Shown here: piece after piece, positions 1 to 64,000 of the stretch
Layout: each line of letters starts with the position of its first letter
Position numbering within the stretch: position 1 is the first letter of the stretch
Origin: Rugalucina vietnamica
Taxonomy: Eukaryota > Mollusca > Bivalvia > Lucinida > Lucinidae
DNA: 64,000 nucleotides
NCBI GenBank assembly: GCA_964017185.1
Contig: OZ024877.1
Location: forward strand, 61,654,711 to 61,718,710
Reading direction: 5' to 3'
Notes under the pieces: model-generated
Database searches by the model: none
What the model saw: the letters and a program-made list of their open reading frames with translations, nothing else
Told to the model about the DNA's origin: nothing
Position numbers and translations under genes: made by a program

Positions 1-603
1 GAAGTGAGTAGAGTAGACTGGTACTAGTCTCTAATGTCAAAATTTTCTCTAAGTAAATGCAACATTCTCTCAGATAGAAATTCAAGAACTTTTTCTCCTT
101 GCAATCTTGGGCTTAAACATTAAATCTAGCTATCAGAGAGGAAAGAATTTTTGCGATGTGATATTTTTCATAACTTGATATAACTATAAATGCTAATATG
201 CATTTAGTGGACTGATGCCAGTCTATGAGTAGAGTTGACATAAGGATTTGTAATTATAGAACAAACGAAAGAAAAGAATGCAACCTCGTGGTGATTCACC
301 GCGGTGTCGGATTCGTACCGACTATTATTTGCTCCTTCATGAAATAATAAAAAAAAAATACAACAGGAATGTTCATGACTTCATCTTGTTATATGAGCAC
401 AAAACAGCCAATGAAAGGCTTCATGCAGTTTTGCGTGTGTGCCTGGAATAACCTCAACAGCTCTAACTCAGCCAGTATCACTATTGTTTCCTCAGGAAGG
501 ATCGGTTTAACAAATTATGCTTTATAGTAACATGTCCTGTGTGTACATACCATGCACAAATACATAAAATAACTAAAACCTTGGGTATATTTGTTCTTTC
601 CAG

Positions 604-2567
604 ATCAATTGCTATTGGAAACGAATATAACGCCGACCTCAACCTTCAAAACATGAGCTTTGAGTTCATGCACGCGGGCGTCTCCAAGGCAACGGTACAG
701 GTAGCCTACGACTGGCATTCTCGGACTCTGTACTGGGTGGACCCGGGATTTGGATGGATCATGGCGGTCCCTGGCGACAAGAACAGGATAGATGAGGACT
801 TGTACAAGATTATTGTACAAGATGACATTGATAAGCCTGATGGGATAGCTGTGGACCCGTACGAAGGGTAAGGGTGCCCCTATGTCCAGATAAATCAATG
901 GTTTATGATGATTATTTTACAATTCAGTTGCCTACCATTTGCCTACAGTTTGCTCAACTCATTCATATAATTATAAACGATAAACAATACGAAAACACCA
1001 ACATTGCAACGCCCAGATCAGTTTTCAATGATTATAATCAAGCGAAGTCATATAATTTATATGATACAAGAAAACAACATATGGTATTAATTATTTAGTA
1101 CAAGAAAGCTTTAATTTCGTATATTAAGTAGTTACTTCGAATCTGATTCCATGGCAACAGTGGAATTATTATTCGAGACGATGAGAAAATAAAAAAAAAA
1201 TATCAACATCAACATGCTCAGATACCAGTACGCTATTGTTTGACCTCTTGCATCTAACCGATTTAATACATCTGACATTGCTATATATCAGAAATTAACC
1301 GGCAGGGTGAAGGGAAAGACTAATAATTGAATACATTTATTCCAGATTATTGTTTTGGTCAGACAATGGAGCCACAAAGAAGATAGAAAGTATTTCTCTA
1401 TCGGGCGAGGGCCGGACAACTCTCGTCACTAGGAACCTGAAGTCGCCAAGAGCCCTGGAGGCAGATCATTTGTCCAAGAGGCTCTTTTGGCTAGGTATGT
1501 GTATGCACACCTTGTAGTAGCGGCGTACTAGTGCGGAGGTCGGGACAGTGTCGCAAATTGTATTGCCCGATCATGATCTGACATTATTTTGTTACAGTTT
1601 GCCACACCATGGTCGTTCGTCTCTCAGTAATGATCGTTATGCAGTAACTATCATTATTTCTTGAATATTAGATGTTCATGTGTGATGGTGAGTCTTAACA
1701 GGCTGTCGGTTGCAAGTAGAGAAAAGCATTGTCAAGAAATTTGCTGGTGGCCCATTGGTCTTGTCTTACTATATCATACATTGTCCGTGACATGCATTTC
1801 GACCCCGAGTGTCTCAAGTCTTTCGGATTAGACTTTTAACCTGTATACCTTCTCTATCGCGAGGGGTAGATCCGGGACAAAACGGGGCTTAAAGATCTTG
1901 ACAGAAACGTAAAACAATACCGCATGTTGATGTCTTGTCTAGATAACCTGAAAGAAGAAATTGAGTCAGTAAAATACGATGGTACAGACAGGCGAATGGT
2001 ACGACGTATTGCCCAGTCCAGTCTCTTTGATATCGCTATTTATCAGGTAAGATATTTATAGAATCAATTGATGTCACAGAGAAATCGGATTGTTATTGCT
2101 TTTCAACAGAAATATCATTTGAACCATTTGGTTTATGCATTTCTCCTGCAATGTTCATAAGATCGATGGAGAGATGCCTATGAAATATCACAGACGATTA
2201 TATAATCATCTGTTTGTTATTCCTTGATTACCACCAAGGTCGGTTGGAATCAAAGTTGAAACCTTTGAAGGATTATAATTACAAATAAAACTATAGATGT
2301 TCATACAAGAAGTCTAGTTTATATTTAAAAGATTAAAGATTCTGCCGCTAATCTAAGGGAAAGTATAAAAAGTTACCAAGTACAATTTTATTTACTTTAT
2401 TTTTCTCCAGGAAATGGCGATAATCAGTGACATATCAGATGGTAGGATATATTTCCTCAACAAAACCTCTGGGGTATCTATGTATAGCTCTATCAGAATT
2501 GGTGCGGAAACAACCTATGGTATAGCGGTGTATTCTGAGGACAATCAGCCAGGGAAAGAACTGAGAG
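604..2567 (+). CDS. Propeller 1 exons (LDLR class B / YWTD-like repeats)
   Basis: Four exons (604-867, 1346-1494, 1943-2046, 2411-2567). Blade strands carry YWTD-type words: LYWVDPG, LFWSDNG, LFWLDNL, IYFLNKT, with spacing and motifs such as DKPDGIAVD and [10 protein letters not shown] typical of class B repeats. The family folds as a six-bladed beta-propeller closed by an EGF module, here the next exon. Fewer than six blades are visible, so the first blade(s) are probably in exons left of the window. Introns here are short (about 360-480 bases) and hold no clear element. Confidence 0.85.
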
Positions 2568-5500
2568 GTACGTCTCTAGTTATCTAGTTATGATCCGATG
2601 CACAGAAACGGGAAATTATGAGAGTTGTTTTTCTGTTGTCTTTTCTGCAATGTTTGAAGACAAGTTTTGAACGATCTTTTTGAGCTAACTAGTTGATTGT
2701 TTTCAACATACTAATGAGATGATGTATGAACAGAAACTGAATGTTTTGGGTTTCTTCTCGCCCTAAAATAAAGACACGTAGGTTCGGTTTGCCATATTGG
2801 TGGCAAAACCATGTACACAAGCACAACTTCAAACTCTAAATCATTCAAAGTTTTCTTTGCCTAAGCCGAAAACATGTTTTAACTCGTGTTACCAAAGCAG
2901 GCGATGCTTATGGAACGCCAAACAAATAGACGTACGTATTTGGTGCAGTACAACTTTCGTTATGTTTCGAAATGTCTCGCTACGCGTTGTGCGCGCCGAT
3001 CGTTAAATGTTTAAATTTTTATTCATTTATTTCTATTATATTACAGATGACTGTCCATCCCTGGGTTGCCCACATCTGTGTTTGACGTCAGGAAATAAAA
3101 ACGCAGGCAACAGAGCTCCGAAATGTGTTTGCTCGGAAGGCTTCGAATACAACGCAAAGAATAACACATGCACAGGTTTGTTTCAGTAAATGTATATCGA
3201 TTTATTATGTAAATCATCAAGATTTTTTTCAGTGAAATCCACTTAGTAACTTGCTTAATTTATAAATATATTTTCTTATTGCACCCTCTTAAGCCATCGA
3301 AAAAAACCACTAAACCAATCGTGGTACACCATTATCATGATTATTATTATTATTTCCCAGAGGCAGCCGGTTCCTACCACAAAGCAATAGTTCTGATGAC
3401 CGACACTGACATCTGTTATGGTGACCTTCGTTCTCTGGCGAGTTACAGTTATAACGCTACTTGTGTGTTCACAACGACTAGGCCTGAGATAATATATCAG
3501 CACGGCAACTACACCACGACTGCCGCTCCCTCTACACTACCTAGACAGTCATCTCTGCAATCTTGTGAGTGGAATATGTCCATTATGAAAATTTTCCTAC
3601 GCAATATACAGAGATTTCTTTCAGCTTTAAAACTTGAAAATTTCATTAGAAAATATGTTGTTGTTTTTTCTTTCTTAAAAATTGTGTTCAAACAATTAAT
3701 TGTGGGTACACTTTAGAACCGCCTCCTTGGAGCAAAATGTTCACCCGTGTATTCATTGCATGAACTTGTTTGCATGATTAGTCTTGCTGGAATCACAGGT
3801 TAGGTATACGCAGCATATATGATTAATACACGTTGTGCAAATAAATATGATTATAAATACAAATTGAGGGGGCATACTGATTCAAATGCACTACAAACGG
3901 CAAAAGATTTGGACAGCTACAATTGACCTTTAAACACGTTGAAGATTAGTTCATATCGTTCTATTTTAGCAACCAACACCATAACAACATGCATGGGCGA
4001 AAAAAAAGACGCAAAGCAGCGATTTTGTTTTCGTTACACGGATAGTTCAATTCCTCTTCTACTTAAATCCGGAATTTCAATCTTCTATCCTGCTTCTGTG
4101 ACTGCTCAAGCCGCCGGCTTGTGTTGGACTTGGCCGAAAACTAAATTTGTTTTTCTCATGATACTGCTCATTTCAGTACCCCCTGGGCCAACACCCACAA
4201 CACAACGACCCCCTTCAACAACCCCCTACCCCGCTGAGACAATACTCTATATGGATATAGATATGGAATCAAGGTTTGTCGCTTTAGAAGGCTCAGCAGT
4301 GTTAAGCTAGTTATTTGAGTCATAAAGCGTAGGTTTTCAAATAACATTGTTACACAGAGTTGCAGCTGAACTAAATTAATGACATAACGGCCACCTTTAA
4401 TACCAAACAATAGCTCGCTCCGTATGGTTATTGCTTGTTATTTAGCCATGCAGGAAAATTGTTACATTTAAATCTATAGACAAAACAGAGAACACTTTGA
4501 ACAAAAGTTTTTTTCACGAACTGTTAAAGCTTCGCCCTTCCAGATTTAAATATTTTCATGCATACATGTATTTGTATGGACTACTTTTAATTAATACACA
4601 TGTGTTTTGTTTACAGAATCTTATACTTTGCCTCAGCCCAGAACATCTATTCCCGGTCCTTAGAACAAAGAACATACGCAAATATGAAGGAACGAGTTAC
4701 TGCAACTAATCTAAACATAAGTGGTAAGTTCTTGTTATTCATAAACTTTAGTGATTTGCATTACGAAGAAATGAAGAATTTTCTGAAGCCATAAAATCGA
4801 AAAAGATCAGTTGAAACCATTTTGATATTTGCCTTAATTTTATGTTCAAAACATTAATTGTGGGTACATGTTAGAACCGCCTCGTATCAATCTTAATGTA
4901 GGTAATACCACCATAAGCATTTTAAAATTTATTTTCGTACATTAAGATGTAATTTTTCATTTGTCCCCCAGGTCTGGCCTACGACTAGATAGACCAGTTT
5001 AACCATTACTGTTTCACGACACAAGGTTATATTTACGTACATGTCAAAACGTGAACGATACGTTTCTGTTTGAATCTTGTCCACACTGTTTTAGGTCCGT
5101 CACAGTGTGAATGATTCTTTATGATATCAGCTACTGATTCTTGATGATATCAGGTAACGGATTCTTGACAAATGCTACGGATTCTTGACAAGGATTTGAT
5201 ACTCCCAATTGCAAACAGCAAAAAATGGTAATTTTAGATAGTTGTAGATCTAAATTTTGTCAGGAGACATATTAGAAGCATGGTTCATGATAATCTATGT
5301 ATATATTCTACATGTTAGGGTTTCAAAATAAAACCAATTAGATAAATTGAGCAAATATGAAAAACATGGCAATTCGGTATAATTGAGTGAATTCCTTAGC
5401 AAACATGTTTGGAAACATTGAAACAGTTAATAAAAGTGATATGTGGACCTTCAAATTCTACATTACCCTGCGTAATAACCCTTTTTCAATTTTTTCATGC

Positions 5501-8500
5501 TACGGATTCTTGATGATACGTTACAGATTCTTTATGATAACAAAATGTGGGTAACGGATTCTTTATGATATATGTTACTGATTCTTTATGATAAATGCTA
5601 CAGATTCTTTATGATTTAAAGCAAGTTAATGGTGTTCTACAACTTGAAATGCAGATTTGGACCCATGGTCCACCAATGAACTGTATTTTTATCAACTCCA
5701 CAATGCAAGAAATATGATGTGCAGTGTAAAATTCGATCAGATTTATCACAAACCAATTAATAATTGTGATTAATGTAGAACCTTGTTGTATATTTGTGTA
5801 TATCACAAAACACTATTATTTATTTATTAACTTTTTGTTAAAATCAATTCAATTTTTTCAATCAGTGAGACCGACAATCTTATAAGTACATGTAGTATTC
5901 ATGTGTGTACAATTTTACATTTTTTTCTTTTTTTGGGTCTAACAAGGATGGGCATTGATCCCATTTCTTACCACCTTACCGCTTCGCTATGTCACCTTAT
6001 GTATGTTTTCATGTTTGGGTAACTGAGTGACTGCCTAGTGGGAAAAAGCTACTCACTCAGATTACAAAATGTTCCTTAAGCATACCAAGTATAGTTTTTT
6101 TTCACATTGGTTTTTGGAGTGGGAATTTCTGATTGCACCATTTCCTCTAATCATCATCAATGCATACTTTTTTTTCCTTTTCGGTGCCACTTCAGGGAGG
6201 TAACATTTACTGCCAGACTGGAATTCAGGAAATGCAAATATTCAAGGCCACTAATGAGTATTGATTATTTGAAACAGATCCACATTGCTTTCAATGCTGT
6301 TTCAGGATCTCATTTCTATGGCAAGCCAATTTACTGTTTATTCAAGCAGACATCTGTTATCATTGTTATGCAATATTAGATATCTTGTTTAATAAATATG
6401 ATATTTACTTTAATTTATTAGATATCTATAAAGAAGATATCTTATATAGCAAATATGATATCCATTTAATTATATTAAATATACAAAATGTAAATATTAG
6501 ATATTCACAATGTTAATTTAGATGTCTAATATAGTATATTTAGATATCATTCAGGCTTAATAAGATATCTTATTTGTAAAAATAGATATCTAAATTGTCA
6601 AATAATATATCTTAAAAATTATATTAGATATCTTATTTGTAAAAAGTATATGACATATCTTAATGCATAATTTGTCATAAAGATATCTGATATAGCAATT
6701 TTGATATAAGATATTAGATTTTTTTCTTTATATGACATCTGAATCAGCATTTGAGAATATGACATCTTAATCAGCATTTGAGATATCTAAAATAGTTGTA
6801 TAGATATCTATGTTAACATATAAGCTTTTTATATTTGTCAAATAAGATATCTTCTTGAGTATATAAGATATCTTTATTACATAAGATATCTAATATGCTT
6901 AAGTAGATATGGTTTTAGACAAATAAGATATCTTAGTTACAAAAAAGTTATCTTATATCCTTTATTAGCTATCTTATGGAGCTAAACAAATAAAACAACT
7001 TTAGTTTATAATATATCTTATTTATTTTGCCCAATCACAACCTTTTTCTTTTACTTAAATATCTACTATGTCAATACAGATATCCAATTTATAGCTTTAA
7101 TTAAGATATATTGTATTAATTCATATATCTGATATCGTTTTTCTAATTAAAATATCTAATTTACCATAAAAGATATCTTATTGACCACTGTATATAAGAT
7201 ATTTGTTTTACCAATTTAGATATCTTATTTGCTAATTAAGATACCTAGTTTAGCAATAAAGATGTCTTATAAACCAAAGTAGATATCTTGATTAATCATG
7301 TTAGGAAGATATCTTGATTAATCTTGTGAAGAAGAAATCTTATTTAGGTATAGCAGATCTCTCATTTAGTATATAAGATATCTAAATCATATTAGTTTCA
7401 TAATCACTCAATCATCTCAGCGCTGTGTTTGGTGTGGGTTCAAGTCCCGCACTGGGTAATTGTGAGACAAGGCAAGTGCTGCTTGCAGGTGTGACAGGTG
7501 TGTTTTCTCGGGGGTTATCCCATTTTCGCCCACCTACTGATTGGCCCGTCTCATATGAGCTGAAATAAACCTGAAATGGATGTAAAATTAATTTAAAACC
7601 AGAGGACCAATGGTCCTGTAAACGCTCACCTGAGACCTGAGATTTATACATGTAACAATTAACTTGTTAGACCAGAATGGTACAATGCATGTATATAACC
7701 CTAGGGCAGGGTCAGAATAACTCCTGGAGTCAATGTCTTTTTCAAATCATAAAAATTCAGTCCATTTGCCAATTAACTGCAAGTTTTGGCCTTCAAATGA
7801 CATCTTAACTATTTTCTCCATTCAAATGCACGGGCGATCTAAGTTGACATTGCCGTGAAATAGGTCAAGGTCACCCCAGTGTCATGATTTATACAAATTT
7901 TGTAGACCTCTGTTCTTTAATGCTTCATGCCAAGTTTCAAAATCATAGGCTTTCTGGTTCTGAAGAAGACGATTTTAAAAAATTTTGCTATTTATAGCCA
8001 TGGCGGCCATCTTGGTCATGTGACCTTGACCATTTATATAACTTTCATTTCCTCTTCCTCCACATAAAGTTTGGCTTTGATTGGCTAAGCCGTTTCTGAG
8101 AAAAAGCTGTTTGAATATTATGAACATCTCATGTATATAGCTATGGGGCAGGGGCAGACAACCCCTGGGCCTAAAATATTTTCATAAGCAAAAATCTTCT
8201 GTACATTTGCTCATTCCTAGCAAGTTTTCTGCCATTACATGACATTTTTTCTATTTTTTCCCATTCAAATGCATGGGCGACCTAGGTTGACCTTGCCGTA
8301 AAATAGGTCAAGGTCATCCCAGGGTCATGATTTATATAAACTTTGTAGAGCTCTATTCCCAGATGCTTCTTACCAAGTTTCAAAATCATAGGCCTTCTGT
8401 TTCTGAAGAAGAAGATTTTTAAACGTTTTTGGTATTCATAGCCATGGCGGCCATCTTGGTCATGTGACCTTGACCATTTATACAAACTTTCATTCTCTCT

Positions 8501-11500
8501 CCCTAAGGATGCTCCACAAAAAGTTTAACTTTGATTGGCCTAGCGGTTTCAGAGAAGAAGATGTTTCAATATTATGGTCATATACATGTATATAGCCCCG
8601 GGGCAGGGGCAGACAACCCCTGGGCCCAAAATATTTTCTTAAACATAAATCTTCTGTCCATTTAAAAAAAGGAAGTGCAGTGCCGTAGGGGTAGACTACA
8701 GGACTCCGATGCGGGAGGCCCTTGGTTCTAGACATAATCTACCATGCAAGTTGTGTTCATGAATCTATAGTATTGTTTAAAACACAAGAAGTGGTGGCCC
8801 TTTGCCCCAACATGACTCAAAACTTGTTTACTGTGACATCTAGTCATATCTTAACCAAACCATATCATAATATTTGAAAATAAATGCTCAAATCTCAGTT
8901 TGCCTGATAAATAATTTACCGAACCGCATAGTACAAACCTGCTTTGTAGATCAGAGACATTAATAATTGCCCCCCAGGGGGGGGGTCTTTGCTCCCTGCT
9001 CCCTGAAAGAAAAAATGACCTTTCTCCCCAGCTCATAAAATGTTTTCCTCAGCCCCCTGCTCCCTAAAACTCTAAAAAGTTATGCTTTCTCCCCAAATGC
9101 CTTAAAATAAATGACCCTTCTCCCAAATTCTCTGAAAATAGATAGCCTTTCTCCCTGAATCCCCCAAAAACCCTGGGAGGGCCTCATAATTGGTAATTTA
9201 TCTCGATAAAAGAGTGGTAGGTTGTAGGCTATGATGTCATAAAGAATCTGTAACATATCATAAAGAATCCGTTACCCATCATTTTGTATCATACGGAATC
9301 CGTGACACAATTTTGTCACAGATTCTTTATGATACTTTTGATACTTTAAAACACAAAAGTCTGCAAAACAATTCCTTTGAAGATTTACATGCATTGAAAA
9401 GTGTTAGTTCATAGATAATTAGTTAAATTTCTAAACTGTTGATAAAATGTATTGATGTGTTATGTATTTTAATATTCATTTTCGATTTTCCTTGCTTAAT
9501 TAACCATTTTAAGGATTTAATCACCCATTAACTTTCAACCTGTATACCAACATTGCTAAAATTGATGGAGAACAATTTCCAGCTCATATATACTATGTAT
9601 GTGTGCCAAAAAGGTCATTTCAGGCATCAAAAACCTTAGAAACACCGGTTTCTCATCACCTACCAATAGATGAGCTAAGATAATCATAAAGAATATGTAA
9701 CGCTATCATAAAGAATCAGTAGCAGATATCATAAAGAATCATTTCGCACTGTGACGGACCTAAACCCCTGTGTTGTCTTGTTATTTTCATTTGTCCCCCA
9801 GGTCTGGCATATGATTGGATAGACCAATACAACCTTTACTATTCCACGACACAGGGTTATATTTATGTGAAAAACGTGAAAGATACGTCAGTAAGAAGAA
9901 TATTGACGAGTCCTTCAAACGGTATTGTTGAAAACCTTGTGTTACTGCCACATGAAAGGTATAGTGAAATTATGCATATTTTATTTGTATTAGTATTATT
10001 ATTATTTCTACATTTATTTTAAATCTAACTGTACAGTCTTACTCCACACGACATTACTGTACAGCGTATCCTATATGTTTATCATGAATAAATCGTTACT
10101 CAACTTAAGTTGAAAAACAGTTGTACACAAAAACATGACGCTTCATTTTTATCGCACCTGCTTATAGCAGGGTGCGATATAGGAGTCCAAATTTCTGTGC
10201 GTCCGTTCGTCCGTTCGTTCGTTCGTTCGTTCGTCCGTCAACATTTACGTCGAAGTTTGGTTTTCTCGACATCAGAGATAGCTGTGAGTCTGAAACCTTG
10301 CATAGTAATTGTCCCTGACATACCCTTCAAGCACGCACCTTAACCTGGTGCCCTTGACCTATATTTCACGGTCCACTGACTTTGAAAATTTTTACGTCGA
10401 AGTTTTGTCAACATTTACGTCGAAGTTTGGTTTTCTCAACATCAGAGATACATGGGAGTCTGAAACCTTGCATAGTAATTGTCCTTGACATACCCGTCAA
10501 GCACGCACCTTAACCCGGTGCCCTTGACCTATATTTCACGGTCCACTGACTTTGAAAATTTTTACGTCGAAGTTTAGTTTTCTCGACATCAGAGATAGCT
10601 GCGAGTCTGAAACCTTGCATAGTAATTGTCCTTGACATACCCTTCAAGCAAGCACCTTAACCCGGTGCCACTGACCTATATTTCACGGTCCACTGACTTT
10701 GAAAATTTTTACGTCAAAGTTTGGTTTTCTCGACATCAGAGATAGCTGCGAGTCTGAAAACTTGCATAGTAATTGTCCTTGACATACCCTTCAAGCACGC
10801 ACCTTGACCCAGTGCCCTTGACCTATATTTCATGGTCCACTGACTTTGAAAATTTTTATGTCGAAGTTTGGTTTTCTCGACATCAGAGATAGCTGCGAGT
10901 CTGAAACCTTGCATAGTAATTGTCCTTGACATGCCCTTCAAGCATGCACCTTGACCCGGTGCCCTTGACCTATATTTCACGGTCCACTGACTTTGAAAAT
11001 TTTTACGTCAAAGTTTGGTTTTCTCGACATCAGAGATAGCTGCGAGTCTGAAACCTTGCATAGTAATTGTCCTTGACATGCCCTTCAAGCATGAACCTTG
11101 ACCCGGTGCCCTTGACCTATATTTTACGGTCCACTGACTTTGAAAAATTTACGTCAAAGTTTGGTTTTCTCGAAATCAGAGATAGCTGCGAGTCTGAAAC
11201 CTTGCATAGTAATTGTCCTTGACATGCCCTTCAAGCATGCACCTTGACCCGGTGCCCTTGACCTATATTTCACGGTCCACTGACTTTGAAAATTTTTACG
11301 TCAAAGTTTGGTTTTCTCGACATCAGAGATAGCTGCGAGTCTGAAACCTTGCATAGTAATTGTCCTTGACATACCCTTCAAACACGCACCTTAACCCGGT
11401 GCCCTTGACCTATATTTCATGGTCCACTGACTTTGAAAATTTTTATGTCGAAGTTTGGTTTTCTCGACATCAGAGATAGCTGCAACTCTGAAACCTTGCA

Positions 11501-14500
11501 TAGTAATTGTCCTTGACATACCCTTCAAGCACACACCTTGACCCAGTGCCCTTGACCTATATTTCATGGTCCACTGACTTTGAAAATTTTTACGTCAAAG
11601 TTTGGTTTTCTCGACATCAGAGATAGCTGAGAGTCTGAAACCCTGCATAGTAATTGTCCTTGACATGCCCTTCAAGGACGCACCTTGACCCGGTGCCCTT
11701 GAACTATATTTCACGGTCTGTTGACTTCGCCCGATGCAGGTGCGATATCGACCTCCGCGGAGTTCTTGTAGTAATTTATTCAATGTAAATGTTGAAACTT
11801 TGAGTATCTGATTGTCAATTTAATTTTTTTTTCACCTCGGTTTTTGGAGTGAGGATTTCTTTCTGATTTCCCCATTTCCTGACCATTGCCTACGTTTACC
11901 TTTTTTTCAGAATATCAAATGTTATCATTTCCTTCAAATAACATCATCATGTATTGCAGGCAACTAGCATGGACATCAACAGTTGGTACGCAAAGTAAGA
12001 TCGAGATTGCTAATATAACGGACCCCAACCAATTTAACGGTCCGGTAACCACCCGTGTCAGTGGGCGAAACAGAATAAAATCATTAACGTACGACCAGCA
12101 TACAAAGACGTAAGTTCAATAGTTGTTGTATAGGGGTTTCACTATTATTATGTCCCCCCTCCGAAGGGGTGGGGGACATATTGTTTTTGGTGTGGATCCC
12201 GTCGGCGTCGGCGTCGGCGTCGTCAGCGTCGGCGTCGGCGTCGTCAGCGTCGGCGTCGGCGGCGTCGGCGTAGCTTTTTGTCTGCACTATATCTCCTGAA
12301 CCACTGGATGGATTTAGACCAAACTGGCACAGAAACTTCATTGGGACAGCCGAATGGAGTGATTAGATTTCGGTGACCTTGACCTAATTTTGAAGGTCAC
12401 AAAGGTCAATTAACTGTTTGAAAATCCAGGTGTCTTCATTCGTTTCCGCTCTCTAACTTGAGTAGTTTTTGACCGATTTTCTTCAAACTTTGCATATGAG
12501 TTGATACCGGCAAGGAGTGGTTTGGGATTGTAGATGGGTAAATTTCGTCAAATGACCTTAGAGTTATGGCCCTTGATTGAGGTTAAAAATTGCATTTTGT
12601 TCGTTTCCGCTCTCTAACTTGAGTAGTTTTTGACCGATTTTCTTCAAACTTTGCATATGAGTTGATACCGGCAAGGAGTGGTTTGGGATTGTAGATGGGT
12701 AAATTTCGTCAAATGACCTTAGAGTTATGGCCCTTGATTGAGTTTAAAAATTGCATTTTTTTCGTTTCCGCTCTCTAACTTGAGTAGTTTTTGACCGATT
12801 TTCTTCAAACTTTGCATATTAGTTGATACCGACAAGGAGTGGTTTGGGATTGTAAATGGGTAAATTTCGTCAAACGACTTTAGAGTTATGGCCCTTGATT
12901 GATGTTAAAAATTGCATTTTGTTCGTTTCCGCTCTCTAACTTGAGTACTTTTTGACCGATTTTCTACAAACTTTGCATATGAGTTGATACCGGCAAGGAG
13001 TGGTTTGGGATTGTAGATGGGTAAATTTCGTCAAATGACCTTAGAGTTATGGCCCTTGATTGAGGTTAAAAATTGCATTTTGTGCTTTCCGCTCTCTAAC
13101 TTGAGTAGTTTTTGACCGATTTTCTTCAAACTTTGCATATGAGTTGATACCGGCAAGGAGTGGTTTGGGATTGTAGATGGGTAAATTTTGTCAAATGACC
13201 TTAGAGTTATGGCCCTTGATTGAGGTTAAAAATTGCATTTTTTTTTTCGTTTCTGCTCTCTAACTAGAGTAGTTTTTTTACCGATTTTCTTCAAACTTTG
13301 CATGTTAGTTAATACCGGCAAGGATTGGTTTGGGATTGTAGATGGGTAAATTTCGTGAAACTTCAAACTTTATAAATATGGAAAGCTGAAACGTGATATT
13401 TCGAAATGTCTGTCGGTATATATTGGTTTTAATTTAAAATGTCTGTTGGTATATATTGGTTTTAATTTAAAATGTCTGTTGGTATATATTTACAAAATTA
13501 AAAGTGGGTTGGAGCAGAGAGGGGGGACATATGTTTTCCTCTGAAAACTCTTTCTTGTTTGTGGAGAGATGAAGAGGAAATGGAGAAAGACGACGAAGAA
13601 GACGACGAAAAGAGGGAGAAGCAACGGAAAGGGAAGTTAGAGAAGGGAGAGTAAGAGGGAGAGAAGAAAGAAATAGATGTGTGAGAGAGAAGAGAGAGAG
13701 GAGAAAAAAGAAAGGAGAGAGGGAGGAGAGAGAGACAATATTATTTACATCATTAATCGAGCTTACTTACCTCTTCATTGTCATAACTTTTATTGTAAGC
13801 TAATTGTGAATATTAAATACTACTTTGTCTTATTTTATACAACCTTTACAAGATAAAAAGAATGCATACAGGCATTGTCTTGTTCTGGCGTTAAGACGCC
13901 CTGCATAATAGACCAAGATCAACTCTTTCAAGAAAATTATACTTGCCTTTGCTTTACAATGCATTATAGGTTTTATTGGATAGAGGGCAGCACAGTGTAC
14001 AAGTATGGGACTGGCAATAATGCGACCCCAGAGATGATCCATCTTGACGCCGGGGACCATGCATTCTATCTACAGGTTTATAAGGTAAGCCATTGCTAAG
14101 CTGTTGATATTAACTCTCCAAAGTACTGGTTAAAACGGTGGATCCGTCCCGACATGACTGAACAATTATTGACTGGGACCTTAATTCAGTTGTGCTGGTC
14201 ATTGTCTCTATACTGTGGTCCTGGTCTCAGCACTGTATCCACTTTCGTTGTATATAGATGCAATAAACTATGTTTGCTTTTGTTTCATAAACTTGTTTTA
14301 ATTGTGTATCTGTTTATTGAATAGTTTTACTAAAATTTCAATTAATCAAAGTTCTGTATGGCACAGAAACAGCATTGTAATCAGGCAGAAGCAGTCACTG
14401 TGGTGTTATCTTTCATTCAGAACTTGTCACGTCAAATTGTGTTCTGCACCATACTTTCTTTCCCGCCTGGTGTCTGGGTTTGGGATTTAAATTTAATTGT

Positions 14501-17500
14501 CTGTGACTTCTGTTCCTACTTTGGTATCTATGTTTTTATTTATACACGTATCTTTATTTTTTCAGAATACTCTCATTGTTGCCGAGCGGTATCAAAACAC
14601 CACATTAACACATTTCAAGACCATCAATTTATTGTCTACCGACCTATTAAAGACAGTCACTGCAGAAGGAACCATTCCGAATGTACCAGGCGTTACCCAC
14701 TTTAAAATACTTGACACGAGTCTCCAACCACCGGAAGAAAGTAAGTGAAAAATACCATGTTTAACCAAAAAACTATGATTTTCAATAATAATTGTAAAAA
14801 TGAAATCAAAATAGTGTTGGACTAAATTCTTTTTAATTCCCATATTTTATCAGACCGTCGCGTAGTTCAGTAATAAACTGTATAAACAGTGACACCAATG
14901 TATGTTTTGAAATTAGCGATAAAGGCATAAGTAGGAGCATTTGCATCTTTCTTAACCTTGTTGAGCAAAGTAATTCAAACGCCATATGTGTGCGCCAAAA
15001 CGCCATAAAAACGATTTTTCTACAGATTTCTGCAAGAACAACAATGGTAACTGTGAACAGATCTGTCTAACAACCCACGGCGGAATAGGGGGAGGATTGA
15101 AGAAAGTATGTGCTTGTGGTTATGGGTTCCAGTTACAACCCGATGGCAGAACTTGCAAATCTGGTATGTACGAAACAAATATCAATACCCTTCCATTCTT
15201 AATAGCGTAATATTTAAGTTGAGTTATTTGGAAGCCTCAAAATGTGTCTGATTTGTACTATGCACTTGTCATTTAACGTAAGAAAATCAAGTTGATTGTC
15301 ATTATGTCTCCCCCCGACGTGGTCGGGAGACATATTGTTTTTCCCCGTGCGTCTGTCCGTCTGTCTGTCTGTCCGTCACAAATCGTGTCCGCTCTATAAC
15401 TTGAAAACCGTTAAAGATTTTTCAATGAAACTTGGTACACTTGTAAACCACGACGAGACGATGTGTCATGCACAAGAACCATAACTCTAGCTTGAGTATT
15501 TTTTGGAGTTATTTCCCTTTGATTATTTTTGATACAATTTCGTGTCCGCTGTATAACTTGAAAACCGTTAAAGATTTTTCAATGAAACTTGGTACACTTG
15601 TAGACCACGACGAGACAATGTGTCATTCATAAGAACCATAACTCTGGCTTGAGTATTTTTGGAGTTATTTCCCTTTGATTATTTTCGATACAATTTTGTG
15701 TCCGCTGTATAACTTGAAAACCGTTTAAGATTTTTCAATAAAACTTGGTACACTTATCGAGCATGATCAGACGATGTGTCATGCACAAGAACCATAACTC
15801 TGGCTTGAGTATTTTATGAGTTATTTCCATTTGATTATTTTCCATACAATTTCGTGTCTGCTTTATAACTCGAAAATCGTAAGAGTTATTTCAATGAAAC
15901 TTGGTACACTTATAAAGCACGATAAGATTACGTGTCGTGCTAAAGAACCATAACGCTTGCTTGCATATCTTTGGAGTAATTTCGCTTTGATTATTTTCCA
16001 TACAATTTTGTGTCTACCCTATAACTTGAAAACCGTAAGAGAAATTTCAGTGAAACTTGGTACACTTATAAAGCATGATGAGACGATGTGTCATGCACAA
16101 AAATTATAACTCTTGCTTTCATATCTTTGGAGTTATTTCCCTTTGATTATGTTTCCATACAATTTCATGTCCACTCTATAACTTGAAAACCATAAGAAAT
16201 ATTTCAATGAAACTTGGTACACTTATAAAGCACGATGAGATGATGTGCCGTGCTAAAGAACCATAACTCTTGCTTGCATATCTTTGGAGTCATTTCCCTT
16301 TGATACTTTTTTATTCAATTTCGTGTCTGCTCTATAACTCAAAACCATTAGAGATTTTTCGATGAAACATGGTACACTTATAAAACATTATGCACAAGAA
16401 TCATTACTCTTGCTTTCATATCTTTGGAGTTATATCCCTTTGATTATTTTCCAAACACTTTCGTGCCCCCTCTATAACTTGAAAACCGTAAGAGATATTT
16501 CAATGAAACTTGGTACACTTATAAAACAGAATGACAGGATATGTGATGCACAAAAACTATAACTCTTGCTTGCATATTTTGGACATGCACGTAGAAAGGG
16601 GGGAGACATCAGTTTTCACATAGAAAACAAATTCTAGTTGCCTTTTAAAATCATCGCACAAGTGTCGTCTATTTGAACATTTTGAAACAAATTCACCACT
16701 CATAATCCATTCACAAGTATTTTCCGTTTCACTTCAGCTTCTAAGAGCGGAGTAGATTTCCTATTAGTCACAGATACAACCAACGCCCAAATAAGCCAAG
16801 TGATTCTGGACACCAATAACGTCTATGCCTTGGAAACTAACGAACCTGGGACACCCAAAGGTTTGGTGTATGACCGCAAGCGGGACCTTGTTCTGTTCAG
16901 TCTGGTTGAAGAAGACAAGGTCTACGCTTCAAAGGTGGATATGGAGGGCACGCAAGTTTTCCTCGAGCTAGGTAAGATTTTATATTCATAATATCATACC
17001 TTGTGTTATTTTGTCCATCTACAAATAAGCCAAGTGATTCTTGACACCAATAACGTCTATGCCTTGGAAACTAACGAACCTGGGACACCCAAAGGTTTGG
17101 TGTATGACCGCAAGCGGGACCTTGTTCTGTTCAGTCTGGTTGAAGAAGACAAGGTCTACGCTTCAAAGGTGGATATGGAGGGCACGCAAGTTTTCCTCGA
17201 GCTAGGTAAGTTTTATATTTATGCAGTTGGTTCTCTTCAAACTATGTGCACATACTGCATGTGTCAGTCCCCCGCTGCAATCATGTAAAAGAGGTATTAT
17301 AATACGTAATTTTTAGGTTTTCAGTTGACAAACGCCTGATATGGGTTGACCTCTGCTTCGTTTTCTGTATTCCATTCAAATCGTGTCATAGCTTTTTTGT
17401 CTATTTATTTTGTGGATTTCTTCATAGTATCATACCTTGCGTTATTTTGTCCATCTGCATGCATATTTGCTGATTTCTTCATAATATCATATATTTTATA

Positions 17501-20500
17501 TTTTTTTATTTTCTCCATCTATATTAATTATGTTGATTTCTTCATAATATCATTTCTTGCGTATTTGTCCCTCTATTTTTGTAGATTTCTTCATAATATC
17601 ATTTCTTGCATGATTTTCTCCCTCTATTTTTGTGGATTTCTTCATAGTATCATACCTTGCGTTATTTTGTCCATCTACATGTATATTTGCTGATTTCTTC
17701 ATAATATCATATATTTTATAATTTTGTTGATTTCGTCATACTATTACGTATTTCTTACATTTTTGTCCCTCTATTTTTGTAGATTTCTTTATAATATCAT
17801 TTCTTGCGTTATTGTGCCCATCTACTTTTGTTGACTTCTTTATAGTATCATATCTTGCATTATTTTATCCATCTGCCTTTGTTGATTCCTTCATAATATC
17901 ATTTCTTGCGTTATTTTGCCCCTCTATTTATGTAGATTTCTTCATAAAATCATTTCTTGTTTATTTTATCCATCTGTTTTGTTGATTCCTTCATAATATC
18001 ATTTCTTGTGTTGTTTTGTCCGCCTTTTTGTTGGTTCCTTCATAGTATCATTTTTTGCATAATTTTGTCTATCCATTTTTGTTGATTTCTTTATAATATC
18101 ATATCTTGCGTAATTCTTTCCTTGAATCTTTTGTAGATTTCTTTACCATACCGAACCGTTTCGCCATGGATGAGACCACGGGGAACATCTATTTCACCTC
18201 CTCCTACTATGACTATATTGGTGTCATCACCCCACACCAGACTTTCATAGAGATTCCAATAGATGAGCTATTCCTCTCAGATGTGACTGCTATTGCTCTG
18301 CATCCTGGAAAAGGGTAATTGTTACATTATGAGACACGCGTTATATCTTATGCTGTACATCGGTTTAAAAAGGTTTTAAAGGTTTGTCAGAATGTGTGCA
18401 ACGCCTTGATAATATTTATATTAGATTTGGGACCAAGTTATACAGACAAATTGTTGGAATTCCGATGGGTACAAATTGCGCACCTCTCGTAGCTGATTTA
18501 TTTTTATACTGCTACGAAAGAGATTTCATGGATTCTCTTAACCATGATAATCAAGCTGATGTTATCGAGGCATTTAATTCCACATCTAGGTACCTCGATG
18601 ACCTTTTGAACATTGACAACCCTTATTTTGAAGGTATGGTCAATCAAATTTATCCACCTGAACTTCAGTTGAACAAAGCCAATATCTCAGATACCGAAGT
18701 CCCCTTTTTAGATCTACATCTTTCTGTTGCAAATGGATTTGTTTCTTCTAAAATTTATGATAAGCGCGATGACTTTGATTTTGATATTGTAAATTTTCCT
18801 TTTTTGGATGGTGACGTCCCTCGTCGTGCTTCTTATGGTGTTTACATTTCGCAACTTATTAGGTTTGCTAGAGTCTGCAATCATGTTACAGACTTCAACG
18901 CTCGAAATAAATGTTTAACGGCAAAACTTCTCCAACAGGGCTATCGGTATCATAAACTTCGAAAAACCTTTTCTAAATTTTATCGTAGACACTATGAATT
19001 GATTTCCAAATATAATGTTGGGTTAAAGACGCTTTTAAGTGAGGGCCTTTCGGAACCTGAATTTTATGGTGACTTGGTTTACAAATTTAAGAAAGTTAAA
19101 GGAAAAAATGATTTTTCTTTTCAGTTCAGAAAAATCATAACACGTTACAGACGTATAGGTTATAACTTGAATGTTATGCGACAGTCTGAATGCTTAGTTT
19201 TTAACCCAATCATGGTTGATAACTATGCTGCCTTCTTTAATTGCACGCCGGTGGGTCGGGCGTCAGACTCACTCTATGATGGCCCCGACTTAAAGCTACT
19301 CATTTTAGTTGGTTGGGGCCGGAGCTTCTTGTCTGTTGCTTGGCCCACCGGGGTCCAACTGGTGTTTTTCTTTTGCTCCGGAGTTAGTAGGTTATTCGGC
19401 GCCCAGGGATCTCCATCGTCGGGCAGCTTACTCAATCTGTGAGTCCTTGTTTTTGATTCATCAGGATGTTTATCATGATTTATTTGTTTGTTCTTGATGA
19501 TTCATTGACTAGTAAGAGAATCACCACAAGGACCGAAGAACTTACTAAATGTTATGAACCACTGCAGAAGCTGAGGGTGAGGTAAGGATCCTCTAAAACC
19601 GGTTTAAGCCCGCCAGTAACTTTGTGTTACTGATCGTTCCAAGGCGATACTTCTGTGGTGGTTCTTTTTGTTTTATGTCTTGGTGTTTAAATTTTTTTGT
19701 GCTGTTGGCGCCTTATGTATGTTTTCATATTTTTAATTAAGTTAAGGTAACTGAGTGGCCACGTATTGGGAAAATAGCTGCTCATTCGGCTTACGATATG
19801 TTTCATGGTATAAGTGCCTGGTTGTTAGTTTGGTTTTTTCCCACCTCGGTTTTTGGAGTGGGAATCTCTTTCTGATTGCGCCTTTTCCTGATCTTTGCCT
19901 ACTTGTACCTTTTTAGTAGGCAATGATCAGGAAATGGAACAATCAGAAAGAAATTTCAACTCCAAGAACCTGCCGGCTGGGAACAGTTTAAGTGACAATC
20001 AGATATTTATACTAGTAAGAGAACATATTGTAAGCCCAGTGAGCAGCTATTTCCCAATAAGCGACCACTCACGATTATATTGAAGCACTCTTACAAAGTC
20101 AGAAATATAGGCTACATTGTGAATTTTCCGATGATAAACCTTCATTCGTGACTCTTTATTGACAGTCACATCTTTGGTTTAATAGTCACGTTATCCACTA
20201 ACTCAGAATCCTATAAGAAAATTTCCAGTCCGATATCTTCTAGCTTTATTTCCTTTGTTTATTTTTTATTTTTTTCCCAACAGTTACACATGTTTTCATT
20301 GTGTTCATCAGGAAAACATGTCCGTGTAATGTATACCCACTTATACCACACATTTATATAGCAAAACTGGGGTTTGCAGGGGTATACCTATTTTTTCTTA
20401 GTTTTGCTCCAAAACATAGATTGTGGGTACTCGTTAGGACCGCCTCGCCTATCAAAAAATTCCCCTGAAAAATTTCATTTTTTACAGCTTTAAAATTCTC

Positions 20501-23500
20501 TGTTTATTGCATGGGCGTGTTTTCGTAATGTTTCAGCTACATGTTTTACGCAGTCCACGATTACGCTTATTCCTATATCGGGCGAGCCAACATGGACGGT
20601 ACGAATTCACAACGTTTGATAGAGAATACAGATAGCACGCCCATCAGATGGCCCGATGGACTGGCAATTGACTATAACCGTGAGTTGAAAAACCATTAGT
20701 TCATAAGTATTATCGGCTCATAATTATGTAAGAATTAAAAATTAATGTCATGTTCTTTGCTTGAAGGCAACAAAGAGAAATATATTGTACAGCAATGTTT
20801 CCGGAAACTAGTGATGTATACTCATATGTAACAAATTGCGGGAGACATTGATGACGCGACTGTAAACGCGTACATTTGCCATGCATTTTTAGCTCACCTG
20901 AGCCGAAGGCTCACAAGGTGAGCTTATAGTATAGTAGTCGAACCGGCGTCCGTCCGTCCGTCCGTGCGTCTGTGCGTCCGTCTGTCCACATTTTCAAACT
21001 TCAATATCTCTAAGACAACAAGGCCAATCGTGACCAAATTTTATCTAAAGCATCATTGAGGAGGGGGAAAGGTTGTATTAGGTTTTGGGCCAGGTGGGAT
21101 CAGAACTCTGGTTTCCATGGCAACGGATAGCTCCCATAGACTTACAATGGGAAAAACATATAAAAATCTTCTTCTCCGAAACCACAAGGCCCAGAGCTTT
21201 CATATTTAATGTGTAGCAATGTATAATGGTCCTCTTTATAAATCCTGCCTACCGTGCCACTGGGGTCCATACGGGCCCTGCCCCGGGGGCGTGATGGGGC
21301 AAAACATAAAAAAATCTTCTTCTCCAAAACCACAAGGCCCAGAGCTTTCATATTTTGTATGTAGCAATGTTTAGTGGTCCTCTATATAAATCCTGCCAAT
21401 CATGCCCCTGGGGTCAAATATGGCCCCGCCCCGGGGGTCATTAGCTCCCATAGACTTGCAATGGGAAAAACATAAAAAATCTTCTTCTCCAAAACCACAA
21501 GGCCCAGAGCTTTCATATTTTGTCAGTAGCAGTGTATAGTGGTCCTCTTTATAAATCCTGCCAACCGTACCCCTGGGGTCCATACGGGCCCCGCCCCAGG
21601 GGGTCATGGGTAAAACATAAAAAGTCTTCTTCTCCGAAACCACAAGGCCCAGAGCTTTCATATTTTGTTTTTTTTTCAATATATAGTGATCCTCTTTATA
21701 AATCCTGCCGACTGTGCCTCTGTGGTCCACAGGGGCCCCGCCCCGGGGGCGTCATGGGCAAAACATAAAAAAGTCTTCTTCTCCAAAACCACAAGGCCCA
21801 AAGCTTTCATATTTTGTATGTAGCAATGTTTAGTGGTCCTCTATATAAATCCTGCCAATCATGCCCTGGGGGTCAAAAATTGCCCCACCCCGTGGGTCAT
21901 TAGCTCCCATAGACTTACAAATTTTTTGTGCTGTTGGCGCCTTATGTATGTTTTCATATTTTTAGTTAAGTTAAGGTAACTGAGTGACCACCTATTGGGA
22001 AAATAGCTGCTCATTCGGCTTACGATATGTTTCATGGTATAAGTACCTGATTGTTAGTTTGGTTTTTTCCCACCTCGGTTTTTGGAGTGGGAATCTTTTT
22101 CTGATTGCGCCTTTTCCTGATCTTTGCCTACTTGTACCTTTTTACAATGGGTAAAAACATAAAAAATCTTCTTCTCCAAAACCACAAGGCCCAGAGCTTT
22201 CATATTTTGTCAGTAGCAATGTATAGTGGTCCTCTTTATAAATCCTGCCAACCGTGCCCCTGGGGTCCATACGGGCCCCGCCCCGGGGGGGTCATGGATA
22301 AAACATTAAAAAAATCTTCTTCTCCGAAACCACAAGGCCCAGAGCTTTCATATTTTATTTGTAGCAATATATAGTGTTCCTCTTTATAAATCCTGCCAAC
22401 CGTGCCCCTGTGATCCACACGGGCCCCGCCCCGGGGGCGTCATGGGAAAAACATAAAAAAATCTTCTTCTCCGAAACCGCAAGGCCAAGAGCTTTCATAT
22501 TTTGTATGTAGCAATGTATAGTGTTCCTCTTTATAAATCCTGCCAACGATGCCCCTGGAGTCCATACAGGCCACGCCCCAGGCATGTCATTATCTACCAT
22601 AGACTTATAATGGAAATATATGAAAAAATCTTCTCTGCAACAGCATGACACAAAGCTTGTATATTTGATATACAAAATTGTCATGTGGAGCTCTACATTA
22701 ATCCTGCCAATCTTGCCCCTGGGGTCAAATATGGCCCAACCCCGGGGGTCATTATAGGACCCTGACCTTGTTAGATGATTTTTTCAAGTGAACCAAAATG
22801 GCAGAAAAGAGGATACACAATCCAGACAAGAGCTCTTCTGCTGATGTAAGTATGGTTTCAAGGTCACATGACCAAGATGGCCATCATACCCAATGGCATA
22901 TATGGTAAAAACCCCAACTACTTTGTCCAGTGACTGTACTTGTTGGCTCTCAGGTGAGCGATCGTTGCCCCTGGGCTACTTGTTTCTATATTTCTTGAGA
23001 AACTCAACATGGCGTTGATTTGTGAATAAAAGCTTAAATATTACACATTTTCAAATTAAATGCACTAGTTCGATGTTTATTTTAGCAGCAGTATATGTGT
23101 ACATGGTCTTCTAAGTCATTCTTTGTGTCTTTGGTGTACTGGTTTTAAAATTTAAAGAGGTTTTATGAAATGGGCTCTTAGAAACAAAACAGCCGAAAAA
23201 AGGCCGAAAATGGCGATTTTCAAGTTGTTGGTTCTCTCTTATATGCTCACTACCCTATACATTTCTTTCTTTTATTCGAACAATATTACCAAGTTCTATG
23301 TTGTGTGAAAATACAAAAAAAAGTTTGAATCAACAAATATGGGTTTGGTACATTTCAAAATATTGATTTTTTTCCGACTTTTCAAGTATGGGGGTAGCGT
23401 TAGAAAAGGAATCGTAAAATTTTGTCATCCACTAAAGGTTGCAAATTTTTCTATGCTTTTGGTCCAAAATTGTCTGCGCTACATAAATATTATGACTTTT

Positions 23501-26500
23501 GAAAGCATTCTCAATGTATTTTTGTTCAAGACAGGTATGTTTCAAAGAATCATAAATTAAATTAATTTTACCAAATTTAAAACATGGTGCTCAGAGGTCT
23601 CATTCAGAGGCCTGTAGCTTGAAAAAATGCACACTACCCTATATTCATTTTGTTTTCAAATGTCTTGTGTTGTATTTTGGAATAAAAAAAGAGTGGTTAG
23701 AAAAAAAGTTTGAATACTTTTTCATTGGCAGCGAACATCCTTAAACAAAACACATGTGATTTTTGCAGGTAGTTACCTGTATGTGGCTGACAGGTACTAT
23801 GACACTATAACGCGGTGTGATTTCAATGGGAGAGGATGTGTCAAGGTGTTTGAAGACCCAATGGCAGATATCAATGACATAGCAACGGACGGAAGTTTTC
23901 TGTACTACTCTACCAAAGGAAAAGGGTAAGAAACGATACCCCCTGGCTGGTTGATCTGTATAAAATTTCTCTAGAGGTCAATTCCGTAATTGAGTGAGAA
24001 AATCACACATATGCTGAATATCTTTCGCAACAATAATCCATAACAGATAAAAAGGTATTAAAAGAAAAAAGGTACAAGAAGGCAATGATCAGGAAATGGC
24101 GCAATCAGAATGAAACCCCACTCCAAAGGAATGATAATAGAATTATATCGCTTATTAAACAAAGGTCTAAAAGGGAAAGCAAAAATATCCACTGATGACC
24201 TTATCCCAAAGAATAGGCGTTGTAGAAATCAACACTACATGGCATTTTACATACCTTCAGCAAGTACAAATGTCTATTTACATAGTGGTACTAATTGTTT
24301 TATGTTTTGGAGCCGAATTTGTGCTGTTTGTACGCTATGTACGTTTTCATATTTTAGTCAAGTTCTGGTAACTGAGTGGTCGCCTATTGGGAAATAGCTG
24401 CTCACTGGGCTTACAATATATGTTTTAGTATAAGTACCTAACTGTCAATTTAAAGTCTTTTGTTTATAAGAAGCACTCTTTTTTCCTAACGTTTCGGCCT
24501 TTTACAGCCTTCTTCAGAGGAAACTTTTAACTTTTTGTAAACTTTACATACTTTCAGTCAAACTCAGGTAGCCATATTGAAAATGATGTCACTTGATTAT
24601 AACGTCGCCCCAGATGATGTCACTTGATTATAACGTTCTCTAATGGGTGCGACGTCGCCTGGGGCGACGTTATAATCAAGTGAACATTTAGACTAGTGAT
24701 CCAATCTCAAATTTTGAGACCAGGGAGGCCGGGTTTGTAATGGATGCAGACAATGATATTTTGATTGCCCAACATCTGGGGAACAGCGCTAGGCTTGTCT
24801 GCAGATTCACAATCCGTTTTGTAGGTCAGTACAGAGGTCAAAGGTCATGGAGTGCAAAAAAAAATAAAAAAAATCGTATTAGTGTACCTACTGATGGTAT
24901 GTTCAAAATAAAACCAGATTTTTGGTAGTTTTAATGTGTACCTGTGCAAATGATATTTTAAATGATTATATACTTGCCATATGGCAACAAATTAGTCAAA
25001 ATTGTAATCAAAGTACTAAAAGTACTGCATTCGTAAAAGGAATATGTTTGGGTAAAAGCAACATATGATATTACTTTCAAATACTAATTCCTTCATGTGA
25101 TACATCTTACATAGTTATGTTCAACACTCAAATATATATGTATATGTGGCTGTCCCCTTGGTCTACTGCACGAACATAACTTTGAACTGTGAGCAGTTGC
25201 ATGACAAAACCAACATTTTTGCTAGGAGTCAAGCAATGAAACAAATCAATGTTGGCGTAAGTTCAATATGAATTGATGATTTATTCATGGAGAAAACTTG
25301 GCTACTTATGAAATGAATAATGAGTTTAATCCAAACTTGTAAATGCCTAGGCTGTTCTGAATCTTTGCCAGGGGCAAATCCGAAACCTTTGGCTTTGCCG
25401 AAATGTAAACATTCGCTTAAGCACAGTATCACTGGTTGCTATATGGGTTTGAGCACACATTATCGACACACGAACATGCAGGTGTGCAGATCATCTCCTC
25501 CTGTCGGCATTTACATCTTCGTGTTGCACAAGACTTGCATCCACAGCTTATGATAGCCACACATGTTTGTGGAACAGGATCTATAGTGGTAAGAAGAGGC
25601 TTCAAGTGTGTACCATCTACGTCTCTCTGCCAGCCATTTCCAATTGGTGAATCTAGCTGCTGTCTAGATTTCAAAGCTAACTGCCAGACTTTTGCCTGAT
25701 AGTGGGATCTCCTAATATGTTGGTCCAGTGTGTCTTTGGCTGGAGGTAGCTTTTCTGGCTCTACCTTACCCTGACGAAACAGTCTGCAGCGCAACTCGTT
25801 AACAGACGTTATATCTGAACTTTCAGAGTACATTTTACAAATGAACTGTTCTGCACTTGACACAGTTTCTTCTGTAAGATTTCCAACACCTTAATTCTTG
25901 AGTAGCTCCGGATACATCATAAAAACCTTCCATGATTTCTTTTTACCATAACCTCTGAAATGACTGACAGTATCACACCCTGTTATAGCATGATACCCCA
26001 ATATGCTTTCCCGCATTGTATTCTGGATTCTTATTTGGTGGACTTTAATGAACTTCGGAGCTTTAAAAGTGCCCGTTTTCATCCAAACCTCTTGGCACAA
26101 TTGAGTTGCAAAGAATGTCAATAGTACAAGTACGTCTGTGTCCTTGCAACAAATGACAAGCCTTTCATATCCTTCATCAGATGCCTCTTTCGCGTGCAAA
26201 ATAATCCTCGTGTCGGCCTCTTCTTGGTCGGACTTGAGGGATTCAATGTCACGCCCCGTACTTGATACAGCTCTGTCGATTTCAGTAAATCCACCTGCTG
26301 TCACTATTTCTCTATCCCCATGAATACTGGAGGTCGTAAGTTCATCTGATAAGAATGCAGCAAGATTGGCCTTATTCTCCGAACTTGATATGAAATTGTC
26401 CCAATTCTTTGGAAATGGGACATCTCTGTTTTCTATAAGACGACGTATCGGTCTCTGGCTTCGAGATCTCTTATCCCTAGTTGCTCCCTTTATAGACTGT

Positions 26501-29500
26501 TCTTGATATCTATCAAAGACGACGTCAATTCTTGATCCAGTGTTTCTACTAACAGCTTCATTGAAGTCATCCGCAAATTCACCAAAGGTTTTGGCCTTGG
26601 ACTTTTTCCCCACTGTGTGCACCAGTGCTTGTCCGTCAATTATTGTCACTGTTTTCAATGATGAATCAGGCAGCAATTGTGAGGTAGCCCCAGACTCCAA
26701 AATGGTAGCCAAGTCTGATTTTGCATCACAGGGAAGGAGTTTACCAGTAGTATCCGCAATAGACAACGGAGTAGTTGAAAGTTCATGGCATAATATCTCC
26801 TCTAGGTTTATATCACGACCGGCTTCCTGGCTTACTAAAAGTCTCTGAAATAGGTCTCGCCCAGCCTTTATTGTCTTGGTTTTGTCTCCAGCTGATGCCT
26901 GTAAAGTCACTTCATACATGGAAGAGAGAGTTCGAGACCTGTTCTGCTTAATGGAATCATGAAACTTTGCTGAATTCTGTATCAGTCTGTTCTCTACAAA
27001 ATCATTAATTTGTTCCTTACCCCTTTCAGGTGCACTCAATAATGCGGCACCTACTTCCTCTGGAGCTACATCCATTGTTGTCAGATTGATAACTTCGGGA
27101 ATTACCTGTTTAAATGCATTAAAGCGATTCAACTGCTCATTGATACTCTTTACATCTTGTTCATCACGAGATAGACGTGCTGGACTTGACTCTTTTGTTT
27201 CCCATGCAGAGTACTCCTTATCAAGGTCACAGATACCAAACATTTCATATGTGTTTACAGAGACCTGGCTTCTATGATTGTATGTCAAACACCATCTATC
27301 ACGAGTACTATCTTCTCTTGTAATACCAACAAGCCCTCCAACACTCTTACATATCTTGTTAACATGCTCCAGAGCTTGGTCTGTTGACAACTGATTAAAG
27401 TTCTGCTTACTTTTCTTGACCACAAAGTCACCTGCCATGAATTGTTCATATACATCAGGATGGCTGGTTTCTAACTGCCGCATATCAGCTAGGTAGACAG
27501 ATCCCCATCGGGTATAGTTAACATGATCATAGATGGCAAACCATGGCAGCATGGAAGCAAATGCAGATAAATGCAATTGCCAATCTCCCTCCCTTTCAGC
27601 TCTTATAAAATGTAATAAGATGGAAACCATATCCAGATACTGCTGCCAATACTTCACAGTTGGAGACCTTGATGCTTGGAATTCTTGCATAAGTGGAAGA
27701 ACATTTGATGTTTTCATAGCAGCTTTAACTTCATTGAATGTCTCAACAATTTTGTCAATATCATCCCTCTCCTCAACCAAGGCTACAAGTCTTTTAATTC
27801 TTTCTTCAACTGATGAATCAATTTGAAGCTGCTGCTCTGCTAACCATTCCAAAAATTGTGGCCACAGGATACGTAGTAGAGCTTCATATGTTAACTTATG
27901 AGCTCGCACTGTACGGTTGTATGATTTAGCTAGCAAATTATTTGTCGCTGTATTTTCACCAAAGACCCCACTTTCGATCCACACCTCTGAAAGGCCCGAG
28001 TCTGACATGTGTTTTCCTATAGCCCGCATAAACGTTAATGCCGTATGAAAGCTCCCAAGCCTTAGTAGAAGTGATCCAGTTACTTCATGATTACTCCACT
28101 GGAGCATCTTTGCTTTGCAATATAACTGCTCATCTAATGTAAGCACCGTTGTCTGACCTTGATTGAGTATATCCGAGAGTTTCATGCATCTCAATATGAC
28201 TGTCCATAAAGTGTCATTGTCATGGGCTGGAGCATTCAGAATTGGTAGATAGCCAATTGATGTAACTTCAGAGCTCTTCTCTGACACTATCTGGTTAAAT
28301 CCTGTCCAGAAAGGAATCTTCTGGTCATTAGTATCATTCATACGGGTAACCGCCCACGCTAGATCATTGATTGCTGCCTCATTGTGAAGTGCTTCCTCTG
28401 CATCATACCAGTTTATGTTTACTTGGTTTGCGAAGGCTGGTCTCGGTTTCACTGGCACTTGTGGTGGAGCTGTGAGGGTATGGATAGAATCTGGTACATC
28501 TAATCTCATTTCTTTGCCCATATTGAAATCAAATTTCATTTCTCCTTTGGTTCCTCTTTGAAAAGCAACCATTTGGGTTGCATGAAACGTGCCCTTACCA
28601 TCGAGAGTTTCCTCAATAATGTCAATATTATCTGCCGAGAACTGAACAAATTTGCCTGGCTCTATGTTTAGAGGAACTGACACGTTACCATTATCTTCAA
28701 ATGACTGTAGCTCAGACTTAGCTATCGATGTGTCTATTCTACGCACTTGGTTATAGCTTATACAGTGTCCCGCAGCATGAAACAGGTTCACTAAGTCTTT
28801 AGATCTTGTGGCTTGGTGTAATGTCAATCCAAGTCCAACATGTTTGGGTGTTAACTTTCGGCAATTTGATACTATGTATACCAAATCCTGGGCTACACTT
28901 AGAACTTTCTTGTCTAAATCTTTGGTAATTTCATCTTCGTTATCCTCGTTGATGCTTTCACCTGTAACTAGTAGCCTCAGAAACAGATACAGAGAATTAG
29001 GCACAACCTTCTCTACTTCTTCATCATTCACTGCCAAACAGTTTTCCATACCGACAGTAGATCTTATATCATTTCGAATCGCCAGTGCAGTATTTCTAAG
29101 CATTGTTAGACTTTCAGTTTCTGTAACCTTTTGTGTGTTTTCGACCAAATCTTGGATAGCTAATGTTTCAGTTAGCTCCTCATGTTTCTGAATTAATTGA
29201 GGTATTGCTGCTCTTGCTGATTGCTTTGGAAAGAGTAGCTGTGGTGCATGTCTGTCAAGCTGAGGAACAAAGTCAATTATCGTATCTAGCTCTTTCTCCA
29301 GTCGCTGTTTAAAACGTGTCTTGCTGTTCCTGTAAAAAAAAATAAATAATGTCCTTATAGTCTAACCTTTTTCTGTTTACCTCAGGAAACTGTTTGTTTA
29401 CCTCAGGAAACAGTGTAGCCAACACCATGGTTAATAGAACTCTCTATACATATTTGTACTAGTTATTATGTATGAAGCATGCAATTTAAATAGATGTATA

Positions 29501-32500
29501 TGTCTAAATGCAAGCATTTTAGCCAACACCAGCGTTAGATTATTTATCTATAAAGCTTTGTGAATATATATGATTTGGTTATTGTGGGTGAAGCATGCGA
29601 GCAATCTGTGACTAAATGACCATATACAAGCAGATACAAAATGAAGCAGTATATCTATCTACATGACTTACAGTAGCTTTGCCAGTCACACCTCCATCTC
29701 AAGAAACGTTTACTGTCATGATACAAACCTGTAACTAGGAGTAGATTCACCTAATTCGGACAGAAGCTGCTCATATCTATGCCAAACGTCTAGCAACGTG
29801 TAGACATGACCCTGAAATATACCCTCTGAAATTTCGTCTGTCAGACGGGAGAAACAAATGTCTTTGGGGGATGTTTTGTTCTCCTTCTTTGCTTTCTCTA
29901 CTCGTCTTTCAAACCGCATTCTACACTGATTATGGTAGATAGCGTCTGCTGCTATGAGATCTGATATACCTGCCGTTCTAATACGCATTACATAATCATG
30001 TTTGGACGCTTCCATTATTTTCTGAGAGACTGGTATTGTCATGATTAATACAGTCTCTTTGCTCGATTCCTTCTGGCAGAAAATACACAGAGACTTGTCC
30101 CATGGTGTGAGCGACCCTCTGGTCACTGGCCTACTCACTTGTGTTGGTGCAGCTGTGGCTGCCCTATCTGACTCTGAGGAAGTACATTCATCTTTTTCAG
30201 TTATGACTGTGTTTCCTTTTGGTACTCTGTAATTTACAATCTTATCATAACACCTTTTGTGATACAGAATTTCAGAATCCTCAGGTATATCTTCAAAATC
30301 AATTTCAGATACTCTATCTAAAAGGTCTCTGTCCTTCTGGTCATCAAGCTTGATTCTTTCAGCAGCTTTAGCCTTTAGAGTATCTCTACCGTGTCTCACA
30401 AGTGATCGCAAGTTTGACCGTTTGTCTTTCTTGTCACATAATACACATTTGATAATACAGCTGGTACTACGTTTTGGCTTCTTTGATGAAGGCTCCCCTA
30501 AATCAAGGACAGGATTCATTGTGAACAGCTAATCTCTGAAATAAAATGAAAAGTAAAGTTAGGTTATGTACTCATGTTTGTATTTTCACTTGTAAGGCTG
30601 TATGTGTGCGTATGTACTAACATTCATACTACATATACCCACTCAAATACATATTTATATCATGCGTATATATATATGAACTGAAAATGATCATAGCTCA
30701 TATTACAAATGATAAAAACAAATTTATTTTGTCTTGGATACTTTAACTACCTGTAAACATAATGAATAAATGTACTTGGAGACAATTTTGTAACACACGA
30801 AATGCAAACAAACTTTAATACCTAAAATATTAGTACTTTTAGTACTTTGATTTCAACAAAAGCTCCCAAATGCTCCTTTCTGCATTTGCAAACATTTGTT
30901 TTATAGACTTGAACCATTATTAATTGATTTCAGTCAATTATTCATCAAACAGAACCGCATAACAGTCAGTTTACAGTGATATATTGCTGTAATAGCGAAA
31001 ATGCACTTGATGACCTTTGACCTCCGTAATTTGCATAAAAGACATTTCCTTGACTGCAGACAAGGCAGATATTGTTTAGCAAAGGTTGATGAACAGTTTA
31101 CACCATATAACTTTGCATTACTATTCCGGCCTCCCTAAAATGATTTCTAGAGGTCTCCTGAAAAATAATTACTTGTCTAATTTTCAATATGGCTACCTGA
31201 GTTTGACTGAAAGTATGTAAAGTTTACAAAAAGTTAAAAGTTTCCTCTGAAGAAGGCTGTAAAAGGCCGAAACGTTAGGAAAAAAGAGTGCTTCTAATAA
31301 ACAAAAGACTTTATATTGTTCTTCCTTAGAAGAAACCTTAGAATTACAGTGTCAATTTAAGTTTTTTCCCACCTCGGTTTTTGGGGTTGGAATTTCTTTC
31401 TGATTGCGCCATTTTCTGATCATTGCCTACTTGTACCTCTTTCCACCAGACTATTAGAGATTCAATTGACCTCCCTCATTCTCTGATCTCCACTGCTGAA
31501 ATGCCTTGTAAGACTTCGGGACTAAAAGAATTCGGGACTAATTCCCGCCGGTAAAGCCCCGCCTCCTGGTGTGGTATTACCAATTTGACGTTCATCAGTA
31601 AACTATTCAGATTATTCTCACGCTATTATCTTGATATATGTTCTTTATCAGATTGTTTAAGATCGACCTGTCCAAAAGCCCACTCAGTGCCACCAAGATG
31701 GGAACAGAAAGCGAGTTGGGAAGTCTGGGGAGTTTGGCCTTGTTCAGACAATCAGTCACACAGCCAGGTAGAGATTTCATACACAATATTTGAGCCGCCA
31801 CATGGGAAAACCAACAGTCTGCCTAGGCGAAAACAAAGGCACAGATCAGCTTCGCAGTAACCGCGAAGCTGATCAGCGCCTTTGTTTTCGCGACTCGGAT
31901 AGTACAGTTCCTCTTCTACTTAAATCCGAAATTTCAAGCTTCCAGCTATTTTCTGTGACTGTACAGGCCGGTTTGTGTCGGACCTGGTCGGAAACCACAT
32001 TGTTGGTTTCCCACGAGGCGGCTCATTTGTTTGATAGTGTTCTTGTAATCTGTCAAAGTCTTAAATAGCAGGCTTTAAGGAAACACTTAAAGAGTGAATC
32101 AGTCGGGAACAGCCGCCTATCAATGATGTTTAAAATTATGGACTGCATCTTTTACAAAAGCCTTGAAAATAATATACGTCAATCAGGTACTGGCTACCAC
32201 ATATGAATATAAAATATTCTAATTGATTTAAACATGTTGTTTCATGTGAACATTATATCTTTGTTTGCTTTGCTTTTTCGTTGTTGTCATCTGTAATAGT
32301 CATAACTATTAAGACACGACAGTTTTAGTCTTTGATATCTTTGCTGTATTTTATTTATATTTAGTATTTTAGACACTAAAGAGGTAAAACAACTAACAAT
32401 AAAGTTAAAAAAATTCTCAGCAGTGGCTGATGGTTGTAAGCATTTCAGACATACAACTTTACACTTTTATAAAGGGATCATTCGTGGTTTTCAGTGTTCA

Positions 32501-35500
32501 AACATTCGATGGATCACGAGGAATGAGTTTGAACACAAGGCCGAAGGTCGCGTGTTCAAACACCTTCCGAATGATGTTGCGAATTTTTAAGCACTGAAAC
32601 AAACATGGCTGATCGTTATTCTTACATGTTCACTTATTCACTTGAAAGATTTTGAAAATAACATTAACGACCTTATAACTCACCGAAAACTGCGGCGCTT
32701 CTTTATCGTCGGCCATTTTGTTTCTACGGGACACAGTGACATCACGCCGCATTGACCAATGGCGTCGATGGATTTCAGCCGAAACCCGTGTTCAAACGGC
32801 ACGTGAATTTCATGATTTGAACATGGGTTTTGCTGTTTTAATCCGGCTTTCGGTCCAATTGACTCCTCCGCCAGCAATGTATAACCACGCCCATCCCTAT
32901 TTCCTTACACAAACATTGTGTTTTGCGCCTTTAAAAAGCATGTGTTGGTTTGTTTGTCTAATCCCTTGTTGTCTAACCGTCATTGACCGTTAGCTAATGT
33001 TCTGATTTGAATTTGAATGGTCAATTTAAAAATGAATACGGTTTAATGATGGGTGGTTTGACGGAGGACTAATTGAAAACGGCTTCAAACAGCTATGCGC
33101 ATAGGTATCTGCGCAAGAATTTCTTAACTATATTTAATCCATTTAAGTATCTTCTAGTAGTATTTGATATTTGTGAATAAAGCATTTATCCTCCTATCTT
33201 AACAGTGGCTGACGGTTGTAAAGACAATGACGGAAAAGGACCATGCAGTACTATTTGTTTACCATTGCCTTATGGGAAATATAAGTGCGCATGTGATTCA
33301 GGCGTTGACCTTAATCCAGACCAGAGAACATGCTCCGATGGTAAGAAGATTTCTAGTTCTTTTTGCAGATTCGCATATCAAAACTTTAATTCACGATCGA
33401 ATCAGACTTCTCCCTAATAAACATTTATGATACGTATAGTAGTGTGCATAAGTACTCGCTCGCAAATTTGAGAACTCGCATTATATTTTGAAACAGAAAA
33501 TTGCAAACTAAACGCCACACAAAATTTCGAAATGAAGAGCAATGCACTAGCGTGGCTATTTTCTATTTTAGAAAAATCGTAATATTTTTCTCATATGCAA
33601 TTTAATTTACGAATAACAGCCGGTTGATCAGCAGTATTAATCATGAGCATTTTTCTCTTTGTCCATAGTTACCCAGTGCCAAGAGTTTGTCGGTAATGCC
33701 CAAGCCCCAGAGTCCTGCCTACGGTATGAGGGTACATGGTGTCAGCTTCAATGCAAACCTGGGTATATCAGGAAATCGGAGACGACGAATACCACAGCAT
33801 ATTGTAATAAATTAGGAGATTGGGAAGTTAGTGGAGATATATGTAAAGGTAATACATGAGTACTCATTATTCATAGAACAACAGAAGCACAAGGAATTGA
33901 TAGGATTACATCAAAGGCTGTGCTGTCTCCCTGAATCATGCCCCACTGTGAAAATGCCACCTCTTCTGATAAAAATATTGTACTTGTTTGGCTAAAGCAA
34001 ATTTTTATTGCAAAACTCTGCACAAAATATACAATGCATATTAAGAACACACATTTGAAATAGGACAGGGACAAAAAGCAAAATTTTATCAATTTTAGCA
34101 GTTACCTATCGGTGTTTACATGGTCAAAATTCCACATAGTAGCATAAAAAGTTCAATAGAGTTTGCCATTTTAAAGGTCATTTAGTTGAAGCTGTTACAC
34201 ATATCAGCAGATTAATTAATCCAGATGTCTTTGTGGACAACATGAAAAGAAACTCAGATCTTCAGAACACATTTCTATGTAATGCAAAGTGCTCAAACGG
34301 CAAACTCGAGTGAAACGGGCTGTACGCCTGTTAAAATAAGGAATTGTACGCAAAATCATGTCTTAAGAGCATTACCATATCAATGCTTGTAATACAGCAA
34401 CAGATGTTTGGAGTCGGTAAAGTATAATTTATGAAGGGTTCACTGAAACATCTCTTATTTCTTTGTTTCTTTGATTTAGTGTTCTTGATTATATGTCTTA
34501 TTAATGATCATTGGTTTTACAGAAGCTTTATGTCCACCCGTACCTACAGTTAATTTCGTAAACACTTGCACAAGGCAAATTGGTTCAACATGTGCTTATA
34601 CTTGCCCATCTGGGTTTGCTCCTACAAAGCGATCTGCTATGTGCCTAGAGGGCGCTGTGTGGGACATGAAAGATGACGAGTTCTGTAGAGGTGAGCTTTC
34701 TGACTCACTCGTGACATCAAATGTTGCAAGATTGTTGAGGCATTGAGTTGGCAACCAAGTTAGGTTACGCAACTATGGGAATTAAGTTTTGTTTGTCAGT
34801 TTATTAAGCATGAGATTATAAGCACATATTCAGAAGAAGTATTGTCAAAATTCTTATTCCTTAATTTTTATCAATTCCTATGCTTGCGTATCCCAAAGTG
34901 GTATCGTATGGTCACAGTGGCTTTTAATTAGATATCATTACTAAAGCAACTGTTTTATTTATGTTGATAGAATCAAACGGTAAGTCTTGGTGTTGTGATT
35001 ATGTAGATGGAGCTTGAAGAAAGAAGGTTATTACAATAATAGAATGATCTAAAAATTATATCACCATCTTTCTTTGACCAATTTAAGATGGTTTTGGATT
35101 TTTGCGTTGTTGTCACAGATTAATCTGTCGAGCATTATATACTACGATATGTTTGATTGAACAGGGACTCTTTTATAAGATTTCATGTATGCTGGCTTGA
35201 TAGGTATCTGTCATGCTTCAGATGAAATTTGCTTTTTCAACATTTTGCTTTCTTCAATCTTCATTTATACTCCTATTACATCCCTATTATATGTAGCTTA
35301 GGCAATAGTAATTCCACATCAGTTTGGCTTGTGTCATACACTTAAAATATATCAAAATTTATCTTTTCTTAAATACCACCCGCCGTGTTATCAATCACGT
35401 TAACTTTAACCGGGCCTCCATGGTTAAGGTTAAATTAGATTTGACAGTGTTCAGTTTTCCTTTTTTTTAGGTATGTGGTTTTGTAATGGTACATTGAGAA

Positions 35501-36259
35501 CAAAATTAATTGTATATTAGGCATTATTGCATTTTCATTCATTTGTGGAAATAATATATGGTAATATAGTTTACAAAACGAATCTAATCCCTTTCACCAT
35601 CCAATTATAATTTTTTACTACATTATTGAAACTTTGTAAGTTCAAATAAATATAGGCCTTATTTCCGTCGTGATTTATGCTACGTCGTTTGAAAAAGCTG
35701 TATATTAGTGTCATGAAAAACAAACAAACTTGTTTTATGTTTCCTATTCTGCTTTTGATAACAGTTTTGTTGCCCATCTATATTTTGTCTTTCTTATTTG
35801 TATTATTTCACGTTTCCACATGTGCTACTTTTTTGGCTTGATGTCTTGATCTCCATAACAATCATATGAGCCTGTGCATGAGAAAACCAACAAGGTGGGT
35901 TCCGACCAGGTCCGACACAAACCAGTCTGTACAGTCACAGAAGATGGTTAGAGGCTGGAAATTTTGGATTTAGAAAGTAGAGGAATTGTACTATCCTTGT
36001 AGCGAAAATAAAGGCGCTGATCAGCTTCGCAGTTACTGCGAAGCTGATCTGCACCTTTGTTTTCGCCTATGCAGATTGTTTGTTTTCCCATGCAGTGGCT
36101 CATATTATTCATCCTAAATATATACATGTATTTTGAAGAAAAACACATCATTACGAGTACAATGAAAATGAATTTAAGGTGTTAAGTAGAGAATATCTTA
36201 ACACCCTCAAACGAATACATTCTAAACAGAACCTTTTTTCAGTTGTGATGACAAATCTG

Positions 36260-36298
<39 letters not shown>

Positions 36299-39200
36299 TT
36301 CTTTATTGGTCTCAATTTGCATAACAGAACTCAAGTCGTTGCTTTAAAAAATGAGTTGTCTGAATCCTCAGATGTAAATTGTGGAGTCCCTCAATGATCT
36401 ATTTGAGGTCCTTTGTTATTTCTACTTTTAATAAATGACTTACCTTTATCATTGCATGATACCCATGTGTGCTTGTTGCAGATAAAAAAGAATGATACTT
36501 GAAAAGTAAAGTTTGTGTTATAATTACTCGTATTTGTATGTTCTGCTATACATTGCTTGTAGACAAAATAAAATACTTCATTGTTATAATTCACAGAAAC
36601 AAGATGTGACGTGACTTCCATAGTAAACGGTGCTTTCAATGCATCATGTGAAGGGAAAGTTAATGACATTTGTTATTACGAATGTGATCAGTATTACCAA
36701 CCCTTCATATCACCAGCTTCTATGACTTGTCAGCCATCAGGACAATGGAGCAGGAACGTTACCGGGGCATGTGTTGGTGAGTGAATAACAATGTTTTGTA
36801 TGCGCCGGTTATAGGCTTTGGTTTGGCTTAGTGATTTAGTGGTCCCCTTATACAGTTATATGGCATATATAATATCTTTGCCGATTGCTTTGTTGGTCTT
36901 TTGCCTCATCGTCGTTGGACCAAACATAATTATACTATAGTGGTCGTTTCCTATATTCATATACAGGGGTTCTAAACATAAATGGTTAATCCATTAGAAA
37001 GTACAATAACTTAATTGCATACCGTTACTATTTCAGCTGTATCATGTCCGGTAACAGTACCAAATGGTCGTCTCGCTGGCGACTGTTTGGATAGGATTGT
37101 TGGTAAGAGTTGTGGGTTTACCTGCGATCCGGGATACGCCAGTCAAGTGGATGAACTAACTTGTACAAGTGCTGGTAGATGGTCGCCTAGTAACGCTTGT
37201 TCACGTGAGTATGGACTGCTTTCCTGACCAGTGACTTTTTTTTACCTTTTTCCTCTGACAAATAAAAATCATCAAATCAGATCCCTTAAGAGCAGTGAAC
37301 ATATAAATGAGAAAGGGGTATGGGCCATACCCTTCCATAAGCATTTTTAATTTCACAGATTTGTATTGAAAATGTCTATATCATTACACCTGAATATCAC
37401 TTCAATATATTGTTGCGATTTGCACTTGTTTCCAACAAAACAACTTCTAGGATTCAAAACATAAAGCAAACAATATGACGTCAGAGTGACGTCTCATAGT
37501 TTATAGTTTAAAAACCCTTCCTTAACGAAAGGCATATACAACGAACAGAACACACATTATCGTAGACTAGTTAGGACCTCAGATAATGTTTTGATTACAG
37601 AGTCCAGCCTTAAGAAATTTCAAGTGTCTAGCTACACATATTAATTTAGTTCGTGTCAAGTCATACACTAATCCATATTTTGCATTGTGCCTGATCATTG
37701 CTTTCTTTTACTTTCAGTTATATGATTGTCTTGTCTGTCATTTCAGCAATGCCATGCGCGGTCTCCATAAAGAATGGAGTGTTCAATAGCTCTTGCACAG
37801 GAGCATACAACTCCCGGTGCCAGTTCAGCTGTAATGCACCGTATTACAAATCTGCTATAAATGCCAACACTCTTGTTTGTGGCACAATGGGACAATGGTT
37901 ACAAGGAAATGCACCGATTAACACAAATGCTCTTTGCACAGGTAAACAGACATTTCTAAACACAACAATTTCAGACATGGCACATGTGATAGATTTAATA
38001 TATACATATCACTGACAATATTCAAAGCTTCCTGTGTGTTTGGTTGCTTTCAATATCTTCAAGTCATATTTTCCTGAAGCCAACGCTGCCACCTGGGAGT
38101 GCAAAGACTCAAGGACATAGGTCGGAGAAAGAGTTCCAACCCAGGGGTATCTTGCTTCTAAGTCCTAAGCTCTACCGCTACGCCATTGTTCTCTTCATTT
38201 TTAAGAATTGATTTTAAAGGTGAAAATATTTATTCACCTCATTCAGGATATAAACACCTTCATTTGCCTCACTGCATAAATTCGTTTCTTCACGTGAATC
38301 ATGCAGGCTTCCCGTCTAGTACGAGTTGTAATGGTGATTATGTACAAAGCGAACAAGACAATGGCTTAAACATCTAATGTTTGATACAATATAACCAAAT
38401 TGATAATTGATTTCTTTTCAGAAATATTATGTACTCAAGGTATTCCAAATGCCCGACTGTCAAACAACTGTAACAAAACTGTATTGAGTAATTGTGATTT
38501 CACCTGTAATACGGGTTATCAGAAGAATATTGGCGTGACTAAAGCAACGTGTATGGGAACAGGACTGTGGTCAACCAATGATATGACAGCTTGCATAAGT
38601 AAGCCATTTTCCGGACCCTCTTTCCCTACTTTGTAATCCCCAGAGTACTGGGTAATGCCAAGGAAACTATGGCTCCTTCAGAACGTGACTGAAATAGTGC
38701 TGACTGAGTCGTTAAATATCAATACAAACAATCTTACTTTGTAATTATACAGAAAGGTACAAGTAGGCAAAGATCAGGAAAAGGCGCAATCAGAAAAAGA
38801 TTCCCACTCCAAAAACCGAGGTGGGAAAAAACCAAACTAACAATCAGGTACTTATACCATGAAACATATCGTAAGCCGAATGAGCAGCTATTTTCCCAAT
38901 AGGTGGCCACTCAGTTACCTTAACTTAACTAAAAATATGAAAACATACATAAGGCGCCAACAGCACAAAAAAATTTAAACACCAAGACATAAAACAAAAA
39001 GAACCACTACAGAAGTATCGACTTGGAACGATCAGTAACACAAAGTTACTGGCGGGCTTAAACCGGTTTTACAGGTACCTAACCTCACCCTCAGCTTCTG
39101 CAGTGGTTCACAACATTTAGTTAGTTCTTCGGTCCTCGAGGTGAATCTCTAACTAGTCAATGAATCATCAAGAACAAACAAATAAATCATGATAAACATC

Positions 39201-42200
39201 CTGATGAATCAAAAACCAGGACTCACAGACTGAGTAAGCTGCCCGACGATGGAGATCCCTGGGCGCCGAATAACCTACTAACTCCGGAGCAAAAGAAAAA
39301 CACCAGTTGGACCCCGGTGGGCCAAGCAACAGACAAGAAGCTCCGGCCCCAACCAACTAAAATGAATAGCTTTAAGTCGGGGCCATCATAGAGTCTGACG
39401 CCCGACCCACCGGCGTGCAATTAAAGAAGGCAGCATAGTTATCAACCATGATTGGGTTAAAAACTAAGCATGCAGACTGTCGCATAACATTCAAGTTATA
39501 ACCTATACGTCTGTAACGTGATATGATTTTATGAGTTGTATTACATCATTACAGAACATACTTAAATGCCTGTTGCAGATTTGTGTGGACGTGAAGGTCT
39601 TCATTCATTGTCTTTGTAAAAAGCGTTAAATATGTGAACAATAGAATCAATAGAAATACAGGTCCTACCATTTCATTTTGCTCATTTTAAAATTTTGAAT
39701 TTGTGTACATTTTATACATTTTGAAATTCAACCGTCATGGCCAAGAGTGGAAACGACAAATGCTTAATATTTATGGATAAAGAAAATAGTACCATTATTA
39801 TTTATTGTGTTTCTTTCAGCATCATGTCCAAGTGGTCAGTTCCGTTGTGATAACGGTCAATGTATTGCTGAAGAAAAAGTGTGTAATAAAGTCAGCGATT
39901 GTTCTGACGGGAGTGATGAAGGACCAACGTGTGGTAGGTGCCACCCCCCCCCCCCCCCGGCCCCACCCATTTCTTGCACAATTTGAGTTCTGTTCATTCC
40001 GCACATTTGGCTAACTTTTTCACAGACAATCCACACTTTTGAGTTTGAATTGTTTTATTCACTATATTAGGACCATCATGTATGTCCAGTCATTATGGGT
40101 CTTGCAGCTTTACACAACTAAATTATACCTTAAAATTCCAATGTCAGATCTAAGCATTTTAACTTCTAGAATAGAGTTCAATAAAGGTTTGCGCAAAATG
40201 CTAGGGACGTTAAATGAAACCCTTTATTTCCATTTAGATTACAAAAATTTCTCCCTGTTACTTTAATTACATTCACAATACTGTAAGAGGAAGTCACTAA
40301 CTACTCACGGTTTCTCAACTAACAAACCAGTAGAACTTAATATCCACCCTTTTTCAGTTAACTGTCCATCCAGTATCTCCAATGGTAGATTATTGTCATG
40401 CGATTATAAGGTTGGAAGCAGGTGTAATTTCACGTGCAACGCAAACTATCATAAGGTAGATGATCAAGTTGTGTGCGCACGTGGTGGTGAATGGCACATC
40501 AAAACACCATGTGAAGGTAATGTTTTAGGAATAGTCGATTTAATGCATCATGTGTGTTCCGTTTAAATCATTGTCAGAATATTCAAAATTTGTCAATGAG
40601 ATATGCATTGATAAATTATTCAAAGAAATCGATTTATCTGGCTTAGATTTATGGCAGTATCCAGCTTTTGTACAGTCAGACTAGGTGTATTCTTTAAACC
40701 CATTAATATAAACGTACGTTCTGTACACACCACAGAAAATGTGACCAAACACTTTGTGCTTATGAATGATAACAAGAAATGCTTTTTATAACGAATACAG
40801 TCTGACATGCTTGTATACATATTTCGATGTATGTCCCTGGTAATGGCAATCCACATGCAGACAATTTGTCTCGACTGTCAAATGATGATATGGTTTGTTC
40901 GGTTTTCTCACTGTAAACTATTTTATCCTCCGCGATAAAAGTCCTCGCATCAGTAATCGTGCATTGTATTTGATTTTGATACAAGCATGGTGTCCTTTTT
41001 TGTTCATTTATTACACTACATGTATTATGATTTTGTCAATGTTCCTTTACCCTTATATCATATGTTTCTGGTAGTGGCAACCATACAGCAGACAATATGT
41101 CGGGACTGCCAAGGTGTTATCTTTTATCTTATCTCAATACTCTCAGGGTATAATATGCGCATACTTCCCCTAAATCAATTAGTGTATTGCGACTGGAAAA
41201 ATGTGATTGTGCTTCTTTTCGAAAATATAATTAAGTTTATTCCTCCCTAGCCGATGTATGTCCTGGGCAATGGGCATGTAAGAGCGGACAGTGTATCGCA
41301 AAGGACAAGGAATGTGATGGAACACCAGATTGTGCTGACAAGAGTGATGAAGATAGTCACTGTGGTACGTGTCGTGGTCTGTTAAGTATATGGTGTCTTT
41401 CCCAGTGTGTGTGTGTTGCTTAACATTGCACCTGCAAAATTGCTCAGAACAAATGCAGAAACCATGGAATGTGTTAGTCAATGCTGAAAAAAAATGTAAG
41501 CGTGTTTCTTGAGCCAGATGGTTTCTAATACGTCTTATTTAAACAGTTTAATCCAAGGGGTACTAATGTTTTGCCACTTTTGAGTGCGGCACGGATGATG
41601 CTTTATCCTATAAAATTGTACAATATGACTTACCTTCCTTTTCAATAATATGTTCCAAAAGATCTAACTTCTATATGTAGAATTTGACTTTTTGCAACAC
41701 AGCACCAGAGAAAAAAGGAATCATCACAGTTTTTGAAACTCTTTTAAAAGTTCCTAATTAAAACCTGTGGTTGAACTAAGTGAAAATTAAAACAATAACG
41801 TATGACAAGTATTAAGAATGTATCATTACCATATTTGCAGCTGTTAAATGTCCTCCGACGATAATCATGGGCAAACTCTTAAACTGTGACAGGACGGTTG
41901 GGCAAAGGTGTAACTACACGTGCAGTAGTGGATATAGCAAACAAAGCAACGAGCTTATCTGCGTTCAAACTGGTTCATGGAATATCGATAAACCTTGCCT
42001 TTGTAAGGATTTATTTATGTTACAAAAGACTTGCGACATATTTTGATTTGAATATACATATTTGCAACTTTCTTTAGAACGAATGCTGAACTGTAAACTG
42101 TTAACCGACGCTAAACATACATTGTTGATTATTCAGCTCCAATTGATTTGATATAAAATATTTATTAATATAAAATAACTCTTTAAAGATCACGCAATTT

Positions 42201-44580
42201 CTTAATTCTGATGAATACCCTAAATCTGAAGTGGATATCTAGATAACTATCGCACATTTTCCTAGTTCCAACTGATTTCTTGAAGTTTTAAACACCGCCA
42301 CTATTCCCACTAACCAAACCCCCTTTCCTTGTAGTAACCACTTGTCCACTAACCGTACCCAATGGCAAGGTAAGCCCAAGTTGCAAGACACAGCATGTAG
42401 CAGATACTTGCGAAGTTGTGTGTAATACAGGCTTTGAACTTGTTGATGAAAATACAGTGGTAAAATGTTTAAGCACTGGTCAATGGAGTAAAACCGATGT
42501 TTGTACAGGTTAGTTACTTCAGTTTTAGATTGTATTCATGCGTTTTATATCATTTTGTTCCGATTAATTGATTGATAAGATGAAGGATGCACGGAATGTC
42601 GAAAGATGGGTTACCCTAATAGAGCTCCATTTACTGACTGCCCTTATCAGATGTTATATGGAAAAAGCCATAGTCAAGACTTCACAACAGAGTGATTGTT
42701 TCTAACATGATAAAAACGAAATGTTTAAAGCAAAGACTCCACAGCAGATGTAATTCAATTTCATTCTTGACTGTTCTGCTGAGATTTAAGAGTTCACAAC
42801 TGATTAGATCTAAAAGAGGGAAAAAACAACAAACATGACGTAATTAAATAATCTAATGACAAATGATGGTATAGTGGAAAGCACTGTGATATTAAGCTCT
42901 TTGAGAAAGTTTCATGTTATTAGCTTGAAGGTGGACCTTTTCATTTTAGGCATAACAGTTAAACCACAGCCACAGAAGCAAAAAGGGTCATCAGGTGCCA
43001 ACACAGGTGTAGTGGTTGGTGTAGTCATAGGCGTTATACTACTGCTGGTTATTGTAGCTGTCGTGGTGGGATTCCTGCTTTACAAAAGGTAATAACTATT
43101 CATGTTTCACTAAGTTTCACTCAGTTTAGCTTTATTGGAATGTAATTATTCAGTAAGTTAATCGGTTGGTGTAGTCATTGGACTTATACTGTTGTTGGTT
43201 ATCGTGGCTGTCGTGGTGGGATTCCTGCTCTATAAGAGGTGATAACTATTTTACTTCTCTATAAGCCTGTGCATGGGCAAACCAACAATTTGGATTCCGA
43301 CCAAGTCTGACACAAACCAGGCTGTACAGTCACAGAAGATAGCCAGAAGCTTGAAATACTATCCATTAAGCGAAAACGAAGGCGCTGTTCAGCTTCGTGG
43401 TTATCGCGAAGGGTCTGCAGCTTTGTTTTCGCCTATGCAAATTGTTGGTTTTCTCATGCGGTTGTCATTCAATGAGGTAAACGGTTGATGTATTCATTTA
43501 TACTACTGCTGGTTATCGTTGCTGTCGTGGTGGGATTCCTGCTCTACAAAAGGTAATCGACTTTGTTAAATGTAATCCAGTCAGTTTCATTTTGAATGTT
43601 CCCAATGCTTCTAGAAAAACGAACGTCTACTTGCGAATAATATTTAATAATAGCCCAATATTTGTTGATGTACATTAAAAGTAAAATCGCTTAGTGTTCA
43701 TGTATTTTGTTTACCTCACGGTATGATAGCGATAGGTTTATGTTACATATACTGAACAAGATAGATATTTAATGTTTGCTTTCAGAAAACGCAATCTAAC
43801 CAAATTCACGGATATCAAAATTTTATCTTGCTATTTTTTTACTTTCAGGCGACTGCTACCAGGAAGATTCCGTTCCTCGTCGCCATCAGCTAAATACAGC
43901 ACGTCTGATATTGCCATAGAGAACCCAGGATATATGAATGCTAATATAAATGTTACAGATGATAGCAGGTCAGTGGTTTTCTTTTCTTCTTTGTTAAAAC
44001 AATGGATTATTGTGTTTGAAATTGGAAGATGACAGACGTGTCCATGAGTAACAAAGTTATGTCCCTCGCAGAAAGCCATGTTCTCGAAAAATCTGTTTAT
44101 CACCAAAAATGATTTGATGACGACCGTTTTAAAGTTGTTTGACAAGGAATATATCCTTAATGTTCGGGTGGATCAAAGCGATGCCACATCTTTAATCTCT
44201 TATAGAATGGCGCCACAACAACAATGATTATGTATCATGTATATACGAGTATTGATCATATTTTACATGTTTTCGGACAACTATCTTATACTAGACGGTT
44301 GTCGTCTTCAAATAAGATTTCTTACCACGATTAATCCTTGAAAATGGTGTTCAATTTTTACAGAAATGAAAACCCCTACGACAATGTTATCGACTATCAG
44401 CCAGGATTCAGTCATTTCACCAATGGTGGACCAGACACACAGGCTGGTTTTGAGAACCCGATGTATAGGAAGACTGAGGAGCCGTTACCAGAGCAGAGTG
44501 ATATTACTGTACATCAAGATGACATAGTACTTACGACGGACTCGTGGCAGAAAGAGCAGTTAAAGGGACCAGAGGCATAA
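604..44580 (+). CDS. LRP-like endocytic receptor with sushi domains, 33 exons, 5' end outside window
   Basis: Exons: 604-867, 1346-1494, 1943-2046, 2411-2567, 3047-3175, 3361-3564, 4177-4273, 4617-4723, 9802-9958, 11960-12109, 13970-14084, 14566-14740, 15026-15163, 16738-16971, 18137-18314, 20537-20679, 23769-23925, 31652-31767, 33206-33340, 33669-33848, 34523-34690, 36597-36776, 37037-37204, 37747-37941, 38422-38598, 39820-39933, 40358-40516, 41251-41364, 41841-42002, 42335-42508, 42950-43088, 43849-43968, 44364-44580. Each has AG/GT borders and phases agree at every junction, giving ~1,725 codons. Domain order: propeller, EGF, Thr/Pro linker, propeller, EGF, propeller, EGF, 6 sushi, LDLa, sushi, LDLa, 2 sushi, TM, tail. 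LDL-receptor relatives bind extracellular ligands and recycle through clathrin pits; the NPxY tail fits that role. The ligand is unknown. The first exon starts in mid-codon, so the signal peptide and N-terminus lie to the left. LRP relatives usually have large LDLa clusters and no sushi domains, so this is not a plain LRP1/2/4/5/6 orthologue. Confidence 0.88.
3047..3175 (+). CDS. EGF-like exon 1
   Basis: One phase 1-1 exon with six Cys in EGF order ([13 protein letters not shown], then a final Cys before the donor) and the G-F-E-Y turn typical of the EGF module that caps an LDLR propeller. Acceptor follows a TATTACAG tract. Confidence 0.85.
3361..4273 (+). CDS. Thr/Pro-rich linker exons
   Basis: Two exons (3361-3564, 4177-4273). 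The joined peptide is rich in Thr, Ser and Pro ([27 protein letters not shown]), as in O-glycosylated stalks, and contains N-x-T/S sites (NAT, NYT). It separates propeller 1 plus its EGF from propeller 2. Such a linker between LRP modules is not typical and may act as a flexible spacer. The second exon's acceptor lies 7 nt from the end of a hairpin MITE. Confidence 0.75.
3989..4169 (+). mobile_element. Hairpin MITE family A, decayed copy abutting a splice acceptor
   Basis: Shares CGTTACACGGATAGTTCAATTC, CTTCTACTTAAATCCGGAAT and GTGTTGGACTTGGCCGAAAA-type text with the copies at 31792, 35868, 43263 and 58009, and ends in GCTC followed by ATTT. Exon 4177 starts 7 nt after the end. The internal palindrome is shortened. 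Confidence 0.75.
4617..14740 (+). CDS. Propeller 2 exons
   Basis: Five exons (4617-4723, 9802-9958, 11960-12109, 13970-14084, 14566-14740). Degenerate class B words: [35 protein letters not shown]. The invariant Asp of YWTD is mostly lost, so the fold is inferred from spacing and from the EGF exon that follows. The 13970 exon could end at 14075 or 14084; both keep frame, and 14084 has the stronger GTAAGC donor. The introns carry the 4.7 kb subterminal-repeat element and two Helitron-like elements. Confidence 0.78.
4959..5069 (+). pseudogene. Decayed copy of the exon at 9802
   Basis: The text TTTGTCCCCCAGGTCTGG and about 95 nt after it match the acceptor and first two thirds of exon 9802-9958 with scattered differences, including in-frame stops after GLAYD. 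The copy has no donor. It lies directly upstream of the 5090-9764 element, so the element sits between the dead copy and the true exon. Confidence 0.8.
6371..7390. repeat. AT-rich satellite of AGATATCTTA-type words
   Basis: About 1 kb in which the palindromic core GATATC (in AGATATCTTA, TAGATATCTAA) recurs roughly every 20-35 nt on both strands. No reading frame. It lies inside the 5090-9764 element and may be its internal array. Confidence 0.75.
7402..7598 (+). mobile_element. 5'-truncated tRNA-derived SINE
   Basis: Starts inside the tRNA-like head and keeps box B-like GGTTCAAGTCCCGC. It continues through a body shared with 48765-49006 (TGCTTGCAGGTGTG, TCTCGGGGGTTATCCC, TCTCATATGAGCTGAAATAA) to a GACGTAAA-like tail and A-rich end. 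Confidence 0.75.
7599..8650 (-). mobile_element. Helitron-like tandem-repeat element, opposite orientation, 5' part lost
   Basis: Read on the minus strand its 3' end has a CAGGTGAGCG arm, the hairpin AGGACC-ATT-GGTCCT and then CTGG before T, matching the Helitron CTRR-T rule. The body holds two ~480 nt units (about 7680-8150 and 8150-8640) with the words GTTTCTGAAGAAGAAG and GGTCATGTGACCTTGAC, related on the minus strand to the monomers of 20891-22982. The 5' hairpin end is not present. Confidence 0.6.
10143..11768 (+). mobile_element. Helitron-like element 1 with ~147 bp tandem monomers
   Basis: Starts near TCATTTTT, then a hairpin ATCGCACCTGCT/AGCAGGGTGCGAT, a GTTC/GTCC microsatellite (10199-10238), and about ten monomers of ~147 nt recognised by TTGGTTTTCTCGACATCAGA and ACCTTGCATAGTAATTG. 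It ends with GCAGGTGCGAT (the 5' arm inverted), a small hairpin CTCCGCGGAG and CTTG (11765-11768) before T. No protein is encoded. It fills the intron before exon 11960. Confidence 0.75.
12139..13557 (+). mobile_element. Helitron-like element 2 with ~160 bp tandem monomers
   Basis: TCACTATTATTATGTCCCCCC start with a hairpin partner GGGTGGGGGACATA, then a GTCGGC-rich microsatellite (12199-12272) and about six monomers of ~160 nt marked by CTCTAACTTGAGTAGTTTTT. It ends with GGGGGGACATA, hairpin GTTTTC-CTCT-GAAAAC and CTTG (13554-13557) before T. Same plan as the element at 10143, different sequence. Confidence 0.75.
13563..13735 (+). repeat. Polypurine (GA-rich) tract
   Basis: About 170 nt almost free of pyrimidines on the + strand (GAAGAGGAAATGGAGAAAG onward), just after the Helitron-like element at 12139. 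Long mirror-like purine tracts can adopt triplex structure. No coding signal. Confidence 0.8.
15026..15163 (+). CDS. EGF-like exon 2
   Basis: Phase 1-1 exon with six Cys ([22 protein letters not shown]). QLQPDGRTC is the classic end of an EGF module beside a YWTD propeller. It closes propeller 2. A Gly-rich insertion (GGIGGG) lengthens the loop between the third and fourth Cys. Confidence 0.87.
15299..16637 (+). mobile_element. Helitron-like element 3 with ~157 bp tandem monomers
   Basis: TCATTATGTCTCCCCCC start and hairpin partner GGGAGACATA, then a GTCTGTCC microsatellite (15348-15377) and about eight ~157 nt monomers marked by CTATAACTTGAAAACCGT and TTCAATGAAACTTGGTACAC. It ends with GGGGGGAGACAT, hairpin GTTTTC-ACATA-GAAAAC, then CTAG (16634-16637) before T, the canonical Helitron 3' terminus. 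Confidence 0.8.
16738..31767 (+). CDS. Propeller 3 exons
   Basis: Five exons (16738-16971, 18137-18314, 20537-20679, 23769-23925, 31652-31767). Words include [35 protein letters not shown] and LYYSTKG, with PKGLVYD, TAIALHP and PDGLAID strands between. The last exon encodes [11 protein letters not shown] and a Ser/Leu-rich segment leading to EGF 3. The final intron (23926-31651) holds the ~6.9 kb nuclease transposon. The 3' part of exon 16738-16971 is duplicated just downstream at 17022-17205; the copy lacks an acceptor and is not part of the frame. Confidence 0.82.
17022..17218 (+). pseudogene. Tandem copy of the 3' part of exon 16738-16971
   Basis: Positions 16788-16985 recur at 17022-17218 with an offset of 234 nt and only one or two differences in the coding part, so the duplication is recent or an assembly product. 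The copy keeps the donor (17206) but lacks the acceptor and first 50 nt. Using the nearest AG (17029) would give a stop at once. The true exon joins 18137 in frame without it. Confidence 0.85.
17400..18130 (+). repeat. Intronic minisatellite, ~50-60 bp units
   Basis: About twelve diverged units of the form TTCATAATATCAT-TTCTTGCGTTATTTTGTCCATCTATTTTTGT. The exon at 18137 begins right after the last unit, and its acceptor (TTTTGTAG/ATTTCTT) is nearly the same as words inside the units (TTTTTGTAGATTTCTTCATA). One more unit lies at 16983-17021, between the two copies of the duplicated exon. Confidence 0.85.
18363..19930 (+). mobile_element. Retroelement fragment with YLDD reverse transcriptase (Penelope-like type suspected)
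   Basis: The frame 18384-19442 encodes RT core motifs: [20 protein letters not shown] (palm/finger region) and RYLDDLL (YLDD catalytic motif), then LDLHLS and a basic C-terminal part with [15 protein letters not shown]. The 5' part of the RT is absent, as in a 5'-truncated copy. The tail runs to a recurring end, TTGCCTACTTGTACCTTTTT near 19915, preceded by CCCACCTCGGTTTTTGGAGT. The family assignment is inference from motif style. Confidence 0.7.
19931..20085 (-). repeat. Inverted copy of the retroelement tail
   Basis: GGCAATGATCAGGAAATGG through AGCAGCTATTTCCCAATAAG is the reverse complement, with many differences, of 19745-19915. The two halves form a long imperfect foldback of ~160 nt arms. 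Confidence 0.7.
20310..20530 (+). repeat. Dispersed element D copy (ends 7 nt before exon 20537)
   Basis: Shares TGTATACCCACTTATACC, ATTGTGGGTACTCGTTAG, and GCATGGGCGTGTTTTCGTAAT with copies at 45395-45680 and 50520-50740, and shorter pieces at 3690 and 4855. The shared text stops at CGTAAT (20530); then come GTTTCAG and the exon, so the element supplies most of the acceptor tract. Confidence 0.75.
20891..22982 (+). mobile_element. Helitron-like element 4 with ~147 bp tandem monomers
   Basis: Hairpin AGCTCACCTGAGCC...AAGGTGAGCT at the start, a GTCC microsatellite (20946-20980), then about nine ~147 nt monomers marked by AAATCTTCTTCTCCGAAACC and GGCCCAGAGCTTTCATATTT. It ends with CAGGTGAGCG, hairpin GCCC-CTGGGC and CTTG (22979-22982) before T. 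A retroelement tail copy is inserted at 21919-22146. Confidence 0.75.
21919..22146 (+). mobile_element. Truncated retroelement tail nested in Helitron-like element 4
   Basis: Matches 19690-19915 closely and splits one ~147 nt monomer. The broken text reads GACTTACAA before and ACAATGGG after the insert, so ACAA (perhaps TTACAA) is a short target duplication. It is the newest event at this spot. Confidence 0.8.
24063..24453. mobile_element. Retroelement tail copy, partly inverted, split by a DNA transposon
   Basis: 24063-24121 is an inverted copy of the CCTCGGTTTTTGGAGT end; 24330-24453 carries the GTAACTGAGTGGTCGCC part on the + strand. Its continuation (TTTTTTCCCACCTCGG ... ACTTGTACCTC) lies at 31361-31446 on the far side of the transposon. 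Confidence 0.7.
24451..31313 (-). mobile_element. ~6.9 kb DNA transposon with 135 bp inverted ends and a FEN1/XPG-like nuclease gene
   Basis: 24451-24585 and 31179-31313 are near-perfect inverted repeats (TAAAGTCTTTTGTTTAT, CCTAACGTTTCGGCC, AACTCAGGTAGCCATATTG). The text TGTCAATTTAA stands at 24443-24453 and again at 31350-31360 and is continuous in other copies of the host repeat, so 8-11 nt look like a target duplication; 36 extra nt lie between the right inverted repeat and that copy. Inside is one minus-strand two-exon gene. No polymerase, integrase or capsid gene is seen. The nuclease recalls Academ-type transposons, but that family is known for 3-4 bp duplications, so placement is open. 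Confidence 0.82.
25429..30519 (-). CDS. Transposon protein: zinc fingers + FEN1/XPG-like (PIN) nuclease + Cys-rich C-terminus, one stop
   Basis: Exon 1 is 30519-29729 and exon 2 is 29329-25429 on the minus strand; the intron (29728-29330) has GT and a T-rich CAG, and the phases fit (AG+G). The N-terminus has two Cys/His clusters (CVLC...YHKRCY; CIFC...YHNQCRMRF). Near the end, counted from Met 29148: IIDGQAL (~836), [13 protein letters not shown] (~876), QEEADTR (~974), [10 protein letters not shown] (~1003), [12 protein letters not shown] (~1055). This order and the acidic residues match the metal site of FEN1/XPG nucleases. The C-terminus has a CXC-like cluster ([14 protein letters not shown] ... 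CTPACSC). One in-frame TAA follows PELLKN (25891-25893); otherwise the frame is open for ~1,560 codons. Role inferred: the element's own transposase/nuclease. Confidence 0.8.
31350..31446 (+). mobile_element. Right half of the retroelement tail split by the transposon
   Basis: TTTTTTCCCACCTCGGTTTT to ACTTGTACCTC follows the second copy of TGTCAATTTAA and continues the piece that stops at 24453. It dates the transposon as younger than this tail copy. Confidence 0.75.
31792..32024 (+). mobile_element. Hairpin MITE family A
   Basis: Ends GAGCCGCCACATGGGAAAAC and its inverse (GTTTCCCACGAGGCGGCTC), flanked by ATTT on both sides, a 4 nt target duplication. The centre-left holds a strong palindrome (AGATCAGCTTCGCAGTAACC / GCGAAGCTGATCAGCGCC). 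No coding capacity. Confidence 0.85.
32409..32432 (+). pseudogene. Echo of the start of exon 33206
   Basis: CAGTGGCTGATGGTTGTAAG matches the acceptor and first codons of exon 33206 (CAGTGGCTGACGGTTGTAAA). Only ~20 nt are alike, then the sequence diverges. It could be chance, but it repeats the pattern seen at 4959. Confidence 0.45.
33206..33340 (+). CDS. EGF-like exon 3
   Basis: Phase 1-1 exon with six Cys ([23 protein letters not shown]); DLNPDQRTC ends the module. It closes propeller 3 and precedes the sushi series. The first ~20 nt of this exon and its acceptor are echoed at 32409-32432. Confidence 0.86.
33669..38598 (+). CDS. Six consecutive sushi (CCP) exons
   Basis: Exons 33669-33848, 34523-34690, 36597-36776, 37037-37204, 37747-37941, 38422-38598, each one domain in phase 1-1. 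Each has six Cys rather than the usual four, in the order C..C..C-x3-C..C..C with a Trp near the last Cys ([20 protein letters not shown]). Typical motifs are VPNGRL, IVNGAF and IKNGVF near the start and a C-x3-C-x3-Y/F turn. The extra Cys pair recalls selectin CCPs. Sushi domains bind proteins and glycans in complement, selectins and many invertebrate receptors. One domain per symmetric exon fits spread by exon shuffling or tandem duplication. Confidence 0.88.
35868..36101 (-). mobile_element. Hairpin MITE family A
   Basis: Same family in reverse orientation, GAGCC...GGCTC ends, flanked by ATAT duplications, internal palindrome AGCTTCGCAGTTACTGCGAAGCT. Confidence 0.83.
36252..36300 (+). repeat. 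(AAGT)n microsatellite
   Basis: About eleven AAGT units followed by AAATTCTTTATTGGTCTCA. Short-tandem 3' ends of this kind are often left by LINEs; read on the minus strand the microsatellite would form the 3' end. Confidence 0.85.
36368..36480 (+). pseudogene. LINE reverse-transcriptase relic
   Basis: The + frame reads [24 protein letters not shown], matching the G-V-P-Q-G-S-I-L-G-P-L-L-F block of jockey/CR1-type LINE RTs with two stops. Only this block survives, in the intron before exon 36597. Confidence 0.75.
38757..39520 (-). mobile_element. Second truncated copy of the YLDD retroelement
   Basis: The reverse complement matches 19140-19930 closely, including the C-terminal peptide words [19 protein letters not shown] and the tail to GTACCTTT. 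It lacks the RT core, a 5' truncation. It lies between exons 38422 and 39820. Confidence 0.85.
39820..42508 (+). CDS. Alternating LDLa and sushi exons (LDLa, CCP, LDLa, CCP, CCP)
   Basis: LDLa exons 39820-39933 (FRCDNGQCI ... DCSDGSDE) and 41251-41364 (WACKSGQCI ... DCADKSDE) keep six Cys and the acidic Ca-binding SDE signature. Sushi exons are 40358-40516, 41841-42002 and 42335-42508, all six-Cys type. All exons are phase 1-1. LDLa repeats usually form the ligand-binding end of LDLR proteins at the N-terminus; here they lie next to the membrane among sushi domains, an unusual place. Confidence 0.88.
42950..43088 (+). CDS. Transmembrane exon
   Basis: Encodes a short juxtamembrane stretch rich in K, Q, P, S and G ([12 protein letters not shown]), then about 25 hydrophobic residues made almost only of V, I, L, G and A, ending in LLYKR, a basic stop-transfer. 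This gives a type I single-pass topology. Two partial copies of the hydrophobic segment follow at 43164-43238 and 43482-43552. Confidence 0.9.
43164..43552 (+). pseudogene. Two partial copies of the transmembrane exon
   Basis: 43164-43238 and 43482-43552 repeat the last ~75 nt of exon 42950-43088, each ending with an intact-looking donor (AAGAG/GTGATA and AAAAG/GTAATC). The first copy reads [16 protein letters not shown] in frame but has a stop just upstream and no usable acceptor. A hairpin MITE (43263-43467) lies between them. They are probably remnants of tandem duplication. Confidence 0.8.
43263..43467 (-). mobile_element. Hairpin MITE family A between transmembrane-exon copies
   Basis: GCATGGGCAAACCAACAATT to TTGGTTTTCTCATGCGG with the family body. 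It lies between the second and third copies of the transmembrane segment. Confidence 0.8.
43849..44580 (+). CDS. Cytoplasmic tail exons with NPxY motifs
   Basis: Exons 43849-43968 and 44364-44580 encode ~110 residues. There are three NP-Tyr sites: IENPGYMN and FENPMYRK fit NPxY exactly, and NENPYDNV is a near match. NPxY is the known clathrin-adaptor / PTB-domain signal of LDLR-family tails (ARH, Dab). A basic Ser-rich start (GRFRSSSPS) and an acidic end follow. Stop TAA at 44578-44580. Confidence 0.88.
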
Positions 44581-44890
44581 TCAAGGAGGTTAGGAGAATG
44601 TGATTGGCCTACGCGAAACACATGGCAGTTGAGCTTATGGTTAATATGTAGGTCTACATGACATATTTTGTTACAATGAAAACTCGTCGAAACTTTTTTG
44701 ATATCTGTGAATTTTCTGTTCGAATCGGATCTATACAAAATAAATGTGATTGTTACATTTACACTTTCCAAAGATAACATATATCTCCACAAAACATTTC
44801 ATTGTGTTGAATCGCAATAACATTGTAACGTTTTCAACCACGTTTTGTGTATACATGTTCTTTGTAATAAATGTGTAATTTGTTCCAAAG
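44581..44890 (+). other. 3' UTR and polyadenylation signals of the receptor gene
   Basis: Two AATAAA hexamers follow the stop codon, at 44739-44744 and 44866-44871. The transcript probably ends shortly after one of these. The choice between them cannot be made from sequence alone. Confidence 0.65.
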
Positions 44891-45014
44891 GCACCATAAT
44901 ACCAAATATGAATTAACAATGAAATTATTTCCATGTGGCGAATATGTTGTGATAAAACTTAATTGATAAAAAATGGTGATTAGATATGAATCGGCGATAT
45001 ATGGAGAATGTTGG

Positions 45015-45075
45015 ATACTTATGGATTACGAAGTGATATTCGTCCACTTATGGATTACGAAGTGATATTCGTCCA
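45015..45075 (+). repeat. Direct 29 nt duplication
   Basis: CTTATGGATTACGAAGTGAT and the following bases occur twice in a row just after the receptor gene. Confidence 0.85.
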
Positions 45076-45394
45076 CTGAGATTAAATGTGGTGTTCAAAA
45101 TATTGAATACGATATTGTGATACGAATGCATTGAATGCATTGATACTGTTTTTTTCGCGTACTGAGGAGATTAATAAGTGACAGTTGTACGTATACTGAC
45201 ACAGATATAGAATATGCTTTATGGACAATGTAGGTGCAACGTAATTGTTTTGTTGGCAATGTTTGGTATATTTAAATCAAATTTGTATGCATTGTTGATG
45301 ATAACGTGATTCGTTATATTATATGGAAACCACTGTTACCAGGTGCCTTAGCGTCACGCTTATTTCAAAGAGAGTTCAGATGATATAACATCAA

Positions 45395-45680
45395 GTAAAA
45401 ATGTCCGTGAAATGTATACCCCCTTAAACCCCACTTTTATATAGAAAAACTGGGCTTTGCAGTGGTATATCTAGTTTTCTTATGTTTGCCCCAATACATA
45501 GATTGTGGGTACTCGTTAGAACCGCCTTGCCGAGGCGATTCTAACGTGTACCCACAATCTACATGTATGTTCTGAGCAAAAATAAGAAAAATGTCAAAAC
45601 ATTTCAGCTGAAAATTTTCAAGTTTTAAAGCTAAAAAAATCTCTGTTTATTGCATGGGCAAGTTTTCGTAATCAGATGAT
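45395..45680. repeat. Dispersed element D copy with internal inverted repeat
   Basis: AATGTATACCCCCTTAAACC to GCATGGGCAAGTTTTCGTAAT; the middle has GATTGTGGGTACTCGTTAG facing its inverse (CTAACGTGTACCCACAATC). Confidence 0.75.
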
Positions 45681-46030
45681 AAAATCAGTTAAGAGAACGT
45701 GAGATTCCATGTATTTGAACCAATATACCAACACCAGTGCAAACAAATTAAATTTAAGTACAATGAAAATGTCATTTAAGACTGGCACGATGCACTCCCG
45801 ACACTTACGTGTCGTTTAGTTGCTCAACTTTAAAAAGCAGCGATGGTGATTTTACTATGCAAAAGATATTTGCAATTATATATTTACTAATAACATATCA
45901 TGTTTTGTTTCTGTTTATGTTGTATAGTTTGGGAATGATATTTGTTTTGTTTTGTTCATGATTTTTAGCAGCAATCAGTGCTACGGTGAAAGGGTAGTGA
46001 GTAAGTCGGGTTGGGTTGGATGGCATGTGT

Positions 46031-46798
46031 CAGGCTTGGTTAGCATTAAATAATGCATTGTCATTTGCATTAAAACTTATTTGGAGCATTGGCATTATCA
46101 TTGGCATTAGCTAGTTTATAAAAAAACAATGCATTGGCATTAGCATTATTTAACAAATAATGCATTGGCATTTGGCATTAGTTTTCAAGTTATTTTGCGA
46201 TATGGAATTGAACTAGTGCAGTGGTGCGTTGTACATGTATCTTCATTGAATATTTAATCATACATTGTCGATTTTTGATCAGTATAAGATGAAGAACTGA
46301 TGTATCAAATTATGAATCCAACACTTTTCAACTTCAAACCTAGTTTCCATACTAAAACATATTATAAATTTTATGTCTGTATAGTTACAAGCTTTAATTC
46401 TATTATTGTGAAATGGTGCTGTTCAATAGCATGCCTCAGTGGATGTATTCACCTGATAGGTAACTGCAGCATACTGCTAGGTAAAAGCCAAAGGCAAACA
46501 ACTTCTCAAGTAACAATATGTATTAAAGTGACAATTTATCACATCTTTGGAAATAGTTTGTAAACAGGATCCTAATTAATGAATTAAGACAAAATATGTA
46601 AATCATTGAAAAAAAAAACGTTTTGTAGCTAATGTCCAATCTAATGCTAATACATTAGCAAAATTGCAAAAGTAATGCATTAGAATTTGCATTGTTCTAA
46701 TGCAAGCATTAATATTAGCATTGGCATTAGCATTAGTTTAGAAATAGCTAATGCATTGCTAATGCCTTGGCATTAGTTTAATGCATTGCCCAAGCCTG
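46031..46798. mobile_element. hAT-like nonautonomous element with subterminal TAATGCATTGGCATTA arrays
   Basis: Ends CAGGCTTGGTTAGC... and ...CCCAAGCCTG are inverted, flanked by GCATGTGT and GTATGTGT, an 8 nt duplication with one difference. CAG ends and 8 nt duplications are hAT hallmarks. Many copies of GCATTGGCATTAG-like words lie near both ends; the middle (46200-46620) is unrelated. No transposase. Confidence 0.8.
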
Positions 46799-47768
46799 GT
46801 ATGTGTATTTGTTTTTGTTGTTTGTCTTTAAATGTATCCTGTTATGGCAATAGTGTCCATGTTTTCTAAGCTCATAGATTCCTGTCAGCAAAGTACTATA
46901 ACCACTCCGCACAAAACATACTAAATAAAACTAAAACTGAGATCCGTTAACATGTTTAAGAGCAGTGACCATATCAATGAGAAAGGGGATGGAATACCGC
47001 GGTTTCGGCTACTTAAGCCTCTTCAGTGAGCCTATAGATTTGGCAACACGGAGCCAAAGAGAATTACTGTAATTTTGCATCTTTCAACAGGGTAGTCAAT
47101 ACAAAGACTAGTATAATCCAAATGGGGCCAAATTTAAACGGTGCATATAATATAAACAAAGCATAGCACATTTTATTAAGCAGGCCCCTCTGGCTAGTCT
47201 AAATCTTTAGCGCCACCCTGTGCTGTTTCCCGCTTCCATTTGCTGAATTCTTACTTCAGCTTCGCTGGCATGCCAGTCTTGCTGGAAACCAGCCTCCTGG
47301 CTTTCATATATAAGCGATTCCACGTGGGTTAGCGTATAAATTAAACGATGGTTAGAAAATGAATCTAAACCGATAATAATTTTCTGATTTCTCAGAATAC
47401 CCTCGCTGATCTCAACTGACCAAAGGGAAAATATAATCTGCATTATGGGTGATGTACGGGGAGACATTTTAGGGCCGACACATGGCACAACACCAGCTAG
47501 ACTAGATGCTCATGCCATTATAGTTGCTTGCACTGTAAGCAAGGGCGTGATGCAAAAACCATTGCACAGTTGATAAGCGTCTTTGGTTTTCTCGCATGAA
47601 AAGTTAAATCGCTTTATTTATATTGATTTTATTATAAGCTTTACCAAATTTTGAGCTATATCATCCATAATACAAGTTATAGTCATTCATTTGTTGTGAA
47701 AGCTAAAGGATACTAAAGTACCTGAACATTCAGACAAGAAGATCGGTGGTCATAGAATATAAATCTTG

Positions 47769-47772
<4 letters not shown>

Positions 47773-47802
<30 letters not shown>
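47773..47802 (+). repeat. (GT)n microsatellite
   Basis: About fourteen GT units in the intergenic stretch 46807-48718. Apart from short unsupported reading frames, I see no other feature in that stretch. Confidence 0.95.
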
Positions 47803-48764
47803 CCTTGTATAGCCTCTCGTCTCTTGGGTGGGTAGGTGTGATTGATAGCCCAATGGTAGGTGTGATTCGTCGGTGTGCTTGAATTCAGTAAATCACATGA
47901 TCTGCTGCAAATCCAAAAGTAATTTATTGTATATTGTTCATACGAAATTGTTTTCGGGTCCTACCAATATTTGGTCTATATCCTGTGAGCAGTTAGCAGG
48001 CTAACTGTTGTTATTACTGTCCGTGATAGAAAATAAAAATCCATATTTCAGAAATCCTTTTTTATAACCTGAGATAATGAGAGTTAATGTTAGTGAAGCC
48101 GGAATCAGCTTGTGTCATATGTCATATTTTGCGAATCGCCTGTTTTACTACTCGTCTACATTGAACGTGCATGTTTAATTTCTTGTGATTTTTTTAGTTT
48201 GCACGTGTCGTTTTTGATATCAGATGACTCAGATGCTATTTTTATGGTGGTTTGGGTTATTTCTCCTTTAGAATACACCAAAGCCCTTTCACAATTAAAT
48301 TTAAATTAAATTGGCTTGTTGAATTTTATAGCCCTTCAATTATCATAATGTACTAGCCTTGCATCATTGTATGATATTTTATGTTTATGTGCTCTTTGGT
48401 CTTATGGCTTATTGCATTGATAACTTACTTACATCATGCTTGAGCTCTTTCTTTATTATGACCCGAGTCCTACACAATCCCAGCTGTGTACGTACATATG
48501 TTTACAAAATGTGTTTAGATGCTTAGAATTTTAAATTTGTGAAAAAGAATGATAATACCATCTATGTAGAAAAAACACGATCATGTTTGCAAATCTTGTG
48601 ACTCAATCCATTCCACGAATTCCTATGTATGTGATCATTTTGTTGTTAATACTCATTGAGAATCAAAGATATAATTTTATATTACACAATAAAACACTTA
48701 CAGAGTAACTTAGTTGTTCGTTATACAATGCCATTCCTCATTATGTGAGTGGGCGTGTCAATGT

Positions 48765-49006
48765 TGGCCGTCCCCGTGGCCGAGCGGTTAAGAGCGTTGT
48801 TTCTTAATCACTCGATCATCTCACCGCTGTGTCTGATGTGGATTCGAGCCCCGCAATGGGCACATGTGAGACTACCCCAGTTCTGCTTGCGAGTGTGCAA
48901 TGTGTTTTTTTTTTCTCGGGATTCTCCCGTTTTCGCACCACTGCTGGTTGGCCCTTCTCATATGAGCTGAAATAAACTTGAAAGGGACGTAAAACAGAAT
49001 TTTAAA
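48765..49006 (+). mobile_element. tRNA-derived SINE
   Basis: The head GTCCCCGTGGCCGAGCGGTT has a Leu/Ser tRNA-like box A (TGGCCGAGCGG) and box B (GATTCGAGCCCC). The body has TCATATGAGCTGAAATAAAC and the tail GGGACGTAAAACAG. Flanking GTGTCAATGT / GTGTAAATGTG are probably its target duplication. Confidence 0.82.
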
Positions 49007-49485
49007 AAGTGTAAATGTGAAGTGAACATCTGAGAAGCTGAAGTCGTCGTAATGAACGCGTCAACCCTGTTATGGCAAATGTCTGGTTATTTTATATTGT
49101 GACGGGATAGCCTCCCTTGGAAAAATACGTAGATGCAACGTATTAGCGACATATTGAGTGCTTGTAATATGCAAATTTCAATCTCGAAACTTTGTGGATC
49201 GAGTATGTGTTGAGTATATAGCGCAGTAAACCACCCTTGGTGGATGAGCATGCTTTTCCACCGACGGGGTTTGCTGTGGCTCGGCTGTGCGATACATTAC
49301 TACTGACTGTCTGTTCCAGTGTGGATTTACAGGGTGTCGAATTACCGCCTTTGGATGCTAAACATGTTGGCAACGAGGCAGACCAGTTTGTTTCTGGTCA
49401 CTCCTTGCTTTGTTTTGAAATACCCTAAACATTTCAAACATTTCGTTACACAATGTCATTCCTCGTTATGCGAGCGGAAGTGTCA

Positions 49486-50007
49486 ACAGGCTGCCCAGTG
49501 CAGTTTGGTACAAAATATATATTTTGGGCTTCAAAAAATAGGAAGTTTATGTCCAAAAAATAGGAGAAAAATAGGAAATTATCGGCCTAAAATGGCTTTT
49601 TATAGCATTGAAAACCATAAATATTAACATATAGTAGCAAGAAGGCAAATCTTACCGGTGTAATTTTGGTATAGGTGTGTGATCCATTATTTTAAAACCT
49701 ACTCAAGTTGTAGAAGTAATTTACTTCACAGGAATGTCTTGTTTTCTGATGAAGAAAAAATACTTTATTTATCAAGTTACGAGCGAGCGAAGCGAGCGAG
49801 GAAAAAAATGAATGCAAAAGACGTCAAAACTGGCATTTCAAACCAAAATTCCATGATTATTCCTTTATATTTCATTATTATCTGCAGCATTTTGAAAAAT
49901 ATAGGACTTTGATGGAAAAATATAGGATTTGGGATCAAAATATAGGAAAAAATAGGAAGCCCTGAAAATATAGGAAAAAATAGGAAAAATAGGAGCACTG
50001 GGAAGCC
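49486..50007. mobile_element. Nonautonomous TIR element with AATAGGAAAA arrays
   Basis: Ends CAGGCTGCCCAGTGC and GCACTGGGAAGCCTG are inverted. The subterminal parts repeat AAAATAGGA-type words on one strand; the middle (49620-49880) is unrelated. The CAG ends suggest hAT, but the 8 nt duplication is blurred by CAGTAA repeats at the right edge. Confidence 0.65.
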
Positions 50008-50314
50008 TGTCAGTAACAGTAACAGTCAATGTGCGGACATAATCAACTGAGAAACTGAAGTCGCCGTAACGCGTCAACCCTGTTAAAGCAAATGTTTGGT
50101 TATTTTATACTACTGACTGTCTGTTCCTTTGTGGATGTAGAGGCCTTTGAGTGCTTCCCATTATGGTAACGTCTTAAACGAGTGTTAAACTGATCACTCT
50201 TTGCCCTCCAAATATTTCAGATCACATTATGTGCAGCAAGTAGTCTGAACCACACCCTTTCTGTACCATTACAACAATGAACTTGTATTGCTGGAGTATT
50301 TTAAAAAGATTTTT

Positions 50315-50470
50315 TTTATTCAGTTTTACGTCCCTTTCAAGCTTTTTCACTCATATCGAGACGAATCAATCGGTAGGTGGGGCGAAAACCGGAGTACCCG
50401 GGGAAAAACCACCTGACACACTAACAAGCAGATTTTAAAAAGAGATCGTTTGGCATAAAACGTGATGCCA
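50315..50470 (-). mobile_element. Decayed SINE, reverse orientation
   Basis: TTTTACGTCCCTTTCAAG is the inverse of the tail shared by the SINEs at 7402 and 48765, followed by the inverse of TCTCATATGAG and of the GGGATTCTCCCGTTTTCG block in degraded form. Confidence 0.6.
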
Positions 50471-50519
50471 CCACTTTTTCCAAGCACTATTTTCGAATCA
50501 TATTCGCAGTAGATCAGGA

Positions 50520-50745
50520 TAACATGTGTTAAGTATACCCACTCAAACCACACTTTTATATAGTAGAACTGGGGTACACGGAGGTATACTTTTTTCTTAT
50601 TTTTGTTCCAAAAATAGATTGAGGGTTTTTTGAGCATAAATATTAAAAATTTCAAAATCTTTCCAATGAAATTTTAAATTTTTACACTTGAAAAAAAAAA
50701 ACATTTCTGTATATTTCATGGGCATGTTTTCGTAATGGATTATAT
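50520..50745 (+). repeat. Dispersed element D copy
   Basis: AAGTATACCCACTCAAACC to CATGGGCATGTTTTCGTAAT, as in the copies at 20310 and 45395. Confidence 0.75.
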
Positions 50746-51399
50746 GAAGAAGAAAATATTTTAAGAGAACAAATTATGAAACAAGCATTATAAAACAAGT
50801 AGTTCATTATCTTTTACATTGAGTCACACCCTAGAAAGACTTGCTTTAAATCGCCCAAACCGCAGGTCAGAAAGACAAAGACAAGTCGCTGCATTTTGCT
50901 CACATCTTTATCGATAATGGCTGCATTATGTTTGAGACAAATCCAAACATTCATCACTAGACCACATTTTGTTCTTATGGGTGAGAAGGCTCCCCTCGCA
51001 AAGCTAAAATACAGGCTTTCGCGCCCCTTGATTCCATTATTCTGGGACACAATAAAAGTGGTTTGCCAAATAATTACAAAGTGTTTTCACCTTCTCGGAA
51101 TTTATCTGCCAATTCTTATTTGTTGTTTTCTGTTGTTCAATCAATTACAGCTTCAGAGTTTTATCACCTTTCTGTATCACAGCACTTTTATCTGAGTTCT
51201 GGAGATAGAAACTTTGTAGATTTGAGAAAAAGAGACTAAAAAGCAATATATACAATTCACGCGCCTAATGAAAACTTCGCAAGGGTAACTCACTGATTTA
51301 TGTCACTTATTCAAACTAGCCTAAAATGTATTGTACAGAGTCTAATATGAGTCCACTGAAACAAAGCTTTTGGGAGAATGTCTCAGTTTTATCATCACC

Positions 51400-51722
51400 G
51401 GCCTCGGTAGCTCAGTAGGTAGAGTGTCCGCTCCGAGATCGGGAGGTACCGGGTTCGATCCCGGGCCGCGACATACCAAAGTCGTTACCAATGGTACTAG
51501 TTGCTCCCCGCTTGGCACTCGGATTTTCGGGGTAGGGCTAGGACTGGTCGCTCCGGTGTCAGTATAATGTGACTGGAGGTGGTATCAGGTAAAAGTGTCT
51601 GGGATCTAATACCACAGTGAGGCAGCAGTATAAAAGTGAGCATTGAGCTCCCTGTCACAACCAGACACCGTAGTGGTAATGACAGATAATGTTGAAAGCG
51701 ACGTTAAACCCGAACTGCAAAC
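51400..51722 (+). mobile_element. Full-length tRNA-derived SINE with GACGTTAAAC tail
   Basis: GCCTCGGTAGCTCAGTAGGT head with box A and box B (GGTTCGATCCC), followed by a ~240 nt body and the tail AAAGCGACGTTAAACCCGAA common in mollusc SINEs. The tRNA-like acceptor ends do not pair, so it is not a tRNA gene. Confidence 0.85.
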
Positions 51723-52273
51723 AAATTATCAAGATCAGCTTTGCTCAGAGTCGTTCCAAGGCTGTACTTCTATGTGTTACCTGTTTGTTGTCGACGTTTG
51801 GTTTTGTTTGTGCCTTTCATGTGCGTATTCACATACAAAGTTATTTTTTTTTTTTTTTTTGTTTTTTTTTTTTTTTTTTTTTTCTAATTTTTATTTCGAA
51901 TATCAATACAACATATAAACAATTTTTGATCCACAATTACAAACACATATATATATAAGAGAAAACAAAAAAAAAACAAACAGAAAACTACATATATTTT
52001 TTTCCACAAGTTTTGGTTTTCTTATTTAAGAGAACAGGAAAGAGAAAGGGTAGATAGACAGAAGATAATGTCAGAAAAACAACAACAGTTTATCAATTTC
52101 AGCATAATTAAGAGACTCTAATAAGATGTGTTTATACATTTCTATGTTGAAATTCTACAACAAATAACAAATGTAAAAAGAAACGTTGCTCATGTCCTCC
52201 GAGTACAGACATTCAATCCTTTTCAAAAAACTGTAGGGGTAGTTATATATAACTATTTATATTTTAAAAGGAA

Positions 52274-52936
52274 TTACCCTCTGGCATTGGTGTTAAAATA
52301 ATTATATAGGGGCGCCCATTTAGCGAAAAATTTAGTCATAGTATTGTTCATCAGAGCAATATATTTTTCACTTTGAAATTTTTTCTTCAGTAAGTTGATA
52401 AAATTATCGATACGTAAGGTTTTTTGAGTAAACTTGGTGGTATATATATAATGTTTTGCAATTATGGATAGATAATTTCTTATTGTATTTCTTCTATCTT
52501 GATTTGAGAATATAATTTGCTTCCCATCTAAATTTAATGTTAGTGTTGAGTGAGTATTTAACCAGAGTTGTAATTCGTTCCAAAATTGTTTAACTATTTC
52601 ACATTCTACGAAAAGGTGATATATCGTTTCGGTTTGTTGATTGCAATATTCACAAATATTATTGTCGGTTTTGTTAATTCTATATAGAAAGGATTTTGTG
52701 ACTAGTATTTTATTTATTACTTTGAATTGAAAGTCTTTAAGTTTTATTTCTTTAACGGACGCTATTATTTTATTATAGTGTTTGTACTCATCAGTATCAA
52801 TAAATCCAAATTCTTGCATCCATTTATCATTTAATTCTATTTTCTTTGACTGTAGCATTAAATCATAAAATCGTCTACTTTTAAAACAAACTGGAGATAT
52901 ATATTGCATGTAACATTGAATCTGTTTGTAATGCAA
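52274..52936 (-). CDS. LINE ORF2 part 3: C-terminal zinc-finger region
   Basis: CEYCNQQTETIYHLFVEC is a C-x2-C...H-x4-C finger of the kind found at the C-terminus of L1/Tx1-like ORF2 proteins, followed by FWNELQLWL. The first ~23 codons overlap the previous frame, marking a frameshift. Confidence 0.82.
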   Translation of the reverse strand: MHYKQIQCYMQYISPVCFKSRRFYDLMLQSKKIELNDKWMQEFGFIDTDEYKHYNKIIASVKEIKLKDFQFKVINKILVTKSFLYRINKTDNNICEYCNQQTETIYHLFVECEIVKQFWNELQLWLNTHSTLTLNLDGKQIIFSNQDRRNTIRNYLSIIAKHYIYTTKFTQKTLRIDNFINLLKKKFQSEKYIALMNNTMTKFFAKWAPLYNYFNTNARG

Positions 52937-54345
52937 GTTGTTGTATTATCGTTTAGCGTATTTTTCCATCTATTTGGGATTTTATTCTTGAGAGCTTCAT
53001 ATTCTAAAAATGTTCCTCTTATTCCATAACGTGTTTTTAAAGCTTCAAAATCAAACATATTTCCTTGTTCATTAAGAAGATCCGATACTTGCCGAATACC
53101 TTTTTTATACCATTCGTTAATAAAGAAACTATGTCCGTTTATTAATTTTTTATTATACCATAAAGGTGCATTCAAAATATCTTGAACTTTTTCAATGTTA
53201 ATACAGTCACAAAATGACCCCCAGTCTGTTAAAATGTCTCTCCAAAATGGGTTTTGTATATCTGATAACACTACTCTTACATACCCAGGTCCGAAATTAA
53301 ACAGTTTTTCAAAATTAATGTTTGCCATAGAGCACCATGAGATATTCTCAGATTGTTTAACTACTCTTCTTAACCATGAGATATGCAGCGCTTTTATAAA
53401 AGTTTTTGTATTTATCATTCTAAGTCCTCCTGCCGTAACATCCTTAATAATTATATTTCTTTTAATTCTATCAGGACCTGAATTCCACAAAAATTTATAA
53501 AATATTTTATCTATTTTTTTCATAAGTTCCCCTGGTGGATTTGGAAATGCTAAAAATAAATGGACAAATTTAGCTAACGCCAATGATTTAATAATAGTAA
53601 TTCTTCCAAACAGTGTTAACTTCCTTTTGGACCATACTTTACAGAGTGCTTCAATATTAGAATAAATTTGCCCTGTATTTAAATCCCATATATCAAACAC
53701 CTCTACGCTAAAGGTAACCCCTAATATTTTAAACTCTCCTTGCGTCCAGTCGAGTTTATATTCTCTACAAAGTTGCCTATTTGAGTGACTTAGTGATCCT
53801 ATCCAAATTGCTCTTGTTTTCTCGATGTTTATTTTTAGCCCTGACATGGAATAATATAGATTTAAAATTTTTAGTGTCTCTTTTAGAGACTGTTCTGTAC
53901 CGTCAAGAAAAAGCTGAGTATCATCAGCATATTGACTTAGTCGAAATTCTTTTCCATTGATACGAATACCTTTTAAAACTTTATTATCTCTTATCATTTT
54001 TCCTAAGATTTCGGCACACAAAATAAATACATACGGTGAAATTGGATCGCCTTGTCTACATCCTCTTTTAAGGTTAAAAAAGTCTGACATAAATCCATTT
54101 TGTATTATACATGATTCCGATCCTTTTTGAAAAATATTTATCCATGAAATAATTGAAGGCCCAAAATTAAAATATTGTAAAACTCGTTTAATAAATTTCC
54201 ACGATACTGTGTCAAATGCCTTTTCAAAATCAATTGAAAGAATCATTCCCGGTATATCTTGGTTTTTAGTTTCAAATAAAATATCATACATAAGCCTAAC
54301 ATTTTCTCCTATAAATCTGCCACTAATAAAACCTTTCTGATCGCC
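52858..54345 (-). CDS. LINE ORF2 part 2: RT core
   Basis: Continues from GFISGRFIGENVRLMYDILF into LSIDFEKAFDTVSW, LKRGCRQGDPISPYVFILCA and LSQYADDTQLFLDG (YADD catalytic motif), then SGLKINIEKTRAIWIG. These are in order and intact for a non-LTR reverse transcriptase. The frame shifts again near its 3' end. Confidence 0.88.
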   Translation of the reverse strand, partial: GDQKGFISGRFIGENVRLMYDILFETKNQDIPGMILSIDFEKAFDTVSWKFIKRVLQYFNFGPSIISWINIFQKGSESCIIQNGFMSDFFNLKRGCRQGDPISPYVFILCAEILGKMIRDNKVLKGIRINGKEFRLSQYADDTQLFLDGTEQSLKETLKILNLYYSMSGLKINIEKTRAIWIGSLSHSNRQLCREYKLDWTQGEFKILGVTFSVEVFDIWDLNTGQIYSNIEALCKVWSKRKLTLFGRITIIKSLALAKFVHLFLAFPNPPGELMKKIDKIFYKFLWNSGPDRIKRNIIIKDVTAGGLRMINTKTFIKALHISWLRRVVKQSENISWCSMANINFEKLFNFGPGYVRVVLSDIQNPFWRDILTDWGSFCDCINIEKVQDILNAPLWYNKKLINGHSFFINEWYKKGIRQVSDLLNEQGNMFDFEALKTRYGIRGTFLEYEALKNKIPNRWKNTLNDNTTTCITNRFNVTCNIYLQFVLKVDDFMI

Positions 54346-56069
54346 ATTTATAAGTTGTATCTAATGTAAGTTTTAATCTATTTGCTATTACAGATGAGGC
54401 TAATTTATAAATTACATTTAATAAAGATATTGGTCTCCAATTTTTCAAATAATGTCTTGATTTATTTGGTTTTGGTAAACACGTAATAAGTCCTTGTTTT
54501 TGCGTGACGGATAGAGTTCCTGTATGATAACCATAGTTCAATGACCTTAATATAAAATATTTCAAATCCACCCAAAAGACTTTATAAAATTCTACGGTAA
54601 ATCCGTCGAGCCCTGGGCTTTTTTCATTTTTCATATTCTTCAATGCATTTGATAATTCATCAATTTTAATGTCTCCTTCTAATTTTTCAGATTCCTCAAT
54701 TGTAAGTTTATTTTCGTTCTCACCAATGATTTCTGTAATAGGTACATCATCTGCGTCTATTAAATTTTCATTGTAAAGGTTTTCATAAAACTTACGTTGA
54801 CACTTTAATACTTCTTTTGTTTCGGTAATTTCTGTTCCATCATTTTCTATTAGTTTAGTCATAGTTTTATTAATAAAATTTCTGTTTTCCAAATTAAAAA
54901 AATATTTTGAAGGTTTTTCTCCCAAATCTTGATATCTACTCCTCGACCTCAACATAACACCTTCAATTTTTTCTTTTCTAATATCAATTAAGCTTTGTTT
55001 CTTTTGTGAAAGTTCTAAAATTTTATTTTCCTCAGCATTCGAAAAGTCATTATTAAGCTCATCTTCTAGTTCCTTTATTTCTTGTAGTATTTTGTTTTCG
55101 TCTTCAAGTTTGACCTTTTTCTTGATTGAGCAGTATTTAATTGTATTACCCCTAATAGTCATTAATAAAGTTTCCAGAAACAGTTGATCATTAATATTAA
55201 ACGCTACCTCATTTACATCATTAATGTTTTCATTATTCAGAGCGTATGTATTTATTACTTCACGTATAGTATTTTTAACCTCTTCAATGTATTTTTTATC
55301 TTTTAATAGTGTGTTATTAAACTTCCAATAACCTCTTCCCCTTTCTGCCTCTTGTAACTTTAATTTTAATATTATACCAGAATGATCAGTTCTGTAGCCT
55401 GGGACTATGTCTGAATGCATAACATATGAGTTAATAGTTTCACTAACTAAAAAATAATCTAACCTTGCTTGTTTTTTGGTTGGGTTCAGTCTCCGCCATG
55501 TATATTTTTGTGTGTTTTCATTCATTACACGCCATACATCAATAAAATGTTCTTCTTCAATTAAAGATAAAACCACGTTTCTGGCCCTTGGATTATTGAT
55601 ATGTAAATAATTATAACAGTCCTTTTCAAAATCTAGAACCAGATTCCAGTCCCCACATATTATGACATTTTCATTTTCAAATTCTGCAATATTTCTCTTC
55701 AATGTTTCATAGAAATTAGGGTTATCTTCATTCGGTCCATAAATATTAGCCAGTGTAATTTCTTTTCCTTGAATGTCAATGTCTAATAAAATGTAATTAC
55801 CATTTTTGTCAGTTTTAACTTTTTTTACTTTTTGTTCAAAGTTGTTGTTAAGCAAGATCATTGTTCCCCTACTCATGGTTGTATATGAACTGAAAAATAT
55901 ATCAAATCCCCATTCAGCTTTTATGAAATTTTCTAGATTTTCATTTATGTGTACATCTTGAAGACAGATAATATTATATTGTTTCGATCGAACATACTGG
56001 AATAGGTCACGTCGTTTTGAGGCAACTGAAAGCCCACCCCTACAATTTTGAGAAAAAATTGTTAGAGAG
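54323..56069 (-). CDS. LINE ORF2 part 1: AP endonuclease and start of RT
   Basis: The frame is open without an ATG up to ~56090, giving the endonuclease start SQNCRGGLSVASKRRDLFQY and IICLQDVHINE before Met 55876. Further motifs: LANIYGPNED, IICGDWN, RLDYFLVSE and YRTDHSGI, all from the AP-endonuclease fold. Then a Lys/Glu-rich coiled region and the RT opening NEKSPGLDGFTVEFYKVFW and NWRPISLLNVIYKLASSVIA. The frame is lost near 54350. Confidence 0.87.
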
Positions 56070-56393
56070 TCAGCCTCTGTATTGAATTATATTCATTTGT
56101 AATGAGACATTATTTTGCACTCGGAGGGACAAGCATACGTAAGGACAATACTCCCAATTATAATTTATGGATAGCTTCTGACAGACTGGATATAAAAGAT
56201 AGAAACAGAGAAAGGAAAGATAACCTACCTTAAAATAAATCATTTTCCGGTAAAAATGTTGTGACTTGGTACAAACAGTTTTATCTCATAGTGACTTAAT
56301 ACTACATGTTAGATTTATGTGTTGTAGGAACATACAATGTACTGAAAGTACTTGATAAAAACATGTAGCTGCCAACATATTAATGAACATATA

Positions 56394-56764
56394 CTGAACA
56401 AAAAAAGAAACGCAACAATAGGCCACCAAAGATTTTCCAGTTTAACGACAAAACGTTGATAATTTCAGGTCTGTTGCTGTATGATTCACATTCATGGGAT
56501 GTTAGGGTATATCATGCAAAAAAAAAAACTGATTTTCATTACGATAAAAATTGAACAAGATTTTTTTCTCGTCTAAAATAATGCAAATCGAGAAAGATTT
56601 GCTCTGCGCATGCGCACACTTTTGAACCTCCAGATCATCAAGAAACAATGTCAGCGATTTTGAATGGGGGTTCATAGCGGATTTAAATCATACCATAACT
56701 TTAATGCTTGCGCATGCGCACTGTGTGGTATACTACTTTCAGCACATACAAAGTTTAGTTCAGG
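56394..56764. mobile_element. TA-flanked MITE (Tc1/mariner-like)
   Basis: CTGAACAAAAAAAGAAACGC at the left and its loose inverse (AAGTTTAGTTCAGG) at the right, flanked by TA on both sides. About 370 nt and noncoding. The start resembles widespread CTGAACAAAAA-type invertebrate MITEs. Confidence 0.6.
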
Positions 56765-57015
56765 TAATTGAATAGCCACTTTTATGGAAATAGCTGCTTA
56801 TTCAGCTAACGGCCCACTGAATCGTAAGCAATCGCATAACTTTATTGATAAGACTGCACATGCATTTTTTTTTTTTTTAAATATTTTCCAACGTGTTTCA
56901 GCTTTCTTAATTTGCATATCGGGGTCCAAAAATGACCCCCAAATTAATATTAAGACAATCGTAAGGCAGTGGGACTGGGACTTTACATATGAGTACCTGA
57001 TTGTCAATTAGGCTA
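56765..57015 (+). repeat. Weak, old copy of the retroelement tail
   Basis: GGTAATTGAATAGCC, GGAAATAGCTGCTTATTC and GAGTACCTGATTGTCAATT match the tail seen at 19740-19840, with an unrelated middle. Similar weak pieces lie at ~5990-6190 and 11806-11908. From 57016 to 58008 I see nothing further that I can support. Confidence 0.45.
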
Positions 57016-58008
57016 TTCCCAACTGTGTCAAATAGGAAACAAAATAAATTGTTTGTTGTGGTGGAATGACCAAAAATCAAATGGAATGGCCGAAAATATA
57101 GCATACATATTTTTTTTCCCACAAAATAAATCTAGACTTGACGTGTACCTATGGAATACGTGTTGTTATGATATTGAGTTTTTACTGTGATTCAGCCAAT
57201 TTTATGATAGCACAAATTTTACGGCATCCTGCAATTCTGAGAGGGTTCCAGTATGCTTCTCGGCTTGAACACCAACATATCTGATAATTCCATGATACAG
57301 GTAGCAATGGAAGAGGGAACCAGTGTTTCCCACAGCGCATCTTTAGATTAGACATGAGCTCTACCATGAGACAATTTGTCGTTTGTGCTTTATCTGATCG
57401 TGTAAGATTTTGACCGAACTGCATAGCTACAGAAACTACATGTAGAGCGACCTTACCGATGTATCATTTGAAAATGAACGTATTCAAAGGCCTTTCTCCG
57501 TACATATAAAGAGATTTACCAGAAAAGCAAAGAACGTTATAAGAACTACTGTTTATGTGGTTCTGTGTCTTTGATATTCGCACCTGGAATAACCTGGGAT
57601 AAAACCTGTTTTTCATGCTACGGCTCATATGATAATGCACAGAGGCAGAAAAAAAACGCAACCGACGAAAATAAAAATAGTGTGTAAAAATAATTTTAGA
57701 AATGGAATCGAGATGAATAATGTTATCTAAAATGTGTTATGTCTGAATTTTTCAAGAAAAGTTGGCAAATGTAAAACGTTTTGATGTGCTATCATCGCTA
57801 TTGAGGATTAGAACGGGGATTTGGTATCTGAGAATATAGCTGTTATTTTGATTCTATTCGGACCAATTCACCTGGAGTTTGTTACTATTCGTCATTATAT
57901 TATATCATGCCCTGATAGGTTCTTGATGTTTTGCGATCGTTTGCTCATCATTTTTCTATTCCGTCTGTAAATATCATGAACATTAGTTGATTTAGTACCT
58001 CATCATAA

Positions 58009-58243
58009 GAGCCGCATCGTGAGAAAACCGGATTTTTGCCTAGGCGAAAACCAAGGCGCAGATCAGCTTCGCGGTAACCGCGAAGCTGATCAGCGCCTTT
58101 GTTTTCGCTACTAGGATAGTACAATTCCTCTTCTACTTAAATCCGAAATTTCAAGCTTCTAGCTCTTTTCTGAGTTTGTACAGGCCGGTTTGTGTCGGAC
58201 CTGGTCGGAAATCCCGAAGACCGGTTTTCTCGCGTCGGGGCTC
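58009..58243 (+). mobile_element. Hairpin MITE family A upstream of the second gene
   Basis: GAGCCGCATCGTGAGAAAAC and inverse end, flanked by ATAA duplications, internal palindrome GATCAGCTTCGCGGTAACCG. It sits ~295 nt before the ATG at 58538 and so may border or enter that gene's promoter or 5' UTR. Confidence 0.85.
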
Positions 58244-58786
58244 ATAAAGAAACTGAAAAATTTCGCTCCTTTTGGAAATCATTTGGAAGAATTACCGGAC
58301 CAAAATAACGCAGAGTGGACCAATATTCAAAGCGGATCATCAGACGACAAAATTTGAACGTCTGTGACAGTCACACCATTGCAGACGACAAACGACAAAT
58401 TTCGACTTTCAGACGATAAAAACTGGTATTTCGTGGCAGTCTTTGGTGACTGAGACCTACTTTGTTCAACATTAGACGGAAGACGCTAATATCCAGACGA
58501 CAGTTTCGAATCTTCAGCAGACGACAGTTATGTTACCATGTCCCACAGCAGACGATCTAGCGTTGATTTAAGCGCTGGCGTCGCAGCACCACGTAGCAGA
58601 CGATCTTCTGTCGATTACACCGCACTTGGCGTCGGCCAGATAACTCGTCGGGCGTCGGTAGATTTCAGTTCAGGTGTTGGGACATTGGGATTACCTCTCA
58701 GACCGTCGGTCGATTCAAGTTTTCACGGCGTTGGGACGTCGAGCAGACGACCGTCAGTCGATTACAGTACAGCTGGAGACGAAGGG
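58244..58786 (+). CDS. First exon (5' UTR + coding 58538-58786) of a gene with RRxSVD repeats
   Basis: ATG at 58538 in a good context (TTACCATGTCC) opens 83 codons ending at a GGG/GTAAGT donor (58787). The protein repeats RRSSVD, RRSSVD, RRASVD, RPSVD and RRPSVD about every 16-20 residues, joined by Gly/Ser/Ala linkers. R-R-x-S is the consensus site of basophilic kinases such as PKA, so phosphorylation is a reasonable inference. No known family is recognised. The word CAGACGA recurs in the 5' UTR (58331, 58382, 58412, 58501, 58518) and again in the coding part, where it encodes part of S-R-R. The rest of the gene lies in later exons. Confidence 0.6.
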
Positions 58787-59058
58787 GTAAGTTGCATTTC
58801 TGGCATTTGTTTAATTTTATCGTTACATGATATGCCCTTGTAAACAATGCTTAGTCATGTCGGGACGGACCCAACGCTTACTGGTTACTTAACTTGCACA
58901 ATAGGGAGATAATGCGTCTTGGACCGGTGCAAGCAGGTTTCGACACTCTACCATAAGATCATTGGGTTTCTTGTAACATCAACATTAACATGTGAGGGAG
59001 TGCAACATGGTGGCAATCACCCTTGAAAATACACGTTAAGATGAGGGTTTGGCGAATT

Positions 59059-59059
59059 G

Positions 59060-59111
<52 letters not shown>
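59059..59111 (+). repeat. Poly-A run
   Basis: About 50 A residues in the putative first intron of the 58.5 kb gene, with no SINE or LINE body before it. The rest of 58787-60997 shows no feature that I can support. Confidence 0.9.
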
Positions 59112-59112
<1 letters not shown>

Positions 59113-60997
59113 ACTTGTCTTATCTGTTTTACATTACTTTGCTTTTTTCTTCGGTATGCGCATATTTTATTTTTGCAGTGTGTGTCATGTTACCTCTGAC
59201 AGAACCTGCTCACTGTTACCTTGACATGCGTTGTTAATTACGAGATGTTTGTAACATGTAATCATGAGATGAGTGATAATTGAATCACTGCGTGAGAAAA
59301 CCTGATTCATTCTTGCTACGTAGAGTGATAATGAAACAGATACACCACAGAACGGTCTGCAACGGAGTCGTAGATGTGTCCTTTGCGACAAGTATATTAC
59401 AGCTCACAAGTATGTCTGTGTTTCATTTTTTTGCCCTCGTAGATGCGTACATATAAAAAGTCCAAACAACTAGAACACCCCTCGTATATATGTTACTGTC
59501 TCTATAAGTGTTATTAATCACCCCTCGTGGTTGGTTTGTTATCGGATCAGATAAAGTGATTAAACAGTAGTCAGAATCAGGGAGTCGGATAATCCGTCAG
59601 ATTCGAAGCAGCTGCAACATGTACAGTTTCTAATCGGCTTCGAATACTATTAAGTCTTATAGGTCTAACATTTGGCCCTCTTTTAGTTGACCATGTAGAT
59701 AAGTATTGTGGCCCTTGATAGGTTTAAACCACATTTACACTAAAACTTGAATCGTCACAGTGAACAGCTACAGCCATTGCTGACCACCAGAGCTAGTTTA
59801 TAACTAGAAAGGGTTTGATAGGGTACCAGTCAGCCATAGGACTTGGAGTATCTTTGTTGTTACCTCAATTTCGCTTTCAGGTTCTGTTCCAGTACGTCCA
59901 GTAACGACCAATATCATTTTATTGCAGCAGATATGGCGTTAAGTGTTAAATCTCGTCAAAGTTAATTGGCTAAGAGTTTCATTAACGCAAATGGAGAAAG
60001 CTCTTGGATGCTAATGCCAAGATGGCACCTACCCAAGGTCTAACTTTACAATCATTGCTATTTTATTGATACTTCTTGTACCTTTGTTGGCCTGTTATAC
60101 CTCAGCTGTGGCGTTTTGACATATTTCTTTATATTGTTGTGCAAATAACGTAAATATGAGAAAATGTTCTTTCATCGTATGAGTTTTGAAAAAAGTTGGC
60201 GTGAATTTCTATATAAACTAGTAAACGTGTGGTTGAGGACAGACAATTCGCGTTGCCTTGACTGGTAAATAGTATAGCTACTTTTCATGATACGTTATCT
60301 GACATTACGTGTCCTCGAGACAGGTCAGAGCCCAAGTCATAATAATTAATGTAAAACTGCCGTTGAACCCAGCAAAGAACTCATGATGTATCATGGTCAT
60401 GATGTATATTTAATCATTACTCCCAAACTTCTAATTCTGCGAGAAGACACGTGCGTTCACCTGAGAATATGACAGTTACTATCAGAATTATGTTGTAAAT
60501 AATGATTTTATGTCTCGCAGGAATGTTGCTGCACTCCAACATACCTTGGGTTATTGCAGCAACAAATATAAATAGGCTATTATCTGGTCTGAAACATCAG
60601 TGTTCAATATGATTATAGTGGAAGTGCAGCAAAATAAACGGCTTTTACATATCTCCATGGAGTCAAAAACCTAAATCCGACTGCATTTTACCTAATCTGA
60701 TAACTGCAATTTTATTTGTGTAATTGTCCATGACACTAGTACTCACCTTGACCCGGTGCTTTTGACCTATATTTCACGACTCAGTGACTTTTACGCGGTC
60801 TGTAGCAATGTCAGCTATGTCCAATATAGAATATTGCATGGCAATGCACACCCAAACTGCGAGTTGTCGTTGACAAAAGCCTCACACTGCCGGAAAAGAC
60901 AGTTACATGTAGTAAAGTCAGTATCACCCGCTCTCTAACCAGTCACACACGCAGTCCTACATGTTTCCAGCTCTGTTTACCTTCAAAAGGTGTTCTT

Positions 60998-61190
60998 AAT
61001 AAGCCTGGTGTTTTTATGGGACATAGGCAAACAGTATAGCCCCAGATGATCCCATCTGAGGCTATTTTGTTTGCTTGGAGGAACTTTATTGAAAAATGAA
61101 AAAAATCAAAACCTCCCTGATGTACCTAGAAATGAAACCAAATGATAACGATGGGTGAATCCATTCGTCATTAATGGGTTCAGTTCAATG
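60998..61190 (+). repeat. Dispersed element E, copy 1
   Basis: ATAAGCCTGG..., GGGACATAGGCAAACAG, the inverted pair ATAGCCCCAGATG / CATCTGAGGCTAT and GGGTGAATCCATTCGTCA recur in the same order at 63688-63900. Confidence 0.8.
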
Positions 61191-61646
61191 AAGTTGTACG
61201 CCTCAGTTAAAACCTGAAGCATACCTTGCTATTTTGAAACATCCCGTCCATCCATCTTGTATCTTAAAAAAGCTTTAATGTTTGTGAGATCTATTGATCT
61301 ACAAAAACAAGAACAGTGTGTTAGAGAAATCAGCCTTTGATCAGTTAAACACTTCAGGAAACTTTTTGAAGTGAAATCTTGAGTTTAAAATTTAGATAAA
61401 CTTTCAATTGTTACAAGAGTTCTACTCGAGATGCGTGGAAATAAGCATTATCAGCCAGCAAGCTTCAATACGCTAACTTCACTCCGGTAGGTCCTGGCAA
61501 TGTCACTGCTCCCGTTGAGTTCTCGTTTCTCGGCTTCATCACAGTTTTTTTTTTTTGCGATGCTTCATGTAAGAGCTATGGAGCTATGAAACTTCTAGTC
61601 TTTTTTTTTTTTTTTTTTTTTTTGGCAAGCTGGACGGATACCTTAT

Positions 61647-61797
61647 TTAAGGATTGAAATTCAGATTTTTAGCTTTCATTGGATGATGAAAAACATTAGG
61701 CTGTTTTAATGTCTGTGAAGCCCGAAGGGCTTCTCGGAGACATTAAAACAGCTAATGTTTTTCATCATCCAGTGAAAGCTAAAATCTGAATTTCAAT
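61647..61797. repeat. Long inverted repeat (~70 nt arms)
   Basis: GATTGAAATTCAGATTTTTA through GACATTAAAACAGC forms a near-perfect foldback with a short loop around GAAGCCCGAAGGGCTTC. A T run (61601-61623) precedes it. Noncoding MITE-like hairpin. Confidence 0.85.
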
Positions 61798-62686
61798 ACT
61801 TATATTTACATTTTATATTATCAGTCAAGTATCAGATTTTTAATTGCGCATATCACCGTTCATTTTCATGTTATTTGACATTAAATCCGACTTAACGTAA
61901 TTTTGGAACAGCCAAAACGTCAAATTTTCGCGCCTAACGTCATGGCGATACGCGGCCAACGTCACGTCAACAAGAGTAAACAAACAACGTCACTGGATGA
62001 GTTTTGACGTCAGTCCGCCCATAGGTGTGGCCTCTAGACCACGTGACTTAATGTTTTTCATTGGGAAATGAAGAACATCAAGAAAGATACTTTCATCTAG
62101 GGCGATTGCAATAAAAATGTAAATATTGAAAAATGGCAAATCATCTTCCTCTGTACGCGGGTTGTAAATATTATATAAGTTTTATGTGATATCTTGTGTC
62201 GCCATCCCCCCCTCCCCCCCCCCCTCCTGGCGTATAGACAGAGTCGTATCAGTGTATGGATTTTCTATGTACTTTAAATCATCCCAGTATCAGATTTATC
62301 CAGGTATAAAACATGAAAAACATCTTCTTGCATATTTGCATCTGTTCAAGATCACTGATAAGGATACAATCTTATTAGGTCGAAACACAACAAAATATCT
62401 TCGAGTGCATAATGTGCTGTTGGTTCAATGTTCTGGTAACAAAGCATTACACTGGCTCCCGTCGTCAGACTTTTGTTTTTAAAGTAAACTGAGCCTAAGA
62501 AGAGAGGTAACTCATACAAAAGATATTTGTGGAGGTTATAGAACATGGTAACTATGGGGTAATATTGAACATAGGACGGGAGACAGTCTACAAAAGCATC
62601 GGCACGCACAAAGCTTAAGGCTGGCTTGTCCAACTGAGCCATCTGGTTATCATTTTAATCACTGCCCAGATAATATCTTATGACCC

Positions 62687-62689
<3 letters not shown>

Positions 62690-62744
<55 letters not shown>

Positions 62745-62827
62745 GCACACACACGCACACACAAACACACACAAACACACCCTGGTGAAGTATTGTCAAT
62801 TTGGCGTGTCACCAGTGAAACATTCAG

Positions 62828-62873
<46 letters not shown>
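62690..62873 (+). repeat. (CT)n and (CA)n microsatellites
   Basis: CT units at 62690-62725, CA-rich units at 62726-62780 and pure CA at 62832-62873. Reading frames here are products of the repeat. Confidence 0.95.
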
Positions 62874-62875
<2 letters not shown>

Positions 62876-63153
62876 CTAAGTACATAACGCATGAAATACG
62901 TTTTACAGCAGCGAGGCTTAAGCCTGGCTGCACATAAGATTGCCTCATGCTGGTCGTCATAAATACTAGTCTTATGTTAAATCGCAATAACTTGGCATGA
63001 CATGCACACACATATCAAAAGTCTCATATCTGCATATTTTGTAATTCTGGTCTTAGATACCATCGCATCGTCTTCAGGCAAACGGCTTTTTGTACCAAAA
63101 TAGTTTTAAGACCGGATATTGAAAATGATATTAACTTATTTTTGTTTTGGCAG

Positions 63154-63372
63154 TTATTTGATTTACTGAAAATTCGAAGTTCGCCTGGTTCAAAAAGATT
63201 TCGTGATCGCTGGACTCAGGTCAATGCCAAATATCACATGTACTTTCATAAAAATCAGGACCCAGTTGTTCAAAGCATCGTTAGCTTAACGATATCGTTA
63301 AGACATAAACTTGTGAAGCAAATATCAGCTAAAGTAACAAATACACTGTTATTTTTTGTTGAAAAAATGTGA
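63154..63372 (+). CDS. Possible second exon of the RRxSVD gene, running into a MITE
   Basis: After a TTTGTTTTGGCAG acceptor the frame (phase 0, as left by the 58786 donor) reads LFDLLKIRSSPGSKRFRDRW and then VNAKYHMYFHKNQ, before entering the palindromic MITE at 63259 and ending at a TGA at 63370-63372. The basic, Ser-containing start fits the first exon in style only. If real, the last ~37 residues come from the MITE. No donor is visible before the MITE. Confidence 0.35.
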   Translation, partial: LFDLLKIRSSPGSKRFRDRWTQVNAKYHMYFHKNQDPVVQSIVSLTISLRHKLVKQISAKVTNTLLFFVEKM

Positions 63373-63501
63373 GAATCCTTTGCACTGCAAAGGATTCTCA
63401 CATTTTTTCAACAAAAAATAACAGTGTATTTGTAATATTAACGTTTGAAATTTTAACGAAACGTTAACTAACGACGTCGTTAGTTTTGAACAACTGGGCC
63501 C
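63259..63501. mobile_element. Palindromic MITE with GGGCCCAGTTGTTCAAA ends
   Basis: GGACCCAGTTGTTCAAAGC at the left and GTTTTGAACAACTGGGCCC at the right are inverted, and the centre (63340-63432) is a perfect palindrome with ~46 nt arms around TTGCACTGCAAAGG. Noncoding by nature. Confidence 0.85.
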
Positions 63502-63687
63502 TGATTTAAACACCTAAGATCGAATCATGAACGAAAGTGGACGAGACTGAAGCCGGTTGTTCGATGAAAAGTGATGAAAATGTTTGCTTGGTTGAAGTGC
63601 GTTCAAATGTTTCCAAAATAGACTTTGACTGTTTTAGAATTTGGTTGTTTTGGTATGTATATCACCTCACATGTGTGCATTTATTCA

Positions 63688-63900
63688 TATAAGCCTGGCT
63701 TCCCCATTTATGGGACATAGATAAACGGAATAGCCCCAGATGTGACGCCGCAGAACGCGGCGTCCCATCTGGGGCTATTCTGTTTGCTTAGAGAATTGAA
63801 ATTGATAAAAATTTAAAAATCACTCCTGTCGCCCCTACAAATGAAAGTGGACTCGTCCTAATGATAATGATGGGAAAATCCATTCGTCAAATATGGGTTA
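63688..63900 (+). repeat. Dispersed element E, copy 2
   Basis: Same order of words as 60998-61190, with a larger central palindrome (GACGCCGCAGAACGCGGCGTC) between ATAGCCCCAGATG and CATCTGGGGCTAT. From 63901 to the end I see nothing more. Confidence 0.8.
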
Positions 63901-64000
63901 AGATCAGGTCAGGGTACTCATGGATTCAAATAAGGCTATTGTTTCTAAGAAATCTTAATCGTAACTCTCTTATTGAAGGTTTACGGGCGCACCGTCATGT

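What the first reader, a model, noticed from the sequence alone, without database searches (positions are those of the whole stretch)
24443..31360. DNA transposon whose enzyme looks like a FEN1/XPG flap nuclease
The single two-exon gene has no visible DDE, tyrosine or HUH transposase motif. It has two Cys/His clusters, a long middle region of unknown type, then [25 protein letters not shown] and ITGCD in the order of the FEN1/XPG metal-binding site, and a CXC-like Cys-rich end. The family of XPG-nuclease transposons (Academ) is the nearest known idea, but the flanking repeat here is 8-11 nt rather than 3-4. Only one stop interrupts ~1,560 codons, so the copy is young.
Basis: partly seen in the sequence, partly recalled or inferred. 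Interest (0 to 1): 0.75.

Follow-up and report, generated by a model that had tools for sequence, protein, structure and literature searches.

The report
Jumping gene with flap-nuclease-like tail
A nearly intact jumping gene in an animal-like genome carries, in one long protein, a region of a known but uncharacterised family that is probably its transposase, followed by a part that resembles DNA flap-cutting enzymes; an empty copy of its landing site shows that it duplicated about nine letters of DNA when it jumped in.

Summary
The element is real. A paralogous empty site inside the window (21925-22146) aligns across the joined flanks with only three single-base gaps. This fixes the insertion at 24452-31349 with a 9-nt target duplication, TGTCAATTT (readable as up to 11). 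The inverted repeats are 139 nt, 98.6% identical, but 37 extra nt lie outside the right one. One spliced gene (399-nt GT-AG intron) encodes 1,563 residues with one in-frame TAA. The 'unknown' middle matches Pfam DUF6589 above cut-off in 3 of 6 cuts; by recall and inference it is a DDE-type transposase. The C-terminal acidic motifs stand in XPG/FEN/Pol I 5'-nuclease order. A Pol I-type profile aligns EEAD and KDTD in catalytic register (6 of 2,237 shuffles score as high), but Pfam and an archaeal FEN1 profile do not find it. Structure prediction failed (pLDDT 36-37). Best reading: an Academ-like transposon with an accessory XPG-like nuclease. It has AcademX's nuclease but AcademH's 9-10 bp duplication, so it is filed under neither.

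The parts
24443..24451 (.). left target-site duplication TGTCAATTT (reading up to 24453 is possible)
   Evidence: paralogous empty site 21925-22146 aligned across the joined flanks
24452..31349 (-). whole element (gene on the minus strand)
   Evidence: bounded by the duplications; empty site
24452..24584 (+). left terminal inverted repeat (similarity starts at 24446, within the duplication)
   Evidence: 24446-24584: 137 of 139 nt identical to the right repeat
31180..31312 (-). right terminal inverted repeat (similarity runs to 31318)
31313..31349 (.). 37-nt extension outside the right inverted repeat, absent on the left; origin unknown
   Evidence: sequence; no match longer than 13 nt elsewhere in the window
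31350..31358 (.). right target-site duplication TGTCAATTT
24722..25026 (+). left subterminal region with short conserved inverted blocks (AGGGAGGCCGG, CTTGTCTGCAG, GAGGTCAAAGGTCAT, ATCAAAGTACTAAAAGTACT); partner 30832-31136
29729..30519 (-). exon 1: two CxxC...YHxxC clusters (residues 25/86 and 145/195), probable zinc-binding DNA-recognition part
   Evidence: no Pfam match above cut-off
29330..29728 (-). intron, 399 nt, GT...AG
25429..29329 (-). exon 2, with one in-frame TAA at 25891-25893
27232..28077 (-). DUF6589 (PF20231) match, residues 682-963 of the spliced protein; probable part of a DDE-type transposase core
   Evidence: 28.9-30 bits, cut-off 27, E 2.9e-7 to 6.1e-7, in 3 of 6 cuts covering it (missed and in two cuts)
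25711..26673 (-). XPG/FEN/Pol I 5'-nuclease-like region with IIDG, VFD, EEAD, KDTD, TGCD...GYGKK
   Evidence: hhalign to Pol I 5'-nuclease profiles in register; motif order; not found by Pfam, PDB phmmer or archaeal FEN1 profile
25447..25548 (-). C-terminal CXC-like (TCR-type) cysteine cluster
   Evidence: Pfam TCR E 0.19-0.9, below its cut-off; cysteine pattern in sequence
24482..24523 (-). hammerhead-like hairpin in the left repeat (gene-sense strand)
   Evidence: mirror of the right copy; pattern 2 hits in window, 0 expected; this strand was not folded, its complement forms an equivalent hairpin; no Rfam match
31241..31282 (+). hammerhead-like hairpin in the right repeat
   Evidence: fold of 31236-31290: -11.5 kcal/mol, z -1.73, 14 of 200 shuffles fold as well, so weak; no Rfam match
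24589..24683 (.). 95-nt near-perfect palindrome in the left end; probably a separate small insertion
   Evidence: fold -56.4 kcal/mol, z -11.6; no counterpart in the right end

Best explanation
An Academ-like DNA transposon that encodes one large protein. N-terminal CxxC/YHxxC clusters and a C-terminal CXC cluster bind the ends and subterminal motifs. The middle, which includes the DUF6589 match, is the DDE-type transposase; it cuts the ends and joins them to target DNA with a 9-nt stagger, giving the TGTCAATTT duplication. The C-terminal XPG/FEN/Pol I-like nuclease is an accessory enzyme that trims flaps or removes branched intermediates made during excision or gap repair. Shown: the insertion, its 9-nt duplication, the inverted repeats, the spliced reading frame, the DUF6589 match, the order of the nuclease motifs. 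Inferred: that the DUF6589 region is the DDE core, that the nuclease is active, and the division of labour.
For: Empty site and 9-nt duplication. Inverted repeats 137 of 139 nt identical. Good splice signals and 1,563 codons with one stop. DUF6589 above Pfam's cut-off, spanning LGSFH and ALEH. Academ is listed as a DDD/E superfamily (PMC9587614 passage), with a nuclease-carrying lineage AcademX and a helicase-carrying lineage AcademH (PMC10045372 passage). The nuclease region aligns in catalytic register with Pol I 5'-nucleases, 25-27% identity over 93-95 columns; 0 of 300 full shuffles and 6 of 2,237 block shuffles reach the six-sequence score; two other parts of the protein gave P 0.34 and 0.75 against 0.08 and 0.11.
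Against: No held sequence ties DUF6589 to a DDE fold or to Academ; that step is recall and inference. DUF6589 was missed in 3 of 6 cuts, and two of the three residues I propose for the triad lie outside the match. The nuclease is missed by Pfam, by PDB phmmer and by an archaeal FEN1 profile (515 of 1,200 shuffles score as high). Both structure models are unusable (pLDDT 37.1 and 36.3) and the fold search of the first gave no match at all with E <= 0.001. The 9-nt duplication does not fit the 3 or 4 bp reported for AcademX. The two ends are not symmetric (37 extra nt on the right).
Confidence: 0.6

Rival explanations
1. The FEN/XPG-like nuclease is itself the transposing enzyme and there is no DDE core.
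For: The five acidic motifs are complete and in order in an element that looks young; no Pfam family named as a transposase matched.
Against: A FEN-type nuclease cuts flaps but is not known (established knowledge) to join ends to target DNA; a 9-nt duplication implies staggered strand transfer. DUF6589 covers the middle. Academ, the XPG-carrying superfamily that I recall, is counted as DDD/E.
Confidence: 0.15
2. A member of the Academ superfamily in the strict sense, AcademX, with an atypical duplication.
For: XPG-like nuclease downstream of a putative transposase in one protein; AcademX encodes a nuclease (PMC10045372 passage; that it is XPG type and in one protein is recalled).
Against: The duplication is 9 nt with an empty site to prove it, against 3 or 4 bp reported for AcademX. 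No Academ sequence could be compared.
Confidence: 0.4
3. A different long-inverted-repeat superfamily (MULE-like, 9-11 bp duplications) that picked up a nuclease.
For: Long inverted repeats and a 9-nt duplication are usual for MULEs (recalled).
Against: No MULE or Mutator-type Pfam match in any cut.
Confidence: 0.08
4. Composite with Penelope-like ends: the outer 139-nt repeats with a hammerhead-like hairpin and the 37-nt one-sided tail derive from a Penelope-like retroelement.
For: Penelope-like elements usually carry minimal hammerheads without helix III (PMC6155905 passage). The repeat has CUGAAGA...GAAAC between paired stems. The tail is one-sided.
Against: Inverted similarity continues inside the 139 nt at matching distances, as in one transposon's own ends. 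The core has one extra A against the recalled consensus, its fold is hardly better than shuffles, and Rfam finds no hammerhead. No reverse transcriptase match in the element's protein.
Confidence: 0.1

Closest known systems
AcademX lineage of the Academ superfamily
   Same: DNA transposon that encodes a nuclease besides its transposase (PMC10045372 passage; XPG type and single protein recalled)
   Different: Duplication 9 nt here, 3 or 4 bp there; no sequence comparison possible
AcademH lineage of the Academ superfamily
   Same: 9 or 10 bp duplication against 9 here
   Different: AcademH encodes a helicase; none found here in the Pfam scans
Pol I 5'-nuclease / FEN1 / XPG nucleases
   Same: Order and register of acidic motifs, GxGxK after the last one
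   Different: Overall similarity too weak for Pfam or PDB sequence search; archaeal FEN1 profile fails
Pfam DUF6589 family
   Same: Middle region, 28.9-30 bits against cut-off 27
   Different: Only model positions 137-403 of 410 match; the name occurs in 0 papers of the library
Kolobok lineages with added nucleases (KolobokE, KolobokP, KolobokD)
   Same: DDD/E transposon that also encodes a nuclease (PMC9587614 passages)
   Different: Other nuclease folds and another transposase superfamily

Membership tests
AcademX | 3 or 4 bp target-site duplication | tested here: not met
   9 nt (up to 11) shown with an empty site; literature value
AcademX | nuclease (recalled: XPG type) downstream of the transposase | tested here: inconclusive
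   motifs in order and register, but no Pfam, PDB or FEN1-profile match
Academ superfamily | transposase sequence groups with Academ DDD/E transposases | not testable with these tools
   no Academ sequence at hand; the AcademH paper is not held
AcademH | 9 or 10 bp duplication | tested here: met
   9 nt (literature value)
AcademH | encodes a helicase | tested here: not met
   no helicase family in Pfam scans of the protein and its cuts
DDE transposase | RNase H fold with three clustered acidic residues | tested here: inconclusive
   single-sequence model pLDDT 36.3; DUF6589 match only
XPG/FEN nuclease | PIN-like fold with clustered acidic residues | tested here: inconclusive
   model pLDDT 37.1; no Foldseek match with E <= 0.001
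XPG/FEN nuclease | conserved acidic motifs in order | tested here: met
   regex matched this protein and 6 of 10 known members (one of the misses a fragment), 0 of 350,000 shuffles; regex written after seeing the protein
DUF6589 (PF20231) | score above Pfam gathering cut-off | tested here: met
   28.9, 30 and 29.5 bits against 27; missed in 3 of 6 cuts
CXC (Tesmin/TSO1) domain | score above Pfam cut-off | tested here: not met
   10.3-12.5 bits against 23.5; cysteine spacing fits by eye
Hammerhead ribozyme | Rfam match or canonical core | tested here: not met
   no hammerhead hit at gathering in the window or at E <= 1 in 24300-31500; one extra A in the core against the recalled consensus

The most novel reading that the evidence does not exclude
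A third Academ-like lineage that couples a DUF6589/DDE transposase to an XPG-type flap nuclease yet makes a 9-nt duplication. This would break the published association of nuclease with 3-4 bp and helicase with 9-10 bp, and suggest that the transposase core, not the accessory enzyme, sets the stagger. Its inverted repeats would also carry a hammerhead-like RNA motif at both ends.
Probability: 0.3. Interest if true: 0.55.

Novelty: new variant of a known kind. Interest (0 to 1): 0.42.

Why it matters
Academ is (recalled) among the least-known transposon superfamilies, and how its accessory nuclease or helicase serves transposition is open. PMC10045372 (passage) suggests that duplication length follows the accessory enzyme. 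A near-intact nuclease-type element with a proven 9-nt duplication would contradict that if it belongs to Academ, and gives a concrete protein to test. It also suggests a role for the uncharacterised family DUF6589.

Tried and rejected
Relatives: scans of viral contigs with exon 2 and with repeat and motif patterns gave nothing or chance hits. L001 and L002 were checked; the best alignments there had E 0.006 (end of exon 2) and 0.073 (exon 2) in a search of just these two loci, and are judged chance. One scan of genome contigs gave one hit, judged chance (best E 0.026 for that one locus). tblastn of exon 2 (up to the stop) against plasmids and phages gave no match at E <= 1. A FEN1 motif scan of viral contigs found nothing. 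No other copy of the element or its ends lies in the window at E <= 1e-3 (DNA) or of its protein at E <= 1.

Structure: two single-sequence models, both unusable. Foldseek of the first gave no match with E <= 0.001 (50 of 227 weaker rows were shown, none a FEN or PIN nuclease); the search of the second was never accepted.

Archaeal FEN1 profile (4 of the 5 chains printed): score no better than shuffles, 515 of 1,200. The mixed Pol I plus FEN1 profile gave 4 of 1,200. The six-sequence Pol I profile used A1 plus 3 of the 5 chains printed, one of them in part. The motif regex was written after seeing the protein, so it shows order only.

Hammerhead: considered, not supported by Rfam and folds hardly better than shuffles; kept as an observation.

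Pfam and NCBIfam matches below cut-off (such as DUF5891, LEF-3, Sfi1_C, DUF919, IcmW, DUF4083, M_C, Tup_N; two) are treated as chance, as are the Rfam mir-598 match (E 0.28, on the palindrome) and the PDB matches.
Full report
What was checked. The structural claims could be tested inside the window. No relative was found in the collections at hand, and the search of the window's own genome did not complete (20 attempts listed under Tried and rejected).

The insertion is proven by an empty site. The host DNA around the element is itself a short repeat with inverted ends at 24066-24127 and 31381-31442. A second copy lies at 21925-22146. Its first part matches the left flank up to the duplication, and its second part matches the right flank from the duplication on. 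When the two flanks are joined with one copy of TGTCAATTT, all 222 bases of that stretch align through the junction with three single-base gaps, one of them beside the junction. The duplication is therefore 9 nt; because AA follows on both sides it can also be read as up to 11. The element proper is 24452-31349.

Ends. The outer inverted repeats are 139 nt, 98.6% identical. Further in, the similarity falls sharply, with a few well-kept blocks (AGGGAGGCCGG, CTTGTCTGCAG, GAGGTCAAAGGTCAT, ATCAAAGTACTAAAAGTACT) at matching places, which may be binding sites (inference). The left end has a 95-nt palindrome, probably a separate insertion. The ends are not symmetric: on the left the repeat begins at the duplication, on the right 37 nt (31313-31349) lie between. 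That piece has no match longer than 13 nt elsewhere in the window. It may be filler, a loss on the left, or a true asymmetric end; this is unexplained.

The gene. Splicing at 29728/29330 (GTTTGT ... TTTTTACAG) joins the two reading frames in phase, giving 1,563 codons with one interior TAA at codon 1410. The splice sites were chosen by eye; no transcript was seen. Exon 1 carries two clusters, each CxxC followed 61 and 50 residues later by YHxxC. The C-terminus has cysteines spaced like a CXC (Tesmin/TSO1) domain, but scores below Pfam's cut-off.

The middle. Pfam DUF6589 matches residues 682-963 with 28.9, 30 and 29.5 bits (cut-off 27), E 2.9e-7 to 6.1e-7, in three cuts. It was not reported for the whole exon 2 nor for 700- and 690-residue cuts, so it was seen in 3 of 6 constructs covering the region, probably an effect of HMMER's filters (inference). 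No paper in the library mentions DUF6589. From recall, DUF6589 proteins are common in fungal and animal repeat families. By inference the stretch from SADNID (495) through TLDEQ (661), LGSFH (688) and ALEH (916) is a DDE-type core; the first two lie outside the DUF6589 match. This is not shown: the single-sequence model of the region has pLDDT 36.3.

The nuclease-like part. IIDG, VFD, EEAD, KDTD and TGCD...GYGKK follow the order of the 5'-nuclease superfamily. With a profile of three Pol I 5'-nuclease domains (E. coli polA, L005, L006), hhalign aligned EEAD with EADD, KDTD with GDKD and the TGCD...GYGKK stretch with GDSSDNIPGVPGVGEK, 25-27% identity over 93-95 columns, without being told the residues. 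P was 0.08 and 0.11, against 0.34 and 0.75 for two other parts of the same protein. With six sequences the score rose to 24.9; 0 of 300 full shuffles and 6 of 2,237 block shuffles reached it, though the local alignment then covered only EEAD to KDTD. Against this, a profile of four archaeal FEN1 proteins gave nothing (515 of 1,200 shuffles as good), while the ten-sequence mix gave 4 of 1,200. Pfam and PDB sequence searches gave nothing relevant. A motif regex matched this protein, 6 of 10 known members, and 0 of 350,000 shuffles, but it was written after the fact. The model has pLDDT 37.1 and Foldseek found nothing with E <= 0.001. I hold the resemblance to be real (about 85%), unproven by structure.

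How it most likely works. Cysteine clusters bind the ends; the region with DUF6589 cuts and joins with a 9-nt stagger; the nuclease trims flaps or branched intermediates. Only the insertion, duplication, repeats, reading frame, DUF6589 match and motif order are shown.

Comparison. PMC10045372 (passages read) states that in the Academ superfamily AcademH makes 9 or 10 bp duplications and AcademX 3 or 4, and links this to the helicase and the nuclease they encode. PMC9587614 (passages) lists Academ among DDD/E superfamilies. PMC10294476 (passages) lists Academ among DDE/D superfamilies and reports its expansion in bivalves. PMC10799480 (passages) names helicases of AcademH in fungi. The primary AcademH paper was not held, and a search for papers with Academ, XPG and transposon found none. 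This element has the nuclease of one lineage and the duplication of the other, so it lacks a tested feature of each and is filed under neither; it works like an Academ element. Its host looks animal-like (spliced gene, LINE, SECIS), which was not tested further.

A side observation. Both outer repeats hold a motif that folds as UUUCCU-CUGAAGAA-GGCU...GGCC-GAAACGUU-AGGAAA (the right copy was folded, of the left copy only the complementary strand). The fold is hardly better than shuffles (z -1.73, 14 of 200 as good). PMC6155905 (passage) says that Penelope-like elements usually carry minimal hammerheads without helix III, which this resembles. It has one more A than the recalled core, and Rfam does not recognise it.

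Noticed in passing
21902-22146 within 21142-22754: A tandem array with a unit of about 147-148 bp is interrupted by about 245 bp that holds the empty-site copy of the host repeat.
   Followed up: partly
24066-24127 and 31381-31442: Inverted ends of the host repeat into which the transposon jumped; nested insertion.
   Followed up: yes
24482-24523 (-) and 31241-31282 (+): Hammerhead-like hairpin in both outer repeats, in gene sense on the left (downstream) end; not recognised by Rfam.
   Followed up: partly
24589-24683: 95-nt near-perfect palindrome in the left end, fold z -11.6.
   Followed up: partly
52274-56086 (-): LINE-type retrotransposon: endonuclease frame 54323-56086 (Exo_endo_phos, E 7.5e-10) and reverse transcriptase frame 52858-54360 (RVT_1, E 1.7e-25); the third frame 52274-52945 was not scanned.
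   Followed up: partly
18369-19442 (+): 357-residue open frame with [17 protein letters not shown] and YLDDLL, looks like a diverged reverse transcriptase by eye; no Pfam match at E 0.01.
   Followed up: partly
39330-39397 (-): SECIS element, 39 bits, E 0.00025; a selenoprotein gene may lie nearby.
   Followed up: no
51401-51473 (+): Rfam tRNA match, 34 bits, E 0.0026; gene or tRNA-derived repeat not distinguished.
   Followed up: no
31897-32009 and 35884-35996: 113-nt inverted repeat pair, 86% complementary, 3.9 kb apart; possibly another element.
   Followed up: no
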